Positions 1-64,000 of a DNA stretch of 64,000 bases are shown here, one piece after another. The translations under genes were made by a program, and so were the position numbers. Source of the DNA: Gemmatimonadota bacterium (GTDB lineage Bacteria > Gemmatimonadota > Gemmatimonadetes > Gemmatimonadales > GWC2-71-9). Location: contig JAZKBR010000004.1 in the NCBI GenBank assembly GCA_040388535.1, forward strand, positions 186,001 to 250,000, written 5' to 3'. The notes under the pieces are model-generated. The model was given only the letters and a program-made list of their open reading frames with translations. It had not been told where the DNA came from and searched no databases. The stretch's first letter is position 1. Every line of letters begins with the position of its first letter.

Positions 1-492
1 GAGCATCACGATCACCACACCGACCGCTGCAGTCGTGAGCCCCTGCAACGGTGACCAGACCAGCAGTTCCGTCAACAGCCGACCTGGCGACGTTCCGCTG
101 AAGAGCAGCACCAGCAGATTGCGCGCCCAGGTCCCGAGGAAGAAGACGCCAGCGGTCACGAGCAGGTTGTCAGCGAAGAAGACCGATCGCCCCCACGCTG
201 CGCCCCAGCCCACCAGCACGTGCGCCAGGATGCCAGCACCGAAGCGGGCGGGCGTCAGCACATCGACCATCAGGCCCACGGCAAAGCCGATCACGGCAGC
301 AGTACCAGGCCGCTGGCGGATGGCCAGCAGCAGCAACGCCAGCATCAGGAAGTCGGGCATTCCGCGGCCTTCGATCAGCGAAGGACGGAGATAGAACTCC
401 AGCAGCAGGAGTGCCGCGATCACGACGCCGACACGGAACTTGTCGCTCGAGCGACGCCGCCGCGGGCCCTCACCGGTCCAGACCGAGCTCAT
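1..492 (-). CDS. mreD: Rod shape-determining protein MreD (partial, runs off left edge)
   Basis: Inner-membrane component of the elongation (Rod) complex that works with MreC and MreB to position lateral-wall synthesis. The frame opens with an ATG at 492 that overlaps the mreC stop by 4 nt and gives 164 residues before leaving the window, close to the whole length of the family. After a short basic start (RRRRSSDKFR) there are stacked hydrophobic segments (VGVVIAALLLLEFYL, then PDFLMLALLLLAIRQRPG and GFAVGLMVDVL). The Pro-Asp at the start of a helix and the G..VGL..D pattern are typical of MreD. The identification rests on this pattern plus gene order; the C-terminus is not visible. Confidence 0.85.
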   Translation of the reverse strand, partial: MSSVWTGEGPRRRRSSDKFRVGVVIAALLLLEFYLRPSLIEGRGMPDFLMLALLLLAIRQRPGTAAVIGFAVGLMVDVLTPARFGAGILAHVLVGWGAAWGRSVFFADNLLVTAGVFFLGTWARNLLVLLFSGTSPGRLLTELLVWSPLQGLTTAAVGVVIVML

Positions 493-1427
493 CGGAGCGA
501 ATCCTTGCGCGGCAGTGTGTCGGCCGCCTTCCGGAGCGAATCCAGCATCCGCTGTGCTGCCACTTTGCGGAGCGAATCGGCCTTGCGCGCGGAATCGGAT
601 GGCGGCAAGGGCAGGAATAGCGAATCTCTCGGCGAGGTCAGGACCAGGACGTGGGTCGCCAGCGCCGGATGCGAGTAGGGGGTGACCCGGTAGACCCGCT
701 CATAACCGAATTGATCGCGCTCGATCGCGCTGACCCGCCCGATCGGGATTCCCCGGGGGAAGACCCCGCCCAGGCCGGAGGTAAAGACCGCGGTCCCGAC
801 CGCCAGCGAATCGCGCAACGCCACCCCCCTGAGCTGGAGGACCGTGCGCGAAGCGTCGGTGCTCGGACTCGCCGAAATCAGCCCGGTCACACTGCCATTG
901 GCGGTGACTGCGGCCGCACGAAACTCGGGGTGCGTCCAGGTGTAGGCCGCGCTCGAATGCGGGCTCGTCGACCAGATGTAGCCGATCAATCCGGCCGCGG
1001 TGACGACGGGGTCGAACTGGTGCACGCCGTCGGCAGATCCGACATTGAGCAACGCCATGCGATCGTCAGTGACGGCAGGTTGGTGGAGAATCTCGGCGGG
1101 GAGATATGCCTGTGTGAGCCGTGGCCGCAGATCGAGCAACGCGCGAAGGTTGTCATTCTCGCGACGGGTCGCACCGAAACCCTGCACCAGCAACGCGAGC
1201 GAATCACGGCTGTGTTCAATCACCCGGAGACCTTCGCGAGCCGTGCGATCGGCGACCGCGCGTGACTGCGCGGCCACCATCGGGCGAAGTGCTGTCTTGC
1301 GGATCGTGTTGGTGAGCGACTCGGCCCAGGGACGCGGGAGAGCGAGGGCGATCAGCGCGAGCAGGACACACCCGGCGAAGAGGACCAGGTCGCTCCGGGC
1401 GGTTTCGCCCCCTCCCTGATCGCGCAT
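489..1427 (-). CDS. mreC: Rod shape-determining protein MreC
   Basis: Bitopic inner-membrane protein of the elongasome that links MreB filaments to periplasmic wall enzymes. At 312 residues it has the family layout: a basic cytoplasmic start, one membrane helix at about residues 15-32 (LVLFAGCVLLALIALALP), a coiled-coil stretch around 60-95 ending ENDNLRALLDL, and then the beta-rich periplasmic core (VGSADGVHQFDPVVT..GLIGYI and GIPIGRVSAIERD). The last 35 or so residues are a charged tail with three DSxRK-like units, which is not part of the conserved core. It sits 10 nt after mreB and is coupled to mreD by ATGA. Confidence 0.93.
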   Translation of the reverse strand: MRDQGGGETARSDLVLFAGCVLLALIALALPRPWAESLTNTIRKTALRPMVAAQSRAVADRTAREGLRVIEHSRDSLALLVQGFGATRRENDNLRALLDLRPRLTQAYLPAEILHQPAVTDDRMALLNVGSADGVHQFDPVVTAAGLIGYIWSTSPHSSAAYTWTHPEFRAAAVTANGSVTGLISASPSTDASRTVLQLRGVALRDSLAVGTAVFTSGLGGVFPRGIPIGRVSAIERDQFGYERVYRVTPYSHPALATHVLVLTSPRDSLFLPLPPSDSARKADSLRKVAAQRMLDSLRKAADTLPRKDSLR

Positions 1428-1437
1428 CGTCAGGACG

Positions 1438-2469
1438 TCAGGTGGTCAGGACGCTGCGGTACTTCTCGAAGTCGTCGAGGATCCGACCGGTCCCGCGTAC
1501 CACGCAGGTCAGTGGATCTTCATCGACGTGAATCGGGAGACCGGTCTCCTGGGAGAGGAGCAGGTCGAGGCCGCGAATGAGGGCGCCACCGCCCGTCATC
1601 ACGATGCCGCGATCGACGATGTCGGAGGCCAATTCCGGCGGGGTGATTTCGAGCGCACGCCGCACGGCGTCTACGATCTGCTGGACCGGCTCCTGCACCG
1701 CCTCGCGGATTTCGGTGGAGTGCACCCGCACCGTCTTGGGGATGCCGCTCACCAGGTCGCGCCCCTTCACTTCCATCTCGCGCTCATCACCAGACGGGTA
1801 GGCCGAGCCGACCTTGATCTTGATGAGTTCAGCGGTGGGCTCACCGATCAGCAGATTGTAATTCTTGCGCATGAACATCACGATCGCCTGATCGAATTCA
1901 TCTCCGCCGATGCGGATCGATGTATCGGAAACGATGCCGCTCAACGCGATGACAGCGATCTCGGTGGTGCCGCCGCCGATGTCGATGACCATGTTGCCCG
2001 TCGGTGTATCCACCGGCAGCCCCACCCCGATCGCCGCGGCCATCGGTTCGGCCACCATCAGCACCTGCTTCGCGCCGGCGGTCTCGGCCGAGTCGCGCAC
2101 GGCACGACGTTCCACCTCAGTGATGCCGGACGGCACCGCCACAATCACCTTCGGCTTGACCCGGAAGAAATGCTTGTCGATGATCGTCTTGAGGAAGTAG
2201 CGCAGCATCTTCTCGGTCACATCGAAATCCGCGATCACGCCGTCGCGCATCGGCCGGACGGCGATAATGGCTTCCGGTGTGCGACCCAGCATCCGTTTCG
2301 CTTCGAGCCCAATCCCTTTTACGCGACCAGTCGCCTTCTCGATGGCAACGACCGAAGGTTCGTTCAACACGATGCCTTCACCCTTTACATAAATGAGGGT
2401 GTTCGCCGTGCCGAGGTCGACCGCGATTTCGTTCGCGGGGAGGAAGGAACCGAAGTTTGGGAATTTCAC
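1438..2469 (-). CDS. mreB: Rod shape-determining protein MreB (actin-like)
   Basis: Actin-like ATPase that polymerises under the inner membrane and directs the rod-shape machinery. The actin-fold nucleotide motifs are clear: [10 protein letters not shown] near residue 18, the [12 protein letters not shown] phosphate-2 loop, and [10 protein letters not shown] near the C-terminus. I choose the GTG at 2469 (343 residues, the usual size) over an in-frame TTG at 2502, because a good promoter (-10 at 2501-2506) would start transcription near 2494, downstream of that TTG. The Shine-Dalgarno match before the GTG is weak. First gene of mreBCD, transcribed away from argG. Confidence 0.95.
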
Positions 2470-2500
2470 GTGACCGGCCGCCAGGTAAGACGTTCCCGCC

Positions 2501-2530
2501 AAGATAGGGGTGCGTGCGCGGCTGCGGCAA
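2501..2530 (-). promoter_or_regulatory. Probable sigma70 promoter of mreBCD
   Basis: On the minus strand TTGCCG (2525-2530) is followed after 18 nt by TATCTT (2501-2506), 32 nt upstream of the chosen mreB GTG. The -35 lies inside a perfect hairpin-like inverted repeat TGCGGC-AA-GCCGCA (2523-2536). Called by eye. Confidence 0.5.
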
Positions 2531-2590
2531 GCCGCAACATTATGTGGCCAGCGGAGTTGCCTCTGAATCTCCGAGGCGACCTGAGCGCCT

Positions 2591-2623
2591 GCTCACGGGG
2601 GTTAGCCGTGAGCACTTACTCAC
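2591..2623. promoter_or_regulatory. Triple GCTCAC/GTGAGC half-sites between mreB and argG (possible operator)
   Basis: A perfect 8-bp inverted repeat GCTCACGG (2591-2598) / CCGTGAGC (2606-2613) with a 7-nt spacer is followed by a third half-site ACTCAC (2618-2623), which pairs with the middle one as GTGAG-N6-CTCAC. The cluster lies 38 bp upstream of the argG -35 and about 60 bp upstream of the mreB -35. It looks like binding sites for a dimeric regulator, but I do not recognise the protein; it does not resemble a classical ARG box. Confidence 0.4.
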
Positions 2624-2660
2624 AAGCCACACTTTCGATTGAAAACAATCCGAGCGGAGC

Positions 2661-2689
2661 TTGTCCCCTCCGTCGGGCTTCTCCATACT
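2661..2689 (+). promoter_or_regulatory. Probable sigma70 promoter of argG
   Basis: TTGTCC (2661-2666) and CATACT (2684-2689) are separated by 17 nt and end 42 nt before the argG GTG start. This leaves a leader of about 35 nt. Confidence 0.5.
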
Positions 2690-2731
2690 AGGCACGAAGG
2701 ATCGCCTACCCTCCCGCCCGGATCTCATCTC

Positions 2732-3937
<1,206 letters not shown>

Positions 3938-3953
3938 CCGCCCCGATTTACTG

Positions 3954-4460
3954 CTACCGCCCGGTACTCCCGAATCCCCCCGCCCCGCGCCCGCTGGGCG
4001 GCAACTCGGCGACTTCGACGAAGTCCACCAGCTCCACCTTCTGCACCAGCGCCTGCGCGATCCGGTCGCCGCGGTGAATCACGAACGGCTCGCTTCCCAG
4101 ATTGATCAGGATCACCTGCAGCTCGCCACGATAATCCGAATCTATGGTGGCCGGCGTGTTCGGCAGCGTAATCCCGTGCTTGAGTGCGAGGCCTGAGCGC
4201 GGCCGCAGCTGCAATTCGTAGCCATCGGGTACCGCCACCGAGAGCCCGGTCGGCACCAGCCCGCGCGCACCCGGCGCAATGACCGTCTCCACCGCCGACA
4301 CGATGTCCATTCCTGCCGCGCCGCTGGTAGCACGGGTCGGAAGCGGCAACCCCTCGCCGTGCGGCAATCGCACGACGAGGAGTTGAATGGCCGCGCCGGT
4401 ACTAGAGGACGGAGTCAACGTCAGTGCAGTCGAGTCCGAACGCTTCGGCGACGCCGGCAT
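3954..4460 (-). CDS. dut: Deoxyuridine 5'-triphosphate nucleotidohydrolase (dUTPase)
   Basis: Hydrolyses dUTP to dUMP and pyrophosphate, keeping uracil out of DNA and feeding dTMP synthesis. All trimeric dUTPase motifs are present in order: [47 protein letters not shown] and the glycine-rich C-terminal lid [11 protein letters not shown]. The start is uncertain. Conservation begins at about [10 protein letters not shown], yet the only ATG is at 4460, inside the end of ald, which would add about 25 low-complexity residues. A GTG at 4373 would give a slightly short protein of 139 residues. No convincing Shine-Dalgarno site precedes either. Downstream of ald and probably co-transcribed. Confidence 0.9.
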
Positions 4461-5514
4461 AGACAATCTTGCCGTCGACGACGTTGAGGCCGAGCTTGAG
4501 CGCGTTGTCGCGCTTGCAGGCTTCCTTCCACCCCAGATTCGCGAGCTTGATGGCGTAAGGGAGCGTGGCGTTCGTCAGCGCCAGCGTCGAGGTCCGAGGC
4601 ACCGCACCCGGCATGTTCGCGACGGCGTAGTGCAACACGCCTTCGACGAAGTAGGTCGGGTTCTCGTGCGTGGTCGGCTTGATGGTTTCGACACAGCCGC
4701 CCTGGTCGACAGCAACGTCAACGATCACGCAACCATCGGGAATGCTCTTGAGATCTTCCCGCGTGATGAGGTGCGGGGCCTTCTTGCCCGGAATGAGCAC
4801 CGCCCCGATGATCAGGTCGGCGTCCTTGACCGCATCGAGGATATTGTGCCGGTTCGAGAAGACCGTGTTCACGTTCGCCGGAAGCACATCATCGAGGTAG
4901 CGGAGCCGGTCGAGCGAATTGTCCAGCAGCGTCACGTTGGCGCCCAGACCTGCCGCCATCTTCGCCGCGTTGATCCCCACGACGCCGCCACCGATGATGA
5001 CGACCTTCGCCGGATTGACACCCGGCACGCCGCCCAGCAGTACGCCGCGGCCGCCGAAGAGCTTCTCGTTGTACTTGGCCCCTTCCTGCACCGCGAGGCG
5101 GCCGGCGACTTCCGACATCGGCGTCAGCAATGGCAGCTGGCCACCGGGGAGCTGCACGGTCTCGTAGGCCACGGCAATGGCCCCCGACTTCATCACGGCC
5201 CGCGTGAGCGGCTCATCGGCGGCGAAGTGGAAGTAGGTGTACATCACCAGGCCCGGACGCATCCGCGGCCATTCTACCGCGATCGGCTCCTTGACCTTGA
5301 CGATCATGTCGGCCTTCGCCCACGTCGCATCGGCATCAGGCGCGATGGAGGCGCCGGCCGCGATGTAGTTCTCGTCGGAGAAGCCGCTGCCAAGACCGGC
5401 TCCGGTCTCGACCTGCACCTTGTGGCCCTCGCGAACGAGGGATTCGACACCTGACGGCACCAGGCCGACACGGTTCTCGTTGGTCTTGATCTCCTTCGGC
5501 ACGCCAATCAGCAT
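4402..5514 (-). CDS. ald: Alanine dehydrogenase
   Basis: NAD-dependent oxidative deamination of L-alanine to pyruvate and ammonia, reversible. It has 370 residues, the usual size, with the family N-terminus [23 protein letters not shown], the conserved KVKEP segment, and the Rossmann motif [14 protein letters not shown] around residue 170. The block [21 protein letters not shown] is typical of alanine dehydrogenases rather than of transhydrogenase alpha subunits. It starts at ATG 5514, 40 nt after the M16 protease gene; that gap contains a GC-rich hairpin. Its 3' end overlaps the probable start of dut. Confidence 0.95.
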
Positions 5515-5527
5515 CGCGATCTCGCTT

Positions 5528-5544
5528 GCGCGCCTGAGGCGCGC
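5528..5544 (-). other. GC-rich hairpin between the M16 protease gene and ald
   Basis: GCGCGCC-TGA-GGCGCGC (5528-5544) is a perfect 7-bp stem with a 3-nt loop, 14 nt upstream of the ald ATG. There is no U-run after it, so it may hinder ribosome access or protect mRNA ends rather than terminate. The role is not determinable from sequence. Confidence 0.35.
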
Positions 5545-5554
5545 TTCGAAAGGG

Positions 5555-6819
5555 TCAACGGGTCGGACCGAGGCGGACAGTCGTCATCCGCTCCGGGGCG
5601 AGGAACTCGGCGGCCAGCGCCACCGACTCTTCGCGTGTGACACCATCCACGAGGCGGAGTACCTCGTCGAGGGGGCGGTACGGTTCATCCTGCAGGACGT
5701 GCGTGGCCAGCCGATGCATCCGGCTGGTCGTGCTCTCCAGCGCCAGCATGAGCGATCCCTTCAACTGCCCCTTGCCATCGACCAGGTCCGCCTCGGGGAG
5801 CCCTTCCCGGGCCATCAGGGCCAGCTCCTCACGAATCGCGGCAATGGCCTGGTCGGCCGTGGCCGGTGCGGTTCCGACATACACCCCAAATGTACCCGCG
5901 GCACGGTAGGCCGAGTGCCAGGCGTAGACGGCGTAGCAGAGGCCCAGCTCTTCACGCACCCGCTGAAAGAGCCGGCTCGACATCCCCCCGCCAAGCACGG
6001 CACTGATCAGCGCGAGGCCGAAGCGACGCGGATCATTGGCCGCGATGCTGTCCGTACCCAGCACGGCGTGGACCTGTTGGAGCTTGCTGACCTCGACGCG
6101 GGTGGCCGCCCGGACCGCGGGGGCCGCGACCACAATCGCACGGGGAGCCTGCTTCTCTCCCTCGAACCAGCCGAGCCCTGCCAGCAGCTCAAGCACCTGA
6201 GTGTGTTCGATATGCCCGGCCACGGCTATGACGCAATTGCCAGGGTAGTAGTTACTGACGTGCAGATCGCGCAGATCCGCCGTCCCGAGATTCCCTACCG
6301 TCTCGGCCGTGCCGAGGATCGAATAGCCGTAGGGATGCTCCGGCCAGAGCGTCTCGCCCCAGAGTTCGAACACCAGATCGTCTGGCGTGTCCTGCACCCC
6401 GTTGAGCTCTTCAAGCACCACGTTCCGTTCGAGCTCGAGGTCGCTCTCGCGCAACAGCGGCTTGCGCACCAGATCGGTGAGAACGTCGAGCGCAAGCGGC
6501 AGGTCCGCATCGAGGACATGCGCCTGGAACGAGGTCGTGTCGCGGGAAGTATAGGCGTCGAGCGAGCCGCCGCGGGCCTCGAGCGACACCGCGATCTCTC
6601 GCGCGGTGCGACGCTCGGTGCCCTTGAAAACCATATGTTCGAGGAGATGGGAGACCCCCATCTTGGCGCGGGCTTCGTGCCCGCTTGCCGATCGGACCCA
6701 GATCCCGGCGGCCGCTGACCGTACGCCTGGGAGGCGTTCGGTCACGACCACGAGTCCGTTCGGGGCGTCGGTGCGAAAGAGCGAATCGTCGAGCTGGACG
6801 GTACGCACCGACGGACTAC

Positions 6820-6823
<4 letters not shown>
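5555..6823 (-). CDS. M16-family zinc metallopeptidase (processing peptidase-like)
   Basis: Pitrilysin/MPP-like peptidase of 422 residues. The inverted zinc motif HLLEH (residues 59-63) with the following KGTERRTAREIA is intact, as are the distal family segments DAYTSRDTTSFQAHVLDADL and the C-terminal half with GGGMSSRLFQRVREELGLCYAVYA. No signal peptide, so probably cytoplasmic. Its ATG overlaps the pnp stop by 4 nt; a pnp-M16 pair is a common arrangement in bacteria (the Bacillus ymxG/mlpA type), where the protease's substrate is poorly defined. The catalytic residues suggest it is active. Confidence 0.93.
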
Positions 6824-8901
<2,078 letters not shown>

Positions 8902-8940
8902 GATTTTCCTTCACTGCGTTTGAGCACCCATAAACGGAAA

Positions 8941-8967
8941 GCGTCCCACGGTGCTCGCGTGGGACGC
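8941..8967 (-). terminator. Hairpin between rpsO and pnp (terminator or RNA-processing site)
   Basis: GCGTCCCAC (8941-8949) pairs with GTGGGACGC (8959-8967), a perfect 9-bp stem with a 9-nt loop. In the minus direction it is followed by TTTCCGTTTA. In other bacteria the rpsO-pnp gap carries both a partial terminator and an RNase III site; this hairpin is in the right place for either. Confidence 0.6.
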
Positions 8968-8987
8968 CTTGCAGTTTCAGCTACGGA

Positions 8988-9245
8988 TCAGTTCCGGAGG
9001 CCGAGTTCAGTGACCAGGGCGCGGTAAGTCGAGATGTCGTTGCTCTTGAGGTAATTCAAGAGCCGGCGCCGGGTTCCGACCATCTTCAGGAGGCCACGGC
9101 GACCATGATGGTCCTTCGCGTGGGTCCGGAAATGGTCGGTGAGGCTGTTGATTCGCGTCGTCAGCAGGGCGACCTGGACCCGGGCGGAGCCGGTGTCTTC
9201 GCCATGCAGGCGGTGCTTCTCGATGACGGGCTGCTTCTCGATCAT
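8988..9245 (-). CDS. rpsO: 30S ribosomal protein S15
   Basis: Early-binding small-subunit protein that contacts 16S rRNA in the central domain. From the ATG at 9245 it is 85 residues ([20 protein letters not shown]), the normal size, with the core [29 protein letters not shown]. The frame stays open upstream as far as about 9395, but that part crosses the promoter and a heptamer repeat and is not protein-like. It has its own promoter and precedes pnp. Confidence 0.97.
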
Positions 9246-9309
9246 GCCTAGTAATTCCTGCCCTGAGTCAATGCTGCGCTTACACTTAGGTTCGCTTGGA
9301 TAGCCTCGC

Positions 9310-9339
9310 AATATAGCCCGGGATTCCGAGTGGGGGCAA
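9310..9339 (-). promoter_or_regulatory. Probable sigma70 promoter of rpsO-pnp
   Basis: On the minus strand TTGCCC (9334-9339), an 18-nt spacer and TATATT (9310-9315). The predicted start near 9303 leaves a leader of about 58 nt before the rpsO ATG. Confidence 0.6.
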
Positions 9340-9353
9340 GCCCTGACAACGGG

Positions 9354-9381
9354 ATGACGGATGACGGATGATGGATGACCG
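9354..9381. repeat. Four tandem copies of a 7-bp repeat (ATGACGG)
   Basis: Units ATGACGG, ATGACGG, ATGATGG and ATGACCG run head to tail in the gap between the rseP 3' end and the rpsO promoter. The rest of this 243-bp gap holds the promoter and GC-rich sequence without a gene. The repeat is too short and spacer-less to be CRISPR. Confidence 0.75.
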
Positions 9382-9488
9382 ATTTTCGGGCACATGGATC
9401 AGGTCGCACCGGGCCGTCGGGCGGGCGGATGCCTCCCGTCTGCTCAGGCGACACCGGCGCACCCCTTCCCCCTTCCCCCCTCTCTTCG

Positions 9489-10859
9489 CTACGCCCCGAT
9501 CAACCGCCGAATATCGTTGCTGAACGCGAGCACCATCAGCAGCACCACCAACGCCAGACCGGCAAGCGTGACCACCTCGCGCAGCTTCGTGGGGAGCGGC
9601 CGACGGATCAGCCCTTCGATCGCCAGGATCAGGAACGCTCCGCCGTCGAGCACCGGAATGGGCAGCAGGTTCACCACGGCGAGGTTCACCGAAATCAGCG
9701 CCATGAACGCGAGCAGATTGTCGAGCCCGGCGCGCGCTTGCTGCGCCGCCATCTGACCAATCAGAATCGGCCCGCCGATCTCCTTGCTGCTGATCTTGCG
9801 CGTGGCCAGCCCGCGGAAGGTCTGGAAGATCGTTCCCGCCGACGCCCACGTGGCCTCAGCCCCCGCCCCGATCGCACCACCGAGACCCAGCGTCTCCCGC
9901 TGGTAGGGCGTGCGCACCGTCGCACCAATCCGACCGATCATCGCCGAGGTCGTGTCACCAGGAACTTCGCGCTCGGCCTTCGGTGTCATCACGAAGGTCT
10001 TCGCCACGCCACCGCGCGTCACGTCGAGTCGGAGCTCTCGCCCTGCTGCCGCCTTGATTCGCTCGACCGCCTCAGCCCACTGGCTGATCGAAGTGCCGTC
10101 GATCGCGGCGATCGAGTCGCCCGCTTCGAGACCGGCCGCGGCCGCCGGATAATTCGGCGAGATCGAACCGATTACTGGCGGATGCAGCGGCTCCAGCGCC
10201 GTCGCGAGCTTTGCGCGTTCGGCAAGCGCGTCGCGATGGAGTGCCACCGACATCGGCGTGTGATTCGCGAAGGTGAGCTTGATTTCGTTCGACTTCGCCG
10301 TGGTCAGGCGATCGACGATGTCGTCCCACGAGGCCACGCTCTCGCCATCAACGGCAGTGATGCGGGTACCGGTGGGAAGTGACGCGAGCTCCTTCGCCTC
10401 GACCGGGAGACGCTCTGCCGCAACATGACCAATTGTCGTCGTCGGGTCGTACTGACGGCCGTTCTTGAACGCGAGCCCGGTAAACACCAGCAACGCGAAG
10501 AGCGCATTGAGCGTGACGCCGGCAAGAATGATCACCATCCGCTGCCAGGTCGGCTTCGCCTCGAACACGCGATCAGCCGGCACCTCTGCCGACGAGCCCC
10601 CTTCGAGCACCGACGACGCGGGATCTTCCTCGCGCGACGCCATCTTCACATAGCCACCCAGCGGAAGCCACGCGATGGCCCACTCGGTTTCGCCGCGCTG
10701 GAAGGTGAGCCCCGGAATAGGCTTGCCGATGCCGATCGCGAAGCGATGCACCCAGACCCCGAAGGCTTTCGCCGCCATGTAATGACCGAGCTCGTGCACA
10801 AAGACGAGCACGCCAAGCACAACCGCCAGAATCGCCACCGTGAACAGGAACCCGCTCAT
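9489..10859 (-). CDS. rseP: RseP/YaeL-type site-2 intramembrane zinc protease
   Basis: Membrane-embedded metalloprotease that cuts transmembrane segments of regulatory proteins and remnant signal peptides. Its 456 residues carry the catalytic HELGH (22-26) in the first membrane helix, the GGYVKM beta-hairpin, two PDZ-like regions (around 130-200 and 205-280, the second containing AAAAGLEAGDSIAAIDG), and the distal NLLPIPVLDGG motif that supplies the third zinc ligand. Its ATG overlaps the dxr stop by 4 nt; the uppS-cdsA-dxr-rseP order is standard in many bacteria. No anti-sigma factor substrate gene is visible nearby. Confidence 0.95.
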   Translation of the reverse strand: MSGFLFTVAILAVVLGVLVFVHELGHYMAAKAFGVWVHRFAIGIGKPIPGLTFQRGETEWAIAWLPLGGYVKMASREEDPASSVLEGGSSAEVPADRVFEAKPTWQRMVIILAGVTLNALFALLVFTGLAFKNGRQYDPTTTIGHVAAERLPVEAKELASLPTGTRITAVDGESVASWDDIVDRLTTAKSNEIKLTFANHTPMSVALHRDALAERAKLATALEPLHPPVIGSISPNYPAAAAGLEAGDSIAAIDGTSISQWAEAVERIKAAAGRELRLDVTRGGVAKTFVMTPKAEREVPGDTTSAMIGRIGATVRTPYQRETLGLGGAIGAGAEATWASAGTIFQTFRGLATRKISSKEIGGPILIGQMAAQQARAGLDNLLAFMALISVNLAVVNLLPIPVLDGGAFLILAIEGLIRRPLPTKLREVVTLAGLALVVLLMVLAFSNDIRRLIGA

Positions 10860-11971
10860 GCGACTGCTTCCCCTGCGTGACGCCGCGCTGCCGCATCTGC
10901 GGCCCGCACGGCATCGAGCGTAATGGTGCCAGCGTCATCGTGACGCCGGAGTGCTGCTTCGATCACGACCGGGATTCGCCCGAAGGGGATCTTTCCCTCG
11001 AGGAACGCGGCGACGGCAATTTCATTTGCGGCATTGAAGACCGCCGGCGCTGTCCCACCCTTCCGCCCAGCCGCAATGCCGAGTTCAAATGCGCCGAAGC
11101 ATTCGCGCCGCACCGGCTCGAAGCTCAGCGTTCCCGCAGCCACCGGATCGAACCGGCGCACGCCATCGTCGGGTAGACGATCGGGGTGCGTCAGGGCATA
11201 CAGGATCGGGACTTCCATCGAGGGAAAGCCGACCTGTGCCAGGGTGCTGCCATCGGGAAACTCGACAAACGCGTGCACGATACTCTGCGGGTGAACGATG
11301 ACCTCGATCGCGTCGTAGGCCAGCCCGAAGAGAAAATGGGCCTCGATCACTTCGAGCGCCTTGTTCGCGAGCGTAGCCGAGTCCACCGTGATCTTGGCAC
11401 CCATCTGCCAGGTCGGGTGGTTGAGCGCTTCCGCGACCGTCGCCAGCGCGAGCCGCTCCTGGTCCCAGGTCCGGAACGGCCCACCCGACGCCGTGAGAAT
11501 GATCCGCGATGGCGCCGCGCCCTGAGCCACCATGCACTGCAGCACCGCGCTGTGCTCAGAATCGATCGGGACGACCTCGCCCCCGCCCTGCCGGGCAGCC
11601 TCGGCCACCAGCGGCCCGGCCATCACCAGCGTCTCCTTGTTGGCCAGGGCGACCCGCTTCCCGGCGCGCAGCGCAGCGAGCGTCGCATCGAGCCCGGCCG
11701 CACCGACCACCGCGTTCACCACAATGTCGACATCGGGGCGCGTCGCTGCTTCAATCAGCGTCTCGGGACCACTCGGAAAGGTCGTCGCACCGTTGCCGCC
11801 TACGAGCGCGGCATACTTCGGGTTCCACGCCGCAACCTGTTCGGCGAGCCGCTCGCGATTCGAGCCCGCCACCAGCGCCACGAGGTCGAATCCGGCACGC
11901 TGCCGTTCGAGCACGCGGAGCGTGCTGACACCGATCGAACCGGTTGAACCGAGCAGCGCGACTCGCTTCAC
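10856..11971 (-). CDS. dxr: 1-deoxy-D-xylulose 5-phosphate reductoisomerase
   Basis: Second step of the MEP isoprenoid route: converts DXP to MEP with NADPH and a divalent metal. The GTG at 11971 shares GTGA with the cdsA stop and starts the conserved VKRVALLGSTGSIGVSTLRVL, giving 371 residues. NADPH-binding GSTGSIG is at 8-14. Active-site blocks NKETLVMAG, PIDSEHSAVLQC and ASGGPFR follow. A longer frame upstream to 12163 is antisense-like arginine-rich sequence inside cdsA and is not used. Together with dxs at about 40 kb, two MEP enzymes are present in the window. Confidence 0.96.
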   Translation of the reverse strand: MKRVALLGSTGSIGVSTLRVLERQRAGFDLVALVAGSNRERLAEQVAAWNPKYAALVGGNGATTFPSGPETLIEAATRPDVDIVVNAVVGAAGLDATLAALRAGKRVALANKETLVMAGPLVAEAARQGGGEVVPIDSEHSAVLQCMVAQGAAPSRIILTASGGPFRTWDQERLALATVAEALNHPTWQMGAKITVDSATLANKALEVIEAHFLFGLAYDAIEVIVHPQSIVHAFVEFPDGSTLAQVGFPSMEVPILYALTHPDRLPDDGVRRFDPVAAGTLSFEPVRRECFGAFELGIAAGRKGGTAPAVFNAANEIAVAAFLEGKIPFGRIPVVIEAALRRHDDAGTITLDAVRAADAAARRHAGEAVA

Positions 11972-12834
11972 AGCAATCCCAGCAACTGGTAACAGAACGC
12001 CGCAGTGGGAAGAATGACGTACAGGGAATCGAAGCGATCGAGCACGCCGCCGTGGCCCGGAATCAACGTCGAAGAATCCTTGACGCCGGCCTCGCGCTTG
12101 AAGAGTGATTCGGCGAGATCGCCAAGTTGGCCGACAACCGAGAGCGCGAGCGCCATCAGACACGCGGGCAGGATGCCGACTTCAATGCCCACACGAGGGA
12201 AGACCAGGTAGACAAAGAGCGGTGCAATCAGCACCCCGCCAGCAAGGCCGGCCACGCCGCCAGAGCGGGTCTTCCCGGGCGAGATGGTCGGTGCCATCTT
12301 CGGGCCGCCGAGCGCCCGGCCGCCGAACATCGCCGCGCTATCGCAGACCCAGGTGACAATCAGCGGGAAGAACACCATCGCCGTGCCGGCCCACGAGAAC
12401 GTCTCGAAGCGGCCGTGGCGGATGCCGATCAGGAACGACGGCAGCAGCCCCGTGTACGCGACCGCAAAGAGCGTGACCGCGACCGCACCGAGCGGCGCAT
12501 CCGTCGGGCCGCGACCGCGCAGTGCCACCGCCAGCAGCAGCAGCATCACGCCAGCACCGATGTAGGTCCAATGATGGGAAAGCCAGAGACCCGTCTCAGG
12601 GCGCGTGGTCGCAGCGTGAACCAGCAGCGGGCCCGCGGCGGCGAGCAGCAGCCCGGTGACCCGGAGCGGCCGGATCCCCTTCTTCTCGGCAATGTCGAAG
12701 AGCTCACGCGTGCCGAGAATGGCGATGGTGGCGACGAGCAAGGCGAGCGGCCAGCCACCCGCCCAGACCAGCAGCAATGCCAGCGGGATGGCCACGACAG
12801 CAAACAGGATGCGACGAACCAGGTTGTTATCCAT
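11968..12834 (-). CDS. cdsA: Phosphatidate cytidylyltransferase (CDP-diglyceride synthase)
   Basis: Makes CDP-diacylglycerol from CTP and phosphatidic acid at the inner membrane, the branch point for phospholipids. It is 288 residues with about eight hydrophobic helices and ends with the CdsA signature: GKTRSGGVAGL followed by GDLAESLFKREAGVKDSSTLIPGHGGVLDRFDSL. The CDSWAMFGGR-like segment (here CDSAAMFGGRALGGPK) is also present. It sits between uppS (8-nt gap) and dxr (GTGA overlap). Confidence 0.95.
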   Translation of the reverse strand: MDNNLVRRILFAVVAIPLALLLVWAGGWPLALLVATIAILGTRELFDIAEKKGIRPLRVTGLLLAAAGPLLVHAATTRPETGLWLSHHWTYIGAGVMLLLLAVALRGRGPTDAPLGAVAVTLFAVAYTGLLPSFLIGIRHGRFETFSWAGTAMVFFPLIVTWVCDSAAMFGGRALGGPKMAPTISPGKTRSGGVAGLAGGVLIAPLFVYLVFPRVGIEVGILPACLMALALSVVGQLGDLAESLFKREAGVKDSSTLIPGHGGVLDRFDSLYVILPTAAFCYQLLGLL

Positions 12835-12842
12835 CGGGAGCC

Positions 12843-13592
12843 TCAGGCGCTCACGCGTCCGAAGCGGCGATCGCGGCGCTGAAAGTCGAGGATGGCGACG
12901 AAGAGATCATCGCGGGTGAAATCTGGCCAGAGCACCGAGGTGACGTGGAATTCGGCGTAAGCGAGTTGCCAGAGCAGGAAGTTCGAGACCCGCATCTCGC
13001 CCGAGGTGCGAACGAGCAGATCGGGATCCGGCACATCGGCGGTGTAAAGCTCCGCGGCGAACTTCGACTCGTCAATATCGGCCGGGGCGAGCGTGCCGCT
13101 TTGTACCATCTCGGCAAGATGCTGCGCGGCCCGCACGATTTCGGCGCGCGCTCCATACGAGATGCAGATGTTGAAGGCGAGGTTGGTGCCCCCGGCCGTG
13201 GCGGCCTCGATGCGGTCGACGGCGGCGCGAGCCGGCGCCGACAGCCGGGCGATGTCACCGAGCATCCGGACGGCCACCCCGCGTTGACGCAGCTCTTCGG
13301 CTTCCTTGCCGACGAACTCTTCGAGCAAGGCCATGAGCGCGTCGATTTCTGCGGGAGGGCGCTGCCAGTTTTCCTGCGAGAAGGCGAAGATGGTGAGAAC
13401 GCGCACACCCGCGTGAAGGCATCCTTCCACGGTTTCGCGGACCGCGCCCATTCCTGCCTGATGCCCAGCCGACCGCGGCAGTCCACGCTCCTGCGCCCAG
13501 CGGCCATTGCCATCCATGATGATGGCAATATGCCGCGGGATGGCGCCGTGAAGGCGCACCTGTTCGAGAAGCGTGGCGTGCTCGCTGGTCAC
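12843..13592 (-). CDS. uppS: Isoprenyl (undecaprenyl) diphosphate synthase
   Basis: cis-Prenyltransferase that extends farnesyl diphosphate to the C55 carrier lipid used for peptidoglycan and O-antigen. It has 249 residues; the signature HIAIIMDGNGRWA holds the catalytic Asp27, followed by GHQAGMGAVRE, FAFSQENWQRP and the C-terminal DLLVRTSGEMRVSNFLLWQLAYAE. The ATG overlaps the frr stop by 4 nt. Its farnesyl substrate could come from the polyprenyl synthase at 42 kb. Confidence 0.96.
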   Translation of the reverse strand: MTSEHATLLEQVRLHGAIPRHIAIIMDGNGRWAQERGLPRSAGHQAGMGAVRETVEGCLHAGVRVLTIFAFSQENWQRPPAEIDALMALLEEFVGKEAEELRQRGVAVRMLGDIARLSAPARAAVDRIEAATAGGTNLAFNICISYGARAEIVRAAQHLAEMVQSGTLAPADIDESKFAAELYTADVPDPDLLVRTSGEMRVSNFLLWQLAYAEFHVTSVLWPDFTRDDLFVAILDFQRRDRRFGRVSA

Positions 13593-14140
13593 ACTTCGAG
13601 GATCTCGGCTTCCTTGGCCTTGAAGAGCTCCTCGATCTGCTTGATCGCCTCGTCGGTGTGCTTCTGCACATCCTTCTCGGCGCGGCTCTTCTCGTCCTCG
13701 GGCACCTTCTCGACCTTCTTGATCTTCCCCATGGCGTCAGTCCGCGCGCCGCGCACAGAGACGCGGCCTTCTTCCACGAGCTTGCCGCAGATCTTGACCA
13801 TCTCCTTGCGACGATCCTCGGAAAGCGCCGGCAGCGGCACGCGAATCACCCCGCCCTGCGGCTGCGGATTGAGTCCCATGTTCGCATCGCGGATGGCCTT
13901 GTCGATCGCGGCGGTCAGCCCCTTGTCGAAGGGCGTCACGGCCAGCATCCGTGGCTCCGGTGCGCTCACCATCGCCACCTGGTTCAGCGGCATCTGGGAG
14001 CCGTAGGCATCAACGCGAACCGAGTCGAGCATTCCCGGCGAGGCCTTGCCCGACCGGATGCCGCTCAGTTCACGCTTCGTGTTGTCGACGGCCTTCTGCA
14101 TCCCTTCGCGGGATGCCTTCACGATTTCGGCGAGTGTCAT
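13589..14140 (-). CDS. frr: Ribosome recycling factor
   Basis: Splits the post-termination ribosome together with EF-G. It is 183 residues with the standard three-helix-bundle sequence: the conserved region around SGIRSGKASPGMLD and PLPALSEDRRKEMVK, and a long C-terminal helix ending KQIEELFKAKEAEILEV. Coupled by ATGA both to pyrH upstream and uppS downstream. Confidence 0.97.
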   Translation of the reverse strand: MTLAEIVKASREGMQKAVDNTKRELSGIRSGKASPGMLDSVRVDAYGSQMPLNQVAMVSAPEPRMLAVTPFDKGLTAAIDKAIRDANMGLNPQPQGGVIRVPLPALSEDRRKEMVKICGKLVEEGRVSVRGARTDAMGKIKKVEKVPEDEKSRAEKDVQKHTDEAIKQIEELFKAKEAEILEV

Positions 14141-14847
14141 CGGACGAGAGTCCCGACCCGTTCGCCGCTCAGGGTACGAGCAATGGCGCCGGGCTGATTG
14201 ATGTTGAAGACGACGATCGGCAACGCATTGGCCTGGCAGAGCCCGAAGGCATTGGCATCCATCACGGCGTATCCATTGACGAGCGCGTCCTGGAAGGTGA
14301 GCTCGGTCAACAGGGTAGCATCGGCGTTCTTGCGCGGATCGGAAGTGTAGATGCCGTCGACGTTGGTCGCCTTGAGCACGACCTCCGCGTCCATCTCCAG
14401 GGCCCGCAGCACCGCAGCCGTATCCGTCGAGAAGTAGGGGTTGCCGGTGCCACCGGCGAAGATCACGATGCGGCCCTTTTCGAGGTGGCGCATCATCCGG
14501 CGACGGATGTAGGGCTCGGCCAGCGATTCCATGCGGATCGCGGTGAGCACCCGGGTCTCGACGCCCATCGTCTCGAGGACATTCTGCAGCGCCAGCGCGT
14601 TGATGACGGTGGCGAGCATTCCCATATAGTCGGCCGAGACTCGATCGAGTCCTTCGCGACTCGCGGTGGCCCCGCGAACGATATTGCCGCCGCCGACCAC
14701 GAGGCCGAGCGAGACACCCATCGTGCTGACCTGCTTGATCTCTTCGGCGAGTGCCTCGACTACGGCGTAGTCGAGGCCCCCGTCCTTGTCCCCGGCCAGC
14801 GCCTCACCGGAGAGCTTCAGAAGAGCCCGGCGGTAGGCGACTGGCAT
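14137..14847 (-). CDS. pyrH: UMP kinase
   Basis: Phosphorylates UMP to UDP in pyrimidine nucleotide synthesis; hexameric amino-acid-kinase fold. It has 236 residues with RRALLKLSGEAL at the start, VVGGGNIVRG for substrate binding, FAGGTGNPYFSTDTAA for nucleotide binding and VLKATNVDGIYTSDPRKNADAT near the C-terminal third. Its ATG overlaps the tsf stop by 1 nt (TGATG). Confidence 0.97.
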   Translation of the reverse strand: MPVAYRRALLKLSGEALAGDKDGGLDYAVVEALAEEIKQVSTMGVSLGLVVGGGNIVRGATASREGLDRVSADYMGMLATVINALALQNVLETMGVETRVLTAIRMESLAEPYIRRRMMRHLEKGRIVIFAGGTGNPYFSTDTAAVLRALEMDAEVVLKATNVDGIYTSDPRKNADATLLTELTFQDALVNGYAVMDANAFGLCQANALPIVVFNINQPGAIARTLSGERVGTLVR

Positions 14848-15701
14848 CAGGCGGCCTCGCCGACCTTGAAGCGAGCGAAGCGAACCACCTTGGCGCCAGA
14901 GAGCTTTGCCACCAGGGCGCCGATCGTCACCGATTCATCCTTCACGAACGGCTGCTCGAGCAGGGCGCGCTCCTGGGCGAACTTCTTCACCTTGCCGTCG
15001 ACGATCTTGGCGCGAATCGCCTCAGGCTTCCCTTCCGCCGCGACCTGCTCCTCGGCAATGCGACGTTCGCGGTCGAGCGTCTCGGCCGGGATGTCTTCCA
15101 TCGCGACGGCAACCGGATCGGCCGACGCCACGTGCAGTGCAATTTCGCGAGCCAGCGCGAGGGCCGGTTCGCCAGTCGCGCCGGAGAGCTCGACCAGCAC
15201 GCCGACCTGGCTGTTGTGGTGACGGTACTCGCCGACCACGCCGCCCGCGACGCCGAACTTGACCACCTGCTTCACGGTCATCGCTTCGCCGGTCTTGCCC
15301 GAGGCGAGCTTGACGACTTCGTCGATGCTCTTGCCGTCGAGCGTCTCCGCGAGGAAAGCCTCATGGGTGACGCTCACCGGGCTCTTCGCCTGGGCGTGCA
15401 TCACCAGCTGCTTCGCGAGTGACTGGAAGTCCTCGTTGCGCGCGACGAAGTCGGTCTCGCAGTTGAGCTCGACCATCGCGCCGGTCGAACCATCGGCGGC
15501 GGTCTCGATCACGACGAGTCCCTGCGAGGCATCACGCCCGGCGCGCTTCTCGGCCTTGGCGATGCCCTTCTTCCGCAGCAGCTCAGAGGCCAGCGACATG
15601 TCGCCATTCGCCTCTTCGAGGGCCTTCTTGCAATCCATCATCCCGGCGCCAGTACGCGCGCGGAGCGCGGAGATGTCCTTGGTGTTGATCGTCATTGACA
15701 T
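14847..15701 (-). CDS. tsf: Translation elongation factor Ts
   Basis: Nucleotide-exchange factor for EF-Tu. It has 284 residues: the N-terminal UBA-like domain (ISALRARTGAGMMDCKKALEEANGD) and then two dimerisation subdomains containing LNCETDFVARNEDF and MHVASADPVAV-like LHVASADPVAVAMEDIP. The start may be the ATG at 15701 or the second ATG two codons later. It follows rpsB in the usual rpsB-tsf-pyrH-frr order. Confidence 0.97.
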   Translation of the reverse strand: MSMTINTKDISALRARTGAGMMDCKKALEEANGDMSLASELLRKKGIAKAEKRAGRDASQGLVVIETAADGSTGAMVELNCETDFVARNEDFQSLAKQLVMHAQAKSPVSVTHEAFLAETLDGKSIDEVVKLASGKTGEAMTVKQVVKFGVAGGVVGEYRHHNSQVGVLVELSGATGEPALALAREIALHVASADPVAVAMEDIPAETLDRERRIAEEQVAAEGKPEAIRAKIVDGKVKKFAQERALLEQPFVKDESVTIGALVAKLSGAKVVRFARFKVGEAA

Positions 15702-15785
15702 GTACGCTGCCTGAAGTGTCTGGTTCCGTGTGTGAAACCGCCGCCCGGGGCCCTGAAGCCCGACAGGCGGCGGAGTGACGCAAGC

Positions 15786-15803
15786 CCGGGAAAACCTTCC
15801 CGG
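15786..15803 (-). other. Stem-loop immediately after the rpsB stop, in the rpsB-tsf gap
   Basis: CCGGGAA (15786-15792) and TTCCCGG (15797-15803) form a perfect 7-bp stem with a 4-nt loop touching the rpsB TGA. A second possible stem, CCGCCGCC with GGCGGCGG, lies further into the same gap (around 15739-15774). No U-run follows either, so an mRNA stabiliser or weak attenuator adjusting the rpsB:tsf ratio is more likely than a full terminator. Confidence 0.45.
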
Positions 15804-16670
15804 TCAGGCGCCGGCGTCGCCCGGCGCTGCCGGATCGTGCTTCAACCGCGCGGCGATCGCCTCGGGGCGCGCCTTCCGCTTGCGGCGGGGGCGGCGCTTC
15901 TTGCGATCTTCGTCGGTCGCACCATCACCATCGCCAGCCGAGTAGGTCTCGTTGTCGTCATCGCCACCGGCGACTTCGCGGACCGGCATCGCCATGCGGG
16001 CTTCGCGGATCGCGTCGCAGAGCGCCGACGTGATCAGCGACACCGAGCGGATGGCGTCGTCGTTGCCCGGGATCGGCACCGTGATGGTGTCGGGGTCGGC
16101 GTTGGTGTCGACAATGGCCACGACCGGGATGCCGAGACGATTGGCTTCCTGGATCGCGATCTTTTCCTTCTTGGCGTCGACGATGAAGAGCGCGCCCGGC
16201 AGGCGGGTCATCATCTTGATCCCTTCGAGGTTGCGGGAGAGCTTCTCGCGTTCACGCGAGAACAGCAGCTGCTCCTTCTTGGTGTAGTTCTCGAAGTCGC
16301 CCTCGGCGGCACCCTGCTCGAGGTCGCGGAGACGCTTGATCTGCTTCTTGATCGTCTGGAAGTTCGTGAGGGTACCGCCGAGCCAGCGCTCGTTGACCCA
16401 GTGACACGATGCATTGCGTGCTTCGGCCTCGACGACGGCCTTGAGCTGACGCTTGGTGCAGACGAAGAGAATGTTCTCGCCCTTGAGCGCGATGGAGCGG
16501 ACCAGTTCGGTCGCCATCGTGAGCTGCTTCAGGGTCTTCTGGAGGTCGATGAGATAAATGCCCGACCGCTCGGCGAAGATGAACTTGCGCATCTTCGGAT
16601 TCCAGCGACGAGTCTGGTGACCGAAATGCGTGCCGGCGTCGAGCAGTTCCTGCAGGGTTGGCATAGCCAT
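15804..16670 (-). CDS. rpsB: 30S ribosomal protein S2
   Basis: Small-subunit surface protein assembled late. The start is the ATG at 16670 (MAMPTLQELLDAGTHFGHQTRRWNP), with AAGGAG 12 nt upstream; the frame stays open further but without S2 similarity. Core blocks include SGIYLIDLQKTL, RWLGGTLTNFQT, PGALFIVDAKKE and IPVVAIVDTNADPD. At 288 residues it is longer than the usual 230-260: after the S2 core come an acidic run (GGDDDNETYSAGDGDGATDED) and then a very basic run (RKKRRPRRKRKARP). Confidence 0.96.
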   Translation of the reverse strand: MAMPTLQELLDAGTHFGHQTRRWNPKMRKFIFAERSGIYLIDLQKTLKQLTMATELVRSIALKGENILFVCTKRQLKAVVEAEARNASCHWVNERWLGGTLTNFQTIKKQIKRLRDLEQGAAEGDFENYTKKEQLLFSREREKLSRNLEGIKMMTRLPGALFIVDAKKEKIAIQEANRLGIPVVAIVDTNADPDTITVPIPGNDDAIRSVSLITSALCDAIREARMAMPVREVAGGDDDNETYSAGDGDGATDEDRKKRRPRRKRKARPEAIAARLKHDPAAPGDAGA

Positions 16671-16850
16671 GAGTACAGACAGCTCCTTGGTGGTTAATGC
16701 TACCGCCTCCGTCATCTGCCGTTGCGACCCCGGAGGGCACCCGCATTGGCATCGGGAGGCGTGCGTCGTCGCGAACCAAAGTGGTGCGCGCGTGTCGTGC
16801 GTTGGCCGTTCACCGTCGGCCCGCGGGGGAGGTTCTCCCGGAACATCTCT

Positions 16851-16884
16851 CGGCGCCCGAATCCGGGCGCCGCGAGCGGCGCCC
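16851..16884. other. Two overlapping, mutually exclusive hairpins between rpsI and rpsB
   Basis: The arm at 16864-16872 can pair either with 16851-16859 (CGGCGCCCG/CGGGCGCCG, 9 bp, loop AATC) or, over 16865-16872, with 16877-16884 (8 bp, loop CGAG). Both stems are perfect. They lie 24 nt past the rpsI stop in the 237-bp gap before rpsB; the remainder of the gap shows no gene. No U-run follows, so whether this is a terminator, a switch in the rpsB leader, or a simple palindrome cluster is open. Confidence 0.55.
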
Positions 16885-16907
16885 TTACATGGGCACCGCG
16901 GAAGCGA

Positions 16908-17306
16908 CTAGCGCTTCGAGAACTGGAACTTCTTGCGGGCGCCAGGCTGGCCCGGCTTCTTGCGCTCGACGGCGCGCGGATCGCGCGTCAGGAGCCCAGC
17001 CGTGCGGAGCTTGGGGCGGTGCGCTTCATCAGCGTTGCAGAGGGCGCGCGCAATCGCGTGCCGCATCGCGCCGGCCTGGCCGCTCATCCCGCCGCCATCG
17101 ACGTGCGCCTTGACGTCGAACGCGCCGAGCGTGTCGGTGGCCGTGAACGACTGCTGGATGTGCTGCACCAGCGACGGACGCGGGAAGTAATCGCCGAGGG
17201 TACGGCCGTTGACATCCCACTTGCCGGTGCCGGGCGTGATGTAGACGCGCGCGACGCTCGTCTTGCGGCGGCCGACGGCCTGCCAGCGGAGCGAATCAGA
17301 ACTCAT
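16908..17306 (-). CDS. rpsI: 30S ribosomal protein S9
   Basis: Small-subunit head protein whose C-terminal tail reaches the P-site tRNA. It has 132 residues with the S9 pattern: AVGRRKTSVARVYITPGTGKWDVNGR, GGGMSGQAGAMRHAIARAL and the basic tail ending ARKKFQFSKR (invariant terminal Lys-Arg). TGATG overlap with rplM, the universal rplM-rpsI pair. Confidence 0.97.
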   Translation of the reverse strand: MSSDSLRWQAVGRRKTSVARVYITPGTGKWDVNGRTLGDYFPRPSLVQHIQQSFTATDTLGAFDVKAHVDGGGMSGQAGAMRHAIARALCNADEAHRPKLRTAGLLTRDPRAVERKKPGQPGARKKFQFSKR

Positions 17307-17755
17307 CAGTTGGCCTTCGCGTGAGCGACGGTGAGGGTCTTCGGCGTCTGCGCCTCGTGCGGATGCTCAGCGCCGCCATAGACCTTCAGCTTGGTGCGCA
17401 GCTTCTGCTTGGCGAGCGAGTTCTTCGGCAGCATGCCGAAGACGGCCTTTTCAATCACGCGGTCAGGATGCTTTGCGAGCACTTCCTGCGCAGGCGTGTG
17501 GGTGTCGTGACCCATGTAGCCGGTGTGACGGAAGTAGGTCTTCTGGCTCAGCTTGCGGCCGGTGAGCTTGACCTTGGACGCATTGAGCACGATGACGAAA
17601 TCGCCACCGTCCATATGCGGCGTGAAGGTCGGCTTGTGCTTGCCGCGAATAATCTGGGCCACCGTGCTGGCCAGACGGCCGAGGGGCACGTCGGTCGCAT
17701 CGACCACGTGCCAGTCGTGCTGCAGATCGCCAGCCTTGGCGGTATACGTCTTCAT
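17306..17755 (-). CDS. rplM: 50S ribosomal protein L13
   Basis: Early-assembly large-subunit protein. From the ATG at 17755 (MKTYTAKAGDLQHDWHVVDA) it has 149 residues, with blocks GRLASTVAQIIRGKHKPTFTPHMD, KKTYFRHTGYMG-like SQKTYFRHTGYMGHDTH and AVFGMLPKNSLAKQKLRTKLKVY. A GTG six codons upstream is also in frame but less likely; GGATGGAAG before the ATG can serve as ribosome-binding site. Confidence 0.97.
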   Translation of the reverse strand: MKTYTAKAGDLQHDWHVVDATDVPLGRLASTVAQIIRGKHKPTFTPHMDGGDFVIVLNASKVKLTGRKLSQKTYFRHTGYMGHDTHTPAQEVLAKHPDRVIEKAVFGMLPKNSLAKQKLRTKLKVYGGAEHPHEAQTPKTLTVAHAKAN

Positions 17756-17810
17756 CGAGTCGCTTCCATCCACCGGGACGTCAAAAAACCACTTCGGACA
17801 CAGACACGAA

Positions 17811-17839
17811 AGCTAAGCCCCTGTAACGGGTTGGGTCAA
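17811..17839 (-). promoter_or_regulatory. Probable sigma70 promoter of rplM-rpsI
   Basis: On the minus strand TTGACC (17834-17839), a 17-nt spacer and TTAGCT (17811-17816), 56 nt upstream of the rplM ATG. Confidence 0.55.
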
Positions 17840-17856
17840 GCGGAGGGGGGCGAAAT

Positions 17857-17872
17857 GGCCCCCGACGGGGCC
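17857..17872 (-). terminator. Short GC hairpin after the glycosidase gene
   Basis: GGCCCC (17857-17862) / GGGGCC (17867-17872), 6-bp stem with loop CGAC, followed on the minus strand by ATTTCG. It lies 8 nt past the end of the six-gene carboxylase operon and before the rplM promoter. Weak because the U-run is short. Confidence 0.4.
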
Positions 17873-17879
17873 CGGAAGG

Positions 17880-19088
17880 CTAGTGCGGGCGGGGCCGGCG
17901 GGATGGAGGAGGCGGCGGCCCCTGCACCACCAGGAGGGCATTCCCGACGGTCCGGGGTCCGCCGGCATCGGAGGGGCGGTTCACCACCTCGCCTGCGACC
18001 ACCAGAGTCGTCGACCCACCGCCATCCAGGTTGACCGCCTCGAACGCCCCCAAGGTCAGCATCAGCTGGGAGAGCTCCATCAGATCCATCCCGGCGCTGC
18101 CCGGTTGGCGCCCGTCTACGGTCACCAGGAGCAGGGTGGTGCTGTCGCGGGTAAAGCCAATCGCGCTCCTGGGGTGACGCAGCCGGAGGTTGGCGTTGGT
18201 CCCCTCGGCGTCGGCAAGGGCGGTGTCAGCGATCCCCTTGCCGTGGACCACCAGTCGGGGCAGCCCACCTACCAGCGTCGCCAGCTTCCCCCGATCAGGC
18301 AAAACCGAGGCGAGGAAGCGGACGGGCGTCCCGGGGGGCCCAAGCGCGACGAGACGATTCCGGGCGGTCGCGCCACCGACCAGGACCGCCCTCCCCGCCA
18401 ATGAACTTCCGCCCCCCGAGCGGACAGTGTCCGCCACCTGGAAGAGCACCGTGTCCCCGGGATGGCCGACCGGAGTGAGCGGCACATCGAAAAGGACTCG
18501 CCCGGCGCTGTCTCGCGGGGTGCTGGCCCCGTACCGCTGGGTGAAGAGCGTGACCCCGTCGGCGCCGGGTGCGGCATTCAGTCCATCAAGCGCGAACTCC
18601 GGATATCGGCGTGAGGAAACCGTACCGACCCAGCTGAACCGCTCGATCAGCGGTCGGCCCGCTTGAGTGAGCGCAAACTGGGAGTGACTCGGTGCAGCGG
18701 TTGGCCAGGCACGAAGCCCGCGCCACCAATTCCCTTCGACCACGAAGTTATTGATCGGCGCGCCATCCGAGAGCTGGAAAAAGTCGGCGTTGATCGCCGC
18801 GAGAACCTGTTCCCCGTCCCGCTGGTGGCGTGCGGCGATCTCAGCCACGGTCTCGCGGCCGAGAAAGGTGTCCTTGGCGTGCGCGGCCTGCACCGCCAGG
18901 CCAGGCGTGTCGAGACGGACCGTGACCACATTGATGTTCCACGGGACGCTGTTCACGACCAGGCGGCGGTGCGTCACCCCCGGTGCGACCTGCCGGGTGA
19001 AGGTGGAGTCAAAGGTCTGCGCGCGCAGTGCGGCAGGCGAGGTCAACACGCCCAGCACCGACCAGCGCCACACCGCATGCCATGTCAC
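17880..19088 (-). CDS. Exported phosphodiester glycosidase family (NAGPA-domain) protein
   Basis: Secreted protein of 402 residues with a signal peptide (about 1-24, hydrophobic VLGVLTSPAALRAQ). The C-terminal half carries the NAGPA pattern: IGFTRDSTTLLLVTVDGR and the closing VNLDGGGSTTLVV..GEVVNRPSD..GPRTVGNALLV. Earlier, AAINADFFQLSDGAPINNFVVEG matches the N-terminal lobe. Family members remove GlcNAc linked through phosphodiesters, and some act on cell-wall glycans; the substrate here is unknown. Last gene of the coupled carboxylase run (ATGA overlap with the biotin carrier gene). The proline-rich end (PPPPPSRRPRPH) is not part of the domain. Confidence 0.85.
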   Translation of the reverse strand: MTWHAVWRWSVLGVLTSPAALRAQTFDSTFTRQVAPGVTHRRLVVNSVPWNINVVTVRLDTPGLAVQAAHAKDTFLGRETVAEIAARHQRDGEQVLAAINADFFQLSDGAPINNFVVEGNWWRGLRAWPTAAPSHSQFALTQAGRPLIERFSWVGTVSSRRYPEFALDGLNAAPGADGVTLFTQRYGASTPRDSAGRVLFDVPLTPVGHPGDTVLFQVADTVRSGGGSSLAGRAVLVGGATARNRLVALGPPGTPVRFLASVLPDRGKLATLVGGLPRLVVHGKGIADTALADAEGTNANLRLRHPRSAIGFTRDSTTLLLVTVDGRQPGSAGMDLMELSQLMLTLGAFEAVNLDGGGSTTLVVAGEVVNRPSDAGGPRTVGNALLVVQGPPPPPSRRPRPH

Positions 19089-19585
19089 GGAACCAGTTCG
19101 AGCAGGACCTGACCTTTCTCGACGGCCTGCCCGGCCGCGACGCGGATGCCACGCACCGTCCCGGCCGCGGGCGCCTTGAGCTCATTCTCCATCTTCATCG
19201 CTTCGAGAACCACGAGGCCAGCGCCGGCCGCCACCACGTCGCCCTCGCTCACGGCGATGCGCACCACGAGGCCGGGCATCGGTGCCTTCAGCACTCCCCC
19301 GCTAGTGGCGCTCTTCCCCGCTCCCGCGAGCGAGCGGATATGCCGACTGCGTTCGTCTTCAATGCCTACGTCACGCACCGCACCACGGTCGACCAGCCGC
19401 CACATGCCGTCCTCGAAGCCATCGACGGCGAGTGCGTGGGAACGACCGGCGATCGTGAGGCGGACTTCGGGAGAACCGGGCACACGCAGCAGTTGCACCG
19501 GCATCACCGTGCCATCGACCGTGGCATGATCGCCATCGAGGTCGACCGTGAGTTCGCGTCCACCGATGCTGACAAAGTATTTCAC
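19085..19585 (-). CDS. Biotin carboxyl carrier subunit of an acyl-CoA carboxylase
   Basis: Carries biotin between the carboxylase and carboxyltransferase subunits. It has 166 residues; the C-terminal biotinyl domain (about 98-166) contains EAMKMEN with the biotinylated Lys131, preceded by LKAPMPGLVVRIAVSEGDVV, which is the propionyl/acyl-CoA carboxylase type rather than the AccB type. The N-terminal 90 residues form a small beta-rich region like the spacer seen in methylcrotonyl/propionyl carboxylase alpha subunits, so this looks like a split alpha subunit. ATGA overlaps on both sides. Confidence 0.9.
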   Translation of the reverse strand: MKYFVSIGGRELTVDLDGDHATVDGTVMPVQLLRVPGSPEVRLTIAGRSHALAVDGFEDGMWRLVDRGAVRDVGIEDERSRHIRSLAGAGKSATSGGVLKAPMPGLVVRIAVSEGDVVAAGAGLVVLEAMKMENELKAPAAGTVRGIRVAAGQAVEKGQVLLELVP

Positions 19586-20814
19586 AGGCGCTCCAGCAAG
19601 GCGATGCTTTCAAGATGCGCGGTCTGAGGGAACTGATCGAAAGCCGCGACATGCACCAGCCGGTACTGTCCAGCAAGTCTGCTGATGTCGCGGGCAAGGG
19701 TCGCCGCGTCGCACGAAATGTAGGCGACGAGCCGCGCTCCCGAGCCGCCGATCGCGGTGGTAACGGCGATGTCCATCCCGGTGCGTGGCGGATTGGTGAT
19801 GATGGCACCTGGCGGCTTCAATTCCGGAATTCGCTCCTCGGCGCGCCCCGCCAGTCGCCTTGCGCCGGCTGGCCCGACCCGCTCGGCATACGCGACTGCA
19901 CGCGCATCCAGCTCGATGCTCTCGACCGAGGCGCCTCGTGCCTGCAGAGCCGCCGTGGTTTCACCGACACCGGCGTACAAATCCCAGACGTGTACCCCGC
20001 CGACATTGCCAAGGGCATCAAGGGCCGTCTCGCGCACCAGCCGGCCCATCGCAGGATGGATCTGCTCGAAGACTGTTGCCGGCCACGGATCAAGGCTCCC
20101 GGCCACTGCGCGTGGTGCGCCGCCTTCGGGATGCCACCAGACAACGGCCTCGACGCCCGCCGCCTTGAGGCGTGCATGCAGCTTGCCGCCGTGACGCCAC
20201 GCTTCATCGCCATCAGTTCGCACCACGACGTGCAGCGAATCGTCGCGATCGCGGCGCAGGACGATACGTGTGGCGTTGGCTGGCAGTGTGGTGCGCGCCG
20301 ACCGCAGGGCCTGGTGCAACCGACGCACAGCCGGCTCGGCCAGCAGGCAGTCGCGCACATCGAAGACGCGCGTGGCATCGCCAACGCGGTAGTAGCCGAT
20401 GGCACCCTTGGAAACAGCGAAAGTCACCTTGGCGCGGTAACCGAGTTGCACCGGGGATGGCGTCACGGCGGGATCGGCAACATCAAGCTTCGCGATCCGT
20501 CGCAGGGCATCGCCCGCGTTGCGCGCCTTGACCTCGCGCTGCAATTCCGGGGTGAGATGCATCAACTGGCAGCCACCGCACCGATCGACGACGTAATGCG
20601 GGCACGGCGGCGTGACCCGGCCAGGACCGTGGGTCAGGATCTCGGCGATCTCCGCACGGGCAAATCGGGCGTGGGTCCGCACCGAACGCAGTTGCAGCCG
20701 GTCGCCAGGCGCCGCGCGCGGAATGAAGACCGTTCGGCCATCGTCGAGCGTGGCCACCCCGTCACCGCCAGCAGCAATCCCCCGGACCATCACTTCCGGC
20801 AATGCCGAACTCAC
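19582..20814 (-). CDS. RlmD/RumA-type rRNA uracil-C5 methyltransferase
   Basis: SAM-dependent methyltransferase of the TrmA/RlmCD family, which makes 5-methyluridine in 23S rRNA or tRNA. The GTG at 20814 overlaps the accC stop (GTGA) and gives 410 residues. Features in order: a TRAM-like N-terminal domain (RGIAAGGDGVATLDDGRTVFIPRAAPGD), iron-sulfur cysteines C71, C79, C82 and C156, the SAM motif WDLYAGVGETTAAL, the ITNPPRTGMD motif, and the catalytic Cys in YISCDAATLARDI, with FPQTAHLESIALLERL at the end. Which rRNA position is modified cannot be told from sequence alone. Oddly placed between carboxylase genes. Confidence 0.9.
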   Translation of the reverse strand: MSSALPEVMVRGIAAGGDGVATLDDGRTVFIPRAAPGDRLQLRSVRTHARFARAEIAEILTHGPGRVTPPCPHYVVDRCGGCQLMHLTPELQREVKARNAGDALRRIAKLDVADPAVTPSPVQLGYRAKVTFAVSKGAIGYYRVGDATRVFDVRDCLLAEPAVRRLHQALRSARTTLPANATRIVLRRDRDDSLHVVVRTDGDEAWRHGGKLHARLKAAGVEAVVWWHPEGGAPRAVAGSLDPWPATVFEQIHPAMGRLVRETALDALGNVGGVHVWDLYAGVGETTAALQARGASVESIELDARAVAYAERVGPAGARRLAGRAEERIPELKPPGAIITNPPRTGMDIAVTTAIGGSGARLVAYISCDAATLARDISRLAGQYRLVHVAAFDQFPQTAHLESIALLERL

Positions 20815-22343
20815 CGAAGCCCTTCCCGGCGTGCGACGTCGCGCCACCGCGAGCCCGCAGCCGGGACACTTCCCATCGCGCCAGTCGTTGCCTCGCCCAC
20901 GAGGGGGCGTCGGGTGCCGCGTCGTTCGTGCTCAAGTAGTGCCGCCGCAATCGCCAGGCGCTGGAGGGTTGGCTCGTCTTCTTCGCTGGTAAGCAAGTCG
21001 GGGCGCCGCTCGAGAAACTGGATGTCGATGTTGCCAGCGACAAAATCGGCGTCGTTGAAGAGTCGCCGGTGGAACGGAACATTGGTTGCCACGCCGACCA
21101 CGACAAGTTCATCGAGTGCGCGGCGCATCGCTTCGATCGCGCGCTTCCGATCGGCTCCACGGACGATCAGCTTCGCCAGCATCGAGTCGTAGTAGAGGGT
21201 GACTTCGCTGCCGCTTTCGACGCCGCTGTCCCAGCGCACACCCGCACCGCCCGGTGCGCGCAGCCAGCGGATCACGCCGGAACTCGGCAGCAACCCATTC
21301 GACGGGTCTTCGCTCGTGATGCGGCACTCGATCGACCAGCCACGTGGTTGGAGCGGGCCGTGGGGAATCGACATCGCGTCGCCTCTGGCAATGCGAAGCT
21401 GCTCGCGCACGAGGTCGACGCCGTAGACTTCCTCGGTCACCGGATGCTCGACCTGGATCCGGGTGTTCATCTCGAGGAAGTAGAAGGAGCCGTCTGCGGC
21501 TAGCAGGAACTCGCAGGTACCGGCACCGCGGTAGCCCACGGCTTGTGCCGCCGCTACTGCGGCCGCTCCCATCCGTTCGCGAAGCGCCGGGTCAACAGCC
21601 ACCGATGGCGCTTCTTCGACCAGCTTCTGGTGGCGGCGTTGCACCGAACATTCGCGCTCACCCACGTGAATCGTGCGCTCGTGATCGGCCAGCACCTGGA
21701 TCTCGACGTGCCGCGGCAGCTCGATGTATTTCTCGAGATAGACGCTGCCATCTCCGAAGGCCTTCAACGCTTCACTCGCGGCAGTCGTCAGGGCCGAGGG
21801 GAGTTCGGCGGGCTCCCGCACCACGCGCATTCCCTTCCCGCCGCCGCCGGCCGCAGCCTTCACGAGCACCGGGTAACCGAGTTCAGCGGCGAGGGTGCCA
21901 GCGATGATCGGGTCGGTGAGCGGAGCGACGGCGCCGGGAACGATCGGCACACCCGCCGCGGCCATCAATCGACGGGCACTTGTCTTGTCGCCCATCGCGG
22001 CGATGGCGCTCGCGGGCGGGCCGATGAAGATCAGCCCCGCGTCGACGACCGCTTGCGCGAACGCCGCGCGTTCGGAAAGGAAACCGTAACCCGGGTGAAT
22101 CGCGTCGGCGCCGGCGAACCGGGCCGCGGTCAGCAGTCGGTCGATGTCGAGATAGCTCTGGGCCGGCGGGGCGGCGCCGATATGCACGGCGATATCGGCC
22201 GCGCGAACAAACGGGGCGTGGCGATCGGCATCGGAGTAGACCGCGACCGCCTCGAGTCCCTCATCGTGGCAGGCGCGGATGATGCGCAGCGCGATCTCGC
22301 CTCGATTGGCAATCAGGACCCGTCGGATGATGCCTGCAGTCAT
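20811..22343 (-). CDS. accC: Biotin carboxylase subunit of an acyl-CoA carboxylase
   Basis: ATP-grasp enzyme that carboxylates biotin using bicarbonate. It has 510 residues, about 60 more than a stand-alone AccC. It shows RVLIANRGEIALRIIRACHDEG at the start, IHPGYGFLSE, the glycine loop KAAAGGGGKGMRVV, ECSVQRRHQKLVEEAPS, FLEMNTRIQVEHPVTEEVYGVDLV and the BC C-terminal domain with YYDSMLAKLIVRG. The extra C-terminal stretch (GTRRPLVGEATTGAM..) has no biotinyl motif; the carrier is encoded separately two genes on. Coupled by ATGA to the upstream TPR-like gene. Confidence 0.93.
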   Translation of the reverse strand: MTAGIIRRVLIANRGEIALRIIRACHDEGLEAVAVYSDADRHAPFVRAADIAVHIGAAPPAQSYLDIDRLLTAARFAGADAIHPGYGFLSERAAFAQAVVDAGLIFIGPPASAIAAMGDKTSARRLMAAAGVPIVPGAVAPLTDPIIAGTLAAELGYPVLVKAAAGGGGKGMRVVREPAELPSALTTAASEALKAFGDGSVYLEKYIELPRHVEIQVLADHERTIHVGERECSVQRRHQKLVEEAPSVAVDPALRERMGAAAVAAAQAVGYRGAGTCEFLLAADGSFYFLEMNTRIQVEHPVTEEVYGVDLVREQLRIARGDAMSIPHGPLQPRGWSIECRITSEDPSNGLLPSSGVIRWLRAPGGAGVRWDSGVESGSEVTLYYDSMLAKLIVRGADRKRAIEAMRRALDELVVVGVATNVPFHRRLFNDADFVAGNIDIQFLERRPDLLTSEEDEPTLQRLAIAAALLEHERRGTRRPLVGEATTGAMGSVPAAGSRWRDVARREGLR

Positions 22344-23349
22344 CGCGGGCAGGATGCGATGGTCGGCAGGCCCTGCGCGTCGCTCGCCGCAAAGAGCGAC
22401 TGGCAGAGCGACTGGTTGCGACGCGCTGCAAGATCGTAGATGTCGCGGACGGCTTCACTCCAGACGGAGCCCGCGAGCCCGGCCCGTGCCAGCTGATGCA
22501 CGCTCAGGGCCTCTTCGCCCTTGATGGCCGCGGGACCTGCGGTCAGCACCAGCCGTACGGCGCGCCATTCCAGCGCCGGGGCCGTGACGGAATCCACTGA
22601 TGGCGTGAGGCAGATCGGGCGATTGACGCTGGCCCGCAACAGCGCGATCGGCAATTCGGCAGTGGAATCCACATCGAGTGCGCGCGCCATGGCATTCCGG
22701 TACCGCGAGTCCCACGAGTAGAGATCGGGGCGCAGCAGGATCAGGTCGGGGCGCGACCCTTCGAGAAGGCGAGTGCCCCACGCGGAGGCCGTCTCGACCA
22801 TCGACCCGGTCACCAGTACTCCGCCACGTGGGCACGAGGCGAGGAGATTGCGCCCGAGTTCACTCAGCACACCCGGGAGCGGCACTTCGTCCGGCGCGAG
22901 CCCGCGACCAACAGCTTCGACCCAGCCACTCTGCTCGACGCGATTGGTGATGCGCTCCACCGCGGCAAGTACCCGATGCACGTTGCCGGAATCCGTCATC
23001 AACTGCTGGGACTGCTCGAACGCCGCCCCTGCAAAGTCGAGAAGCAACGGACCCGACGGTTCTGCCTGATGCCCTTCGCGGTGCCACCGTTGGGCGTCCG
23101 CGAGATAGATCCGGCCAAGAAAGAGCCAGGCGCGACCGTCGTTCGGTTGCTCGGCGAGATGCTGACCGAGGAGGTCCGTCGCGGCCGCGCGACGCCCATC
23201 CCGGAGGAGCACTTCCGCACGCTGTACCGCACTCCCGTTCGCCGTGGTGGCTACCACGGGAGTCTGGGCCGCACTCGCAGCGACGCCGACTCCGGTGATC
23301 ACCAGGAGGGCAAGGCTCGCACGCAAGCTACCGCGCAACAGGAGAGGGT

Positions 23350-23365
<16 letters not shown>
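22340..23365 (-). CDS. Exported TPR-like protein of unknown function
   Basis: I do not recognise this 341-residue protein. It has a clear signal peptide (basic start, then [17 protein letters not shown], probable cut around residue 32-34). A helical tetratricopeptide-like repeat follows at roughly 46-95 ([45 protein letters not shown]). The central part contains [25 protein letters not shown], resembling nothing I can name. Cys residues occur in pairs consistent with export. It overlaps the end of pccB by 16 nt and is coupled to accC by ATGA, so it is made with the carboxylase although it should leave the cytoplasm. Confidence 0.8.
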
Positions 23366-24903
<1,538 letters not shown>

Positions 24904-24981
24904 GGTGACCGGAATCTAGCCACGGCGGCGGATACGGGAGTCCCCCTCAGAAATCGCCGCCCGCAACCGACAACATCTTCC

Positions 24982-26937
24982 ATGAATACCCCTCTTCCGG
25001 GCTCGGGAGCGTCATCCCCACCGCCAGGCGAGAACTGGGGGCGCTGGAACGCGCTCACGGTTCTCGGACTCGTCCTTCTGATGGCCCTCTCGCGCGGGGG
25101 GGCCCTCAAGGTGCATGGCCCCGTCGCCCTGATGGGGATGGTCCTGGTCGTTTCGGGCACCTGGGCGCTGTTGTCCGTCCGGCGGCACGATCGTCATCTT
25201 CGCGCGGCGCTTGCACTCGACGAAGAGCGGCTCCGGCGGACGATCGACGACGCTCCGATCGGCTTGGCGCTCGTGGGGCTGGACGGCCGCTTTCATCGGG
25301 TCAACGCCACGCTCTGTCAGATCGCGGGCTACAGCTCCGAGGAGCTGCTGCAGAAGCGTTTTCACGACATCACCATCGCCGAGGACCTCCCGGGCGACGT
25401 GACACTCCTCGAGCGCACCCTGGCCGGTGAGATCCCGGGCTACACCCTCGAAAAGCACTATCGCCACCGGGACGGACATCCCGTCCCGATCGAGTTGCAC
25501 GTGTCGCTCGTGCGTGGAATGCACGACGAGCCACAGCACTTCATCTCGCAGGTCGTCGACCTCACCGAGCGACGCCGCAGTGAAGCGGCACTCCGGCAGA
25601 GTGAACGCGAATTCGCCACGCTGGCGCGCAATGCCGACGACCAGATCATCCGGTATGATGCCGAGGATCGCTATCTCTACGCCAATCCTGCGGCGCTCGC
25701 CATCGTCCGTCGCGACCTGGCCGACGTCGTCGGACGCTCGCACGCGGAGCTGGGCATTCCTCCCGCCGTTGCTGCCGAGTGGCAGGAGCGGAACGCCGAA
25801 GTGCGTGCCCGCCGCGAGACCGTGGAACGCGAAGTCAGTGTGCCACGCCCTGAGGGCCAGCGCATCTTCGCGTCGAAGGCCACGCCGGAATACGACAGCT
25901 CCGGACGGATGACGTCGATCCTGGTCGTCGCGCGGGACGTGACCGATGCGCGTCGTGCCGAAGCGGCACTGCGCCGCCAGGAAGCTCGTTTCGCGGCCCT
26001 CGTGGAGGATGCCGACGATCCCATCGTGCGCTACGACGGGCAGCTCCGCATCGCTTACATGAACAACGCCATGGGCCGCGTGATTGGCCGGCCCGCCGTG
26101 AGCACGGTCGGGCAGCCTGTGGGAGCCTTCACACCGGACCCGCTCCTCAAGGCACAGTGGATGGCCAAGGTCGGCGAAGTATTCAACTCTGGCCAGAGCG
26201 ACTCGTTCGATTTTTCGATGCACACCGCCGATGGGTCATACCGGCGCTTCGCCTGCCGCTTCACGGCAGAACTCGGGAGCGATGGCCGGCCGGTTGGTGT
26301 CTTCGCGATCGCCCGCGACTTCACTGCACAACACCTGATCGAGACGACCCTGCGTCACCGCGACGAGGAACTGTCGGCGCTGCTCAAGAGCGCCGAAGAT
26401 GTGATCTCGACCTTTGATCGCTCGTGTCGCCATATCTTCGTCAACTCCTCGGTAAAGCTCGCCACCGGCTTTCCGCCGGAGCACTTCATCGGTCGCACCC
26501 TGACCGAAGCCGGTATGCCGCGGCCGCTGGTCGAGCAGTGGGAGAGGGAGATCACTACGGTTTTCGAGAGCGGCAAGCCTGCCTCGGCCGAATTCGCCTT
26601 CCCTTCCCCGGTTGGCCTGCTCCACGTCCTCTCGCGGCTTTCACCGATCCGGGATGCCGACGGGAACGTGGAGTCCGTGCTGGTGATTTCGCGCAACCTG
26701 ACCGAGAAGAAACGGGCCGAACTGGAGCGCGAGGAGCTGCTCGAGAAGCTGACTCGAAGCCAGGCCGCCGTGAAGACCCTCAAGGGCTTGCTGCCGACCT
26801 GCGCCTGGTGTCACAAGATTCGCGATGAGCGTGGCGAGTGGGAACAGATGGAGAGCTACATCTCGCGAAAGACGGACGCCGAGTTCAGTCACGGACTCTG
26901 TCCGTCGTGCGCGGTCACGGTCCTCGAGACACCCTAG
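24982..26937 (+). CDS. Membrane-anchored multi-PAS sensor with cysteine-rich C-terminal motif, no kinase domain
   Basis: 651 residues from the ATG at 24982 (the frame is open further upstream only as an antisense shadow of pccB). Two membrane helices (about 24-40 and 46-64) are followed by four PAS domains in tandem (starting near 83, 202, 325 and 448; first RTIDDAPIGLALVGLDGRFHRVN), each closed by a PAC-type DLTERRRSEAAL or similar. A short coiled coil (ERAELEREELLEKLTRSQAAVKTL-like) leads to LPTCAWCHKIRDERGEW...SHGLCPSC with C607, C610, C640 and C643, a motif often seen after PAS domains in soil bacteria and probably metal-binding. There is no histidine kinase, GGDEF or other output domain, so it probably signals through a partner. 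Confidence 0.85.
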   Translation: MNTPLPGSGASSPPPGENWGRWNALTVLGLVLLMALSRGGALKVHGPVALMGMVLVVSGTWALLSVRRHDRHLRAALALDEERLRRTIDDAPIGLALVGLDGRFHRVNATLCQIAGYSSEELLQKRFHDITIAEDLPGDVTLLERTLAGEIPGYTLEKHYRHRDGHPVPIELHVSLVRGMHDEPQHFISQVVDLTERRRSEAALRQSEREFATLARNADDQIIRYDAEDRYLYANPAALAIVRRDLADVVGRSHAELGIPPAVAAEWQERNAEVRARRETVEREVSVPRPEGQRIFASKATPEYDSSGRMTSILVVARDVTDARRAEAALRRQEARFAALVEDADDPIVRYDGQLRIAYMNNAMGRVIGRPAVSTVGQPVGAFTPDPLLKAQWMAKVGEVFNSGQSDSFDFSMHTADGSYRRFACRFTAELGSDGRPVGVFAIARDFTAQHLIETTLRHRDEELSALLKSAEDVISTFDRSCRHIFVNSSVKLATGFPPEHFIGRTLTEAGMPRPLVEQWEREITTVFESGKPASAEFAFPSPVGLLHVLSRLSPIRDADGNVESVLVISRNLTEKKRAELEREELLEKLTRSQAAVKTLKGLLPTCAWCHKIRDERGEWEQMESYISRKTDAEFSHGLCPSCAVTVLETP

Positions 26938-26962
26938 CAGTTCCAGCCACAATGGGAAGCGC

Positions 26963-26998
26963 CACGGGCGGCCTGGAATGTTCTCCAGACCGCCCGTG
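26963..26998. terminator. Bidirectional hairpin between the PAS sensor and rpsA
   Basis: CACGGGCGG (26963-26971) pairs with CCGCCCGTG (26990-26998); after one C-A mismatch the stem continues CTGGA/TCCAG, loop ATGTTC. The two genes converge here, so it can end both transcripts; the U-runs are short (TGTTTC on plus). Confidence 0.6.
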
Positions 26999-27022
26999 CT
27001 GTTTCAGCAACGCCCGGCGAGG

Positions 27023-28789
27023 TTACTCGCCGTTGTCCTCGGCGGCCTTCGCCGCTTCCGCTGCACGAGCGGCTTCGGCCACAGCGGCCGCGACCTGCTC
27101 GGGCGACGGGATGCCGTCTTCCGGGTATTCGATGATCGCCACCACCACGCGGTGATGGATCGGATCGACTTCGAGGATCCGGACGATCACCTGCTGCTGC
27201 AGGACGACCGCATCTTCCGGATTCTGTTCCTGGCCGATACCCATCTGCGAGACCGGGGCGAAGCCTTCGATGTCGTTGCCGAGATCGAGCACGATGCCCT
27301 TGTCGACCGGGCGGAGCACGGTGGCCCGGAGCTCGGTGCCGACCGGCAGCTTCTCGCCGATCGTGAGCCACGGATCATCGGTCGCCTGCTTCAGGCCGAG
27401 CGAGATGCGCTTGTTGTCGGAATCGATGTTGAGGATGATGACATCAACGCCATCGCCCTTCTTGACGACTTCCGACGGATGCTGCACGCGCTTGGTCCAC
27501 GACATGTCCGAGATGTGGATCAGGCCGTCGATGCCCGGCTCGATTTCGACGAACGCGCCGAACGAAGTCAGGTTGCGGACCTTGCCCGAGATGCGGGTGC
27601 CGACCGGGTACTTGAGCGGGAGGATCATCCACGGGTCCTGCTCGGTCTGCTTCATGCCGAGCGAGATCTTCTCTTCGCTCTCGTCGACCTTGAGCACCAC
27701 CGCGTCGATCGTCTCACCGATGGAGACAATCTTCGACGGATGACGGACGTTGCGGGTCCAGCTCATCTCGGAGATGTGCACCAGGCCTTCAATGCCCGGC
27801 TCCAGCTCGACGAAGGCGCCGTAGTTGGTGATCGAGACCACCTTGCCCTGCACGCGCGAACCGACCGGATACTTCTCGGCCACGTTCTGCCACGGGTAGG
27901 ACTGGAGCTGCTTCATCCCGAGCGAAATGCGCTCACGCTGCCAGTCGATGTCGAGGATCTTGACTTCGACTTCGCGGCCGATGCCGACCAGCTCGCTCGG
28001 ATGCGAGACGCGACCGTACGACATGTCGGTGATGTGGAGCAGGCCGTCGACGCCGCCGAGATCGATGAATGCACCGAAATCGGTGATGTTCTTGACGATG
28101 CCCTTCCGGACCTGACCGACTTCGAGCTCCTTCATCAGGTGCTCGCGCTTGTGCGCCCGCTCGTTCTCCAGTATGACACGGCGCGAGACGACGATGTTGC
28201 GCCGGCGCTTGTTGAGCTTGATGATCTTGAACTCGTAGGTCGAGCCGAGGAGTTCGTCAATGTTCGGCACCCGGCGCAGTGCGATCTGCGAGCCGGGGAG
28301 GAAGGCATCAACGCCCATCAGGTTCACCACGACACCACCCTTGATCTTCTTCATCAGGGTGCCCTCGACCGGCTGATCGGACTCGTGCGCCATCCGGATC
28401 TTCTCCCAGACGCGCATGAAGTCGGCCTTCTTCTTCGAGAGGACGACCGCGCCTTCCTGGTCTTCGAGGTGCTCGAGGAAGACCTCGACCTCATCGCCGA
28501 CCTGGAGATTCTGCGGGTCCTTGAACTCGTCGAGCGGGACCGAGCCTTCCGACTTGAAGCCGACGTCGAGGATGACGGCATTCTCGGTGACGCGGAGCAC
28601 CTTCGACTTGACGATCTCTCCCTCGGCGATCTGCGACATCGTCCCTTCGTACAGGGCGAGCATCGTCTCGTATTCGTCGTTGGAATAGTCTTCGTCGTAC
28701 AGGTCGGCGCGCACGCGCAGGCCGGTAGGCGTCGCGAACGGAATCGCGGCGGAAGTCGGGGTCTCGTCGGTGGTCATGGTATCAGACAT
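27023..28789 (-). CDS. rpsA: 30S ribosomal protein S1
   Basis: mRNA-binding ribosomal protein with six S1/OB domains, at roughly 55-125, 140-205, 225-295, 310-380, 397-467 and 484-550. The third to fifth repeat the signature ITDFGAFIDLGGVDGLLHITDMSYGRVSHPSE. It has 588 residues, as in proteobacterial S1. The start is the ATG at 28789, or the second ATG at 28777. The last 25 residues are Ala/Glu-rich (AAAVAEAARAAEAAKAAEDNGE). It follows aroA-cmk, as in many bacteria, but has its own promoter. Confidence 0.96.
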   Translation of the reverse strand: MSDTMTTDETPTSAAIPFATPTGLRVRADLYDEDYSNDEYETMLALYEGTMSQIAEGEIVKSKVLRVTENAVILDVGFKSEGSVPLDEFKDPQNLQVGDEVEVFLEHLEDQEGAVVLSKKKADFMRVWEKIRMAHESDQPVEGTLMKKIKGGVVVNLMGVDAFLPGSQIALRRVPNIDELLGSTYEFKIIKLNKRRRNIVVSRRVILENERAHKREHLMKELEVGQVRKGIVKNITDFGAFIDLGGVDGLLHITDMSYGRVSHPSELVGIGREVEVKILDIDWQRERISLGMKQLQSYPWQNVAEKYPVGSRVQGKVVSITNYGAFVELEPGIEGLVHISEMSWTRNVRHPSKIVSIGETIDAVVLKVDESEEKISLGMKQTEQDPWMILPLKYPVGTRISGKVRNLTSFGAFVEIEPGIDGLIHISDMSWTKRVQHPSEVVKKGDGVDVIILNIDSDNKRISLGLKQATDDPWLTIGEKLPVGTELRATVLRPVDKGIVLDLGNDIEGFAPVSQMGIGQEQNPEDAVVLQQQVIVRILEVDPIHHRVVVAIIEYPEDGIPSPEQVAAAVAEAARAAEAAKAAEDNGE

Positions 28790-28895
28790 TCGGGTAGGGT
28801 CCTGGAACTGCGACTGCGGGAAGCCGCGCGACGTTCCGCACGGGGCGAGGAGGGTTCCTCGAAGGCGGCCCGAAACGGTTTCAGGCCAGCCTTCA

Positions 28896-28924
28896 AGAAT
28901 AGCGTCCCGTCAGGCGGGCAGCAA
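28896..28924 (-). promoter_or_regulatory. Probable sigma70 promoter of rpsA
   Basis: On the minus strand TTGCTG (28919-28924), 17-nt spacer, TATTCT (28896-28901). It overlaps the last codons of cmk and leaves a leader of about 100 nt before rpsA, long enough for autoregulation by S1. Confidence 0.5.
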
Positions 28925-29590
28925 CCCGCGATCCCGCGCCAGCCCGACGATTCGCTCGACCTGCTGGCCCAGCGTGAGGGCCGTGCTGTCGACCAGGACG
29001 GCGTCGGGGGCCTGGACCAGGGGCGCCACCGGCCGGGCCGCATCGCGGCGGTCGCGCTCGGCCAGGGTCGCGGCCTCTCGGAGGAGCTGGCCGGCGTCCA
29101 CCTGGTCGCCCCGCTGCAGCAATCTCCGCAGCGCCCGGGCTTCCGGGGAGGCAGTGAGGAAGACCTTGAGAGGGGCGTCCGGAAAGACGACAGAGCCGAT
29201 ATCGCGGCCATCCAGGACCGCTCCCCCGGCCGCCGCCACCCCGGACCGCAATTGCTGATTGACCCAGTCGCGCAGGAGTGGGTGGCCCGCCACCCTCGAG
29301 GCCCCCGCGCTCACTTCCGGGGTCCGCAAGATTTGATCAATGTCTCGTCCGGCCGCCCGCACCTCCAGGGCGCCACCGATGTGTTCCAGGGCGATCCCGG
29401 CCTTGATCGCGGCGCGAAGGATCCGCTCGGGATCCTCGGTCCCTTCTTCCAGCGACACCCAGGCGAGAGCCCGATAGAGAGCGCCGGTATCGACGTGGGT
29501 CAGGCCGAGCCGGGCCGCGACTGCCGCGCCTGTGCTCGATTTGCCTGACGCGGACGGCCCATCGATCGCCACCACGCGAACGGCGGTCAC
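28910..29590 (-). CDS. cmk: Cytidylate kinase
   Basis: Phosphorylates CMP and dCMP. The GTG at 29590 shares GTGA with the aroA stop and begins VTAVRVVAIDGPSASGKSS, placing the P-loop at 11-19 and giving 226 residues, the normal size. Other blocks: LTHVDTGALYRALAW, DGRDIGSVVFPDAPLKVFLTASPEARALRR and APDAVLVDSTALTLGQQVERI. The frame stays open upstream to 29920 as arginine/glycine-rich sequence antisense to nothing useful; not used. Confidence 0.96.
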   Translation of the reverse strand: MTAVRVVAIDGPSASGKSSTGAAVAARLGLTHVDTGALYRALAWVSLEEGTEDPERILRAAIKAGIALEHIGGALEVRAAGRDIDQILRTPEVSAGASRVAGHPLLRDWVNQQLRSGVAAAGGAVLDGRDIGSVVFPDAPLKVFLTASPEARALRRLLQRGDQVDAGQLLREAATLAERDRRDAARPVAPLVQAPDAVLVDSTALTLGQQVERIVGLARDRGLLPA

Positions 29591-30864
29591 GCAGCAACCT
29601 GTGACAGCCGCTCGAGTGCGTCGGCAAAGCCGGGAAAGGACACGGCGGCGCAGGCCGGGTCGTCGATGTCGATCCGCGAACCCGCGCCGCGGCCGAGAAC
29701 CGCAAAGGCCATCGCAATCCGGTGGTCGCCGCCGGTGACCACCCGGCCGGCGAGAGGTGCCTCGCTTCCCACCACCACCAGATCGTTCCCTTCTGCGGCT
29801 GCGGAGACCCCGACCGCTCTCAGGTTGCTGACCATCAAGGCCAATCGATCGCTTTCCTTCACGCGGAGCTCCTCGACCGAACGGAAGCGGGAAGTCCCCG
29901 AGGCCCTCGCCGCGAGGCATGCCAGAATGGGAATCTCGTCTATCACGCCAGGGATAGCTCCGGCCGGCACATCGACGGCACTGAGCCGGGAAGCGACGGC
30001 AACCAGATCTCCCATCGGTTCCCCAAGCGGTGTGTGGACCCCCTCCGCCGTGACCCTCCCCCCCATCTGTCGCATGATGTCGAGGAATCCGATTCTGGAC
30101 GGATTCAGCCCGACGCCGGTTATCCGAATCTCACCCGACTCGGCCAGCAAGGCGGCCGCGACGAGGAAGGCGGCCGAGGAGGGGTCGCCTGGGACGGCCA
30201 GTTCGAAAGGGACCAGGCGGCCCGTCGGGGCGAAGCGCAGGATTCCTTCGCGCGACGCCACTTCGAAGCCGAAGTGCTGGAGCAGCCGCTCCGTGTGGTC
30301 GCGGGTGGGAGCCGGTTCGTGCAGAGTGACTTCCACGCCGCCGGTCAGGCCGGCCAGCAACAAGGCGCTCTTGATCTGGGCCGAGGCGACTGGCATCTGC
30401 CAATCGAGCGGGGCAAGGCTTCCGCCCGTAATCCGGAGCGGCAAGCCGTCTCGCCCCCCATCGTCGATGGAGGCCCCCATCTGCATCAGGGGTCCGGTGA
30501 CCCTGCGCATGGGCCGGCGGCGAAGTGACCCATCGCCAGTCAGCGTCGCCGGGAAGGGGTGGCCGGCCAGCAGCCCGAGCATCAGGCGGGTTGTGGTCCC
30601 GGAATTGCCGCACTGGAGCGCGCTGGGCGGGGGTGAGAAGCGTGGGTTTCCCCGCACCCTGACGGATGTTCCGGTTCGCACGGGCGAAATGCGAGCCCCG
30701 AGCAGCCGGAGGACGGCGGCAGTCGAGCGCGCGTCGAGCGAGGTGAGCGCCCCGGTGATCCGGGACTCCCCCGGAGCGAGCGCGGCGAGCATCAGGGCAC
30801 GATGCGTGATGCTCTTGTCACCGGGGACAGTATGCGACCCGGCGACGCGTTCCCGAGGGGCCAT
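29587..30864 (-). CDS. aroA: 3-phosphoshikimate 1-carboxyvinyltransferase (EPSP synthase)
   Basis: Shikimate-pathway step joining shikimate-3-phosphate and PEP. From the ATG at 30864 it has 425 residues: HTVPGDKSITHRALMLAALAPGES at the start, LQCGNSGTTTRLMLGLLAGHPF, LTGDGSLRRRPMRRV, and RVKESDRLALMVSNLRAVG with DHRIAMAFAVLG near the end, all class I EPSP synthase blocks. An in-frame TTG at 30945 lies inside the -35 box of a good promoter, so the shorter start is preferred. Operon aroA-cmk. Confidence 0.95.
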   Translation of the reverse strand: MAPRERVAGSHTVPGDKSITHRALMLAALAPGESRITGALTSLDARSTAAVLRLLGARISPVRTGTSVRVRGNPRFSPPPSALQCGNSGTTTRLMLGLLAGHPFPATLTGDGSLRRRPMRRVTGPLMQMGASIDDGGRDGLPLRITGGSLAPLDWQMPVASAQIKSALLLAGLTGGVEVTLHEPAPTRDHTERLLQHFGFEVASREGILRFAPTGRLVPFELAVPGDPSSAAFLVAAALLAESGEIRITGVGLNPSRIGFLDIMRQMGGRVTAEGVHTPLGEPMGDLVAVASRLSAVDVPAGAIPGVIDEIPILACLAARASGTSRFRSVEELRVKESDRLALMVSNLRAVGVSAAAEGNDLVVVGSEAPLAGRVVTGGDHRIAMAFAVLGRGAGSRIDIDDPACAAVSFPGFADALERLSQVAA

Positions 30865-30916
30865 GAAGGGGATGGTGCTCCCGAAGAAGACGTCAGGGGT
30901 GAAATCGAGCCACGGA

Positions 30917-30945
30917 ATCGTATCTTTCTCTGGCGTGGTGAACAA
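30917..30945 (-). promoter_or_regulatory. Probable sigma70 promoter of aroA-cmk
   Basis: Minus strand TTGTTC (30940-30945), 17-nt spacer, TACGAT (30917-30922). The predicted start is about 46 nt upstream of the aroA ATG. It lies in the divergent gap shared with the GspE-type gene. Confidence 0.55.
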
Positions 30946-30981
30946 CCGCGCCCCCGCTCACACGACCGTCCACGGAACCCG

Positions 30982-33147
30982 ATGACTTCACCCGCGACTG
31001 CGACATTCCCCGACGCCTGGCTTGGCGCGCCTCTAGTCGAGGCCGGCCTCGTTCCCGAGGCTCGACTTGCCACCCTGGCGCCGTCCGGGAAGGGTCGGCT
31101 GTGGACAGCAGTCGTTGACGCCGGCCTTGCCACCGATGCCGCGATTGCGGGCCTGCTCGCCGCGAAGTTCCGGTTGCCTGTCGCGGACCTGAGCAGCGTT
31201 GATTCACGCGCCGCGACGGTCCTGCCCGAGGCGGCCGCGCGCAAGTACCATGTCGTCGCACTGTCGCTGGACGAGAAGTCGGTCCGTCTTGCCACGGCCG
31301 ACCCCAATGATCTCTCCGCCGAACAGAGTCTGGGCTTCCTGACCGGTCGTGATGTCAAGATGGAAGTGGCATCTCCGAGCGCGATCGCCGAGAAGCTGGA
31401 CGAGTGCTACCGCCCGGAAAACAGCATCAATCGATTGCTCCAGGGTCTCTCCCCTGCCTCGATCGAACTCGAAGCCCAGGTGGATGTCGAGGATCGCGAT
31501 CCGGCCCTCGATGCGCCGATGTCCAAACTGGTGGATGCGATGATCGCTGATGCGGTTCGGATCGGCGCCAGCGATGTGCACAGCGAGATCGAGGGCGCCC
31601 ACGTCATCGTGCGCTACCGGGTCGACGGCATCCTGCGCGAAGTGATGCGCCTCCCGGAAGCGGCCGGTGCGTCGCTCGTGCGGCGCGTCAAGATCGTTTC
31701 GGGCCTCGACGTCACCAACTCGATGACCCCGCAGGATGGTCGCAGTTCGGCGCGTGTCGATGGCCAGCAGGTCGACCTGCGCGTCGCCACGGCACCGGTC
31801 GCGCGGCGCGGCGAAAAGCTGGTCATCCGAATCCTCAACAAGTCGAACCTTCGCGCATCGATTCCGGAACTGCATCTTCCTCCCGACGAGGAAGCAGTGC
31901 TGATGCGGATGCTCGGCCACCGCGAAGGAATGGTCCTCGTCACCGGACCGACCGGATCGGGCAAGACCACCACGCTCTACGCGGTCCTGAATCACCTGCG
32001 CACCGGCAAGGTCAACATCGTCACCGTCGAAGATCCGGTGGAATACGATGTCGACGGCATCTCCCAGATGCAGGTCAATGAAGCGCAGGGCTTCACCTTC
32101 GCCACGGCGCTCCGGTCAGTACTGCGTCAGGACCCGGACATCGTTCTCGTCGGTGAAATCCGCGATGGCGAGACGGCGACGATCGCGATCCAGGCGGGAC
32201 TCACCGGTCACTTCGTCTTCTCGACGCTCCACACCAATGACGCCGTGTCGGCGGTCGTGCGGCTGCGGGACATGGGGGTCGACTCGTTCAAGATCGGCAC
32301 CGTGCTTCGCGGCATCCTGGCCCAGCGGCTGGTGCGCCGCATCTGCGAGCGCTGCGCCGAACCGATGCCGCTCGAGGAGATCCCGGAGGAAGGGCGGCCA
32401 CCCGCGAGCTACACAGGCAAGTTCACGCCGCGCCGCGCGCCCGGATGCAAGGCCTGCAGCGGCAGCGGATTCAAGGGACGAGTCGCGGTGATGGAGCTGT
32501 TGCCGGTCGAGGGAAATGTCGGCCGGCTCATCGAGACTGGCGCTCCGCAAAACCAGATTCTCGAAGCGGCGGTGCCGCACGGGATGCGCACTCTCTGGCA
32601 AAGCGGCCTGGTGCGCTTCTGGCTCGGCATGACTTCGTTCGAAGAGGTGCGCCGCGTACTCGGCGACACCGACCGCGGCGCCAGCGAAGAGACGACGCAG
32701 GAGGCCGCGGCGATGGCCACCAGCAAACGGGCGCCAGCGCGTCAACCGACCACGACGTCACCCGATGGTACCGGTGCCACCGTATTGCTGGCCGACGACG
32801 ATGCGCAGATGCGCCGACTCCTTCGCACCGTGCTCGAACGGGAAGGTTTCAAGGTGATCGAGGCGACCGATGGCCTCGAAACACTCGAGGCGATCGACAC
32901 GCAGGGCATCGACCTCGTGCTGCTTGACCATGACATGCCGCGACTGACCGGGCTGGGCGTGCTCGAAGAACTGCGGGCACAGATGGCAACGTCGGGACTG
33001 CCGGTCATCATGCTCACAGCGCGTACCGACGATACTGAAAGCCAGGCGCTCGAACTCGGCGCCCAGGACTACCTCACGAAGCCCGTTCAACCGCGGTCGC
33101 TCGTGGCCCGCGTGAAGGCCGTGCTCAAGCGCACAAGGATGGAGTGA
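30982..33147 (+). CDS. PilB/GspE-type secretion ATPase fused to a C-terminal receiver domain
   Basis: Traffic ATPase that would power assembly of a type IV pilus or type II secretion pseudopilus. From the ATG at 30982 (MTSPATATFPDAW) it has 721 residues. N-terminal MshEN/T2SSE-N-like domain about 10-150; ATPase core with IGASDVHSEIEG, Walker A GPTGSGKTTT near 322, Walker B region LRQDPDIVLVGEIRDGET and STLHTNDA; then paired cysteines CERC and CKAC of the GspE zinc site. After a Thr/Ala-rich linker (about 570-598) comes a complete CheY-like receiver with DDD, phosphoacceptor D649 (LLDHDMP), Thr and TKP. ATPase-receiver fusion is unusual; it implies phosphorylation control of pilus assembly. 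GTGA overlap with a second receiver gene. Confidence 0.9.
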   Translation: MTSPATATFPDAWLGAPLVEAGLVPEARLATLAPSGKGRLWTAVVDAGLATDAAIAGLLAAKFRLPVADLSSVDSRAATVLPEAAARKYHVVALSLDEKSVRLATADPNDLSAEQSLGFLTGRDVKMEVASPSAIAEKLDECYRPENSINRLLQGLSPASIELEAQVDVEDRDPALDAPMSKLVDAMIADAVRIGASDVHSEIEGAHVIVRYRVDGILREVMRLPEAAGASLVRRVKIVSGLDVTNSMTPQDGRSSARVDGQQVDLRVATAPVARRGEKLVIRILNKSNLRASIPELHLPPDEEAVLMRMLGHREGMVLVTGPTGSGKTTTLYAVLNHLRTGKVNIVTVEDPVEYDVDGISQMQVNEAQGFTFATALRSVLRQDPDIVLVGEIRDGETATIAIQAGLTGHFVFSTLHTNDAVSAVVRLRDMGVDSFKIGTVLRGILAQRLVRRICERCAEPMPLEEIPEEGRPPASYTGKFTPRRAPGCKACSGSGFKGRVAVMELLPVEGNVGRLIETGAPQNQILEAAVPHGMRTLWQSGLVRFWLGMTSFEEVRRVLGDTDRGASEETTQEAAAMATSKRAPARQPTTTSPDGTGATVLLADDDAQMRRLLRTVLEREGFKVIEATDGLETLEAIDTQGIDLVLLDHDMPRLTGLGVLEELRAQMATSGLPVIMLTARTDDTESQALELGAQDYLTKPVQPRSLVARVKAVLKRTRME

Positions 33148-33530
33148 ACGTGGCGAAGATCCTGATCGTGGAAGACAGCCCCGACAACATGAAGCTCTTC
33201 CGCACGCTGCTCGTGCTGAAGGGACACGAAGTCCACGGCTTGCCAGGCGGCGAGGAGTTGTTCAGCACGCTGTCGGCCGGGCTCCCGGAGCTCGTCCTGA
33301 TGGATATCCAGATGCCGGGCAAGGACGGCTTTGCGCTGCTCGCAGAAATCCGCGCATCGGAATTCCGCGACCTTCGCGTCATTGCGCTGACTGCCCACGC
33401 CATGTCTGGTGATCGGGAAAAGGCCATGTCGGCCGGGTTCGATGGCTACATCACCAAGCCGATCGACATCCGGCTCTTCCCGGAACAGGTGCTCAAGGCG
33501 CTCGCGGGAGAATCGCCGCAGGATGGCTAA
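33144..33530 (+). CDS. Single-domain response regulator (CheY/DivK-like)
   Basis: Stand-alone receiver of 128 residues: KILIVEDSPDNMKLFRTLL at the start, phosphoacceptor Asp in LVLMDIQMPGKDG, switch Thr in IALTAHAM and the KP pair in GYITKPIDIR. No output domain. The GTG at 33144 overlaps the ATPase-receiver stop by 4 nt; a second GTG at 33150 is also possible, better spaced from AAGGA. It is likely to share a kinase with the fused receiver of its neighbour, but no kinase gene is adjacent. Confidence 0.9.
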   Translation: MNVAKILIVEDSPDNMKLFRTLLVLKGHEVHGLPGGEELFSTLSAGLPELVLMDIQMPGKDGFALLAEIRASEFRDLRVIALTAHAMSGDREKAMSAGFDGYITKPIDIRLFPEQVLKALAGESPQDG

Positions 33531-34047
33531 GGAACGGGGCCTCCGCCGTGCCGGAGGGAAGCGCCTCAGCGAAGCGGGTTCCTCCCGACTCCTCCAGCAG
33601 ATCCAGGCGGAGGTTCTCGAGGAACTTGAGGTCCACGCCGCGGCCGCGTCGGTCCCGGTCGCGCCGCAGACGGCGCCCAGCGGCTGGCTCGCTGGCGCGC
33701 TGCTTACCTGGATCCTCGTCGCCGCGCTTCTGATATTCCGTCCCGGCTTTACTCGCGGCCCGGCAGACACCCCGGTCGCGCTGCCACCTTCGCTACATGA
33801 AGCCTCGAATCGGTACGGCATCTGGCTCGCCGATGGTGCCGTTCGCCGGTTCTTCGCGGCGAATCACCGGATGCCATCGTTTCTTGGCGAGGCAGGTGTC
33901 AGCGACACGACCCTGCGGATGCGGGTGACGGGAGAGCGGACCTACGAGTTGCAGGCGGGTGAGGGAGAGACGCTGCTGAGCTTTGCGAGTGGTAGCTCGA
34001 TCGATGCATTCCTCGGCGAAAGCATCAGCCTGCTGCGAGGCGAGTGA
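33523..34047 (+). CDS. Single-span membrane protein of unknown function (paralogue A of the pilus cluster)
   Basis: I do not recognise this 174-residue protein (ATG at 33523, overlapping the preceding gene by 8 nt). It has a basic cytoplasmic part with a short helix (SSRLLQQIQAEVLEELEVHAAA), one membrane span at about 55-72 (WLAGALLTWILVAALLIF) and an outside part of about 100 residues. The outside part resembles the product at 34554-35063 along its length: R[YL]xI[YW]L...NxR[LM]P..L.E.G and the closing S[IV]D[AS]FLG[ED]. Position suggests an accessory of the pilin system; bitopic topology would suit an assembly or alignment protein. Confidence 0.75.
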   Translation: MAKERGLRRAGGKRLSEAGSSRLLQQIQAEVLEELEVHAAAASVPVAPQTAPSGWLAGALLTWILVAALLIFRPGFTRGPADTPVALPPSLHEASNRYGIWLADGAVRRFFAANHRMPSFLGEAGVSDTTLRMRVTGERTYELQAGEGETLLSFASGSSIDAFLGESISLLRGE

Positions 34048-34050
34048 CGA

Positions 34051-34488
34051 CTACCAGCAGGCCACCGTCCCGGGCCGCACGATCAGTCGATGCGGCGACG
34101 CTTCGGGTGGGCCGCGGAAGATGCCGCAGGTTGCCGGAGAAGTCGTCAGCAACGAGTCGCCGACCACTGCATTCCACGATTCAGCGGACTGGCTCTCGAA
34201 CCTGAGCTGCACACCGGGAGAAGGGGTAAAGCCGAGCGTGTCTCCTGCGCTCGTCGTGCCGAGTGCGAGGGCGTAGCGGCCTGTGTGCGAGTACCACTCC
34301 GACTGGGCCTGATCGAGTCGGAGGAGTTCGGCGCGAACGGCGTCGTGTCGCCGACCGTCTTCCCGGCGAGCGATCGCGCTGGACAGAATCATCCAGACGA
34401 TGGCGGCCCCGCCGAGCGCGGTCAGAGTCATCAGGGTAAAGGTCCAGGGCCGGGCCGGCGTGTTGGGAGTCGCAGTGGGAAGGGTCAT
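34051..34488 (-). CDS. Pilin-like protein lacking the prepilin cleavage motif
   Basis: 145 residues: a membrane span near the N-terminus (about 16-38, FTLMTLTALGGAAIVWMILSSAI), a helical segment (DAVRAELLRLDQAQSEWYSHTGRYA) and a C-terminal disulfide-type region (SWNAVVGD...CGIFRG...RPGTVACW). That tail matches the canonical pilin at 35057-35509 (GWVATITN...CGSYVG...REGTPACY), so the fold is pilin-like, but there is no Gly|Phe-T-L-I-E peptidase site and no Glu at +5. Convergent with the upstream paralogue gene, only 3 bp between stops. It could be an uncleaved minor pseudopilin. Confidence 0.7.
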   Translation of the reverse strand: MTLPTATPNTPARPWTFTLMTLTALGGAAIVWMILSSAIARREDGRRHDAVRAELLRLDQAQSEWYSHTGRYALALGTTSAGDTLGFTPSPGVQLRFESQSAESWNAVVGDSLLTTSPATCGIFRGPPEASPHRLIVRPGTVACW

Positions 34489-34553
34489 GTCGTGAAAAGC
34501 TCGCTCGGCGTCAGGGCGAAAGGAACCAGTCGAATCGAAGGAGAGACCTGATC

Positions 34554-35063
34554 ATGACAACACCAGACTCCAGGGAGCACCAACTCGGCGACGCGATCAA
34601 GGGCGTCATCGATGGACAACGCCAGTCAGCGACCGAGCTTCGCGATCTTCGCGCCGATCGGATACGGCACGAAGGGCATGCCAAGTACCAACCGGGACTG
34701 CTCCTCTTCATCGTCGCGGCCTGGGCCTTCATCGGGTACGTCTGGATCGCCCGGCCCGCCTTCCTGTTTGAGCAGCAACCTGCCGCAGCACTCACCCCGG
34801 TGCAACGCGAAGCCCGCCTGCGCTATGCCATCTATCTGCAGCGCGCGCGCATCGATGCCTTCAAGGCCCAGAATGGTCGCCTGCCGGAGTCACTCCGGGA
34901 GACCGGCCCGGTCGAGAGCGGGGTGCAATACGAGCGAACCGCCGACAACGGGTACGACATCTTCGGTGCCAGCGACGGCACGGTGTTGCGCCTCAGCGAT
35001 CGGATGTCGGTTGACTCGTTCCTTGGCGATGCCCGCCAGCACCTGCCCCCACCGATTCAGTAA
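34554..35063 (+). CDS. Single-span membrane protein of unknown function (paralogue B of the pilus cluster)
   Basis: 169 residues with AAGGAG 10 nt before the ATG at 34554. A polar N-terminal region rich in charged residues (ATELRDLRADRIRHEGH) is followed by a membrane span at about 47-66 (PGLLLFIVAAWAFIGYVWIA) and an outside domain (RLRYAIYLQRARIDAFKAQNGRLPESLRETGPV ... DRMSVDSFLGDARQHL, shown with a gap). The outside domain is similar to paralogue A. The pattern of a helix followed by NGRLPESL also recalls the first part of pilin globular domains. Its stop overlaps the convergent pilin gene by 7 nt. Function unknown. Confidence 0.75.
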   Translation: MTTPDSREHQLGDAIKGVIDGQRQSATELRDLRADRIRHEGHAKYQPGLLLFIVAAWAFIGYVWIARPAFLFEQQPAAALTPVQREARLRYAIYLQRARIDAFKAQNGRLPESLRETGPVESGVQYERTADNGYDIFGASDGTVLRLSDRMSVDSFLGDARQHLPPPIQ

Positions 35064-35509
35064 CACGCTGGTGTTCCCTCACGCGTGACCGCCGCGTTCG
35101 GCGCGTAGGTCGGCGAGCCGACGTATGACCCACATGTGGTGAAGCCAGCGGCGGTGATGCCCGGGTTCGTGATCGTTGCGACCCAGCCCGCTCCGGTCGC
35201 GCTGTTGGGATTCTTTCGCGTCAGGGAGAGGACGTTCCCGGGACTGAGCCGGAAGGAGAGCACCCCACTCGACAAGGGCGACCCGGGCACTTCAGGACCG
35301 GCGGTGACACTCCCCGCGTAGTCAGCATAGGTGGAAAAGAACGCTTCCTGTGCGCTCACAAGATTTCGCAGATCCGAGATCATTGACGCCTTGATCGCCC
35401 GCATCTTGGTCGCCTGCACCTTCGGGAAGGCGATGGTGACCAGAATGCCGATAATAGTGATCACGGTGAGCAGTTCGATCAGCGTGAATCCCCGCCGCGC
35501 GTTCCGCAT
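35057..35509 (-). CDS. Type IV pilin / pseudopilin
   Basis: 150 residues with a textbook prepilin leader: ARRG|FTLIELLTVITIIGILVTIAFP, short basic leader, cleavage after Gly7, Phe as new first residue and Glu12 as the +5 glutamate. Helix then SMISDLRNLVSAQEAFFSTYADYAGS and a beta-rich tail closed by two cysteines (TTCGSYVG ... TPACY). GGAG is 8 nt before the ATG at 35509. It lies 27 nt downstream of tRNA-Leu on the same strand. Likely substrate of the ATPase at 31-33 kb; the prepilin peptidase and platform protein are not in the window. Confidence 0.93.
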   Translation of the reverse strand: MRNARRGFTLIELLTVITIIGILVTIAFPKVQATKMRAIKASMISDLRNLVSAQEAFFSTYADYAGSVTAGPEVPGSPLSSGVLSFRLSPGNVLSLTRKNPNSATGAGWVATITNPGITAAGFTTCGSYVGSPTYAPNAAVTREGTPACY

Positions 35510-35536
35510 GCAGTAAGCTCCGAATCAGGAAGGAAG

Positions 35537-35619
35537 TACTCGGGGCGGGATTCGAACCCGCACGGGGTTGCCCCCTGGGGTGTTTAAGACCCCTGCGTCT
35601 GCCATTCCGCCACCCGAGC
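35537..35619 (-). tRNA. tRNA-Leu (anticodon UAA)
   Basis: 83 nt on the minus strand. Acceptor stem GCTCGGG pairs with CCCGAGT (one G-U), discriminator A. The anticodon stem GGGGT/ACCCC encloses loop CTTAAAC with anticodon TAA (plus coordinates 35584-35586). The extra arm GGGGGCAACCCC marks a class II tRNA, and the T-arm GCGGGTTCGAATCCCGC is perfect. CCA is not encoded (CTTCC follows). Confidence 0.97.
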
Positions 35620-35678
35620 AGGCTGCGAACAATATGCCACGTCCTGCCCCGCCGCGCCCCCCACTACCTTTCCCCGCG

Positions 35679-37244
35679 ATGCGAAACCGAGCCCTCCTCC
35701 CGATTCTCCTGGCACTCTGCGTCTCACGTGTGCCAGCTCAGCTTCCGCTCCTTACGGCGCCGCGCGGGACCCTGCGGATCGAATTCGGCGGCGGCTTCTT
35801 CCCCGCGACCTCGGCCTTTGCGGATGGCCGGAAGCGCGATCTCGGCGAACCGCTCACCCTGGCCTCACTCGATGCCGGTGCGACCCCGCTGCTCGGGGAT
35901 CTCGAGAGCCGCCTTGCAGAAATCCTTGGCCGTCCGGCGACTGCCACCGGACTGGGCAGCATCACGACTGTCGCCGAGCGTCAACGCGGTGTCGCAACCA
36001 TCGGCCTGGCCCTTGGCCTGACGCGCCGGATCACGATCTCAAGCACGGTACCAATCGTCTCTGTGCGGACTCAGCGGTCGATAAGCTATGACCCCGCCGG
36101 AGCGAATGTCGGGCTCAATCCTTCCGATCCGATCCTCGGTGACGCGGCCGGGCGCGCGCGCACTGCGGCCTTCTTTGCCGAGCTCGATGTTGCCATCGCG
36201 ACCCTGACCACGAAGTACAGCCGTGGCGATTACGCGACCGACCCCACCGCCCAGGCACTCGCCCAGCAGACGCTCGGGGAAGCGCCCGCATTGCGCGCCT
36301 CGCTCTACACATTGTTGATGGACAGCGTCATGGCGAGCGCGGTGCTTCCCACCGATGTGAGCGCCGACGGCGCCGCTCTGCTGACCCGGGTGACCAGCCT
36401 GCGCAACAAGTTTTCCGGTGGCCTCGGCATCCCCGGCTTTACCGGTGCGCCAGCGCTCCCGACCAGCATCGTCACCTCCGCAGGGTTCGATGCGTTGCTC
36501 GCCGCACCCACCGGCTTCGGCCTCCTCGCACCTGAGGATCGCCCGCTGGTAGGGCTGGGCGACATCGAGGGCGCGATCACCGCGGAACTGATCCAGCATG
36601 GGCGTCCCGGCGACGCGCGGTGGCTCGGTTTCTGGGTCCAGGGAGTCGGCCGTTTTCCTACCGGGCAACTGTCACGTCCGCAGTTCCTCTTCGACCAGGG
36701 CACTGGCGATCGGCAGATCGATGCCGAGCTGGCCGGCATCATCGAGTTGGGAAGGCACCGGCTGGGATTGCGCGCGGAGGGACGCTACGTCTTGCAGCTC
36801 GCTTCAGATCTGTACGCGCGCGTTGGCGGTCGCGACCAGCTGTTGCTCCCGGCCTATCGCCGCGCCGGCGTCCACCGGAACCCGGGCGACATCGTCGCCG
36901 TGACTGTGCAGCCGTTCTTCCGACTCGCGCCGCGCCTCGCCTTCACCGGGCTGGTCTCATATCAGCGCCGAGGGGCGGATGCCACGACCTATATCACGGG
37001 GCAGGATCCTGTCGGCGGCGCCGCGGCATCGATTCTCGACGCGGGCACCGGCGCCGACGCAACCATTGTGGGTGTCGGATTCAGCTATGTCCACGACGGT
37101 CATCATCGGGATGGGATCCTGCGGATGCCAGTGGAAGCGGGCCTGTCGATCGAGCGCACCATCCGCAGCGGCAGCGGACTGGTTGTGGCATCACTGACGT
37201 CGCGGCTGGTCTTCCGGGTCTACAAGGCGCTGGTCAGGCAGTAG
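35679..37244 (+). CDS. Exported protein of unknown function, probable outer-membrane beta-barrel
   Basis: I do not recognise this 521-residue protein. It starts at the ATG at 35679 with a signal peptide (MRNRALLPILLALCVSRVPAQ). The first part repeats alternating hydrophobic strands (GTLRIEFGGGFF, GVATIGLALGLTRRITISSTVPIV). The centre (about 180-270) is a helical Ala/Leu-rich section, and the last 250 residues again show many aromatic/Gly-ended strands (WLGFWVQGVGRFPTG, HRLGLRAEGRYVLQL, ATIVGVGFSYVHDG, GSGLVVASLTSRLVFRVY). This is what an outer-membrane barrel with an inserted helical part would look like. Its end overlaps recN, which converges, by 11 nt. Confidence 0.75.
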   Translation: MRNRALLPILLALCVSRVPAQLPLLTAPRGTLRIEFGGGFFPATSAFADGRKRDLGEPLTLASLDAGATPLLGDLESRLAEILGRPATATGLGSITTVAERQRGVATIGLALGLTRRITISSTVPIVSVRTQRSISYDPAGANVGLNPSDPILGDAAGRARTAAFFAELDVAIATLTTKYSRGDYATDPTAQALAQQTLGEAPALRASLYTLLMDSVMASAVLPTDVSADGAALLTRVTSLRNKFSGGLGIPGFTGAPALPTSIVTSAGFDALLAAPTGFGLLAPEDRPLVGLGDIEGAITAELIQHGRPGDARWLGFWVQGVGRFPTGQLSRPQFLFDQGTGDRQIDAELAGIIELGRHRLGLRAEGRYVLQLASDLYARVGGRDQLLLPAYRRAGVHRNPGDIVAVTVQPFFRLAPRLAFTGLVSYQRRGADATTYITGQDPVGGAAASILDAGTGADATIVGVGFSYVHDGHHRDGILRMPVEAGLSIERTIRSGSGLVVASLTSRLVFRVYKALVRQ

Positions 37245-38898
37245 TCGCGCCACGAAGCAGCGATTGCGCCAGGCGGCGTGCAGCATCGTCGTCGGCGTCA
37301 CCGAGCATCCGGGCCAGTTCGAGCACGCGATCCTCGCCAAACAGCGTCACCACGTCGCTCGTGGCGATCCCGCCGCGGGTCGCCTTCGCGACGCGGAGAT
37401 GATGGTCGGCGCGCGCGGCAATCTGCGGCAAGTGGGTGATCACCAGAACCTGATGCCGCTCACCGATCTGGCTCAATGCGTCGCCGACGCGCGCGCCGAC
37501 CTCCCCGCCGATTCCCTGATCGACTTCATCGAAGACCAGTGTCGGCACGGCATCGTGACGCGCGAGCACCACCTTGAGCGCCAGCATCAGCCGGGAAAGT
37601 TCTCCGCCCGATGCGACGCGTGCCAGCGGCTGGGCAGCCATGCCGCGATTCAGGCGCACCATCAGCGTCACCACTTCGGCGCCGTGCGGTCCGACCGAGT
37701 CGAGCCGCTCAAGCGACACCGCCAGCTCGCCACCGGCGAGGCCGAGTCGGGGGAGGAGACGATTGGTCTCGCGCCCGAGTTGCTCAGCGGCCTGTTGACG
37801 TCGCGCCGACAGCTCCGCGGAAATGGTGGCAAGTGCCGCCTCGGCAGCGCCGATCCGGGTCGCGAAGGTGCGCAGATCGAGCACAGCCGAGTCCAGCAGA
37901 TCGAGTTCGGCCTGCGCCTCATCGCGCGTCGTGAGGACAGCGGCAAGCGTCTGACCGTGCTTCTGCTTCAGCGTGTAGAGAGTGTCGCGCCGGCGCTCCA
38001 GTGACTCAAGCCGCGCAGGATCCTCCGCGAGGTCGCCGGCGTAGCCGTCAGCGAGTCGGGCGAGTTCGTCGAGCTGAGCATAGGCGGCGTCGAGAAGTTC
38101 ACGCCACGGGGTCACACTATCATCGAGACGCTCGAGCGCGTTGAGTGAGCGCTCGGCGCGCGCGATGGCGCTGCGGGCGCTGCCATCATCGCCGTCGAGG
38201 GCTTCGCGCACCTGCCGGGCATGATCGCCGAGTGCCCCGGCATGCCCGAGACGTGTCACCTCGCGGTCGAGCGTGACGTCCTCGTCGGGCCGCGGCTTGG
38301 CCGCATCGATTTCGGTGATGACGTGGCGCAGCCAGTCGGCGCGGCGCTGTGCTGCGTCGCGGCGCGCTGCCAGCTCGGCGGCGTCGTCGCGCAACGCATC
38401 GAGTTCGGCATGCGCTGTCATCACGGCGCGCGCGAGGGGCAGCGCATCACCGAATGCATCCAGCAGGTCCCGCTGCATCGCCGGTTCGAGCAGTTGAATC
38501 GTCTGATGCTGACCGTGCAGGTCGACGAGGGCCTCACCCAGCCGCGCGAGGGCGCCCACCGTCGTCGCTGACCCGTTGATCCAGGCACGCGAACGCCCTT
38601 CGGCGGTGACTTCGCGGCGGAGAATCAGTGACTCCTCAATATCGACGCCGGCGACCTCGAGCTGGGCGCGCGCCGCCGCAGGAATGGCGTCAAAGACACC
38701 CTCGATCACCGCACGGCTGGCGGTGGGCCGAACCGCGGCACGGTCGGCACGGTCGCCGAGGAGCAGGGCGAGGGCATCGACCAGCATCGATTTCCCGGCA
38801 CCGGTTTCGCCGGTGAGCACATTGAGGCCGCCGGCGAGTTCGAGCGTGACATCGGCGACCGTGGCCAGGTCGCGGACGCGGAGCGAGACGAGCGTCAC
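37234..38898 (-). CDS. recN: DNA repair protein RecN
   Basis: SMC-like ATPase acting early in double-strand break repair. It has 554 residues: Walker A GETGAGKS at 30-37, conserved LVDLHGQHQTIQLL, two long coiled-coil arms separated by a short hinge (no zinc hook), and the C-terminal ABC signature VASGGELSRLMLALK with Walker B PTLVFDEVDQGIGG. Coupled by ATGA to nadK, as in many genomes. No SOS box is evident because it lies deep in an operon. Confidence 0.96.
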   Translation of the reverse strand: MTLVSLRVRDLATVADVTLELAGGLNVLTGETGAGKSMLVDALALLLGDRADRAAVRPTASRAVIEGVFDAIPAAARAQLEVAGVDIEESLILRREVTAEGRSRAWINGSATTVGALARLGEALVDLHGQHQTIQLLEPAMQRDLLDAFGDALPLARAVMTAHAELDALRDDAAELAARRDAAQRRADWLRHVITEIDAAKPRPDEDVTLDREVTRLGHAGALGDHARQVREALDGDDGSARSAIARAERSLNALERLDDSVTPWRELLDAAYAQLDELARLADGYAGDLAEDPARLESLERRRDTLYTLKQKHGQTLAAVLTTRDEAQAELDLLDSAVLDLRTFATRIGAAEAALATISAELSARRQQAAEQLGRETNRLLPRLGLAGGELAVSLERLDSVGPHGAEVVTLMVRLNRGMAAQPLARVASGGELSRLMLALKVVLARHDAVPTLVFDEVDQGIGGEVGARVGDALSQIGERHQVLVITHLPQIAARADHHLRVAKATRGGIATSDVVTLFGEDRVLELARMLGDADDDAARRLAQSLLRGATTA

Positions 38899-39758
38899 TG
38901 GTCGCGGTCGGAGAGGTCGCCCCAGTGCAGCTTCTCCCGCAACCGACGGAAGAAGCCGGGGTCGCCGAAGCGCACGAGGATGACACGCCAGGGGGCGAGC
39001 TTCACCTCAAGCACCTCGCCGGGCGCGAGCATCGCGCTCTCCTGGCCGTCGAAGGAGACCAGCATGTCGTTGACGCGGGTGTCGAGCGGCTCGATGCTCA
39101 CCACCGCATCGGCGCGCACAACAATGGGACGTACACCCAGGGAATGCGCGCAGATGGGCGTCACGATCATCGCTTCGAGGGAGGGCACCACCACCGGGCC
39201 ACCCGCGCTCAGCGAGTAGGCGGTGGAGCCAGTGGGGGTGGACACCACCAGGCCATCCGCGGACACGGGTCCCATCGGCTCGCCATCGATCAGCACCTGG
39301 AACCGGACCACCCGCGCGACGCCGCCCTTGTGCAGCACGACGTCGTTGAGTGCTGCAAGTTCTTCGCGGACGGTGCCGTCGGTGCCACAGACCGTCGCCA
39401 TCAGCGCCGAGCGTGCAGAGAGGCGATGCTCACCCGCCGCAAAGAGCGTCAGCGCCCGCGCGGCCTCATCGCGTGCCACCGAGGTCAGGAAGCCGACGCG
39501 CCCGAAGTTGACCCCGAGAATCGGCACCTCCCGACCCATGAGCCGCCGGGCGCCGCGCAGCAGGGTGCCGTCACCGCCGAAGGTGACAAGCAGATCGATT
39601 TCATCGGGGTCAAGGAGAGTCAGCGGACTCGGGCAGAGTGCCTCGAGCTCCTGATCGCCTGCCAGCGACCAGCCGCGCTCGCCAGCGAGGCGTGCCGTCT
39701 CGGCCAGCACCTCGCGAAGGTCGGCGTAGCGGGGGTTGCCGACGAGTCCGATGCGCAG
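38895..39758 (-). CDS. nadK: NAD kinase (probable CTG start)
   Basis: Phosphorylates NAD to NADP. The motif TFGGDGTLL (GGDGT at 61-65), the conserved VNFGRVGFLT, and DGLVVSTPTGSTAYSLSAGGP are all present. The conserved first strand, RIGLVGNPRYADLREVL, lies upstream of the first ordinary start (GTG at 39710). The only suitable codon is CTG at 39758, with GAGG 5 nt ahead of it in the gap after the dxs stop. I therefore annotate 287 residues from CTG; starting at the GTG would remove 16 conserved residues. Operon dxs-nadK-recN. Confidence 0.93.
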   Translation of the reverse strand: MRIGLVGNPRYADLREVLAETARLAGERGWSLAGDQELEALCPSPLTLLDPDEIDLLVTFGGDGTLLRGARRLMGREVPILGVNFGRVGFLTSVARDEAARALTLFAAGEHRLSARSALMATVCGTDGTVREELAALNDVVLHKGGVARVVRFQVLIDGEPMGPVSADGLVVSTPTGSTAYSLSAGGPVVVPSLEAMIVTPICAHSLGVRPIVVRADAVVSIEPLDTRVNDMLVSFDGQESAMLAPGEVLEVKLAPWRVILVRFGDPGFFRRLREKLHWGDLSDRDQ

Positions 39759-39765
39759 GGCTGCC

Positions 39766-41682
39766 TCAGCGCACCGGAGCGGGAGTGAGTGCCGCGCGTA
39801 CCGACGCGGCGATGCGTGCCGGTGAGAGGCCGTAGCGGTCCAGCTGCTCGAGTCGGGGGGCCTGCACTACCAGCTCATCCGGAATGCCGAGGGCAATCAC
39901 CCGCACCTCGGGGTGACTCTGCTGCAGCCGCGCGGCGAGATAGGCGCCGAAGCCGTTCACCACAGATCCTTCCTCGCACGTCACAATGAGCCGGCAGTCG
40001 CGCACGAGATCCGCAAGCATGGCCTCGTCGAGGGGCTTGATGAACCGGGCATTGACTGCCGCGGCATCGACCCCATCGGCAACCAGCAGATTGGCCGCCT
40101 CGAGTGCAGCGAGCGCCATGGTGCCGGTGCCGAGAATCGCAACCTCCTTTCCGGGACGAAGCATCTCCCAGGTGCCGTATGGTACCGGTGCCACGCTCGC
40201 GACCGGGTTGGGATCGAGTGGCGTCTTGTCTCTCGGATACCGCAGCGAGAAGGGCCCATCGTGCGTGAGCGCGGTCCGCATCAGGCCGACAAGTTCGTCC
40301 GCGTCCTTCGGTGCGGCGACCGTCATCCCGGGCACGGCGAGCATGTACGGGATGTCGTAGAGCCCCATGTGGGTCTGGCCATCCTCGCCTACGAGACCCG
40401 CGCGATCCATGCAGAACACCACGGGAAGGTTCTGCACCGCGATGTCATGAATGATGTTGTCATACGCGCGCTGGAGGAAGGTAGAGTAGATCGCGACAAC
40501 CGGGCGAATGCCCTGAGTCGCGAGGCCACCGGCGAAGGTGACCGCATGGCCTTCCGCGATTCCGACGTCGAAGAAACGCTTCGGATATGCCTTCTGGAAG
40601 ATGTTTGTGCCGGTGCCCGCAGGCATGGCAGCGGTGATCGCCACGAATTCGGGATATTCATCGGCCAGGGCAACGAGCGTATCGCCGAAAACCTGAGTCC
40701 ACGTCGGCGGGCCGCTCGCCTTCTTGCGCGCTTCGCCGGTCTTCGGATCGTACGCCGCGAGGCCGTGCCACTTCTCGCGATTCGCCTCGGCGAAGGAGAA
40801 GCCCTTCCCTTTCTCGGTCAGCACGTGCAGCACGCGCGGCCCCTTCATCTTGCCAACGAATGCGAGGGTATCGCCGAGCTTGTCGAGATCGTGACCGTCG
40901 ATCGGACCGAAATACCGGAAGCCGAGTTCCTCGAAGAGCATCCCTTCCGAGAAGAGATTCTTGACCGACTCCTCGACATTGCGCGCCAGGTGCACGACCC
41001 CGTCGCCGAACACGCCGCCCAGCTTGAAGGTCACCTTCTTCACAGCTTCGCGGACACGGTCAGTGCGCGGATCAGCGACGATCCCACCGAGCATCTTCGA
41101 GATACCGCCCACATTGGGCGAAATGCTCATCCCGTTGTCATTGACGATGAGGAGGATATCGCACTCGGTATGGCCGGCGTTGTTCATCGCCTCGTACGAC
41201 AGGCCGCAGGTGAGCGCGCCGTCGCCGACGACCGCGATCACCTTGTTGTGTTCGCCGTGGAGATCGCGAGCCGTGGCCATCCCGAGTGCGGCCGACATCG
41301 CCGTGCCGGCATGCCCTGCCCCGAACTGGTCGTGCTCGCTCTCATCCCGCTTCAGGAAACCCGAAATCCCGCCGACCGAACGCAGCGTCTCGAAGCGATC
41401 GTTCCGGCCGGTCAGCAGCTTCCAGGCGTAGGCCTGATGCCCTACGTCCCAGACCACCTTGTCGGTTGGCGAATCAAATTCGTAGAGGAGCGCGATCGTG
41501 AGTTCGACGACGCCGAGCGATGCCCCGATATGGCCGCCGGTGACGGACACGCATTCGATCAGGCGATCGCGAATTTCCTGGGCAAGCTGGGGGAGCTGCT
41601 CCCGCGAAAGGCGCTTGAGGTCGGCGGGGCCCTGAATACCTGCAAGGAGGGACACTGTCGCTCCAGAAGCGGAAGAAGTCAT
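39766..41682 (-). CDS. dxs: 1-deoxy-D-xylulose-5-phosphate synthase
   Basis: Thiamine-diphosphate enzyme that condenses pyruvate and glyceraldehyde-3-phosphate, the entry step of the MEP pathway. It has 638 residues with VWDVGHQAYAWKLLTGR, SEHDQFGAGHAGTAMSAALGMA and the ThDP motif GDGALTCGLSYEAMNN...NDN, then transketolase-like domains EGHAVTFAGGLA and DRAGLVGEDGQTHMGLYDI. The ATG overlaps the stop of the polyprenyl synthase gene by 4 nt, so isoprenoid genes are coupled. Confidence 0.97.
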   Translation of the reverse strand: MTSSASGATVSLLAGIQGPADLKRLSREQLPQLAQEIRDRLIECVSVTGGHIGASLGVVELTIALLYEFDSPTDKVVWDVGHQAYAWKLLTGRNDRFETLRSVGGISGFLKRDESEHDQFGAGHAGTAMSAALGMATARDLHGEHNKVIAVVGDGALTCGLSYEAMNNAGHTECDILLIVNDNGMSISPNVGGISKMLGGIVADPRTDRVREAVKKVTFKLGGVFGDGVVHLARNVEESVKNLFSEGMLFEELGFRYFGPIDGHDLDKLGDTLAFVGKMKGPRVLHVLTEKGKGFSFAEANREKWHGLAAYDPKTGEARKKASGPPTWTQVFGDTLVALADEYPEFVAITAAMPAGTGTNIFQKAYPKRFFDVGIAEGHAVTFAGGLATQGIRPVVAIYSTFLQRAYDNIIHDIAVQNLPVVFCMDRAGLVGEDGQTHMGLYDIPYMLAVPGMTVAAPKDADELVGLMRTALTHDGPFSLRYPRDKTPLDPNPVASVAPVPYGTWEMLRPGKEVAILGTGTMALAALEAANLLVADGVDAAAVNARFIKPLDEAMLADLVRDCRLIVTCEEGSVVNGFGAYLAARLQQSHPEVRVIALGIPDELVVQAPRLEQLDRYGLSPARIAASVRAALTPAPVR

Positions 41683-42590
41683 GATGATCTGGTCACAATA
41701 TACCGTGCCAGGGCCCCCAGAGATGTGCTCGGGACCCCGGCGGTCTCGAGTGCCCGGAGCCCGCCGGATTCGTGGTCGGAGGCCGCCAGGCGCGCGCCCT
41801 CGACGCCCAGCAGCCCGACGTAGGTGGATTTGGCCAGCTCGGCATCCCGCCCGGCCGTCTTGCCCAGCGCTTCCGAGGTTGCGGTCGCATCGAGCACGTC
41901 GTCAGCGACCTGAAAGGCGAGACCGATCTCATCCCCGAAGCTGCCGAATGCCGTGAGGACGGCATCGGAGGCACCGGCCGCGAGGCCTCCAAGGACGACA
42001 GCCGCCCGGATCAGCGCACCGGTCTTTCCCCGATGGACGGCCATCAGCTCCGGCAGGTCGAGGCGGCGCCCTTCGGCCTCGAGATCGAGCCACTGTCCGC
42101 CGACCATGCCACGGATTCCCCCGGCCTCGAAGAGTGCTGCGGCGAGCCGACCGATGGCGATGGGTGCCAGCCCCAGGGCGCGGCCGGCGCGAACCAGCTC
42201 CTCGGCCGCCACCGGAACCAGCAGGTAACCGACGCGCGTGGCAGTCGCCACATCGAAGGCACGGTGAGTGGTGGGACGACCGCGTCGCAGGTCGTCGTCG
42301 TCCATGCACGGCAAATCATCGTGAACGAGCGAATACGTGTGCACGATCTCGACGGCAGTCGCAACGCCGGAAATCGCCGGCGAGGTGCCGCCGGCGGCAC
42401 GGTATGCGGCGATCACGAGTGCCGGCCGCACTCGCTTCCCGGGGCTGCGCAATGCGTAGGCAAGCGCGTCGCCCAGCGGCGGTGCCATTGTCGCGGACAT
42501 CCTGGCGGCGCAGAGCTCGAGCTCGCGATCGACCACCTCGCGGGCCTCGGCAAGGAGGGCGGTGACATCGCCCTCCTGCATCTCAGCCAT
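41679..42590 (-). CDS. ispA: Polyprenyl (farnesyl/geranylgeranyl) diphosphate synthase
   Basis: trans-Prenyltransferase that builds C15-C20 diphosphates. From the ATG at 42590 (MAEMQEGDVTALLAEAREVV) it has 303 residues. First Asp-rich motif DDLPCMD at 91-97 with the following DDDLRRGRPTTH, second motif DDVLDATATSEALGKTAGRDAELAKST. The two-residue insertion in the first motif is of the bacterial FPP/GGPP type; the exact chain length is not certain. The start overlaps the xseB stop by 8 nt, the classical xseB-ispA-dxs arrangement. Confidence 0.92.
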   Translation of the reverse strand: MAEMQEGDVTALLAEAREVVDRELELCAARMSATMAPPLGDALAYALRSPGKRVRPALVIAAYRAAGGTSPAISGVATAVEIVHTYSLVHDDLPCMDDDDLRRGRPTTHRAFDVATATRVGYLLVPVAAEELVRAGRALGLAPIAIGRLAAALFEAGGIRGMVGGQWLDLEAEGRRLDLPELMAVHRGKTGALIRAAVVLGGLAAGASDAVLTAFGSFGDEIGLAFQVADDVLDATATSEALGKTAGRDAELAKSTYVGLLGVEGARLAASDHESGGLRALETAGVPSTSLGALARYIVTRSS

Positions 42591-42813
42591 CGAGAGTCTC
42601 AGTGCGCAGCTCGCCTGACTCGGCGTCCTTGAGCACCTGCATGACCCGGGTTTCGGCTTCGCCCAATCGCGCCTGGGCGGACTTGAGGCGGCCAACGCCC
42701 TCTTCGAACAACTGCAGGGCAGATTCGAGCGCGAGATCGTCATCTTCGAGTCGGCGCACGATCTCCTCGAGTCGGCGCAGGTCCTGATCGAGAGAAGCGG
42801 GGTTTTCGCTCAT
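42583..42813 (-). CDS. xseB: Exodeoxyribonuclease VII small subunit
   Basis: 76 residues, two-helix protein that binds the C-terminal helices of XseA. Typical sequence: SLDQDLRRLEEIVRRLEDDDLALESALQLFEEGVGRLKSAQARL, with the LE.IV..LE...L.LE..L..FE.G pattern of the family. ATGA overlap with xseA, 8-nt overlap with the synthase gene. Confidence 0.95.
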   Translation of the reverse strand: MSENPASLDQDLRRLEEIVRRLEDDDLALESALQLFEEGVGRLKSAQARLGEAETRVMQVLKDAESGELRTETLDG

Positions 42814-44072
42814 TTTTCCTCCACGCGAGCGGCTATGACGCCGTCAGCGACTCGCAAGTTGAAACCACTCCCGGGAATGAAATCTTCGACACGGCGCAAC
42901 ACGGTGCCATCGGCAGCGCGTGGCAGGGCATAACCGCGTCCGAGCACGGCCAATGGCGAGAGCGCGTCGAGTTGTGCGGCGTTGCGGCCCAGGGTGGCGC
43001 GGAATCGTTCCAGTCGACGATGCATCGCCGGGGCGAGCCGTCCGTCGAGTTGCGCGAGTCGCACTCCGGGGCGGCGCGCGTGCCGGGCGAGCGCCGGCGC
43101 GAGTCGCCCACGACTGGTCAGGAGTCGGCGTTCGGCACCCCGCAGTCGGTCGAGCAGGGCGCTCCCCATCCGGTCGCGGGTCCGCTGCAGCCGCTGCTGC
43201 CGCCGGCCCACCTGCTCTCGCAGCGCAGTGACGAAGGCGGCACGCAGCGACCCAAGTCGCGCCGCAACATCGCGCCGATCCGGGAGGGCGAATTCGGCCG
43301 CCTGCGAGGGAGTCGCGGCGCGGACGTCGGCGACGAGGTCGGCGAGCGTCACGTCCACCTCATGCCCCACGGCGCTGATCACCGGCACCGGGCACGCGGC
43401 AATCGCGCGACAGACCGCTTCATCGTTGAATGCCGCGAGGTCTTCCTTCGAGCCGCCGCCTCGCCCCACGATGCAGCAGTCGAGTCGTTCGAGGCGCGCG
43501 ACGATCGCCAGGGCATCGACCAGTTCCTGGGGGGCGCCGTCACCCTGCACGGCGCTGTTGATCACCAGCAGTTCGACACCGGGCCAGCGTCGGCCTGCCA
43601 CGGTGATGATATCGCGAACCGCAGCTCCGGCGATCGAGGTCACCACCGCAATGCGCGTGGCGTAGCGTGGCAGCGGGCGCTTGCGGGCCGGGTCGAGCAG
43701 GCCGTCAACGAGCAGTCGCTGCTTGATCTGCTCGACTGCCTGCGCCTGTGCACCCACCCCGGAAGCGGGAAGAACCTGGGTCACGTTGAAGCGAAGCGAG
43801 GTGCGCTCTTCCCACACGTTTGGTGTTCCCAGCACGAAGACTTCCGTGCCTTCCTCGAGCGGACCCTTGAGTCGGGCTGCCGCAAACTTCCACATGGTGC
43901 AGTCAACCTTCGCTTCGGCGTCGCGCAACCCGAAGTACCAGTGTCCGCTGGGATAGCGCTTGACGCCGACGAGTTCTCCCTTGACCCAGATCGCCGGGAA
44001 CTCGTCTTCGACGCGACGCTTGATGGTGCGGGCAAGGCGAGAGACGCTCCACGCCTCGTCCACCCCGCTCAT
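42810..44072 (-). CDS. xseA: Exodeoxyribonuclease VII large subunit
   Basis: Catalytic subunit of the single-strand-specific exonuclease. It has 420 residues from the ATG at 44072 ([20 protein letters not shown]), whose ATGA overlaps the folD stop. N-terminal OB domain (FPAIWVKGELVGVKRYPSGHWYFGLRD), catalytic core with IAVVTSIAGAAVRDIITV, DCCIVGRGGGSKEDLAAFNDE, VISAVGHEVDVTLADLVADVRAATPSQAAE, a long helical C-terminal arm, and the conserved LGRGYAL. The long upstream frame is an antisense-like extension inside folD and is ignored. Confidence 0.96.
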   Translation of the reverse strand: MSGVDEAWSVSRLARTIKRRVEDEFPAIWVKGELVGVKRYPSGHWYFGLRDAEAKVDCTMWKFAAARLKGPLEEGTEVFVLGTPNVWEERTSLRFNVTQVLPASGVGAQAQAVEQIKQRLLVDGLLDPARKRPLPRYATRIAVVTSIAGAAVRDIITVAGRRWPGVELLVINSAVQGDGAPQELVDALAIVARLERLDCCIVGRGGGSKEDLAAFNDEAVCRAIAACPVPVISAVGHEVDVTLADLVADVRAATPSQAAEFALPDRRDVAARLGSLRAAFVTALREQVGRRQQRLQRTRDRMGSALLDRLRGAERRLLTSRGRLAPALARHARRPGVRLAQLDGRLAPAMHRRLERFRATLGRNAAQLDALSPLAVLGRGYALPRAADGTVLRRVEDFIPGSGFNLRVADGVIAARVEEK

Positions 44073-44959
44073 CGCGTGCCGCCCTGCAGGGTGGCGGCTT
44101 GCAGGGTATTTGCCAGCAGCATCGCGATCGTCATCGGGCCGACACCGCCGGGCACCGGAGTAATCGCCCCAGCCACCGGGAGCACCGCCTCGAAGTCCAC
44201 GTCGCCCACCACACGATAGCCCTTGGGGCGCGTCGCGTCCTCGACCCGGTTGATGCCGACGTCGATGATGGTTGCCCCCGGCTTCACCGCATCGGCGCCG
44301 ATGAAGTTCGCGCGGCCAATCGCCACGATCAGGATGTCCGCTGAGCGGCACACCGTCGCGAGATCAGCCGTGCGCGAGTGCGCCACGGTCACCGTGGCGT
44401 CACCGCCAGGTCCGGATTGCAGCAGCAAGGATGCCATCGGTCGACCGACGATGGTGGAGCGACCGACGATGACGGCGTGGGCACCGCGGGTGGGAATACC
44501 AGAGCGAATCAGGATTTCCTGAATGCCGTACGGCGTGGCCGGCCGGAACGCGGTCGGGTCCCCAAGCACCAGCTTGCCCACGTTCATGGGGTGAAAGCCG
44601 TCGACATCCTTTGCCGGGTCGATCCGTCGCAGCACCTTGTCGGTGTCGATATGCGGCGGTACTGGCAACTGGCAGAGAATGCCGTGGATGCGCGCATCAC
44701 GGTTGAGCCGGTCGATCGTGGCGAGGAGCTCACCTTCGGTGGTGTCGGCGGGGAGAATCACGGTCTCCGAGTGCATCCCGGCATCGATGCATGCCTTCTC
44801 CTTGGAGCGGACATAGATCTGCGACGCCGCGTTCTCACCGACGAGTATCACGGCGAGCCCGGGCACGAGCCCGCGCGCGCGCAGGGCAGCAACCGACGCC
44901 GCAACCTCGGACCGGATACCGGCTGCAATCGCGACACCATCGAGAATGCGTGCGCTCAC
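44069..44959 (-). CDS. folD: Bifunctional methylenetetrahydrofolate dehydrogenase / methenyl-THF cyclohydrolase
   Basis: Interconverts 5,10-methylene- and 10-formyl-THF for purine and formyl-Met synthesis. It has 296 residues with [14 protein letters not shown] (catalytic Lys), [34 protein letters not shown], the NADP site [18 protein letters not shown] and the terminal [19 protein letters not shown]. Coupled to rny (ATGA) and xseA (ATGA). Confidence 0.97.
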
Positions 44960-46605
44960 TTCGCGACATCCGTGGCGCGCGTCTCGCGAATGACCGTGAC
45001 CCGGATCTGCCCCGGATATTGCAGCTCGCCCTCGATCCGCCGCGCGATGGTCTCCGACAGCGTCTGTGCTTCGGCGTCGTTGACCTTCTCGGGCACGACG
45101 ATGACCCGGATCTCGCGGCCGGCCTGGATCACCGTCGTCTTCTCGACTCCGGGATAACTGCTCGCGATCTCTTCCAGCCGGGTCAGTCGCTTGACGTAGC
45201 TCTCGAACGCTTCGCGGCGTGCTCCCGGGCGGGAACCGCTGATGGCATCAGCCGCCTGCACCAGCACCGACTCGCTGCTATCGTGCGCGACGTCATCATG
45301 GTGGGCTTCGATACAGTTGATGACCGCGGCGCTCTCACCATACTTGCGCGCCATTTCGACCCCGAGCTGGACGTGTGTCCCCTCGTGCTCGTGGGTCAGC
45401 ACCTTGCCCATGTCGTGGAGGAGCCCGCCGCGCCGGGCGAGTGCGGCATCGAGATGCAGCTCGGTCGCCATCATCCCCGCGATCCAGGCAACCTCCTTCG
45501 AGTGCTCGTACATGTTCTGGCCGTAGGAGGTACGATACCGCATCCGTCCCACGAGCTTGATCAGCTCGGGATGGAGGCCATGCACTCCCGCATCGTAGGC
45601 GGCGCGCTCACCGAGGTCGACGAGCTGACCGTCAAGTTCGGCGCGCGCCTTGACCACCAGCTCCTCGATCCGGCCCGGATGGATCCTGCCGTCGGCGACG
45701 AGCGACTCAAGCGCCCGCCGGGCGACTTCACGGCGAATCGGATCGAAACAGGAGACGACCACGGTGTCAGGCGTGTCGTCGATAATGACATCGACGCCCG
45801 TCGCCAGCTCGAACGCCCGGATGTTCCGGCCCTCGCGGCCAATGATCCGTCCTTTCATTTCGTCACTGGGCAGCGCCACTGCTGCCACCGTGGTTTCCGC
45901 CGTGTGCTCGGCGGCGAGACGCTGCGTGCTCATCGAGATCAGCCGGCGGGCTTCCTTGTCGGCCTCGCGACGCGCCTTCTCCTTGATTTCCCGAGCGAGC
46001 GCGGCGGCCTGCGTGCGGGCCTCATCCTCGACCTGCTGGCGCACTTCGCGCGCCGCCTCTTCGGCCGTCAGGCCGGCGATGTGTTCGAGTCGCCCCTGCA
46101 GTTCGTGCTGTTCGCGCGCGATCGCCTCGCGCTGCTCAGCGAGGCCCGCCTCGGCCCGCGCGAGTTCGGCTCGCCGCTGTTCGACCGCGCGCTCCTCGGC
46201 GCGGTGGTGGTCCTGCCGCTCGGCCAGCTGGGCTTCACGATCGCCGAGTCGACGCTCCGAGCGTTCGACCTCCTCGCGGCGGCGCGCGGCTTCACGCGTC
46301 GCCTCTTCCTTCAACGCGAGCGCTTCTTCGCGGGCGGCCACGATCTGTCGCTCCCGACTTACGGTGGCGTCCCGCTCACCCGCCGCGCGCAACTCGGCGG
46401 CTTCCCTGCCGGCCGCCGCGCGAAGCTCGGCCGCCTCCTTTGCAGCGGCAGTGCGGACGCCGACCACATCCTGCTCCGCCGCGGCCACGAGCGCGCGCGC
46501 GGAGCGTCCTTTCGAGGCGAGGAGGAGGTTCCAGAGAAAGGCACCCAGGAGGATGCCCAGCACGGTGCCGGCACCCGCGCCGGCGAGGAGAGTCGCGTCC
46601 ATCAT
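44956..46605 (-). CDS. rny: Ribonuclease Y
   Basis: Membrane-anchored endoribonuclease that starts mRNA decay. It has 549 residues: an N-terminal helix ([24 protein letters not shown]), a long charged coiled coil (about 30-205), a KH domain ([29 protein letters not shown]), and an HD domain with [28 protein letters not shown]-terminal domain ends near [19 protein letters not shown]. With PNPase at 7-9 kb, two RNA-decay enzymes are present in the window. Confidence 0.96.
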
Positions 46606-46642
46606 CTATGCTCCATGCGACGCCAGTGGCGCCGCCTTGCAG

Positions 46643-46957
46643 TCAGTCGGGTCCGACGCGCTGCCCACGCTTCGCGGGCGGCAGGAGGCGGGCAAGATCA
46701 TCAGTCATCGTGCTCACTCGCGACGCCATGTCGAGGTCCGCGCGCCTCGCGCGGAAGAGTTCATCGGTCACGGCGAGACCGGCAAGAATCGCAGCCTTGT
46801 GGGCTTCGATCGTCGGCAGCATTGTGCGGATCCGCCGGAGCGCGTCATCGAAGTAGGCGGCGACTTCCCGAGTGTACTCCGGGGGCAGCTCGGAGCGGAC
46901 GACCAGCTCCTCGCCACCAACCTGCACACGTACCGAGTGCCGGGGGGCGTCGCTCAT
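46643..46957 (-). CDS. zapA: Cell division protein ZapA-like
   Basis: Small FtsZ-bundling protein. It has 104 residues with the ZapA N-domain pattern (VRVQVGGEELVVRSELPPEYTREVAAYFDDALRRIRTMLPTIEAHKAAILAGLAVTDELFRAR, in pieces) followed by a short coiled coil. Similarity is moderate, but pheT-zapA-rny is a common order. Its ATG overlaps the preceding coiled-coil gene by 4 nt. No 6S RNA is apparent in the 37-bp gap before rny. Confidence 0.8.
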   Translation of the reverse strand: MSDAPRHSVRVQVGGEELVVRSELPPEYTREVAAYFDDALRRIRTMLPTIEAHKAAILAGLAVTDELFRARRADLDMASRVSTMTDDLARLLPPAKRGQRVGPD

Positions 46958-47274
46958 GCCGGCACCTCAGGCTCGAATTCGCCTTCGACGAAGGAGAGTC
47001 GCTGCTGCATGCGGAGAAGGGCCTCGCGAGCCCGATCGACTCGCGCGTGAAGGTCGAGATTTTCCCGCTCGAGGTCGAGCAGATGCGCCCGCATCCGGAC
47101 CACATCATCGCCCGGCACCATGCCATCCGTCGCCTTCAGCCCCGACAACTCTCCCTCTGCCTTGAGGCAGCGACGACGCCAGGCCGCGAGCTCATCGGTC
47201 AGGTGCCGGAGCACCCGCTCGAGATCGGCGACGGCGGCGAGGTCAGGTCGAACGTAGGGTGACGTCAAGCTCAC
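46954..47274 (-). CDS. Small coiled-coil protein of unknown function, coupled to zapA
   Basis: About 100 residues, almost entirely predicted helix with heptad leucines: VADLERVLRHLTDELAAWRRR, then VRMRAHLLDLERENLDLHARVDRAREALLRMQQRLSFVEGEFEPE (split here by its proline-poor middle). The start is uncertain: GTG 47274 overlaps pheT by 32 nt, TTG 47268 has GGAG 7 nt before it, and GTG 47214 would remove the overlap. No family recognised; its position in front of zapA and its length resemble ZapB-type partners of ZapA, which is an inference only. Confidence 0.65.
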   Translation of the reverse strand: MSLTSPYVRPDLAAVADLERVLRHLTDELAAWRRRCLKAEGELSGLKATDGMVPGDDVVRMRAHLLDLERENLDLHARVDRAREALLRMQQRLSFVEGEFEPEVPA

Positions 47275-49618
47275 GCTCCAGCGAAGCGCGCAGGCGACCC
47301 ACGGCCTGTTCCACTTCGGTGTCGGTCAAGGTGCGGTCGGTGGCGCGGAATACGAGTCGAACGGCCACACTGCGGGTGCCTTCGGGAAGCGAGGCACCTC
47401 GATATTCGTCGACCACGGTGACCGACTCGAGCCCCTGGCGCTTGCCCCGGGATTCGAGCATCGCCGTGATCTCGATGACCGGACGGGCGACCGGGACCAG
47501 GAGTGCCAGGTCACGGGTGCTCGCCGGGTACGCCGGCGTTTCGCGGAAGCCCGCAACCGGCCGGCCCGCTTCGGCCACCGCCACCTCGCCGACATAGACA
47601 GCTGTCGCCCAGGGCGGTGCGTCGGCCGACGCCGGTGCACAGCGCCCGACGACTTCGCCGGACTGGCCCCGGGCGATCCACGCCCCCCCGTCAACTTGAA
47701 CCGTTGCTTCGGGTTGCGCCAGAGCCACGAGCCGTTCGAAGAGTGCGCGGGCGTCCCATGCATCCCAGGGCGCCGACTTTCCTGCCGCGGACCAGTGAGC
47801 CGGTTGCCGAGAGCCGGTCACGGCGAACGCGGCGTGCAGCGACTCGGTCGGCGGCGATCCCGCTGCCACGTGATTGAAGGTGGTGCCGACTTCGAAGAGA
47901 CGCACATCGCCGACCTGGTTCGCCCAGTTGCTCTCGACGTGATGCACCAGCGAAGGCACCAGCGTTGACCGTAGCGAACCGTGCTCGGCGGAGAGGGGGT
48001 TGAGCAGTCGGGGCGCGATGTCGTGGGACTCGTTCACCATCGGCAGCGTCATCACTTCCGAGAGGCCGAGCGCGGCCAGTCCGATGCGAACCCGCGCTGC
48101 GGCGCCCCAACCCGCATCGTCGCTGCGGTGACCGGGTCGGAACGGGCGCAAGTCGATCGGGATATTTTCATAGCCGTGCAGCCGCGCGATCTCCTCGACG
48201 AGATCGATTTCGGTCGTGATGTCCGGACGCCAGCCGGGAACATCCACGGCAATACGCTGATCGTCCGGCTTGCTGACCACCGTCGCGCCGATCGCGACGA
48301 GGTGCTTCTCGATCTCGATCCACGGCAAGGTGACACCGAGCACCTGCGCCACCCGTGCGGGACGGAGGAAAATGCGCGGCGGAAACGCGGGCACCGGCGT
48401 GCAATCCACTGTGTCACCGCCGAGCTGCCCGCCGGCCACGGTAATGATCATCCGGATACAACGACGGAACGCGTCGACGGCACCCCACCGGTCGGTCCCG
48501 CGCTCGAAGCGTTGTGAAGCATCGGTCGAGAGCCCTGCGGCACGACGCGCCTTTCGGACGTGCGACGGTTCGAACCAGGCGCACTCGAGGAAGATATCCG
48601 TGGTGGCATCGGTGACTTCGGTGTCCCGGCCGCCCATCACTCCGGCGATGCCAATCACTCGCTCGGCATCGGCGATGACCAGCGCGCCCTCGGCGAGCGG
48701 TCGGGCCACACCATCAAGCGTGGTCACCGACTCGCCAGCGTGGGCCGCACGCGCCATGATCGCGGGCCCGCGCAATGTCGCGGCGTCATAAGCGTGTGTG
48801 GGCTGATTGAGCTCGAGCAGGATGTAGTTGCTGACATCAACCACGTTATTGATTGATCGCGACCCGACGCTCTCGAGCCGACGCCGCAACCACTCCGGCG
48901 AAGGTCCGACCTTCACGCCGCGGATCACGGCGCCGAGGAACCGGCCACAACCGGCGTCGGCGACGGCGACGCGAATCCCGCCAACGACGGCTTCATCAGC
49001 GTATCGCACCGGGGTCGGCAAATCGACACCGACGAGATCCGGAATCTCCGGGAGGCGATACGGAATGCCGTAGGATGTCGCCAACTCGCGCGCGACCCCC
49101 TTGTGTCCCAACAGGTCGGGGCGATTCGGGGTGACGTCGATCTCCAGCTGCTCGTCGCCGGCATCGAGCACGTTCACCAGTGGCGTACCCGGCGCCGCAT
49201 CGGTGTCGAGCGTCAGCAGGCCATCGTGGTCCTGGCCCAGCCCGAGTTCGCGGGCCGAACAGAGCATTCCCTCCGACAATTCTCCCCGCAACTTCCGCTT
49301 CTCGATCACGAGGCCGCCGGGCATCGTCGTGCCCAGGCGCGCGAACGGATATTTCGCGCCAGCCACGACGTTGGGCGCCCCGCAGACCACGCTGAACAAG
49401 GCGCCGCTTCCGTCGTCGACGGTTGTGACGCGCAACTTGTCGGCGTTGGGATGCGGCCGCACGTCGGTCACCAGACCCACCACGAACGCGCCCAGATCGG
49501 CGCCCACGGGCACGATCGCGTCAACCGGTGCGCCAAGCATGGCAAGGCGTGCCGCCACATCGCGCGCCTCGAGCGGGCGGCGAAGAAATGCTTCGAGCCA
49601 GCGACGAGAGACCTTCAT
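47243..49618 (-). CDS. pheT: Phenylalanine-tRNA ligase beta subunit
   Basis: Large subunit of the (alpha-beta)2 synthetase, with tRNA-binding and editing domains. It has 791 residues: N-terminal EMAP-like tRNA-binding domain (VGADLGAFVVGLVTDVRPHPNADKLRV), B3/B4 editing domain, B5 domain (LRPARVAQVLGVTLPWIEIEKHLVAIGA), the catalytic-like core (EIDLVEEIARLHGYENIPIDLR), and the ferredoxin-fold anticodon-binding end (GFRETPAYPASTRDLALLVP). ATGA overlap with pheS. Confidence 0.96.
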   Translation of the reverse strand: MKVSRRWLEAFLRRPLEARDVAARLAMLGAPVDAIVPVGADLGAFVVGLVTDVRPHPNADKLRVTTVDDGSGALFSVVCGAPNVVAGAKYPFARLGTTMPGGLVIEKRKLRGELSEGMLCSARELGLGQDHDGLLTLDTDAAPGTPLVNVLDAGDEQLEIDVTPNRPDLLGHKGVARELATSYGIPYRLPEIPDLVGVDLPTPVRYADEAVVGGIRVAVADAGCGRFLGAVIRGVKVGPSPEWLRRRLESVGSRSINNVVDVSNYILLELNQPTHAYDAATLRGPAIMARAAHAGESVTTLDGVARPLAEGALVIADAERVIGIAGVMGGRDTEVTDATTDIFLECAWFEPSHVRKARRAAGLSTDASQRFERGTDRWGAVDAFRRCIRMIITVAGGQLGGDTVDCTPVPAFPPRIFLRPARVAQVLGVTLPWIEIEKHLVAIGATVVSKPDDQRIAVDVPGWRPDITTEIDLVEEIARLHGYENIPIDLRPFRPGHRSDDAGWGAAARVRIGLAALGLSEVMTLPMVNESHDIAPRLLNPLSAEHGSLRSTLVPSLVHHVESNWANQVGDVRLFEVGTTFNHVAAGSPPTESLHAAFAVTGSRQPAHWSAAGKSAPWDAWDARALFERLVALAQPEATVQVDGGAWIARGQSGEVVGRCAPASADAPPWATAVYVGEVAVAEAGRPVAGFRETPAYPASTRDLALLVPVARPVIEITAMLESRGKRQGLESVTVVDEYRGASLPEGTRSVAVRLVFRATDRTLTDTEVEQAVGRLRASLERELDVTLRST

Positions 49619-50679
49619 CGGCCAAGTCCCCCGAACTGCGTCAGGAAGCGCATGTCGCCACCATAAAGCAGGCGGATGTCGGGCAGTGCATAACGCTGCA
49701 TGGCAATCCGTTGTGGTCCCATGCCGAAGGCGAAGCCGGTGAATCGCTCGGGGTCGACGTCGCAGTTACGCAAGACGTTTTCGTGCACCATGCCGCACCC
49801 GAGAATCTCCATCCAGCCAGTGCCCTTGCAGGCGCTGCATCCGGAGCCGCCACAGATCGCGCAGCCGACGTCCATTTCGGCCGACGGCTCAGTGAACGGA
49901 AAGAACGACGGGCGGAACCGCACGCGCGTATCGCTGCCGAGGAACTTGCGGGCGAAATGCGCCAGCGTCGCCTTGAGGTCGACGAAGGTGATCCCTTCGT
50001 CCACAGCGAGCCCTTCGATCTGCGAGAACGCGGGCGCGTGCGACGCATCGAATGGATCGTTGCGATAGACGATCCCGGGAATCACCACGCGGTACGGCGG
50101 CGGTCCGGCCTGCATGACCCGCACCTGTACCGGCGAGGTGTGGGTCCGCAAGAGCAAGCGGTCACCCACGCCACGCTCGACGCCGAGCGGGTCGAGGTAG
50201 AGCGTGTCGTGCATGTCCATCGCGGGATGATCGGGCGGAAAGTTGAGTGCACCGAAGTTGAGCGCCTCGCTCTCGACTTCCGGACCCAGCGCCACCGTGA
50301 AGCCAAGGCCGGCGAAGATCGACACGATCTCCTCGACCACCAGCGTGACGGGATGGCGCGTCCCTTCCCAGGTGGACCGGCCCGGCATCGAAAGATCGAC
50401 GGCCGTCGGATCGTGGGCGGTGCCGGCTTCGGCAATGGTCGCGCGGCGCGCAGCAAAGGCACCCTCGAAGTCGCTCTTCAGCTGATTGAGCGCGCCGCCG
50501 AGCAGCCGCTTCTCCTCGATCGGGAGCGCGGCCAGCGCCTTGAGCTGATGCGTCAGGGCGCCCTGCTTCCGGCCGAGGATCGCAATCTCCTCGGCCTCGA
50601 GGGCGGTGGCATCGAGAGTGGCAACCGCCGCGAGGCGGTCACGCAATGGTTGCAGCGTCGGGTGGTCGGACACGGGCAC
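49615..50679 (-). CDS. pheS: Phenylalanine-tRNA ligase alpha subunit
   Basis: Catalytic class II synthetase subunit charging tRNA-Phe. It has 354 residues from a GTG at 50679; an N-terminal coiled coil is followed by motif 2-like RLLLRTHTSPVQVRVM...PYRVVIPGIVYRNDPFDASHAPAFSQIEG, FRPSFFPFTEPSAEMDV and the motif 3 GFAFGMGPQRIAMQRYALPDIR. An insert with four cysteines (CAICGGSGCSACKGTGW) is seen in many bacterial PheS proteins. 91 nt after rplT, with a terminator-like hairpin in between. Confidence 0.96.
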   Translation of the reverse strand: MPVSDHPTLQPLRDRLAAVATLDATALEAEEIAILGRKQGALTHQLKALAALPIEEKRLLGGALNQLKSDFEGAFAARRATIAEAGTAHDPTAVDLSMPGRSTWEGTRHPVTLVVEEIVSIFAGLGFTVALGPEVESEALNFGALNFPPDHPAMDMHDTLYLDPLGVERGVGDRLLLRTHTSPVQVRVMQAGPPPYRVVIPGIVYRNDPFDASHAPAFSQIEGLAVDEGITFVDLKATLAHFARKFLGSDTRVRFRPSFFPFTEPSAEMDVGCAICGGSGCSACKGTGWMEILGCGMVHENVLRNCDVDPERFTGFAFGMGPQRIAMQRYALPDIRLLYGGDMRFLTQFGGLGR

Positions 50680-50702
50680 GCGGGCTCCGGACAGGAACTG
50701 CG

Positions 50703-50746
50703 AAAAACCGGCGTGGGGCCGCCCGTACAGCGACGGCCGGCCCCAC
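50703..50746 (-). terminator. Hairpin with U-run between rplT and pheS
   Basis: GTGGGGCCG (50713-50721) pairs with CGGCCCCAC (50738-50746), 9 bp, and the 16-nt loop can pair further (CGT/ACG). In the minus direction GCCGG and TTTTT (50703-50707) follow, ending 23 nt before the pheS GTG. It either ends the infC-rpmI-rplT message or attenuates pheST. Confidence 0.6.
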
Positions 50747-50770
50747 GAGAGTCACGTCAAAGCGGGTGCA

Positions 50771-51127
50771 TCACCCCTGGTGCGACTTCGCGACCTCGGC
50801 CAGCTTCGCGAACGCGTCGGCATCATTCACGGCGAGGTCGGCGAGCACCTTGCGGTTGATTTCGACGCCGGCCTGCTTGAGGCCGAACATCAGGCGCGAG
50901 TAGGACATCTCGTGCATCCGTGCCGCCGCGCCGATGCGCGTGATCCACAGGGTCCGGAAGTCGCCCTTCTTCTTGCGACGATCGCGGTAGGCGTATGCCA
51001 TACCCCGTTCGACGTTTTCCTTGGCGGCCTTGTAGAGCTTGCTCCGGGCGCCGAAGCCGCCCTTCGCGGCCTCCATGATCTTCTTCTTGCGGGCGTGGTG
51101 GGCTGGCCCGTTGGTTACGCGTGGCAT
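50771..51127 (-). CDS. rplT: 50S ribosomal protein L20
   Basis: Large-subunit assembly protein and, in many bacteria, the autoregulator of the infC operon. It has 118 residues: [50 protein letters not shown] (shown in runs of the family), [28 protein letters not shown] and a C-terminal [19 protein letters not shown]. 12 nt after rpmI. Confidence 0.97.
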
Positions 51128-51139
51128 GGTCTACTCTCC

Positions 51140-51334
51140 TCAGGCCTGAAGCAGCTTGATGGTACGACGATAGTCGGCGGAGCTCACCAGCGCTGACTTG
51201 CCCAGCTGGTTCTTCCGCTTGGTCGTCTTCTTCGTCAGGATGTGACGCTTGTTGGCGCGGCCGCGCTTGATCTTTCCCGTGCCGGTCAACTTGAAGCGCT
51301 TCATCGCTGCGCGCTTGGTCTTCTGCTTTGGCAT
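51140..51334 (-). CDS. rpmI: 50S ribosomal protein L35
   Basis: 64-residue basic large-subunit protein, [20 protein letters not shown] then [21 protein letters not shown], the standard L35 sequence. Lies between infC (30-nt gap) and rplT. Confidence 0.97.
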
Positions 51335-51364
51335 GCTCGTCTCCGTTTCCGTGCGGCCCCGCGC

Positions 51365-51853
51365 TTATTTCGGCGCGAGCACCATGATCATGTTACGTCC
51401 GTCGAGCTTGGCGTCCTGCTCGACCTTGCCGATGTCGGCGAGGGCTGCGGCCACGCGGTCGAGGACCGCCTTCCCCAGCTCCGTGTGCGCAATCTGTCGA
51501 CCGCGGAACATCATCGTCACCTTCACCTTGTTCCCTTCACCCAGGAACTCCCGGGCGTGGCGGGTCTTGAAGTCGAAGTCGTGGTCGTCGATGCCCGGCC
51601 GGTACTTCACTTCCTTCAGGTGAATCACGTGCTGCTTCTTCTTGGCCGCCCGTGCTGCCTTGGCCTCTTCGAACTTGAACTTTCCGTAGTCCATGATCTT
51701 GACCACGGGGGGGCGGGCCATCGGGGCGACCTCGACGAGGTCGAGACCGCGCTCTACCGCCGCCGCCAGCGCCTCTTCAATCGAGAGTACGCCGAGTTGT
51801 TCCCCTTCCGCAGTCACCACGCGAACCGGCGAAATCCGGATCTGCCGATTCAC
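51365..51853 (-). CDS. infC: Translation initiation factor IF-3
   Basis: Keeps ribosomal subunits apart and proofreads the initiation codon. The start is the GTG at 51853 (VNRQIRISPVRVVTAEGEQLG), giving 162 residues; upstream in-frame sequence passes through the terminator in the leader and has no ATG. Blocks: LDLVEVAPMARPPVVKIMDYGKFKFE, the basic linker KAARAAKKKQH, and the C-domain KEVKYRPGIDDHDFDFK, FLGEGNKVKVTMMFRGRQIAHTE. Shine-Dalgarno is weak, in line with infC usually starting poorly for autoregulation. Confidence 0.96.
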   Translation of the reverse strand: MNRQIRISPVRVVTAEGEQLGVLSIEEALAAAVERGLDLVEVAPMARPPVVKIMDYGKFKFEEAKAARAAKKKQHVIHLKEVKYRPGIDDHDFDFKTRHAREFLGEGNKVKVTMMFRGRQIAHTELGKAVLDRVAAALADIGKVEQDAKLDGRNMIMVLAPK

Positions 51854-51913
51854 TCGAACCCGACGCTCACGCTCGAAGCTGGACAGTGGGCCATTCCCTC
51901 GTTGGAGACCAGT

Positions 51914-51947
51914 AAAAAAAGGACACCCCACCGGTGGCGGGGTGTCC
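51914..51947 (-). promoter_or_regulatory. Intrinsic terminator in the infC leader (probable attenuator of infC-rpmI-rplT)
   Basis: On the minus strand GGACACCCC, a 9-nt loop and GGGGTGTCC (plus 51921-51947) form a perfect 9-bp stem directly followed by seven T (51914-51920). It is about 60 nt upstream of the infC GTG and about 105 nt after the predicted transcription start, so it must be read through for infC expression. Upstream in the same leader are a GAGTGG-GAAA-CCACTC hairpin (about 52030-52045) and a CACGCC/GGCGTG stem (about 51962-51976). The layout parallels the L20-controlled infC leaders of Firmicutes. Confidence 0.75.
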
Positions 51948-52059
51948 GTAGAGGCGCACCGCACGCCCGGAGGCGTGGATGCTTATGACTCTTCGGACCC
52001 ATTCGCCATCTCCTGCCGGCTCGGGGTGGAGTGGTTTCCCACTCGCTTGAACGGGGGGC

Positions 52060-52088
52060 AAATTAGGGGTGCGGGATCGTTGAGTCAA
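52060..52088 (-). promoter_or_regulatory. Strong sigma70-like promoter of infC-rpmI-rplT
   Basis: Minus strand TTGACT (52083-52088), 17-nt spacer, TAATTT (52060-52065). The -35 overlaps the stop codon of the upstream lipoprotein gene. The start near 52053 gives a leader of about 200 nt. Confidence 0.7.
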
Positions 52089-53311
52089 GGGTGCGGCGTT
52101 CCAACCTGCAAGGCGCTCTTCCCAGCCGGACCAGGGCCGGAACGATGCTCGATTCGATACACCCGTATCACGGGCTCGTCCTGATCGTCGCTCACCAAGG
52201 CGTAGACGCGGTCCCGCGTCCAGGCGAGGTGGAACGGAGTCACCGCTTCGAACACCGCAGGGACCGAACCGAGAGGGGCCCCCTCGGGGTCAAAGACATC
52301 CCAGTGATCCTCCCATCCGGACGGCCCGGGCCGCAACACCCAGAGGTCACCCATTCCGTCGAAAGCGAAGAAATTCCACAGCGGATAGTCGCGCGGAATC
52401 GAGTCGACCAAAGTCCCCGGTTTCAACCTGGCTTCGCGCTCGTATCGACCGCCAGCTTCGCGTCGAACCGCGTCGCTCACCGCGAATGCCCGCCCCGGAC
52501 TGGCGAGCTCGACACTTCGAGAGGTGTCCGCCCCCCAGCCGAACGTGATCCGGGAGCGGTCCTGGTCACCCCAGACCATCTGACCGCCATGATCGAACCG
52601 AATGATGCGGCGGGGAGAAAACGGGAGGCTCACCCCTGCGACATATCGAGGCAGGCTTCCGGGGTCGATCACCATTGAGTCCAGCAGAGTCCCGTCCAGC
52701 CGGTAGCGATAGTAGGTGCCACACCGCAGCATCGCATTTCCGCAACGCGCCGCACCGATCGACCCGCGAGGCGCGGCCCCTGGAATGGCAATCCGCCCAC
52801 TGTCATCCACGGCGATTGGATACAAGACGTTGAACTGTGATGGCCACTCACGGACGAGGGTGCCATTAGGCGCATAGATCGACACCCGGCGGTGATTCAT
52901 GTCTTGCACAATCAGCGTGTCACGCCAGATCGCAATCGCCGGGCTCCGGAACTCCCCCGGACCGTCGCCGAGACGGCCACGGGTGCCAGCGAAGGAACCG
53001 TCCGGATTGTAGACCTTGATCGACATCGGGGAGAGGTCAACGACGAAAATCCGGCCTCTGGAGTCCACGGCGATGTGAAGGGGTGCACCAAGCTGCGAGC
53101 CCTCCCGGTCACTGCCCTTGATCTCCCGCTCGAGTACGAGCCGCCAGCCTGCGTTTCCCTCCCAGGGGGCGGATGCGCCTTCTTCCGCAAGCGCACCGGG
53201 CGTCAGGGCGGGAGCCGGCTGAGCCTTACGTGCCCGTTGATCCGCCTGACAGGCCGCCGACGCGCCCACGATGCCGAAGAGCAGGGCGTATCGAAAAACC
53301 CACGAAGCCAT
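52085..53311 (-). CDS. Six-bladed beta-propeller lipoprotein of unknown function
   Basis: 408 residues with a lipoprotein-type signal (basic Arg7, hydrophobic core ALLFGIVGAS, lipobox-like SAAC with Cys21). The mature part has NHL/6-bladed-propeller strand repeats: GAPLHIAVDSRGRIFVVDLSPMSIKVYNPDGSF, SPAIAIWRDTLIVQDMNHRRVSIYAPNGTLV, LYPIAVDDSGRIAI and NFFAFDGMGDLWVLRPGP (four visible blades). Many such lipoproteins occur in Gemmatimonadota and Bacteroidota with no assigned role. It starts immediately after the TAA of the metallo-hydrolase gene (TAAATG), so the two are probably co-transcribed. Confidence 0.8.
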   Translation of the reverse strand: MASWVFRYALLFGIVGASAACQADQRARKAQPAPALTPGALAEEGASAPWEGNAGWRLVLEREIKGSDREGSQLGAPLHIAVDSRGRIFVVDLSPMSIKVYNPDGSFAGTRGRLGDGPGEFRSPAIAIWRDTLIVQDMNHRRVSIYAPNGTLVREWPSQFNVLYPIAVDDSGRIAIPGAAPRGSIGAARCGNAMLRCGTYYRYRLDGTLLDSMVIDPGSLPRYVAGVSLPFSPRRIIRFDHGGQMVWGDQDRSRITFGWGADTSRSVELASPGRAFAVSDAVRREAGGRYEREARLKPGTLVDSIPRDYPLWNFFAFDGMGDLWVLRPGPSGWEDHWDVFDPEGAPLGSVPAVFEAVTPFHLAWTRDRVYALVSDDQDEPVIRVYRIEHRSGPGPAGKSALQVGTPHP

Positions 53312-54223
53312 TTATTCGGACTGAGGAGATGAGAGGGGTCGGGGAATGCGTTCGGAGAGCTCAGTTCCCCTCTCACCGGCCACCAGGCGGCCACCCACCG
53401 TGTCCGCGTCGTGCGTGAACACGATCTGCCACCCCTCGGCCATACCGCGGTAGAAGAGCGCTCGCTTGCTCTCCATCGTCCGCAGCGGCTCGACGTCGTA
53501 TCCCATGATCCATGGCAACGGGAGATGATGTGCCGTGGGCACCACATCGGCCGGAAAGAGAAGTGCCTCTCCCGCACTCTCGATCAGGACGGTGAGATGC
53601 CACGGCACATGCCCCGGGGTCACCATGACGCGCACCCCAGGGACGACCGTACCAGCCGGCCCCTCGAGGAAGCGGAACTTCCCTGCCTCAGCGAGTGGGA
53701 GGAAGTTGTCCGGCAGGTAGCTCGCCTGAGTCCGCTCATTGGTGTGGGTGGCCCATTCGAATTCGCGGCGATGGGTGACATAAGTCGCGTTCGGGAACGA
53801 CGCCTGGATCCGTCGCTCCGGATCATCTGCCGCAATGAAGGTGTTCCCGCCCGCGTGATCGAAATGCAGATGGGTATTCAGCACCGTTGTGATATCTGCG
53901 GGCGTGTGTCCGAGCAGCGCGAGCGAATCTTCCAGAGTGGTGCGGCCGCCGGCTCCGCTGTTCTCGACCCCATAGATGTCGCGGAACTTCTCCCCTTCCT
54001 TGTTGCCGAGCGCCGTCTCGACCAGTACCAGGCCATCGTCGTGCTCGATCAACAGGGCCCGCATCGCCAGCGGAATCCGATTCCGGGCATCCGGGGCCAG
54101 CCGCCGCTCCCAGAGCGGCTTCGGCACCACCCCGAACATCGCGCCGCCATCGAGCCGCTGCAGTCCACCTTCGAGAGTGTGCACTGTGAGTCGGCCGATG
54201 GTGCGCGTGGTCACGCCGCTCAT
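53312..54223 (-). CDS. MBL-fold metallo-hydrolase
   Basis: Metallo-beta-lactamase-fold hydrolase of 303 residues from the ATG at 54223 (ATGA overlap with the exonuclease gene). Zinc motif THLHFDHAGG (H118, H120, D122, H123), later metal ligands in VMVTPGHVPWHLTVLIE and PADVVPTAHH, and FTHDAD near the end. Resembles lactonase or generic hydrolase branches; the substrate is not predictable. No signal peptide. Confidence 0.88.
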   Translation of the reverse strand: MSGVTTRTIGRLTVHTLEGGLQRLDGGAMFGVVPKPLWERRLAPDARNRIPLAMRALLIEHDDGLVLVETALGNKEGEKFRDIYGVENSGAGGRTTLEDSLALLGHTPADITTVLNTHLHFDHAGGNTFIAADDPERRIQASFPNATYVTHRREFEWATHTNERTQASYLPDNFLPLAEAGKFRFLEGPAGTVVPGVRVMVTPGHVPWHLTVLIESAGEALLFPADVVPTAHHLPLPWIMGYDVEPLRTMESKRALFYRGMAEGWQIVFTHDADTVGGRLVAGERGTELSERIPRPLSSPQSE

Positions 54224-55038
54224 AGCGGCAACTCCCTGACCGGCGTCCGGTGCATCACCTCGAGTTCGGCAAGCGTGCGTGCTCCCTTCTCGCGCGCAGT
54301 GCCGAGCAGGCGCTGCAGCAACATCCCGGTGACAACAGCATCGCCGGCCGCACGGTGCCGCGCCGAGAACTCGAGTCCGAACCGTACCGCGAGCGCGCCG
54401 AGCGAGTACGACGGCTCGTTGCGCACCAGCCGGCGAGCGAGCCGCACGGTGCACAGCCGCGGTCCATCCAGGGCAAGATCGCGGCTGCGCTTCACTTCGG
54501 CGCCGACGAATCCCCAGTCGAAGCGGGCGTTGTGCGCAACGAACACACGTCCCGCCAGCGCCGCCACGACCTGATCGGCGATCTCGTTGAACGGCGGAGC
54601 AGTACTCACCATGGCATCGCTGATCCCGGTGAGTTCCGTGATGCGCGAGGGAATGGGGCGGCCGGGATTGACCAGGGAATCGAAGACGACTTCACGACGC
54701 GCACCTTCGACGACCACCACAGCAATCTCGGTGATGCGGTCATCGCCGACCGCGTGCATTCCCGTCGTCTCGACGTCGACGACCGCGAACGCGCACTCTT
54801 CGAGGAGGGGCGAGCCGTGGGCGACGGCCACCAGCGACCACAAACCACTCGCCTGCTGCCGGACCCGAGGATCGGAACCGAGCAACGCGGTTGCAAGTCT
54901 TTCGGCGACGGCCGTCGGTGCATTCGGCAGCCCCAGCACCCGCAGCGCGAGGGCATCGGCGCCCAGCGGACCCGCGCGCAGCAACTCGATGGCGCGCTCG
55001 ACCAGCGTGCCATTGGGATGTGCCGTGAGTCCGATCAC
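54220..55038 (-). CDS. DEDDh 3'-5' exonuclease (DnaQ family)
   Basis: 272 residues. The exonuclease domain starts near residue 83: VVDVETTG (D88, E90), then LTGISDAMV, FVAHNARFDWGFV, and the closing H..AGDAVVTGMLLQRLL with the catalytic His and Asp. About 80 residues precede the exonuclease domain (APTAVAERLATALLGSDPRVRQQASGLW), resembling a small winged-helix-like region also found in some DinG or GIY-YIG related exonucleases. Could be a Pol III epsilon-like proofreader or a repair nuclease. 7 nt after rex. Confidence 0.88.
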   Translation of the reverse strand: MIGLTAHPNGTLVERAIELLRAGPLGADALALRVLGLPNAPTAVAERLATALLGSDPRVRQQASGLWSLVAVAHGSPLLEECAFAVVDVETTGMHAVGDDRITEIAVVVVEGARREVVFDSLVNPGRPIPSRITELTGISDAMVSTAPPFNEIADQVVAALAGRVFVAHNARFDWGFVGAEVKRSRDLALDGPRLCTVRLARRLVRNEPSYSLGALAVRFGLEFSARHRAAGDAVVTGMLLQRLLGTAREKGARTLAELEVMHRTPVRELPL

Positions 55039-55045
55039 TGCTGCC

Positions 55046-55681
55046 TCATGTGTGCACTCGATGCTGAAGCGAATACGAGAGTGTTTCGAGTTCGATGGCG
55101 AGATTGACGTTCTTCACGTCGACACCATCGGGGACCTGCAGCTGCACCGGGGCGAAGGACAGAATCGCGGTGACACCAACCGCGACCAGTCGATCCACCA
55201 GCCCCTGCGCCGGATCGCCCGGCGTCACCAGGATGGCAATATCGACGCGTTCGTCCCGGACCACCGCTTCGAGTCGCGAGACATCCTGAATCTCGAGACT
55301 TCCCCAGGTCCGACCGATCTTGGCGGGGTCCTTGTCCACCACCGCCACGATGTCGAAGCCACGGGCGCTGAATCCGGAGAACTTGACCAGCGCCCCGGCC
55401 AGTCGCCCGGCGCCGACCAGAATGACGCGATACCTGCGCACCAGCCCGAGGATCTCGCGAAGGCGCTCGGCGAGCGCGTGTACATCATAGCCGAGCCCAC
55501 GCTTGCCGAACGACCCGAAGAAGGAGAGGTCCTTCCTGACCTGCGCCGAGGTGGTGCCGGCGCGCCGGGCCAGTGCTTCGGAGGACAGGGTATCGCGCCC
55601 CTGATGATCGAACTCTTCGAGGAAGCGCAGGTAGATCGCCAGGCGGCGAACGGTCGAGTCGGCAATCTTGCGCGGCAGCAT
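55046..55681 (-). CDS. rex: Redox-sensing transcriptional repressor Rex
   Basis: Binds DNA when NADH/NAD is low and releases it when NADH rises. It has 211 residues: an N-terminal winged helix (TVRRLAIYLRFLEEFDHQG...SSEALARRAGTTSAQVRKDLSFFGSFGKRGLGYDV, in blocks) and a Rossmann domain with VILVGAGRLAGAL, then the domain-swapped C-terminal helix (NLAIELETLSYSLQH). A Rex operator directly abuts the start codon, so it should repress itself. Following exonuclease and hydrolase genes may share the control. Confidence 0.96.
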   Translation of the reverse strand: MLPRKIADSTVRRLAIYLRFLEEFDHQGRDTLSSEALARRAGTTSAQVRKDLSFFGSFGKRGLGYDVHALAERLREILGLVRRYRVILVGAGRLAGALVKFSGFSARGFDIVAVVDKDPAKIGRTWGSLEIQDVSRLEAVVRDERVDIAILVTPGDPAQGLVDRLVAVGVTAILSFAPVQLQVPDGVDVKNVNLAIELETLSYSLQHRVHT

Positions 55682-55699
55682 TTGTGAAATGTTTCACGA
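55682..55699. promoter_or_regulatory. Rex operator (TTGTGAA-N4-TTCACGA)
   Basis: TTGTGAA (55682-55688), spacer ATGT, TTCACGA (55693-55699): an 18-bp site with one mismatch in the right half, matching the established Rex consensus TTGTGAAnnnnTTCACAA. It touches the rex ATG (55679-55681) and overlaps the predicted -10 box. Confidence 0.85.
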
Positions 55700-55717
55700 G
55701 CAGGGGGTCCGGGGCAA
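55688..55717 (-). promoter_or_regulatory. Possible rex promoter giving a leaderless mRNA
   Basis: Minus strand TTGCCC (55712-55717), 18-nt spacer, AACATT (55688-55693), then only 6 nt to the A of the rex ATG. There is no room for a Shine-Dalgarno site because the operator fills the gap. The -10 match is modest. Confidence 0.4.
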
Positions 55718-55754
55718 CTGGACGGTCCCCTGCCCCGCGGCCCGACCCCTTCTG

Positions 55755-56552
55755 CTACGCCGACACCACCCTGAGCAACCGGATGAACGCCGCCACATCG
55801 ACCACCTCTGGCCGGACGTCGGGATCGATCTCGGCCTCGGCAAGGATCCGGGCCGAGTCGTCGGCGGAAAGATCCAGCGCCTCCCGCAGCGCCTTCTGCA
55901 TCCGCTTCCGACGATAGGAGAAGAGGCCCGTGACCAGCGTGCGGAATGGCCGGACCTGCTCCGCCGTCACCAACGGCTCCGCGCGCGGCACCAGGTGCAG
56001 CACTGCGGAATCGACCTTAGGCGGCGGCGAGAAGGCTCCCTTCCCGACCGTGAAGAGCCGCGATGCCTCGGCCACCGCCTGGATGCCGATCGAGAGGGCG
56101 CCGTAGTCGTCGTGTGCTGCCGGAGCGACAATCCGGTCGGCCACTTCTTTCTGGACCAGATAGGTCACCGACGCGGGGAACGGTGCGGTGAGCGCCTTCT
56201 CGAGCAGCGGCGAGGTGATGTAGTAGGGAATGTTGCCTGCCACCCGCCAGGTGAAGCCGTCGACGGTCCACGGGGCGACGAGTGCAGGCCAATCGAGTTC
56301 GAGTGCATCACCCGTGACCAGCGCGAAATTGCGTCCGGCAAATTTGCGCTGCAGGGTAATCACCATTCGCTCGTCGCGCTCGATCGCTACCACCGTGCAG
56401 CCCCGATCGAGCAGCGCCGCCGTCAGCGCCCCCTTCCCTGGGCCGATCTCGAGGACGACGTCACGCGCGCCCGCGCCTGTGGCCGCTGCAATGCGCCCCA
56501 GCAACCGCGGGTCGGTGAGAAAATGCTGGCCGAGGGATTTGCGCGCCTTCAC
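55755..56552 (-). CDS. rsmA: 16S rRNA adenine-N6,N6 dimethyltransferase (KsgA)
   Basis: Dimethylates two adjacent adenosines in helix 45 of 16S rRNA during subunit maturation. It has 265 residues: KARKSLGQHFLTDPRLLGRI, SAM motif VLEIGPGKGALTAALL, AIERDERMV, catalytic AGNIPYYITSPLLEKAL and FSPPPKVDSAVLHLVPR. 2 nt after the phosphatase gene; rex follows 73 nt downstream. Confidence 0.96.
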   Translation of the reverse strand: MKARKSLGQHFLTDPRLLGRIAAATGAGARDVVLEIGPGKGALTAALLDRGCTVVAIERDERMVITLQRKFAGRNFALVTGDALELDWPALVAPWTVDGFTWRVAGNIPYYITSPLLEKALTAPFPASVTYLVQKEVADRIVAPAAHDDYGALSIGIQAVAEASRLFTVGKGAFSPPPKVDSAVLHLVPRAEPLVTAEQVRPFRTLVTGLFSYRRKRMQKALREALDLSADDSARILAEAEIDPDVRPEVVDVAAFIRLLRVVSA

Positions 56553-56554
56553 CG

Positions 56555-58090
56555 TTACATCCGCAGGATGAGGAGCGTGCGATCATCGGTCGGCCTGCCT
56601 CCGAATTCACCAACCTCACCCAGCAGCATCTCCTTGAGCTCTGCCGGAGTGCGCGCACGCTCGGCCTCGAGACGCGCGAGCACCCGCGCCTCGCCGAAGC
56701 GCTCGCCGAGCGCATTCTGCTGGTCGACCAACCCGTCGGTAAAGAGTACCAGGAGGTCCTGCGTGAAGCGCCAGGGGACGATCTTGCGACCGAAGCCGCC
56801 GGCATCGACGAGGCCGAGCGGCGGCGCTGTTGGAGCGAGTCTCTCGATCTCACCGAAGCGCGGCAGCCGGAACGCGTATGGGTGGCCCGCGTTGGTATAG
56901 GTGATCCGTCCTGCAGTCGGATCAAGAATGCCATAGAAGACCGAGAGATACATCTCGGTGTTGCTGAGTTCATCGCGCAGCGCGTCGTGCATCAGGGCGA
57001 GCGTTTCGTCGGGGGGCGTGGTGGAATTGGCGTGGATGCCGGCCGTCGCCATGACCTGTGCCGCGATGATCGCCGCCGAGAAGCCGTGCGAGGATACGTC
57101 GCCGAGCATCACGCCGATGCGACCACGCCCCAGGCGGGAGAAGGTATAGAAATCGCCGCCAAGCGACTCGGCCGCTTCGGAGCCGACTGCGACGTCGGCC
57201 TCGCCACGGAGCACGGCGGCGGTCGGCATCAAACGCAATTGCAGATCGTGCGCCAGGGTGAGCTCGTGCTCGAGCCGCTGCCGTTCGGTCTCGCTGGCTA
57301 CCAGCCGGGCATTTTCGAGCGCTGCCCCGATTTGCGTCGCGACTGCGGCCACAAGTTTCGTTTCCGCACGGGTGAACGATCCCCCGCCGGCGCGATCGGC
57401 GAGGGCGAGAGTGCCGACCACGCGCGCTGGCTGCCCTGCGGCCGCATAGACAATCGGCACCGCGAGCACTTCCCCAGGCACCCACTGCGGCTGGACACCG
57501 GTTTCGATTCGACCACTGCGAAAGGCGCGTGAGACGACGGCATCGGGATCATCGACACGCACCGCTGCCGGGATGATTCCGTCTGCGCTGCCGATGGTCG
57601 CAACGATCGACAGCCGTGCCGTCGCTTCGTGGTGAATGCGAAGCCCCGCCCGTCGCGCCCCAACCACGGCCGTGACCTCGCGGAGGATCAGGGCGGCCAC
57701 TTCGTCAACGGCACGCGCCCGGCCGAGCAATTCGCCGATGGTGTAGAGCAGGTCGATCTCTTCGTACCGCGCGGCAAGCTCGCCCGTGAGCGAGGTGGTC
57801 GTCTGGTCGGCATCGAGGAAGAGCTGCACGAGCGGAAGCAGGCGTGCGGCAAGATCGTCGCAGCGCGCGTCGGCGTCGGGAAGAATTTCGAGGAAGAGTC
57901 CGGGTGCGTCAGGGATGGCGTGCCACGCCGCCGCATCCTGGCCGACGCCACGTGGCGCACGCGGAGCTGTCGCGCCGGGCATCGAGCCGGCGACGAGTTG
58001 CCAGCGTTCGCCGTCGAGCCGCCAGAGTCGCAGCGTCGCCCCAGCGAGCGCCCCCAAAGGCGCCAGCGCGCCGCCGAGGTGACTCAGCAA
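56555..58090 (-). CDS. GAF-domain PP2C/SpoIIE-type phosphatase (RsbU-like)
   Basis: Serine phosphatase expected to dephosphorylate a STAS-domain antagonist in a partner switch. It has 511 residues: about 100 uncharacterised N-terminal residues, a helix, a GAF domain (about 125-275, VDEVAALILREVTAVVGARRAGLRI ... GAALENARLVA), a linker coiled coil, and the PP2C domain (about 305-511) with metal motifs SLGGDFYTF and GVMLGDVSSHGFSAAIIAAQV, TYTNAGHPYAF and LVLFTDGLVDQQNA. Its start overlaps the kinase gene stop by 7 nt; the adjacent STAS and kinase genes are its likely partners. Confidence 0.92.
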   Translation of the reverse strand: MLSHLGGALAPLGALAGATLRLWRLDGERWQLVAGSMPGATAPRAPRGVGQDAAAWHAIPDAPGLFLEILPDADARCDDLAARLLPLVQLFLDADQTTTSLTGELAARYEEIDLLYTIGELLGRARAVDEVAALILREVTAVVGARRAGLRIHHEATARLSIVATIGSADGIIPAAVRVDDPDAVVSRAFRSGRIETGVQPQWVPGEVLAVPIVYAAAGQPARVVGTLALADRAGGGSFTRAETKLVAAVATQIGAALENARLVASETERQRLEHELTLAHDLQLRLMPTAAVLRGEADVAVGSEAAESLGGDFYTFSRLGRGRIGVMLGDVSSHGFSAAIIAAQVMATAGIHANSTTPPDETLALMHDALRDELSNTEMYLSVFYGILDPTAGRITYTNAGHPYAFRLPRFGEIERLAPTAPPLGLVDAGGFGRKIVPWRFTQDLLVLFTDGLVDQQNALGERFGEARVLARLEAERARTPAELKEMLLGEVGEFGGRPTDDRTLLILRM

Positions 58091-58530
58091 CGGGTGAGCG
58101 TCATCCAGATGGTGTTGCCTCGATCATTGAAGGCGACGTGATCGGCGAGGGAGCGAATCATGAAGAGCCCGCGTCCCCGCGTCGAATCGAGCACGGCATC
58201 GTGGGTCGGATCGGGGACAGCGGCAGGGTCGAAGCCCTCGCCCTCATCCGAGACGGCAATGATGATCCGATCTCGCTGGAATTCGATATCGACGGTCACC
58301 CGCCGGGCAGGATCATTGCGATTGCCGTTGACCATCGCATTGGCGACGGCTTCGGCCACAACGGTGCAGAGTCGGAACTGGGTGCGGGTCGAAACGCTCG
58401 CGACCGTCCGGCAGCAAGAGACGACTGCTTCCACAACGACGCCAACTTGCGACACGTCGGTCGGCAGCTCGACGCGGAAGCACTCGCGACCATCGGAGTC
58501 GCGGGAGGCGACACGGGCAGCGGTGACCAT
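58084..58530 (-). CDS. RsbW/SpoIIAB-type anti-sigma serine kinase
   Basis: GHKL ATPase of 148 residues: N-box AEAVANAMVNGN, G1 box SDEGEGFDP and G2 region GRGLFMIRSLADHV, followed by the terminal strand TIWMTLTR. In partner switching such proteins bind a sigma factor and phosphorylate a STAS antagonist; no sigma gene lies beside it, so the target could instead be a different protein. 7 nt after the STAS gene. Confidence 0.9.
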   Translation of the reverse strand: MVTAARVASRDSDGRECFRVELPTDVSQVGVVVEAVVSCCRTVASVSTRTQFRLCTVVAEAVANAMVNGNRNDPARRVTVDIEFQRDRIIIAVSDEGEGFDPAAVPDPTHDAVLDSTRGRGLFMIRSLADHVAFNDRGNTIWMTLTRC

Positions 58531-58537
58531 CGTCCGT

Positions 58538-58873
58538 TCAGAAGCCCGCGAGCGCCTCCGAGGCCGTCTCGGAGATGGTGAACAGCGTGTCGAGCTTGGT
58601 GAGTTCGAAGAGTGAACGGAGGTCTTCGTTCAGCCCGGCGAGTCGGAGATCACCACCGGCCTCCCGCACCTTCTTGCTGATCGACACCAGCGCGCCAAGC
58701 CCGGAGGAATCGATATACGCCGTGCCGGAGAAATCGAGCAGGAACTTGCGTTGACCCTGATCGATGGCATCCTGCATCAACTGCTTGAGGTCCTGCCGGT
58801 TTGCCACGATCAGCTGCCCTTCGACCGCCACGACGGTCACTCCGCCAGCATCTCGATTTGCTGAAAACGCCAT
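58538..58873 (-). CDS. STAS-domain anti-sigma factor antagonist
   Basis: 111 residues, the SpoIIAA/RsbV fold: VTVVAVEGQLIVANRQDLKQLM, then the phosphorylation motif AYIDSSGLGALVSI (Ser56 or Ser57) and GGDLRLAGLNEDLRSLFELTKLDTLF. Substrate of the kinase and phosphatase encoded next to it. Confidence 0.93.
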   Translation of the reverse strand: MAFSANRDAGGVTVVAVEGQLIVANRQDLKQLMQDAIDQGQRKFLLDFSGTAYIDSSGLGALVSISKKVREAGGDLRLAGLNEDLRSLFELTKLDTLFTISETASEALAGF

Positions 58874-58889
58874 CGCCGTACTCCTCGGT

Positions 58890-59825
58890 TCAGTGCTGTC
58901 GGGCGGCCGCTTGCAGCGCCACCATCGCGATCACATCCACAATATCGTCCGGCGAGGCCCCGCGCGACAGGTCGGACATCGGCTGCGCGAGTCCCTGGAG
59001 GAGGGGTCCTGCCGCACTCGCACCCGCCAGCCGCTCGGTCAGCTTGTAGGCAATGTTGGCCGCATCGAGCGAGGGGAAGACCAGCACATTGGCCTGGCCC
59101 CTGACCGGCGAGTCGGGACATTTCCGCTGGGCCACCTCGGGGACAATGGCTGCGTCGAGCTGCAGTTCCCCGTCGGCCACGACCTCCGGCGCCATGGTGC
59201 GGAAGCGAGCGAGCGCCTGCTGCATTCGTTCGGGATCGGCCCCACCGGCGCTTCCCCGCGTGCTGTAGGACAGGAAAGCCACCACCGGCGTGTCGCCTAC
59301 AAGCGCCCGACGATCAGCGGCTGCGGCCATGGCGGCATCGGCGAGCTGGTCCGCTGTCGGCATCGGCAGGACGGCGATATCGGTGTAGGTCAGCACCCGA
59401 CCATCGGGGAGGCCGTGGTACATCGCCGAGGTGACCGTGCCGAGCCCCGGTCGCAAGCCGATACACCAAAGCGCTGCGCGCACGACGTCTGCCGTCGTGG
59501 ATACTGCGCCAGCGACGCACCCTTCGGCCTCACCGAGCGCCACAAGCGCCGCGGCGAAGCGGAGGGGATCGTGAGCCAGCTCGCGGGCGTGGGCGGGATC
59601 TCGGACCGCCTTGGGACGACGCGCCAGAAGGTGGGAGGCGACTCGCGAAAACGCCGGATGATCGGTGGCCTTCCAGCCCGTGCTTCCAAGCAGCTCCGGT
59701 TTCCCGAGACCAAGGCGCTGCATCTCGGCAGCGGCAGCCACAATTCGCGGATCATCGCCTTCGGGCAGGACGATCCTGGCACGAGTTCCCGCGGCGCGCG
59801 ACCGGAGTCGCTCGCTGAAGTTCAC
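58890..59825 (-). CDS. pta: Phosphate acetyl/butyryltransferase
   Basis: Transfers acyl groups between CoA and phosphate (acetyl-CoA to acetyl phosphate most likely). It has 311 residues, the short PTA_PTB-domain form: RARIVLPEGDDPRIVAAAAEM, GCVAGAVSTTADVVRAALWCIG, DTPVVAFLSYSTRGSA, VADGELQLDAAIVPEVAQRKCPDSPVRGQANVLVFPSLDAANIAYKL (family blocks in order). No acetate kinase gene is seen here. ATGA overlap with coaD. Confidence 0.93.
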   Translation of the reverse strand: MNFSERLRSRAAGTRARIVLPEGDDPRIVAAAAEMQRLGLGKPELLGSTGWKATDHPAFSRVASHLLARRPKAVRDPAHARELAHDPLRFAAALVALGEAEGCVAGAVSTTADVVRAALWCIGLRPGLGTVTSAMYHGLPDGRVLTYTDIAVLPMPTADQLADAAMAAAADRRALVGDTPVVAFLSYSTRGSAGGADPERMQQALARFRTMAPEVVADGELQLDAAIVPEVAQRKCPDSPVRGQANVLVFPSLDAANIAYKLTERLAGASAAGPLLQGLAQPMSDLSRGASPDDIVDVIAMVALQAAARQH

Positions 59826-60304
59826 GTACCGAACCGCTGCTTCAGCGCGGCCGCGACGGCAGGATGGACGAGGCCGTCGAGGTTGCCGCCGAACCGGGCC
59901 GCCTCTCGTACCAGAGAGGATGACAGATACGTGAGGTCCACCGCCGGGACGAGGAAGACTGTCTCGAGCTCGGGGTTCAATCGGCGATTCATCAGCGCCA
60001 TCTGGAACTCGTATTCGAAATCGCTCACGGCGCGCAATCCGCGCACCGCCATGGTGGCCCCGCGATCACGGGCAAAGTCGGCCAGCAAGCCGGAGAAGGA
60101 GGCCAGCTCGACGCGCGGTTCATCCCCGACGGCGACCTCGAGCAGGCGCAGGCGTTCGTCCACATCGAACAGCGGCTGCTTGTTGGGGTTGATCGCGACC
60201 GCCACAATGAGCGTGTCGGCGAGCCCGATCGCGCGACGGATGAGATCCTCGTGGCCACGCGTCGGCGGATCGAACGAGCCGGGATAGATGGCGATGCGAG
60301 TCAT
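59822..60304 (-). CDS. coaD: Pantetheine-phosphate adenylyltransferase
   Basis: Adenylylates 4'-phosphopantetheine to dephospho-CoA. It has 160 residues: AIYPGSFDPPTRGHEDLIRRA with the T/HxGH nucleotide motif (TRGH), VAVAINPNKQPLF, GLRAVSDFEYEFQMALMNRRL and the YLSSSLVREAARFGG signature. rsmD-coaD is a common pair and they overlap by 4 nt here. Confidence 0.97.
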   Translation of the reverse strand: MTRIAIYPGSFDPPTRGHEDLIRRAIGLADTLIVAVAINPNKQPLFDVDERLRLLEVAVGDEPRVELASFSGLLADFARDRGATMAVRGLRAVSDFEYEFQMALMNRRLNPELETVFLVPAVDLTYLSSSLVREAARFGGNLDGLVHPAVAAALKQRFGT

Positions 60305-60819
60305 GGGGCCCGGAAGAAAGTGACGGCGACATCACCCCAGCGACGAGTCTCGCCGCCAGGAATGGTCACCTTGGACGAATGTTCCACGGCCAGGACTGGT
60401 GCGAAGGCGAGCTGCTGCCAGCGGGCCACCAGTTGCTCCGCAAATGTCTCCGCAAACGGCGGATCGGCAAGTGCCACATCGAAGGCGCCTGCCTCGAGGC
60501 CCGCCGCAAACCGGATCGCGTCATGCCGCAACACGGTGCACTGGGCCTCGGCGTTGAGCCCCGCAACATTTGCCTTCAGCGCGTTGAGCGATGGCGTATT
60601 GAGCTCGACGAATGTGGCGTGGTCGGCGCCGCGCGAGAGTGCTTCCAGTCCGAGCGCGCCGCTGCCGGCGAAGAGGTCAACGACCCGCGCACCATGGAGT
60701 TCGGGGCCGAGGATGTTGAGCCACGCCTCGCGCACGCGCTCAGCGGTCGGGCGCACGCGCGCGTCGCGCGGTGTCGTGAGGCGCCGGCCACCCCAGGTCC
60801 CGCTCACGATGCGTGTCAC
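60301..60819 (-). CDS. rsmD: 16S rRNA guanine-N2 methyltransferase RsmD
   Basis: Methylates G966 (E. coli numbering) of 16S rRNA. It has 172 residues: IVSGTWGGRRLTTPRDARVRPTAERVREAWLNIL, the SAM site VVDLFAGSGALGLEALSRGADH and the catalytic DPPF in ALADPPFAETF. ATGA overlaps with recJ and coaD. Confidence 0.95.
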   Translation of the reverse strand: MTRIVSGTWGGRRLTTPRDARVRPTAERVREAWLNILGPELHGARVVDLFAGSGALGLEALSRGADHATFVELNTPSLNALKANVAGLNAEAQCTVLRHDAIRFAAGLEAGAFDVALADPPFAETFAEQLVARWQQLAFAPVLAVEHSSKVTIPGGETRRWGDVAVTFFRAP

Positions 60820-62522
60820 GCGGCCCCCGGTGGGGTCAACGCCACGACCCGGGCCTGCAGTGAAGAACGACCCTGGAACTCGTTCCGCTCGAGTCGGAAC
60901 GCCACATCGACCATGCCATCACCAAGCCATGCGACGCGATCGGCCCAGTTGAACGCGATGGCATCGAGATCGCGACTCCCGCTGTGGAGCACACACTTGA
61001 GATGGTTGCTGCCGACTGTCCGCGCCCCTTGCAACCGAACCTGTCGCGCACCATAAACCGGCGATGGATTTCCCATCCCGCACGGCTCGAGGTAGCGACC
61101 AAGGCGTTCCAGGTCGTCGGTGACATCGTCAAGCGAGAGTTCGAGATCGACCCGCTGACTCGAGCCGAGGTCGGCGTGCGTCAACTGCGAACGTGCGATG
61201 TCGTTGAAGCGCGTGCGAAAGTGCCCGACCTGATCGTGGCGAATCGTGAGTCCGGCCGCCATCCGATGGCCCCCAAAGCGTTCCAGCAGATCGCCACAGG
61301 CGGTGAGGGCAGTGTGCAGGTCGAACGCGTCGATACTGCGCCCGCTCCCCTTCCCCATCTCCCCGTCGAGGCCGATCAGGAATGCCGGGCGGCCGAAGCG
61401 TTCGACCACGCGCGAGGCCACGATGCCGATGACACCGGCGTGCCATCCTCGGGCGGCGAGAACGAGTCCGACATGCTCCTCGGGATCGGCGTACTCGCGC
61501 TCGATCATCACGAGTGCCTCGTCGAGAATCCGCTGGTCCATTGCCTGGCGTTCGCGATTGAGCTCTTCAAGTCGACCGGCAAGCTGCGTCGCCTCACGCT
61601 CATCATCGGTCAGCAGGAGCCGCAGCCCATCCTTCGCATCGGCGATCCGCCCAACCGCATTCAACCGCGGGGCCAGAATGAAGCCAACCTGCCCGGCACG
61701 GAGCTCCATTCCTGTCAGCTTTGCCGTCTGGAGCAGCGCGCGCCAACCGGGCCAGCGCGATTCGGCGAGCACGCGGAGCCCGTGCTTCACCAGAATCCGG
61801 TTCTCGCCCGAGAGCGGTACCACGTCGGCAACCGTCGCGACCGCGACATAGTCGAGCAGGTGCATCGGCAGTCCCGCCGGCAAGCCGAGTGGCTCGACGA
61901 GGGCCTGGACCAGCTTGAAGGCGATTCCGGTGCCGCACATCATCTCGAGTCCGGAAGTATCGCCCGGTTGCTGCGGATCGATGACCGCATCGGCTGCAGG
62001 TAGCACGGCACCCGGCAGGTGATGGTCGGTCACCACGACACGAAGCCCGGCCGCCTTCGCCGCCGCGACGGCCTCGACCGCCGTGATACCACAATCGCAG
62101 GTGACGATGAGTCCAGCGCCAACGCGCTGCGCCTCGCGAAGTCCTGCGGCGCCGAAATCGTAGCCATCGGTGAGGCGATGCGGCACGAACGGGTGGACGA
62201 TGGCGTCGCCCGCACGCAATGCCCGTGTCAGCAACGCAGCGGCGCACTGACCGTCGACGTCATAGTCGCCATGGACCAGGATCGGGACGTTGGCACGCAC
62301 CGCCGTGGAGATGACTTCCACTGCGGCGGACATTCCGGTGAGGCGATAGGGATCAGCCAGGGAGTCGAGCGGTGGGCGGAGGAACGATCGCGCGATGTCT
62401 ATGCCACCAAGGCCTCGCTGCACCAGCAGCGCTGCGAGCGGCATCGGCAGGGAGAGCGCGGTGGCAAGCGTTCGCGCAGCCTCCCCGTCGGGGGCCGGCG
62501 CGAGGCGCCAGCGCGGCGCCAT
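60816..62522 (-). CDS. recJ: Single-stranded-DNA-specific exonuclease RecJ
   Basis: 5'-3' exonuclease of RecFOR recombination and mismatch repair. It has 568 residues from the ATG at 62522 (MAPRWRLAPAPDGEAARTL); 14 further upstream codons are open but overlap the neighbouring gene. DHH-domain motifs HGDYDVDG (D86, D88, D90), VVTDHHLPG and ALLDYVAVATVADVVPL, then the DHHA1 end GRSIDAFDLHTAL..LERFGGHRMAAGL and a C-terminal OB domain. 2 nt after the zinc-ribbon gene. Confidence 0.96.
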   Translation of the reverse strand: MAPRWRLAPAPDGEAARTLATALSLPMPLAALLVQRGLGGIDIARSFLRPPLDSLADPYRLTGMSAAVEVISTAVRANVPILVHGDYDVDGQCAAALLTRALRAGDAIVHPFVPHRLTDGYDFGAAGLREAQRVGAGLIVTCDCGITAVEAVAAAKAAGLRVVVTDHHLPGAVLPAADAVIDPQQPGDTSGLEMMCGTGIAFKLVQALVEPLGLPAGLPMHLLDYVAVATVADVVPLSGENRILVKHGLRVLAESRWPGWRALLQTAKLTGMELRAGQVGFILAPRLNAVGRIADAKDGLRLLLTDDEREATQLAGRLEELNRERQAMDQRILDEALVMIEREYADPEEHVGLVLAARGWHAGVIGIVASRVVERFGRPAFLIGLDGEMGKGSGRSIDAFDLHTALTACGDLLERFGGHRMAAGLTIRHDQVGHFRTRFNDIARSQLTHADLGSSQRVDLELSLDDVTDDLERLGRYLEPCGMGNPSPVYGARQVRLQGARTVGSNHLKCVLHSGSRDLDAIAFNWADRVAWLGDGMVDVAFRLERNEFQGRSSLQARVVALTPPGAA

Positions 62523-62524
62523 GG

Positions 62525-63253
62525 TCAGACCGTGACCTCGGCGAGATACACGATCGCGCCGCACATTTCACAACCGTCGAGCAGCAACCCCTCGGCCTGC
62601 AGCCGGCCGATCCGCGACCGCGGAATCGCGGTGAAGCACGCGGTGCAGGTCGCATGTCCCTGCGGATTCCCGGCCGGGACGAGAATTTCGGTGGTGCGTG
62701 ATCCACGGAGACGGTCGTAGCGAATGCGCAGCGGCCGATCGAGCTGGCTCGCGGATGCTTCGCGTTCGGCCTTCGCTTCGGCAAGCTCACCGGCGAGCGC
62801 CGACATCCGCTCGTCGAGAACCGCACGGGCCGCCAGCTGTTCCGCCTCGAGCGTTGCCAGGCGCTCATGCGCGCCCTTCACCGCGCCAGCGCGCGTCGAG
62901 GCATCTTCCGACAACCGGAGCCACTCCCCCTCTTCCTGCGTCAGGATCGAACGCCCGAGTTCGACGTCGGCCATCAGCTGGGCCGCAACGCGCGGGTTCC
63001 GTTCCTGCTCGAGTCGCTGACGTCGCGCTTCGTGCTTCGCCCGCTGTGCCTCGAGCTTGCCACCGACATCGTCGCGGCGACGCGCGATATCGTCGGCGGT
63101 GCGCGTCGCCGACGCGATCTCCGAGCGGACACGGTCGAGCACGACATCGAGCGCAGCACGCTCCGCCGCGATCTCACTCACGCGTTCGTTGATCTCGGCG
63201 AGACGGCGGTCCTTGATCTGGACGTCGAGCAACTTGGGAAGATCCGGATGCAT
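62525..63253 (-). CDS. Coiled-coil protein with C-terminal C4 zinc ribbon
   Basis: 242 residues: a long antiparallel-type coiled coil (residues 10-175, rich in Glu, Arg and Ala) and a C-terminal zinc ribbon with CTAC (C203, C206) and CEMC (C228, C231). This is the layout of the zf-RING_7/CdsZ-like family found beside dnaG or nif3 genes in many bacteria; it is thought to bind nucleic acid or ribosomes, but no role is established for this branch. Sits between dnaG and recJ. Confidence 0.88.
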   Translation of the reverse strand: MHPDLPKLLDVQIKDRRLAEINERVSEIAAERAALDVVLDRVRSEIASATRTADDIARRRDDVGGKLEAQRAKHEARRQRLEQERNPRVAAQLMADVELGRSILTQEEGEWLRLSEDASTRAGAVKGAHERLATLEAEQLAARAVLDERMSALAGELAEAKAEREASASQLDRPLRIRYDRLRGSRTTEILVPAGNPQGHATCTACFTAIPRSRIGRLQAEGLLLDGCEMCGAIVYLAEVTV

Positions 63254-63258
63254 CGGTG

Positions 63259-64000
63259 TTACTCCTCGGGTGGCATAGCACCGGGGCCGCTGCGCGACCT
63301 CGGGGTAGTGGCAAGATACAACCTAAACCGCGCCTGACCTTCCTTGCTGAGCGCCTGCCAGCGCCGGCGACGCTCGACCGGATCCACCTCTGACGCGATA
63401 TCAGGGAAGTGGTGAATTTCCTCCAGCGCCTCGAGCGCGCCAACATACTCCCGATCGACATCGTACCCTTCCGGGGCACCGCCCGCCGCGGTGAGTCGCT
63501 CCCAGGCGTCCCGGGCCCGCTCATCGAGCACCGGAAGCGCGTCCCCGATCGGGGCATCGTCGGGCAACGCGGCGAGTGCGCCGTAAATCCGCCGGAATGC
63601 CGCCACGGTGAACCGGTCGGTGGGAATCTCCTCACGAGCCCGGGCGAGCCATTCCGGTCGGAGCAGCAGCAGCCGGAGCAGTTTGCGCTCGATTTCAGCG
63701 CCGGGGGGCCTGGGGCCACGGTCCACCACGGGGCGCTCAGCCGGTCGTGACGGAGCGCTGGGCGCGTCCACCACGGGACGCGGCGTCTCATAATGGGGCT
63801 TGCTGGCGACATCGGTCGCTACAACCTCGCGGGGAATTCCAAGCCGTTCAGCTACCCGGCTGATATAGAGCTCCCGGGTGACCGGATCGGCCGCTGCCCG
63901 CAACGTCGGCAGGAGCCGATCGAGCGCTTCTCGCGCGCGTCGTACGTCGCTGAACCATCCCTTGAGTTCAAGGAGGTGCAGCTTCCGCTCGAGCAGGTCC
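63259..64000 (-). CDS. dnaG: DNA primase DnaG (3' part only)
   Basis: The gene enters from the right edge, so only the last ~246 residues are seen. The visible part begins LLERKLHLLELKGWFSDVRR and AREALDRLLPTLRAAADPVTRELYISRVAERLGI, which is the end of the primase catalytic region, followed by a proline-rich linker and the helical C-terminal helicase-binding domain (RKLLRLLLLRPEWLARAREEI ... FRRIYGAL). The TOPRIM core and zinc-binding domain lie outside the window. Stops 5 nt before the zinc-ribbon gene. Confidence 0.9.
   Translation of the reverse strand, partial: DLLERKLHLLELKGWFSDVRRAREALDRLLPTLRAAADPVTRELYISRVAERLGIPREVVATDVASKPHYETPRPVVDAPSAPSRPAERPVVDRGPRPPGAEIERKLLRLLLLRPEWLARAREEIPTDRFTVAAFRRIYGALAALPDDAPIGDALPVLDERARDAWERLTAAGGAPEGYDVDREYVGALEALEEIHHFPDIASEVDPVERRRRWQALSKEGQARFRLYLATTPRSRSGPGAMPPEE

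Follow-up and report, generated by a model that had tools for sequence, protein, structure and literature searches.

What is known of two-component input to type IV pilus motors comes mostly from receivers that are proteins of their own, and how these act on PilB at the molecular level is, to our knowledge, incompletely worked out. In the Pil-Chp system of Pseudomonas, PilG controls PilB and PilH opposes PilG (PMC12632253, PMC10519157). Extension ATPases of the PilB/MshE type combine an MshEN region with a T2SSE core, and the published c-di-GMP motif of MshEN, as given in the main text of its description, is RLGxx...LxxxLxxQ in two copies, with binding possible even when the motifs are imperfect (PMC5013675). 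According to the same text, MshEN also occurs together with REC, and Bd2402, an MshEN-containing response regulator, binds c-di-GMP tightly (Wang et al. 2016, PMC5013675). The relevant passages of that main text describe no motor in which T2SSE and REC are fused, and the supplement may list such an architecture; our search of the open-access literature found neither a T2SSE-REC study nor a motor family of this kind. A PhoB/PleD-like REC joined to an enzyme in one chain is otherwise familiar from PleD and similar enzymatic response regulators.

We analyzed a window, meaning the whole stretch of 64,000 nucleotides taken from a Gemmatimonadota assembly (GCA_040388535.1, contig JAZKBR010000004.1, positions 186,001 to 250,000), in which one gene joins a motor ATPase to a receiver (Table 1). 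From ATG 30982 to TGA 33145-33147 it runs for 721 codons without interruption, and its product matches the Pfam families MshEN (residues 63-146, E = 1e-16), T2SSE (177-558, 2e-120) and Response_reg (601-712, 3.4e-30). The PF00437 score of 402.3 bits, against a Pfam cut-off of 24.9, places the protein in the ATPase superfamily; Walker A (GPTGSGKTT), ASDVHSE, the Walker B Glu392, His417 and the CxxC...CxxC cysteines are all found. Similarly, the fused receiver scores 104.9 bits on PF00072 and has all five active-site residues. The first-pass annotation had read here one unbroken frame for a complete PilB/GspE-type ATPase and a complete receiver with D649, and open frame, domains and catalytic residues all bear this out. 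The stop-to-stop frame extends 5' to ATG 30802, and the start of the closest homologue (L009) matches the position of 30982, not the upstream ATG. In the AlphaFold model the core and the (beta-alpha)5 receiver are confident and residues 564-595 are of low confidence, so that the linker between them is predicted to be disordered. Foldseek with the ATPase core returned Geobacter PilB 5tsh as the best match along with other extension motors, and the closest solved relatives are the Geobacter PilB structures 5zfr and 5tsh. Domain order and catalytic set are those of PilB/MshE-type ATPases; unlike these, the fusion has a C-terminal REC, lacks the c-di-GMP signature and falls below the TIGR02538 and TIGR02533 cut-offs. 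With PleD-type regulators it shares a PhoB/PleD-like REC joined to an enzyme, but its REC is C-terminal and its output a ring-ATPase motor.

Table 1. Positions in the window of the fusion gene, its domains and the genes that follow it.
Feature	Position	Strand	Basis
T2SSE-REC fusion, PilB/GspE-type ATPase with C-terminal receiver, 721 aa	30982..33147	+	Pfam; orthologues; AF2 model mean pLDDT 85.7
MshEN region, residues 13-146, degenerate c-di-GMP motif (R9->W13, G40->W41, Q61->K62)	31018..31419	+	Pfam MshEN; NF053729 without match; alignments
T2SSE ATPase core, residues 177-558, intact catalytic and zinc residues	31510..32655	+	Pfam; Foldseek
Flexible Thr/Ala linker, residues 559-599	32656..32778	+	pLDDT < 50 at 564-595; dN/dS 0.55-0.91
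Receiver domain, residues 601-712; D606, D607, D649, T679, K700 intact	32782..33117	+	Pfam; dN/dS 0.09-0.12
Predicted phospho-acceptor codon Asp649	32926..32928	+	D in 116/122 fused copies
Separate single-domain receiver, 128 aa	33144..33530	+	Pfam 3.3e-25; adjoins fusion in 12/13 clade A loci
Membrane-anchored protein, pilin-like head, paralogue of 34554-35063 product	33523..34047	+	Alignment; no Pfam match
Pilin-like protein without recognised N-methyl leader	34051..34488	-	Clusters with 35057-35509 pilin; L009 homologue without Pfam match
Membrane-anchored protein; family near fusion in 10/13 clade A loci	34554..35063	+	Weakly pilin-like model
Type IV pilin or pseudopilin, N-methylation motif	35057..35509	-	Pfam N_methyl 1.5e-8

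T2SSE and REC in one chain, an architecture to be sought in relatives according to the first-pass annotation, were found in at least 100 of 249 sampled Gemmatimonadota genomes (about 106 by hand tally, verified or spanning), a count that is a lower bound from a non-random sample because loci were picked by similarity to the window protein. A first search of the 249 genomes had given at least 44 with a match running through the receiver; the final batch of 60 loci comprised 51 T2SSE-REC, 8 T2SSE-NUDIX and 1 with REC in another frame. The same genome carries a second T2SSE-REC on another contig (C8; 46% identity). Homologues are thus far from being two separate genes in all relatives; in this clade a fused gene is the norm. 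Independent assemblies contain full-length fusions at 57-75% identity and the receiver has a dN/dS of 0.09-0.12, which rules out chance or sequencing error. It is vanishingly unlikely that a missed stop or frameshift joined two genes here. One assembly (L251, assembly error or decay), where ATPase and receiver are read in different frames, lends that reading some color; against it stand around 100 fusions found intact in other assemblies, the single clade on the tree and purifying selection on REC, which contradict a stop or frameshift in the linker.

In a tree of the ATPase core, on which unfused relatives within the Gemmatimonadota clade (e.g. L164, L167) did not figure, 47 Gemmatimonadota fusions grouped as a single clade (bootstrap 100, SH-aLRT 99). 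It divides into subclade A, which holds the window protein, subclade B, which holds its paralogue from the same genome, and subclade C. The receiver tree, with few columns and many weak forks, gave mostly the same grouping. On these trees, the Gemmatimonadota fusions go back to one ancestral fusion. Three fusions from Desulfobacterota and Myxococcota fell outside the clade, and their placement elsewhere on the core tree implies at least two origins. Among 118 Desulfobacterota genomes searched at a strict threshold, 5 had matches through the receiver, the query's own included, and inspection confirmed a fusion in all four others, at one locus per genome. These separate fusions suggest that the motor-receiver arrangement has been useful more than once.

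Against three close orthologues, dN/dS was 0.09-0.12 for the receiver, 0.11-0.18 for the core and 0.55-0.91 for the linker, values that are only rough since synonymous sites are near saturation. By this measure the fused REC is under strong purifying selection. The ATPase set (Walker A, Asp-box Glu, Walker B Glu, His box and tetracysteine zinc site) is intact in 121-122 of 122 fused copies, and all five receiver active-site positions are retained in 114 of the 122, a collection made with an HMM built from active receivers and therefore possibly biased toward intact ones; a separate inspection covered the loci that gave no receiver match. Overall, these comparisons confirm the fusion as not unique to this genome and as biologically maintained. 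A few copies have lost REC or its active site, and a sub-lineage of clade B (L151, L154, L177, L178, L197, L198, L289, L292-L298) has no REC; its ATPase carries at the REC position a NUDIX domain similar to the one encoded by the free-standing NUDIX gene that lies downstream at other clade B loci. The receiver is therefore not indispensable everywhere. At one locus (L157, 5554-10858) two tandem fusions, of which the first has a receiver with a degraded active site, are followed by Hpt and a free REC.

The MshEN region of the fusions has diverged at the positions that define c-di-GMP binding. On NF053729, a model of two RLGxx...Q motifs for which a score above 38 is required, the genome's unfused PilB scores 62.0 bits and the outgroup fusions L014 and L019 score 54.8 and 50.7, and no match at E<=1 was found in the three Gemmatimonadota fusions tested, namely the window protein, its paralogue and L016. 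Trp replaces the first Arg of the motif in 121 of 121 readable Gemmatimonadota copies and the second-motif Gly in 117 of 122, and most copies have Arg in place of the final Gln. In an alignment that is gappy here, 19 of 24 unfused relatives keep the first Gln but only 1 of 47 Gemmatimonadota fusions does, and none of the 47 has the second. c-di-GMP binding is accordingly predicted to be lost in the Gemmatimonadota fusions, whereas Bd2402, as described in the main text cited above, binds the nucleotide. The first-pass annotation had set c-di-GMP control at MshEN beside the fusion, but the motif for it is lost in this clade. W13 and W41 of the window protein, with their equivalents, make up a near-invariant Trp pair at the motif positions, and these two conserved tryptophans suggest that MshEN has another job in the fusions. 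In eight loci (L150, L174, L176, L184, L186, L187, L190 and L194) a gene for a REC-GGDEF diguanylate cyclase lies directly upstream of a motif-less fusion.

Contig C2 of the same genome encodes an unfused PilB and, after it, PilT and PilC. On the PilB equivalog model TIGR02538 the fusion scores 491.4 bits, below the curated cut-off of 675.65, and the unfused PilB scores 744.2; on the GspE equivalog TIGR02533 the fusion reaches 496.5 bits, below the cut-off of 630.25. The fusion is hence ruled out as the main PilB of the genome. A further unfused PilB/GspE-like ATPase of 563 aa, very divergent and on a long branch, is encoded on contig C7 (L222, 6734-8422). No platform protein (PilC/GspF) linked to the fusion was found: the only T2SSF protein recognised in this 98%-complete genome, where a divergent one could be missed, lies beside pilB-pilT on the other contig. 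Of the 52 family genomes with a match, 29 show only two T2SSF domains, as many as a single platform protein has. With only one recognisable PilC, the fused motors probably act on a shared platform.

Taken together, we lean towards reading the fusion as an auxiliary PilB/GspE-type motor of a pilus or pseudopilus, with its response regulator built in and gated by a phosphorelay. Asp649 would receive phosphate from a histidine kinase, which in relatives is often an Hpt-bearing hybrid, and receivers around the hexamer would then alter its assembly, its ATPase rate or its recruitment to the membrane platform. Phosphate would replace c-di-GMP as motor input, and the fused motors would use the shared PilC in place of PilB, building either the main pilus or, from the pilins encoded alongside, a pseudopilus. 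Weighing against this reading are the clade A loci, where no kinase or Hpt was found next to any fusion examined, the housekeeping surroundings of clade B with few two-component genes, scores under the PilB and GspE cut-offs, and copies whose receiver is lost, degraded or replaced by NUDIX. Retained receiver residues and a lost c-di-GMP signature suggest that a phosphate relay, not c-di-GMP, switches the Gemmatimonadota motors. More tentatively, the input may have changed across the phylum, a PilB-type motor losing its c-di-GMP site and gaining a covalent phospho-receiver, such that one platform is driven alternatively by a c-di-GMP-gated PilB or by one or more phosphorelay-gated REC motors. 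The earlier proposal that pilus extension is switched directly by phosphorylation of the motor finds partial support: a single chain, phosphorylation residues kept phylum-wide and phosphodonor genes beside relatives' fusions agree with it, but the motor in question is not the main PilB. Since motor and receiver form a single purifiable protein, phosphorylation and ATPase activity are measurable together; moreover, signature loss and receiver within one clade, beside an unfused PilB that keeps the signature, offer a natural comparison of two gating modes of the same engine.

The linker bears on how such a receiver would act. It is variable in length and long in clades A and B and spans 11-18 residues in most of clade C. 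A receiver that serves as a targeting or assembly tether, where phosphorylation relocates the motor to the pole or platform or drives REC dimerisation with ATPase chemistry unchanged, would fit the long, length-variable and probably disordered linkers of clades A and B better than tight allostery does, and PilG affects PilB localisation in Pseudomonas (PMC12632253); we consider it rather unlikely, the short linkers of most clade C members speaking against it.

Gene neighborhoods differ among the subclades. Clade A loci show, in order, a gene on the other strand upstream, which we take by eye from its sequence to be aroA, then the fusion, the free receiver (12 of 13 loci) and the membrane-anchored protein family, with N-methyl pilin genes beside the fusion in 7 of 13. 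Clade B fusions have a DUF5686 outer-membrane protein upstream and often a NUDIX gene downstream; their surroundings are housekeeping, and pilus genes were not recognised at these loci. An ATPase that no longer powers a filament and acts as decoy or competitor for the platform or for PilB subunits, restraining piliation in one phosphorylation state, would account for this missing linkage, for several PilB-like ATPases facing one PilC and for scores under both motor cut-offs. Such a role nevertheless seems improbable given that the catalytic set and zinc cysteines persist in nearly all copies, which is unexpected for a decoy, and that clade A is linked to pilins.

In clade C the fusion has directly upstream of it a hybrid kinase with a terminal Hpt, a gene for Hpt alone or a REC-GGDEF regulator, the first two being candidate phosphodonors for a phosphorelay-gated motor. 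Two-component genes occur within two genes of the fusion in 12/13 clade A, 4/23 clade B, 21/28 clade C and 3/3 outgroup loci; relative to positions four or more genes away, the enrichment has p values of 2e-7 for A (where the signal is the free receiver itself), 0.09 for B, 4e-8 for C and 0.001 for the outgroup, all assuming independent loci even though the genomes are related. For example, a PAS-HisKA-HATPase-REC-REC-Hpt kinase is directly upstream of the fusion in L133 and L140, and local HMMs place the same type upstream in L170, L182, L185 and L191. Hpt genes adjoin fusions in L014, L139 and L157, and a REC-HK adjoins the separate Desulfobacterota fusions. In the window and in all clade A loci examined, no kinase or Hpt adjoining the fusion was found. 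The co-conserved kinase sought by the first-pass annotation has its counterpart beside the fusions of relatives. In this genome, a PAS-HisKA-HATPase-REC-REC-Hpt kinase (L221, 5105-10059; G000:C2:510287-512221) is the best candidate donor for its fusions; it adjoins a REC-PAS-GGDEF-EAL protein, and its tie to the window locus is one of architecture alone. Neighboring hybrid kinases that contain several RECs plus Hpt, like neighboring REC-GGDEF regulators, might also be expected if the ATPase were constitutive and the receiver served chiefly to drain phosphate or to pass it on within a larger phosphorelay. This is very improbable, as a sink needs no motor and the motor fusion has persisted phylum-wide and arisen more than once.

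The free receiver that follows the fusion extends the likeness to Pil-Chp, the nearest working precedent, with predicted phosphorylatable receivers on an extension motor and, as we propose, a second receiver as antagonist. The Pseudomonas receivers are separate proteins served by a CheA-like kinase, whereas here the receiver sits on the motor, and the donors beside relatives' fusions are PAS-HisKA hybrids with Hpt. By analogy with PilH toward PilG, the free receiver may put a brake on the fused one or compete with it for phosphate. The gene itself, first described as overlapping the fusion by GTGA, is real; the overlap is possible rather than certain, as translation may begin at GTG 33144, which gives the overlap, or at the in-frame GTG 33150, favored by the orthologues L010 (VTMAHVLI...) and L011 (MADILI...). 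One clade A genome apparently has no free REC.

Downstream, three small membrane-anchored proteins with pilin-like heads and no recognised N-methyl leader (33523-34047 and 34554-35063 on the plus strand, 34051-34488 on the minus strand) recur beside clade A fusions, and two of them have long N-terminal extensions. For the 34554-35063 product, Foldseek gave weak pilin matches (best E 0.07-0.15), suggestive of a pilin-like fold. Elsewhere in the window, the plus-strand open reading frame 24244-26937 has PAS matches only, without a kinase domain, and overlaps minus-strand open reading frames.
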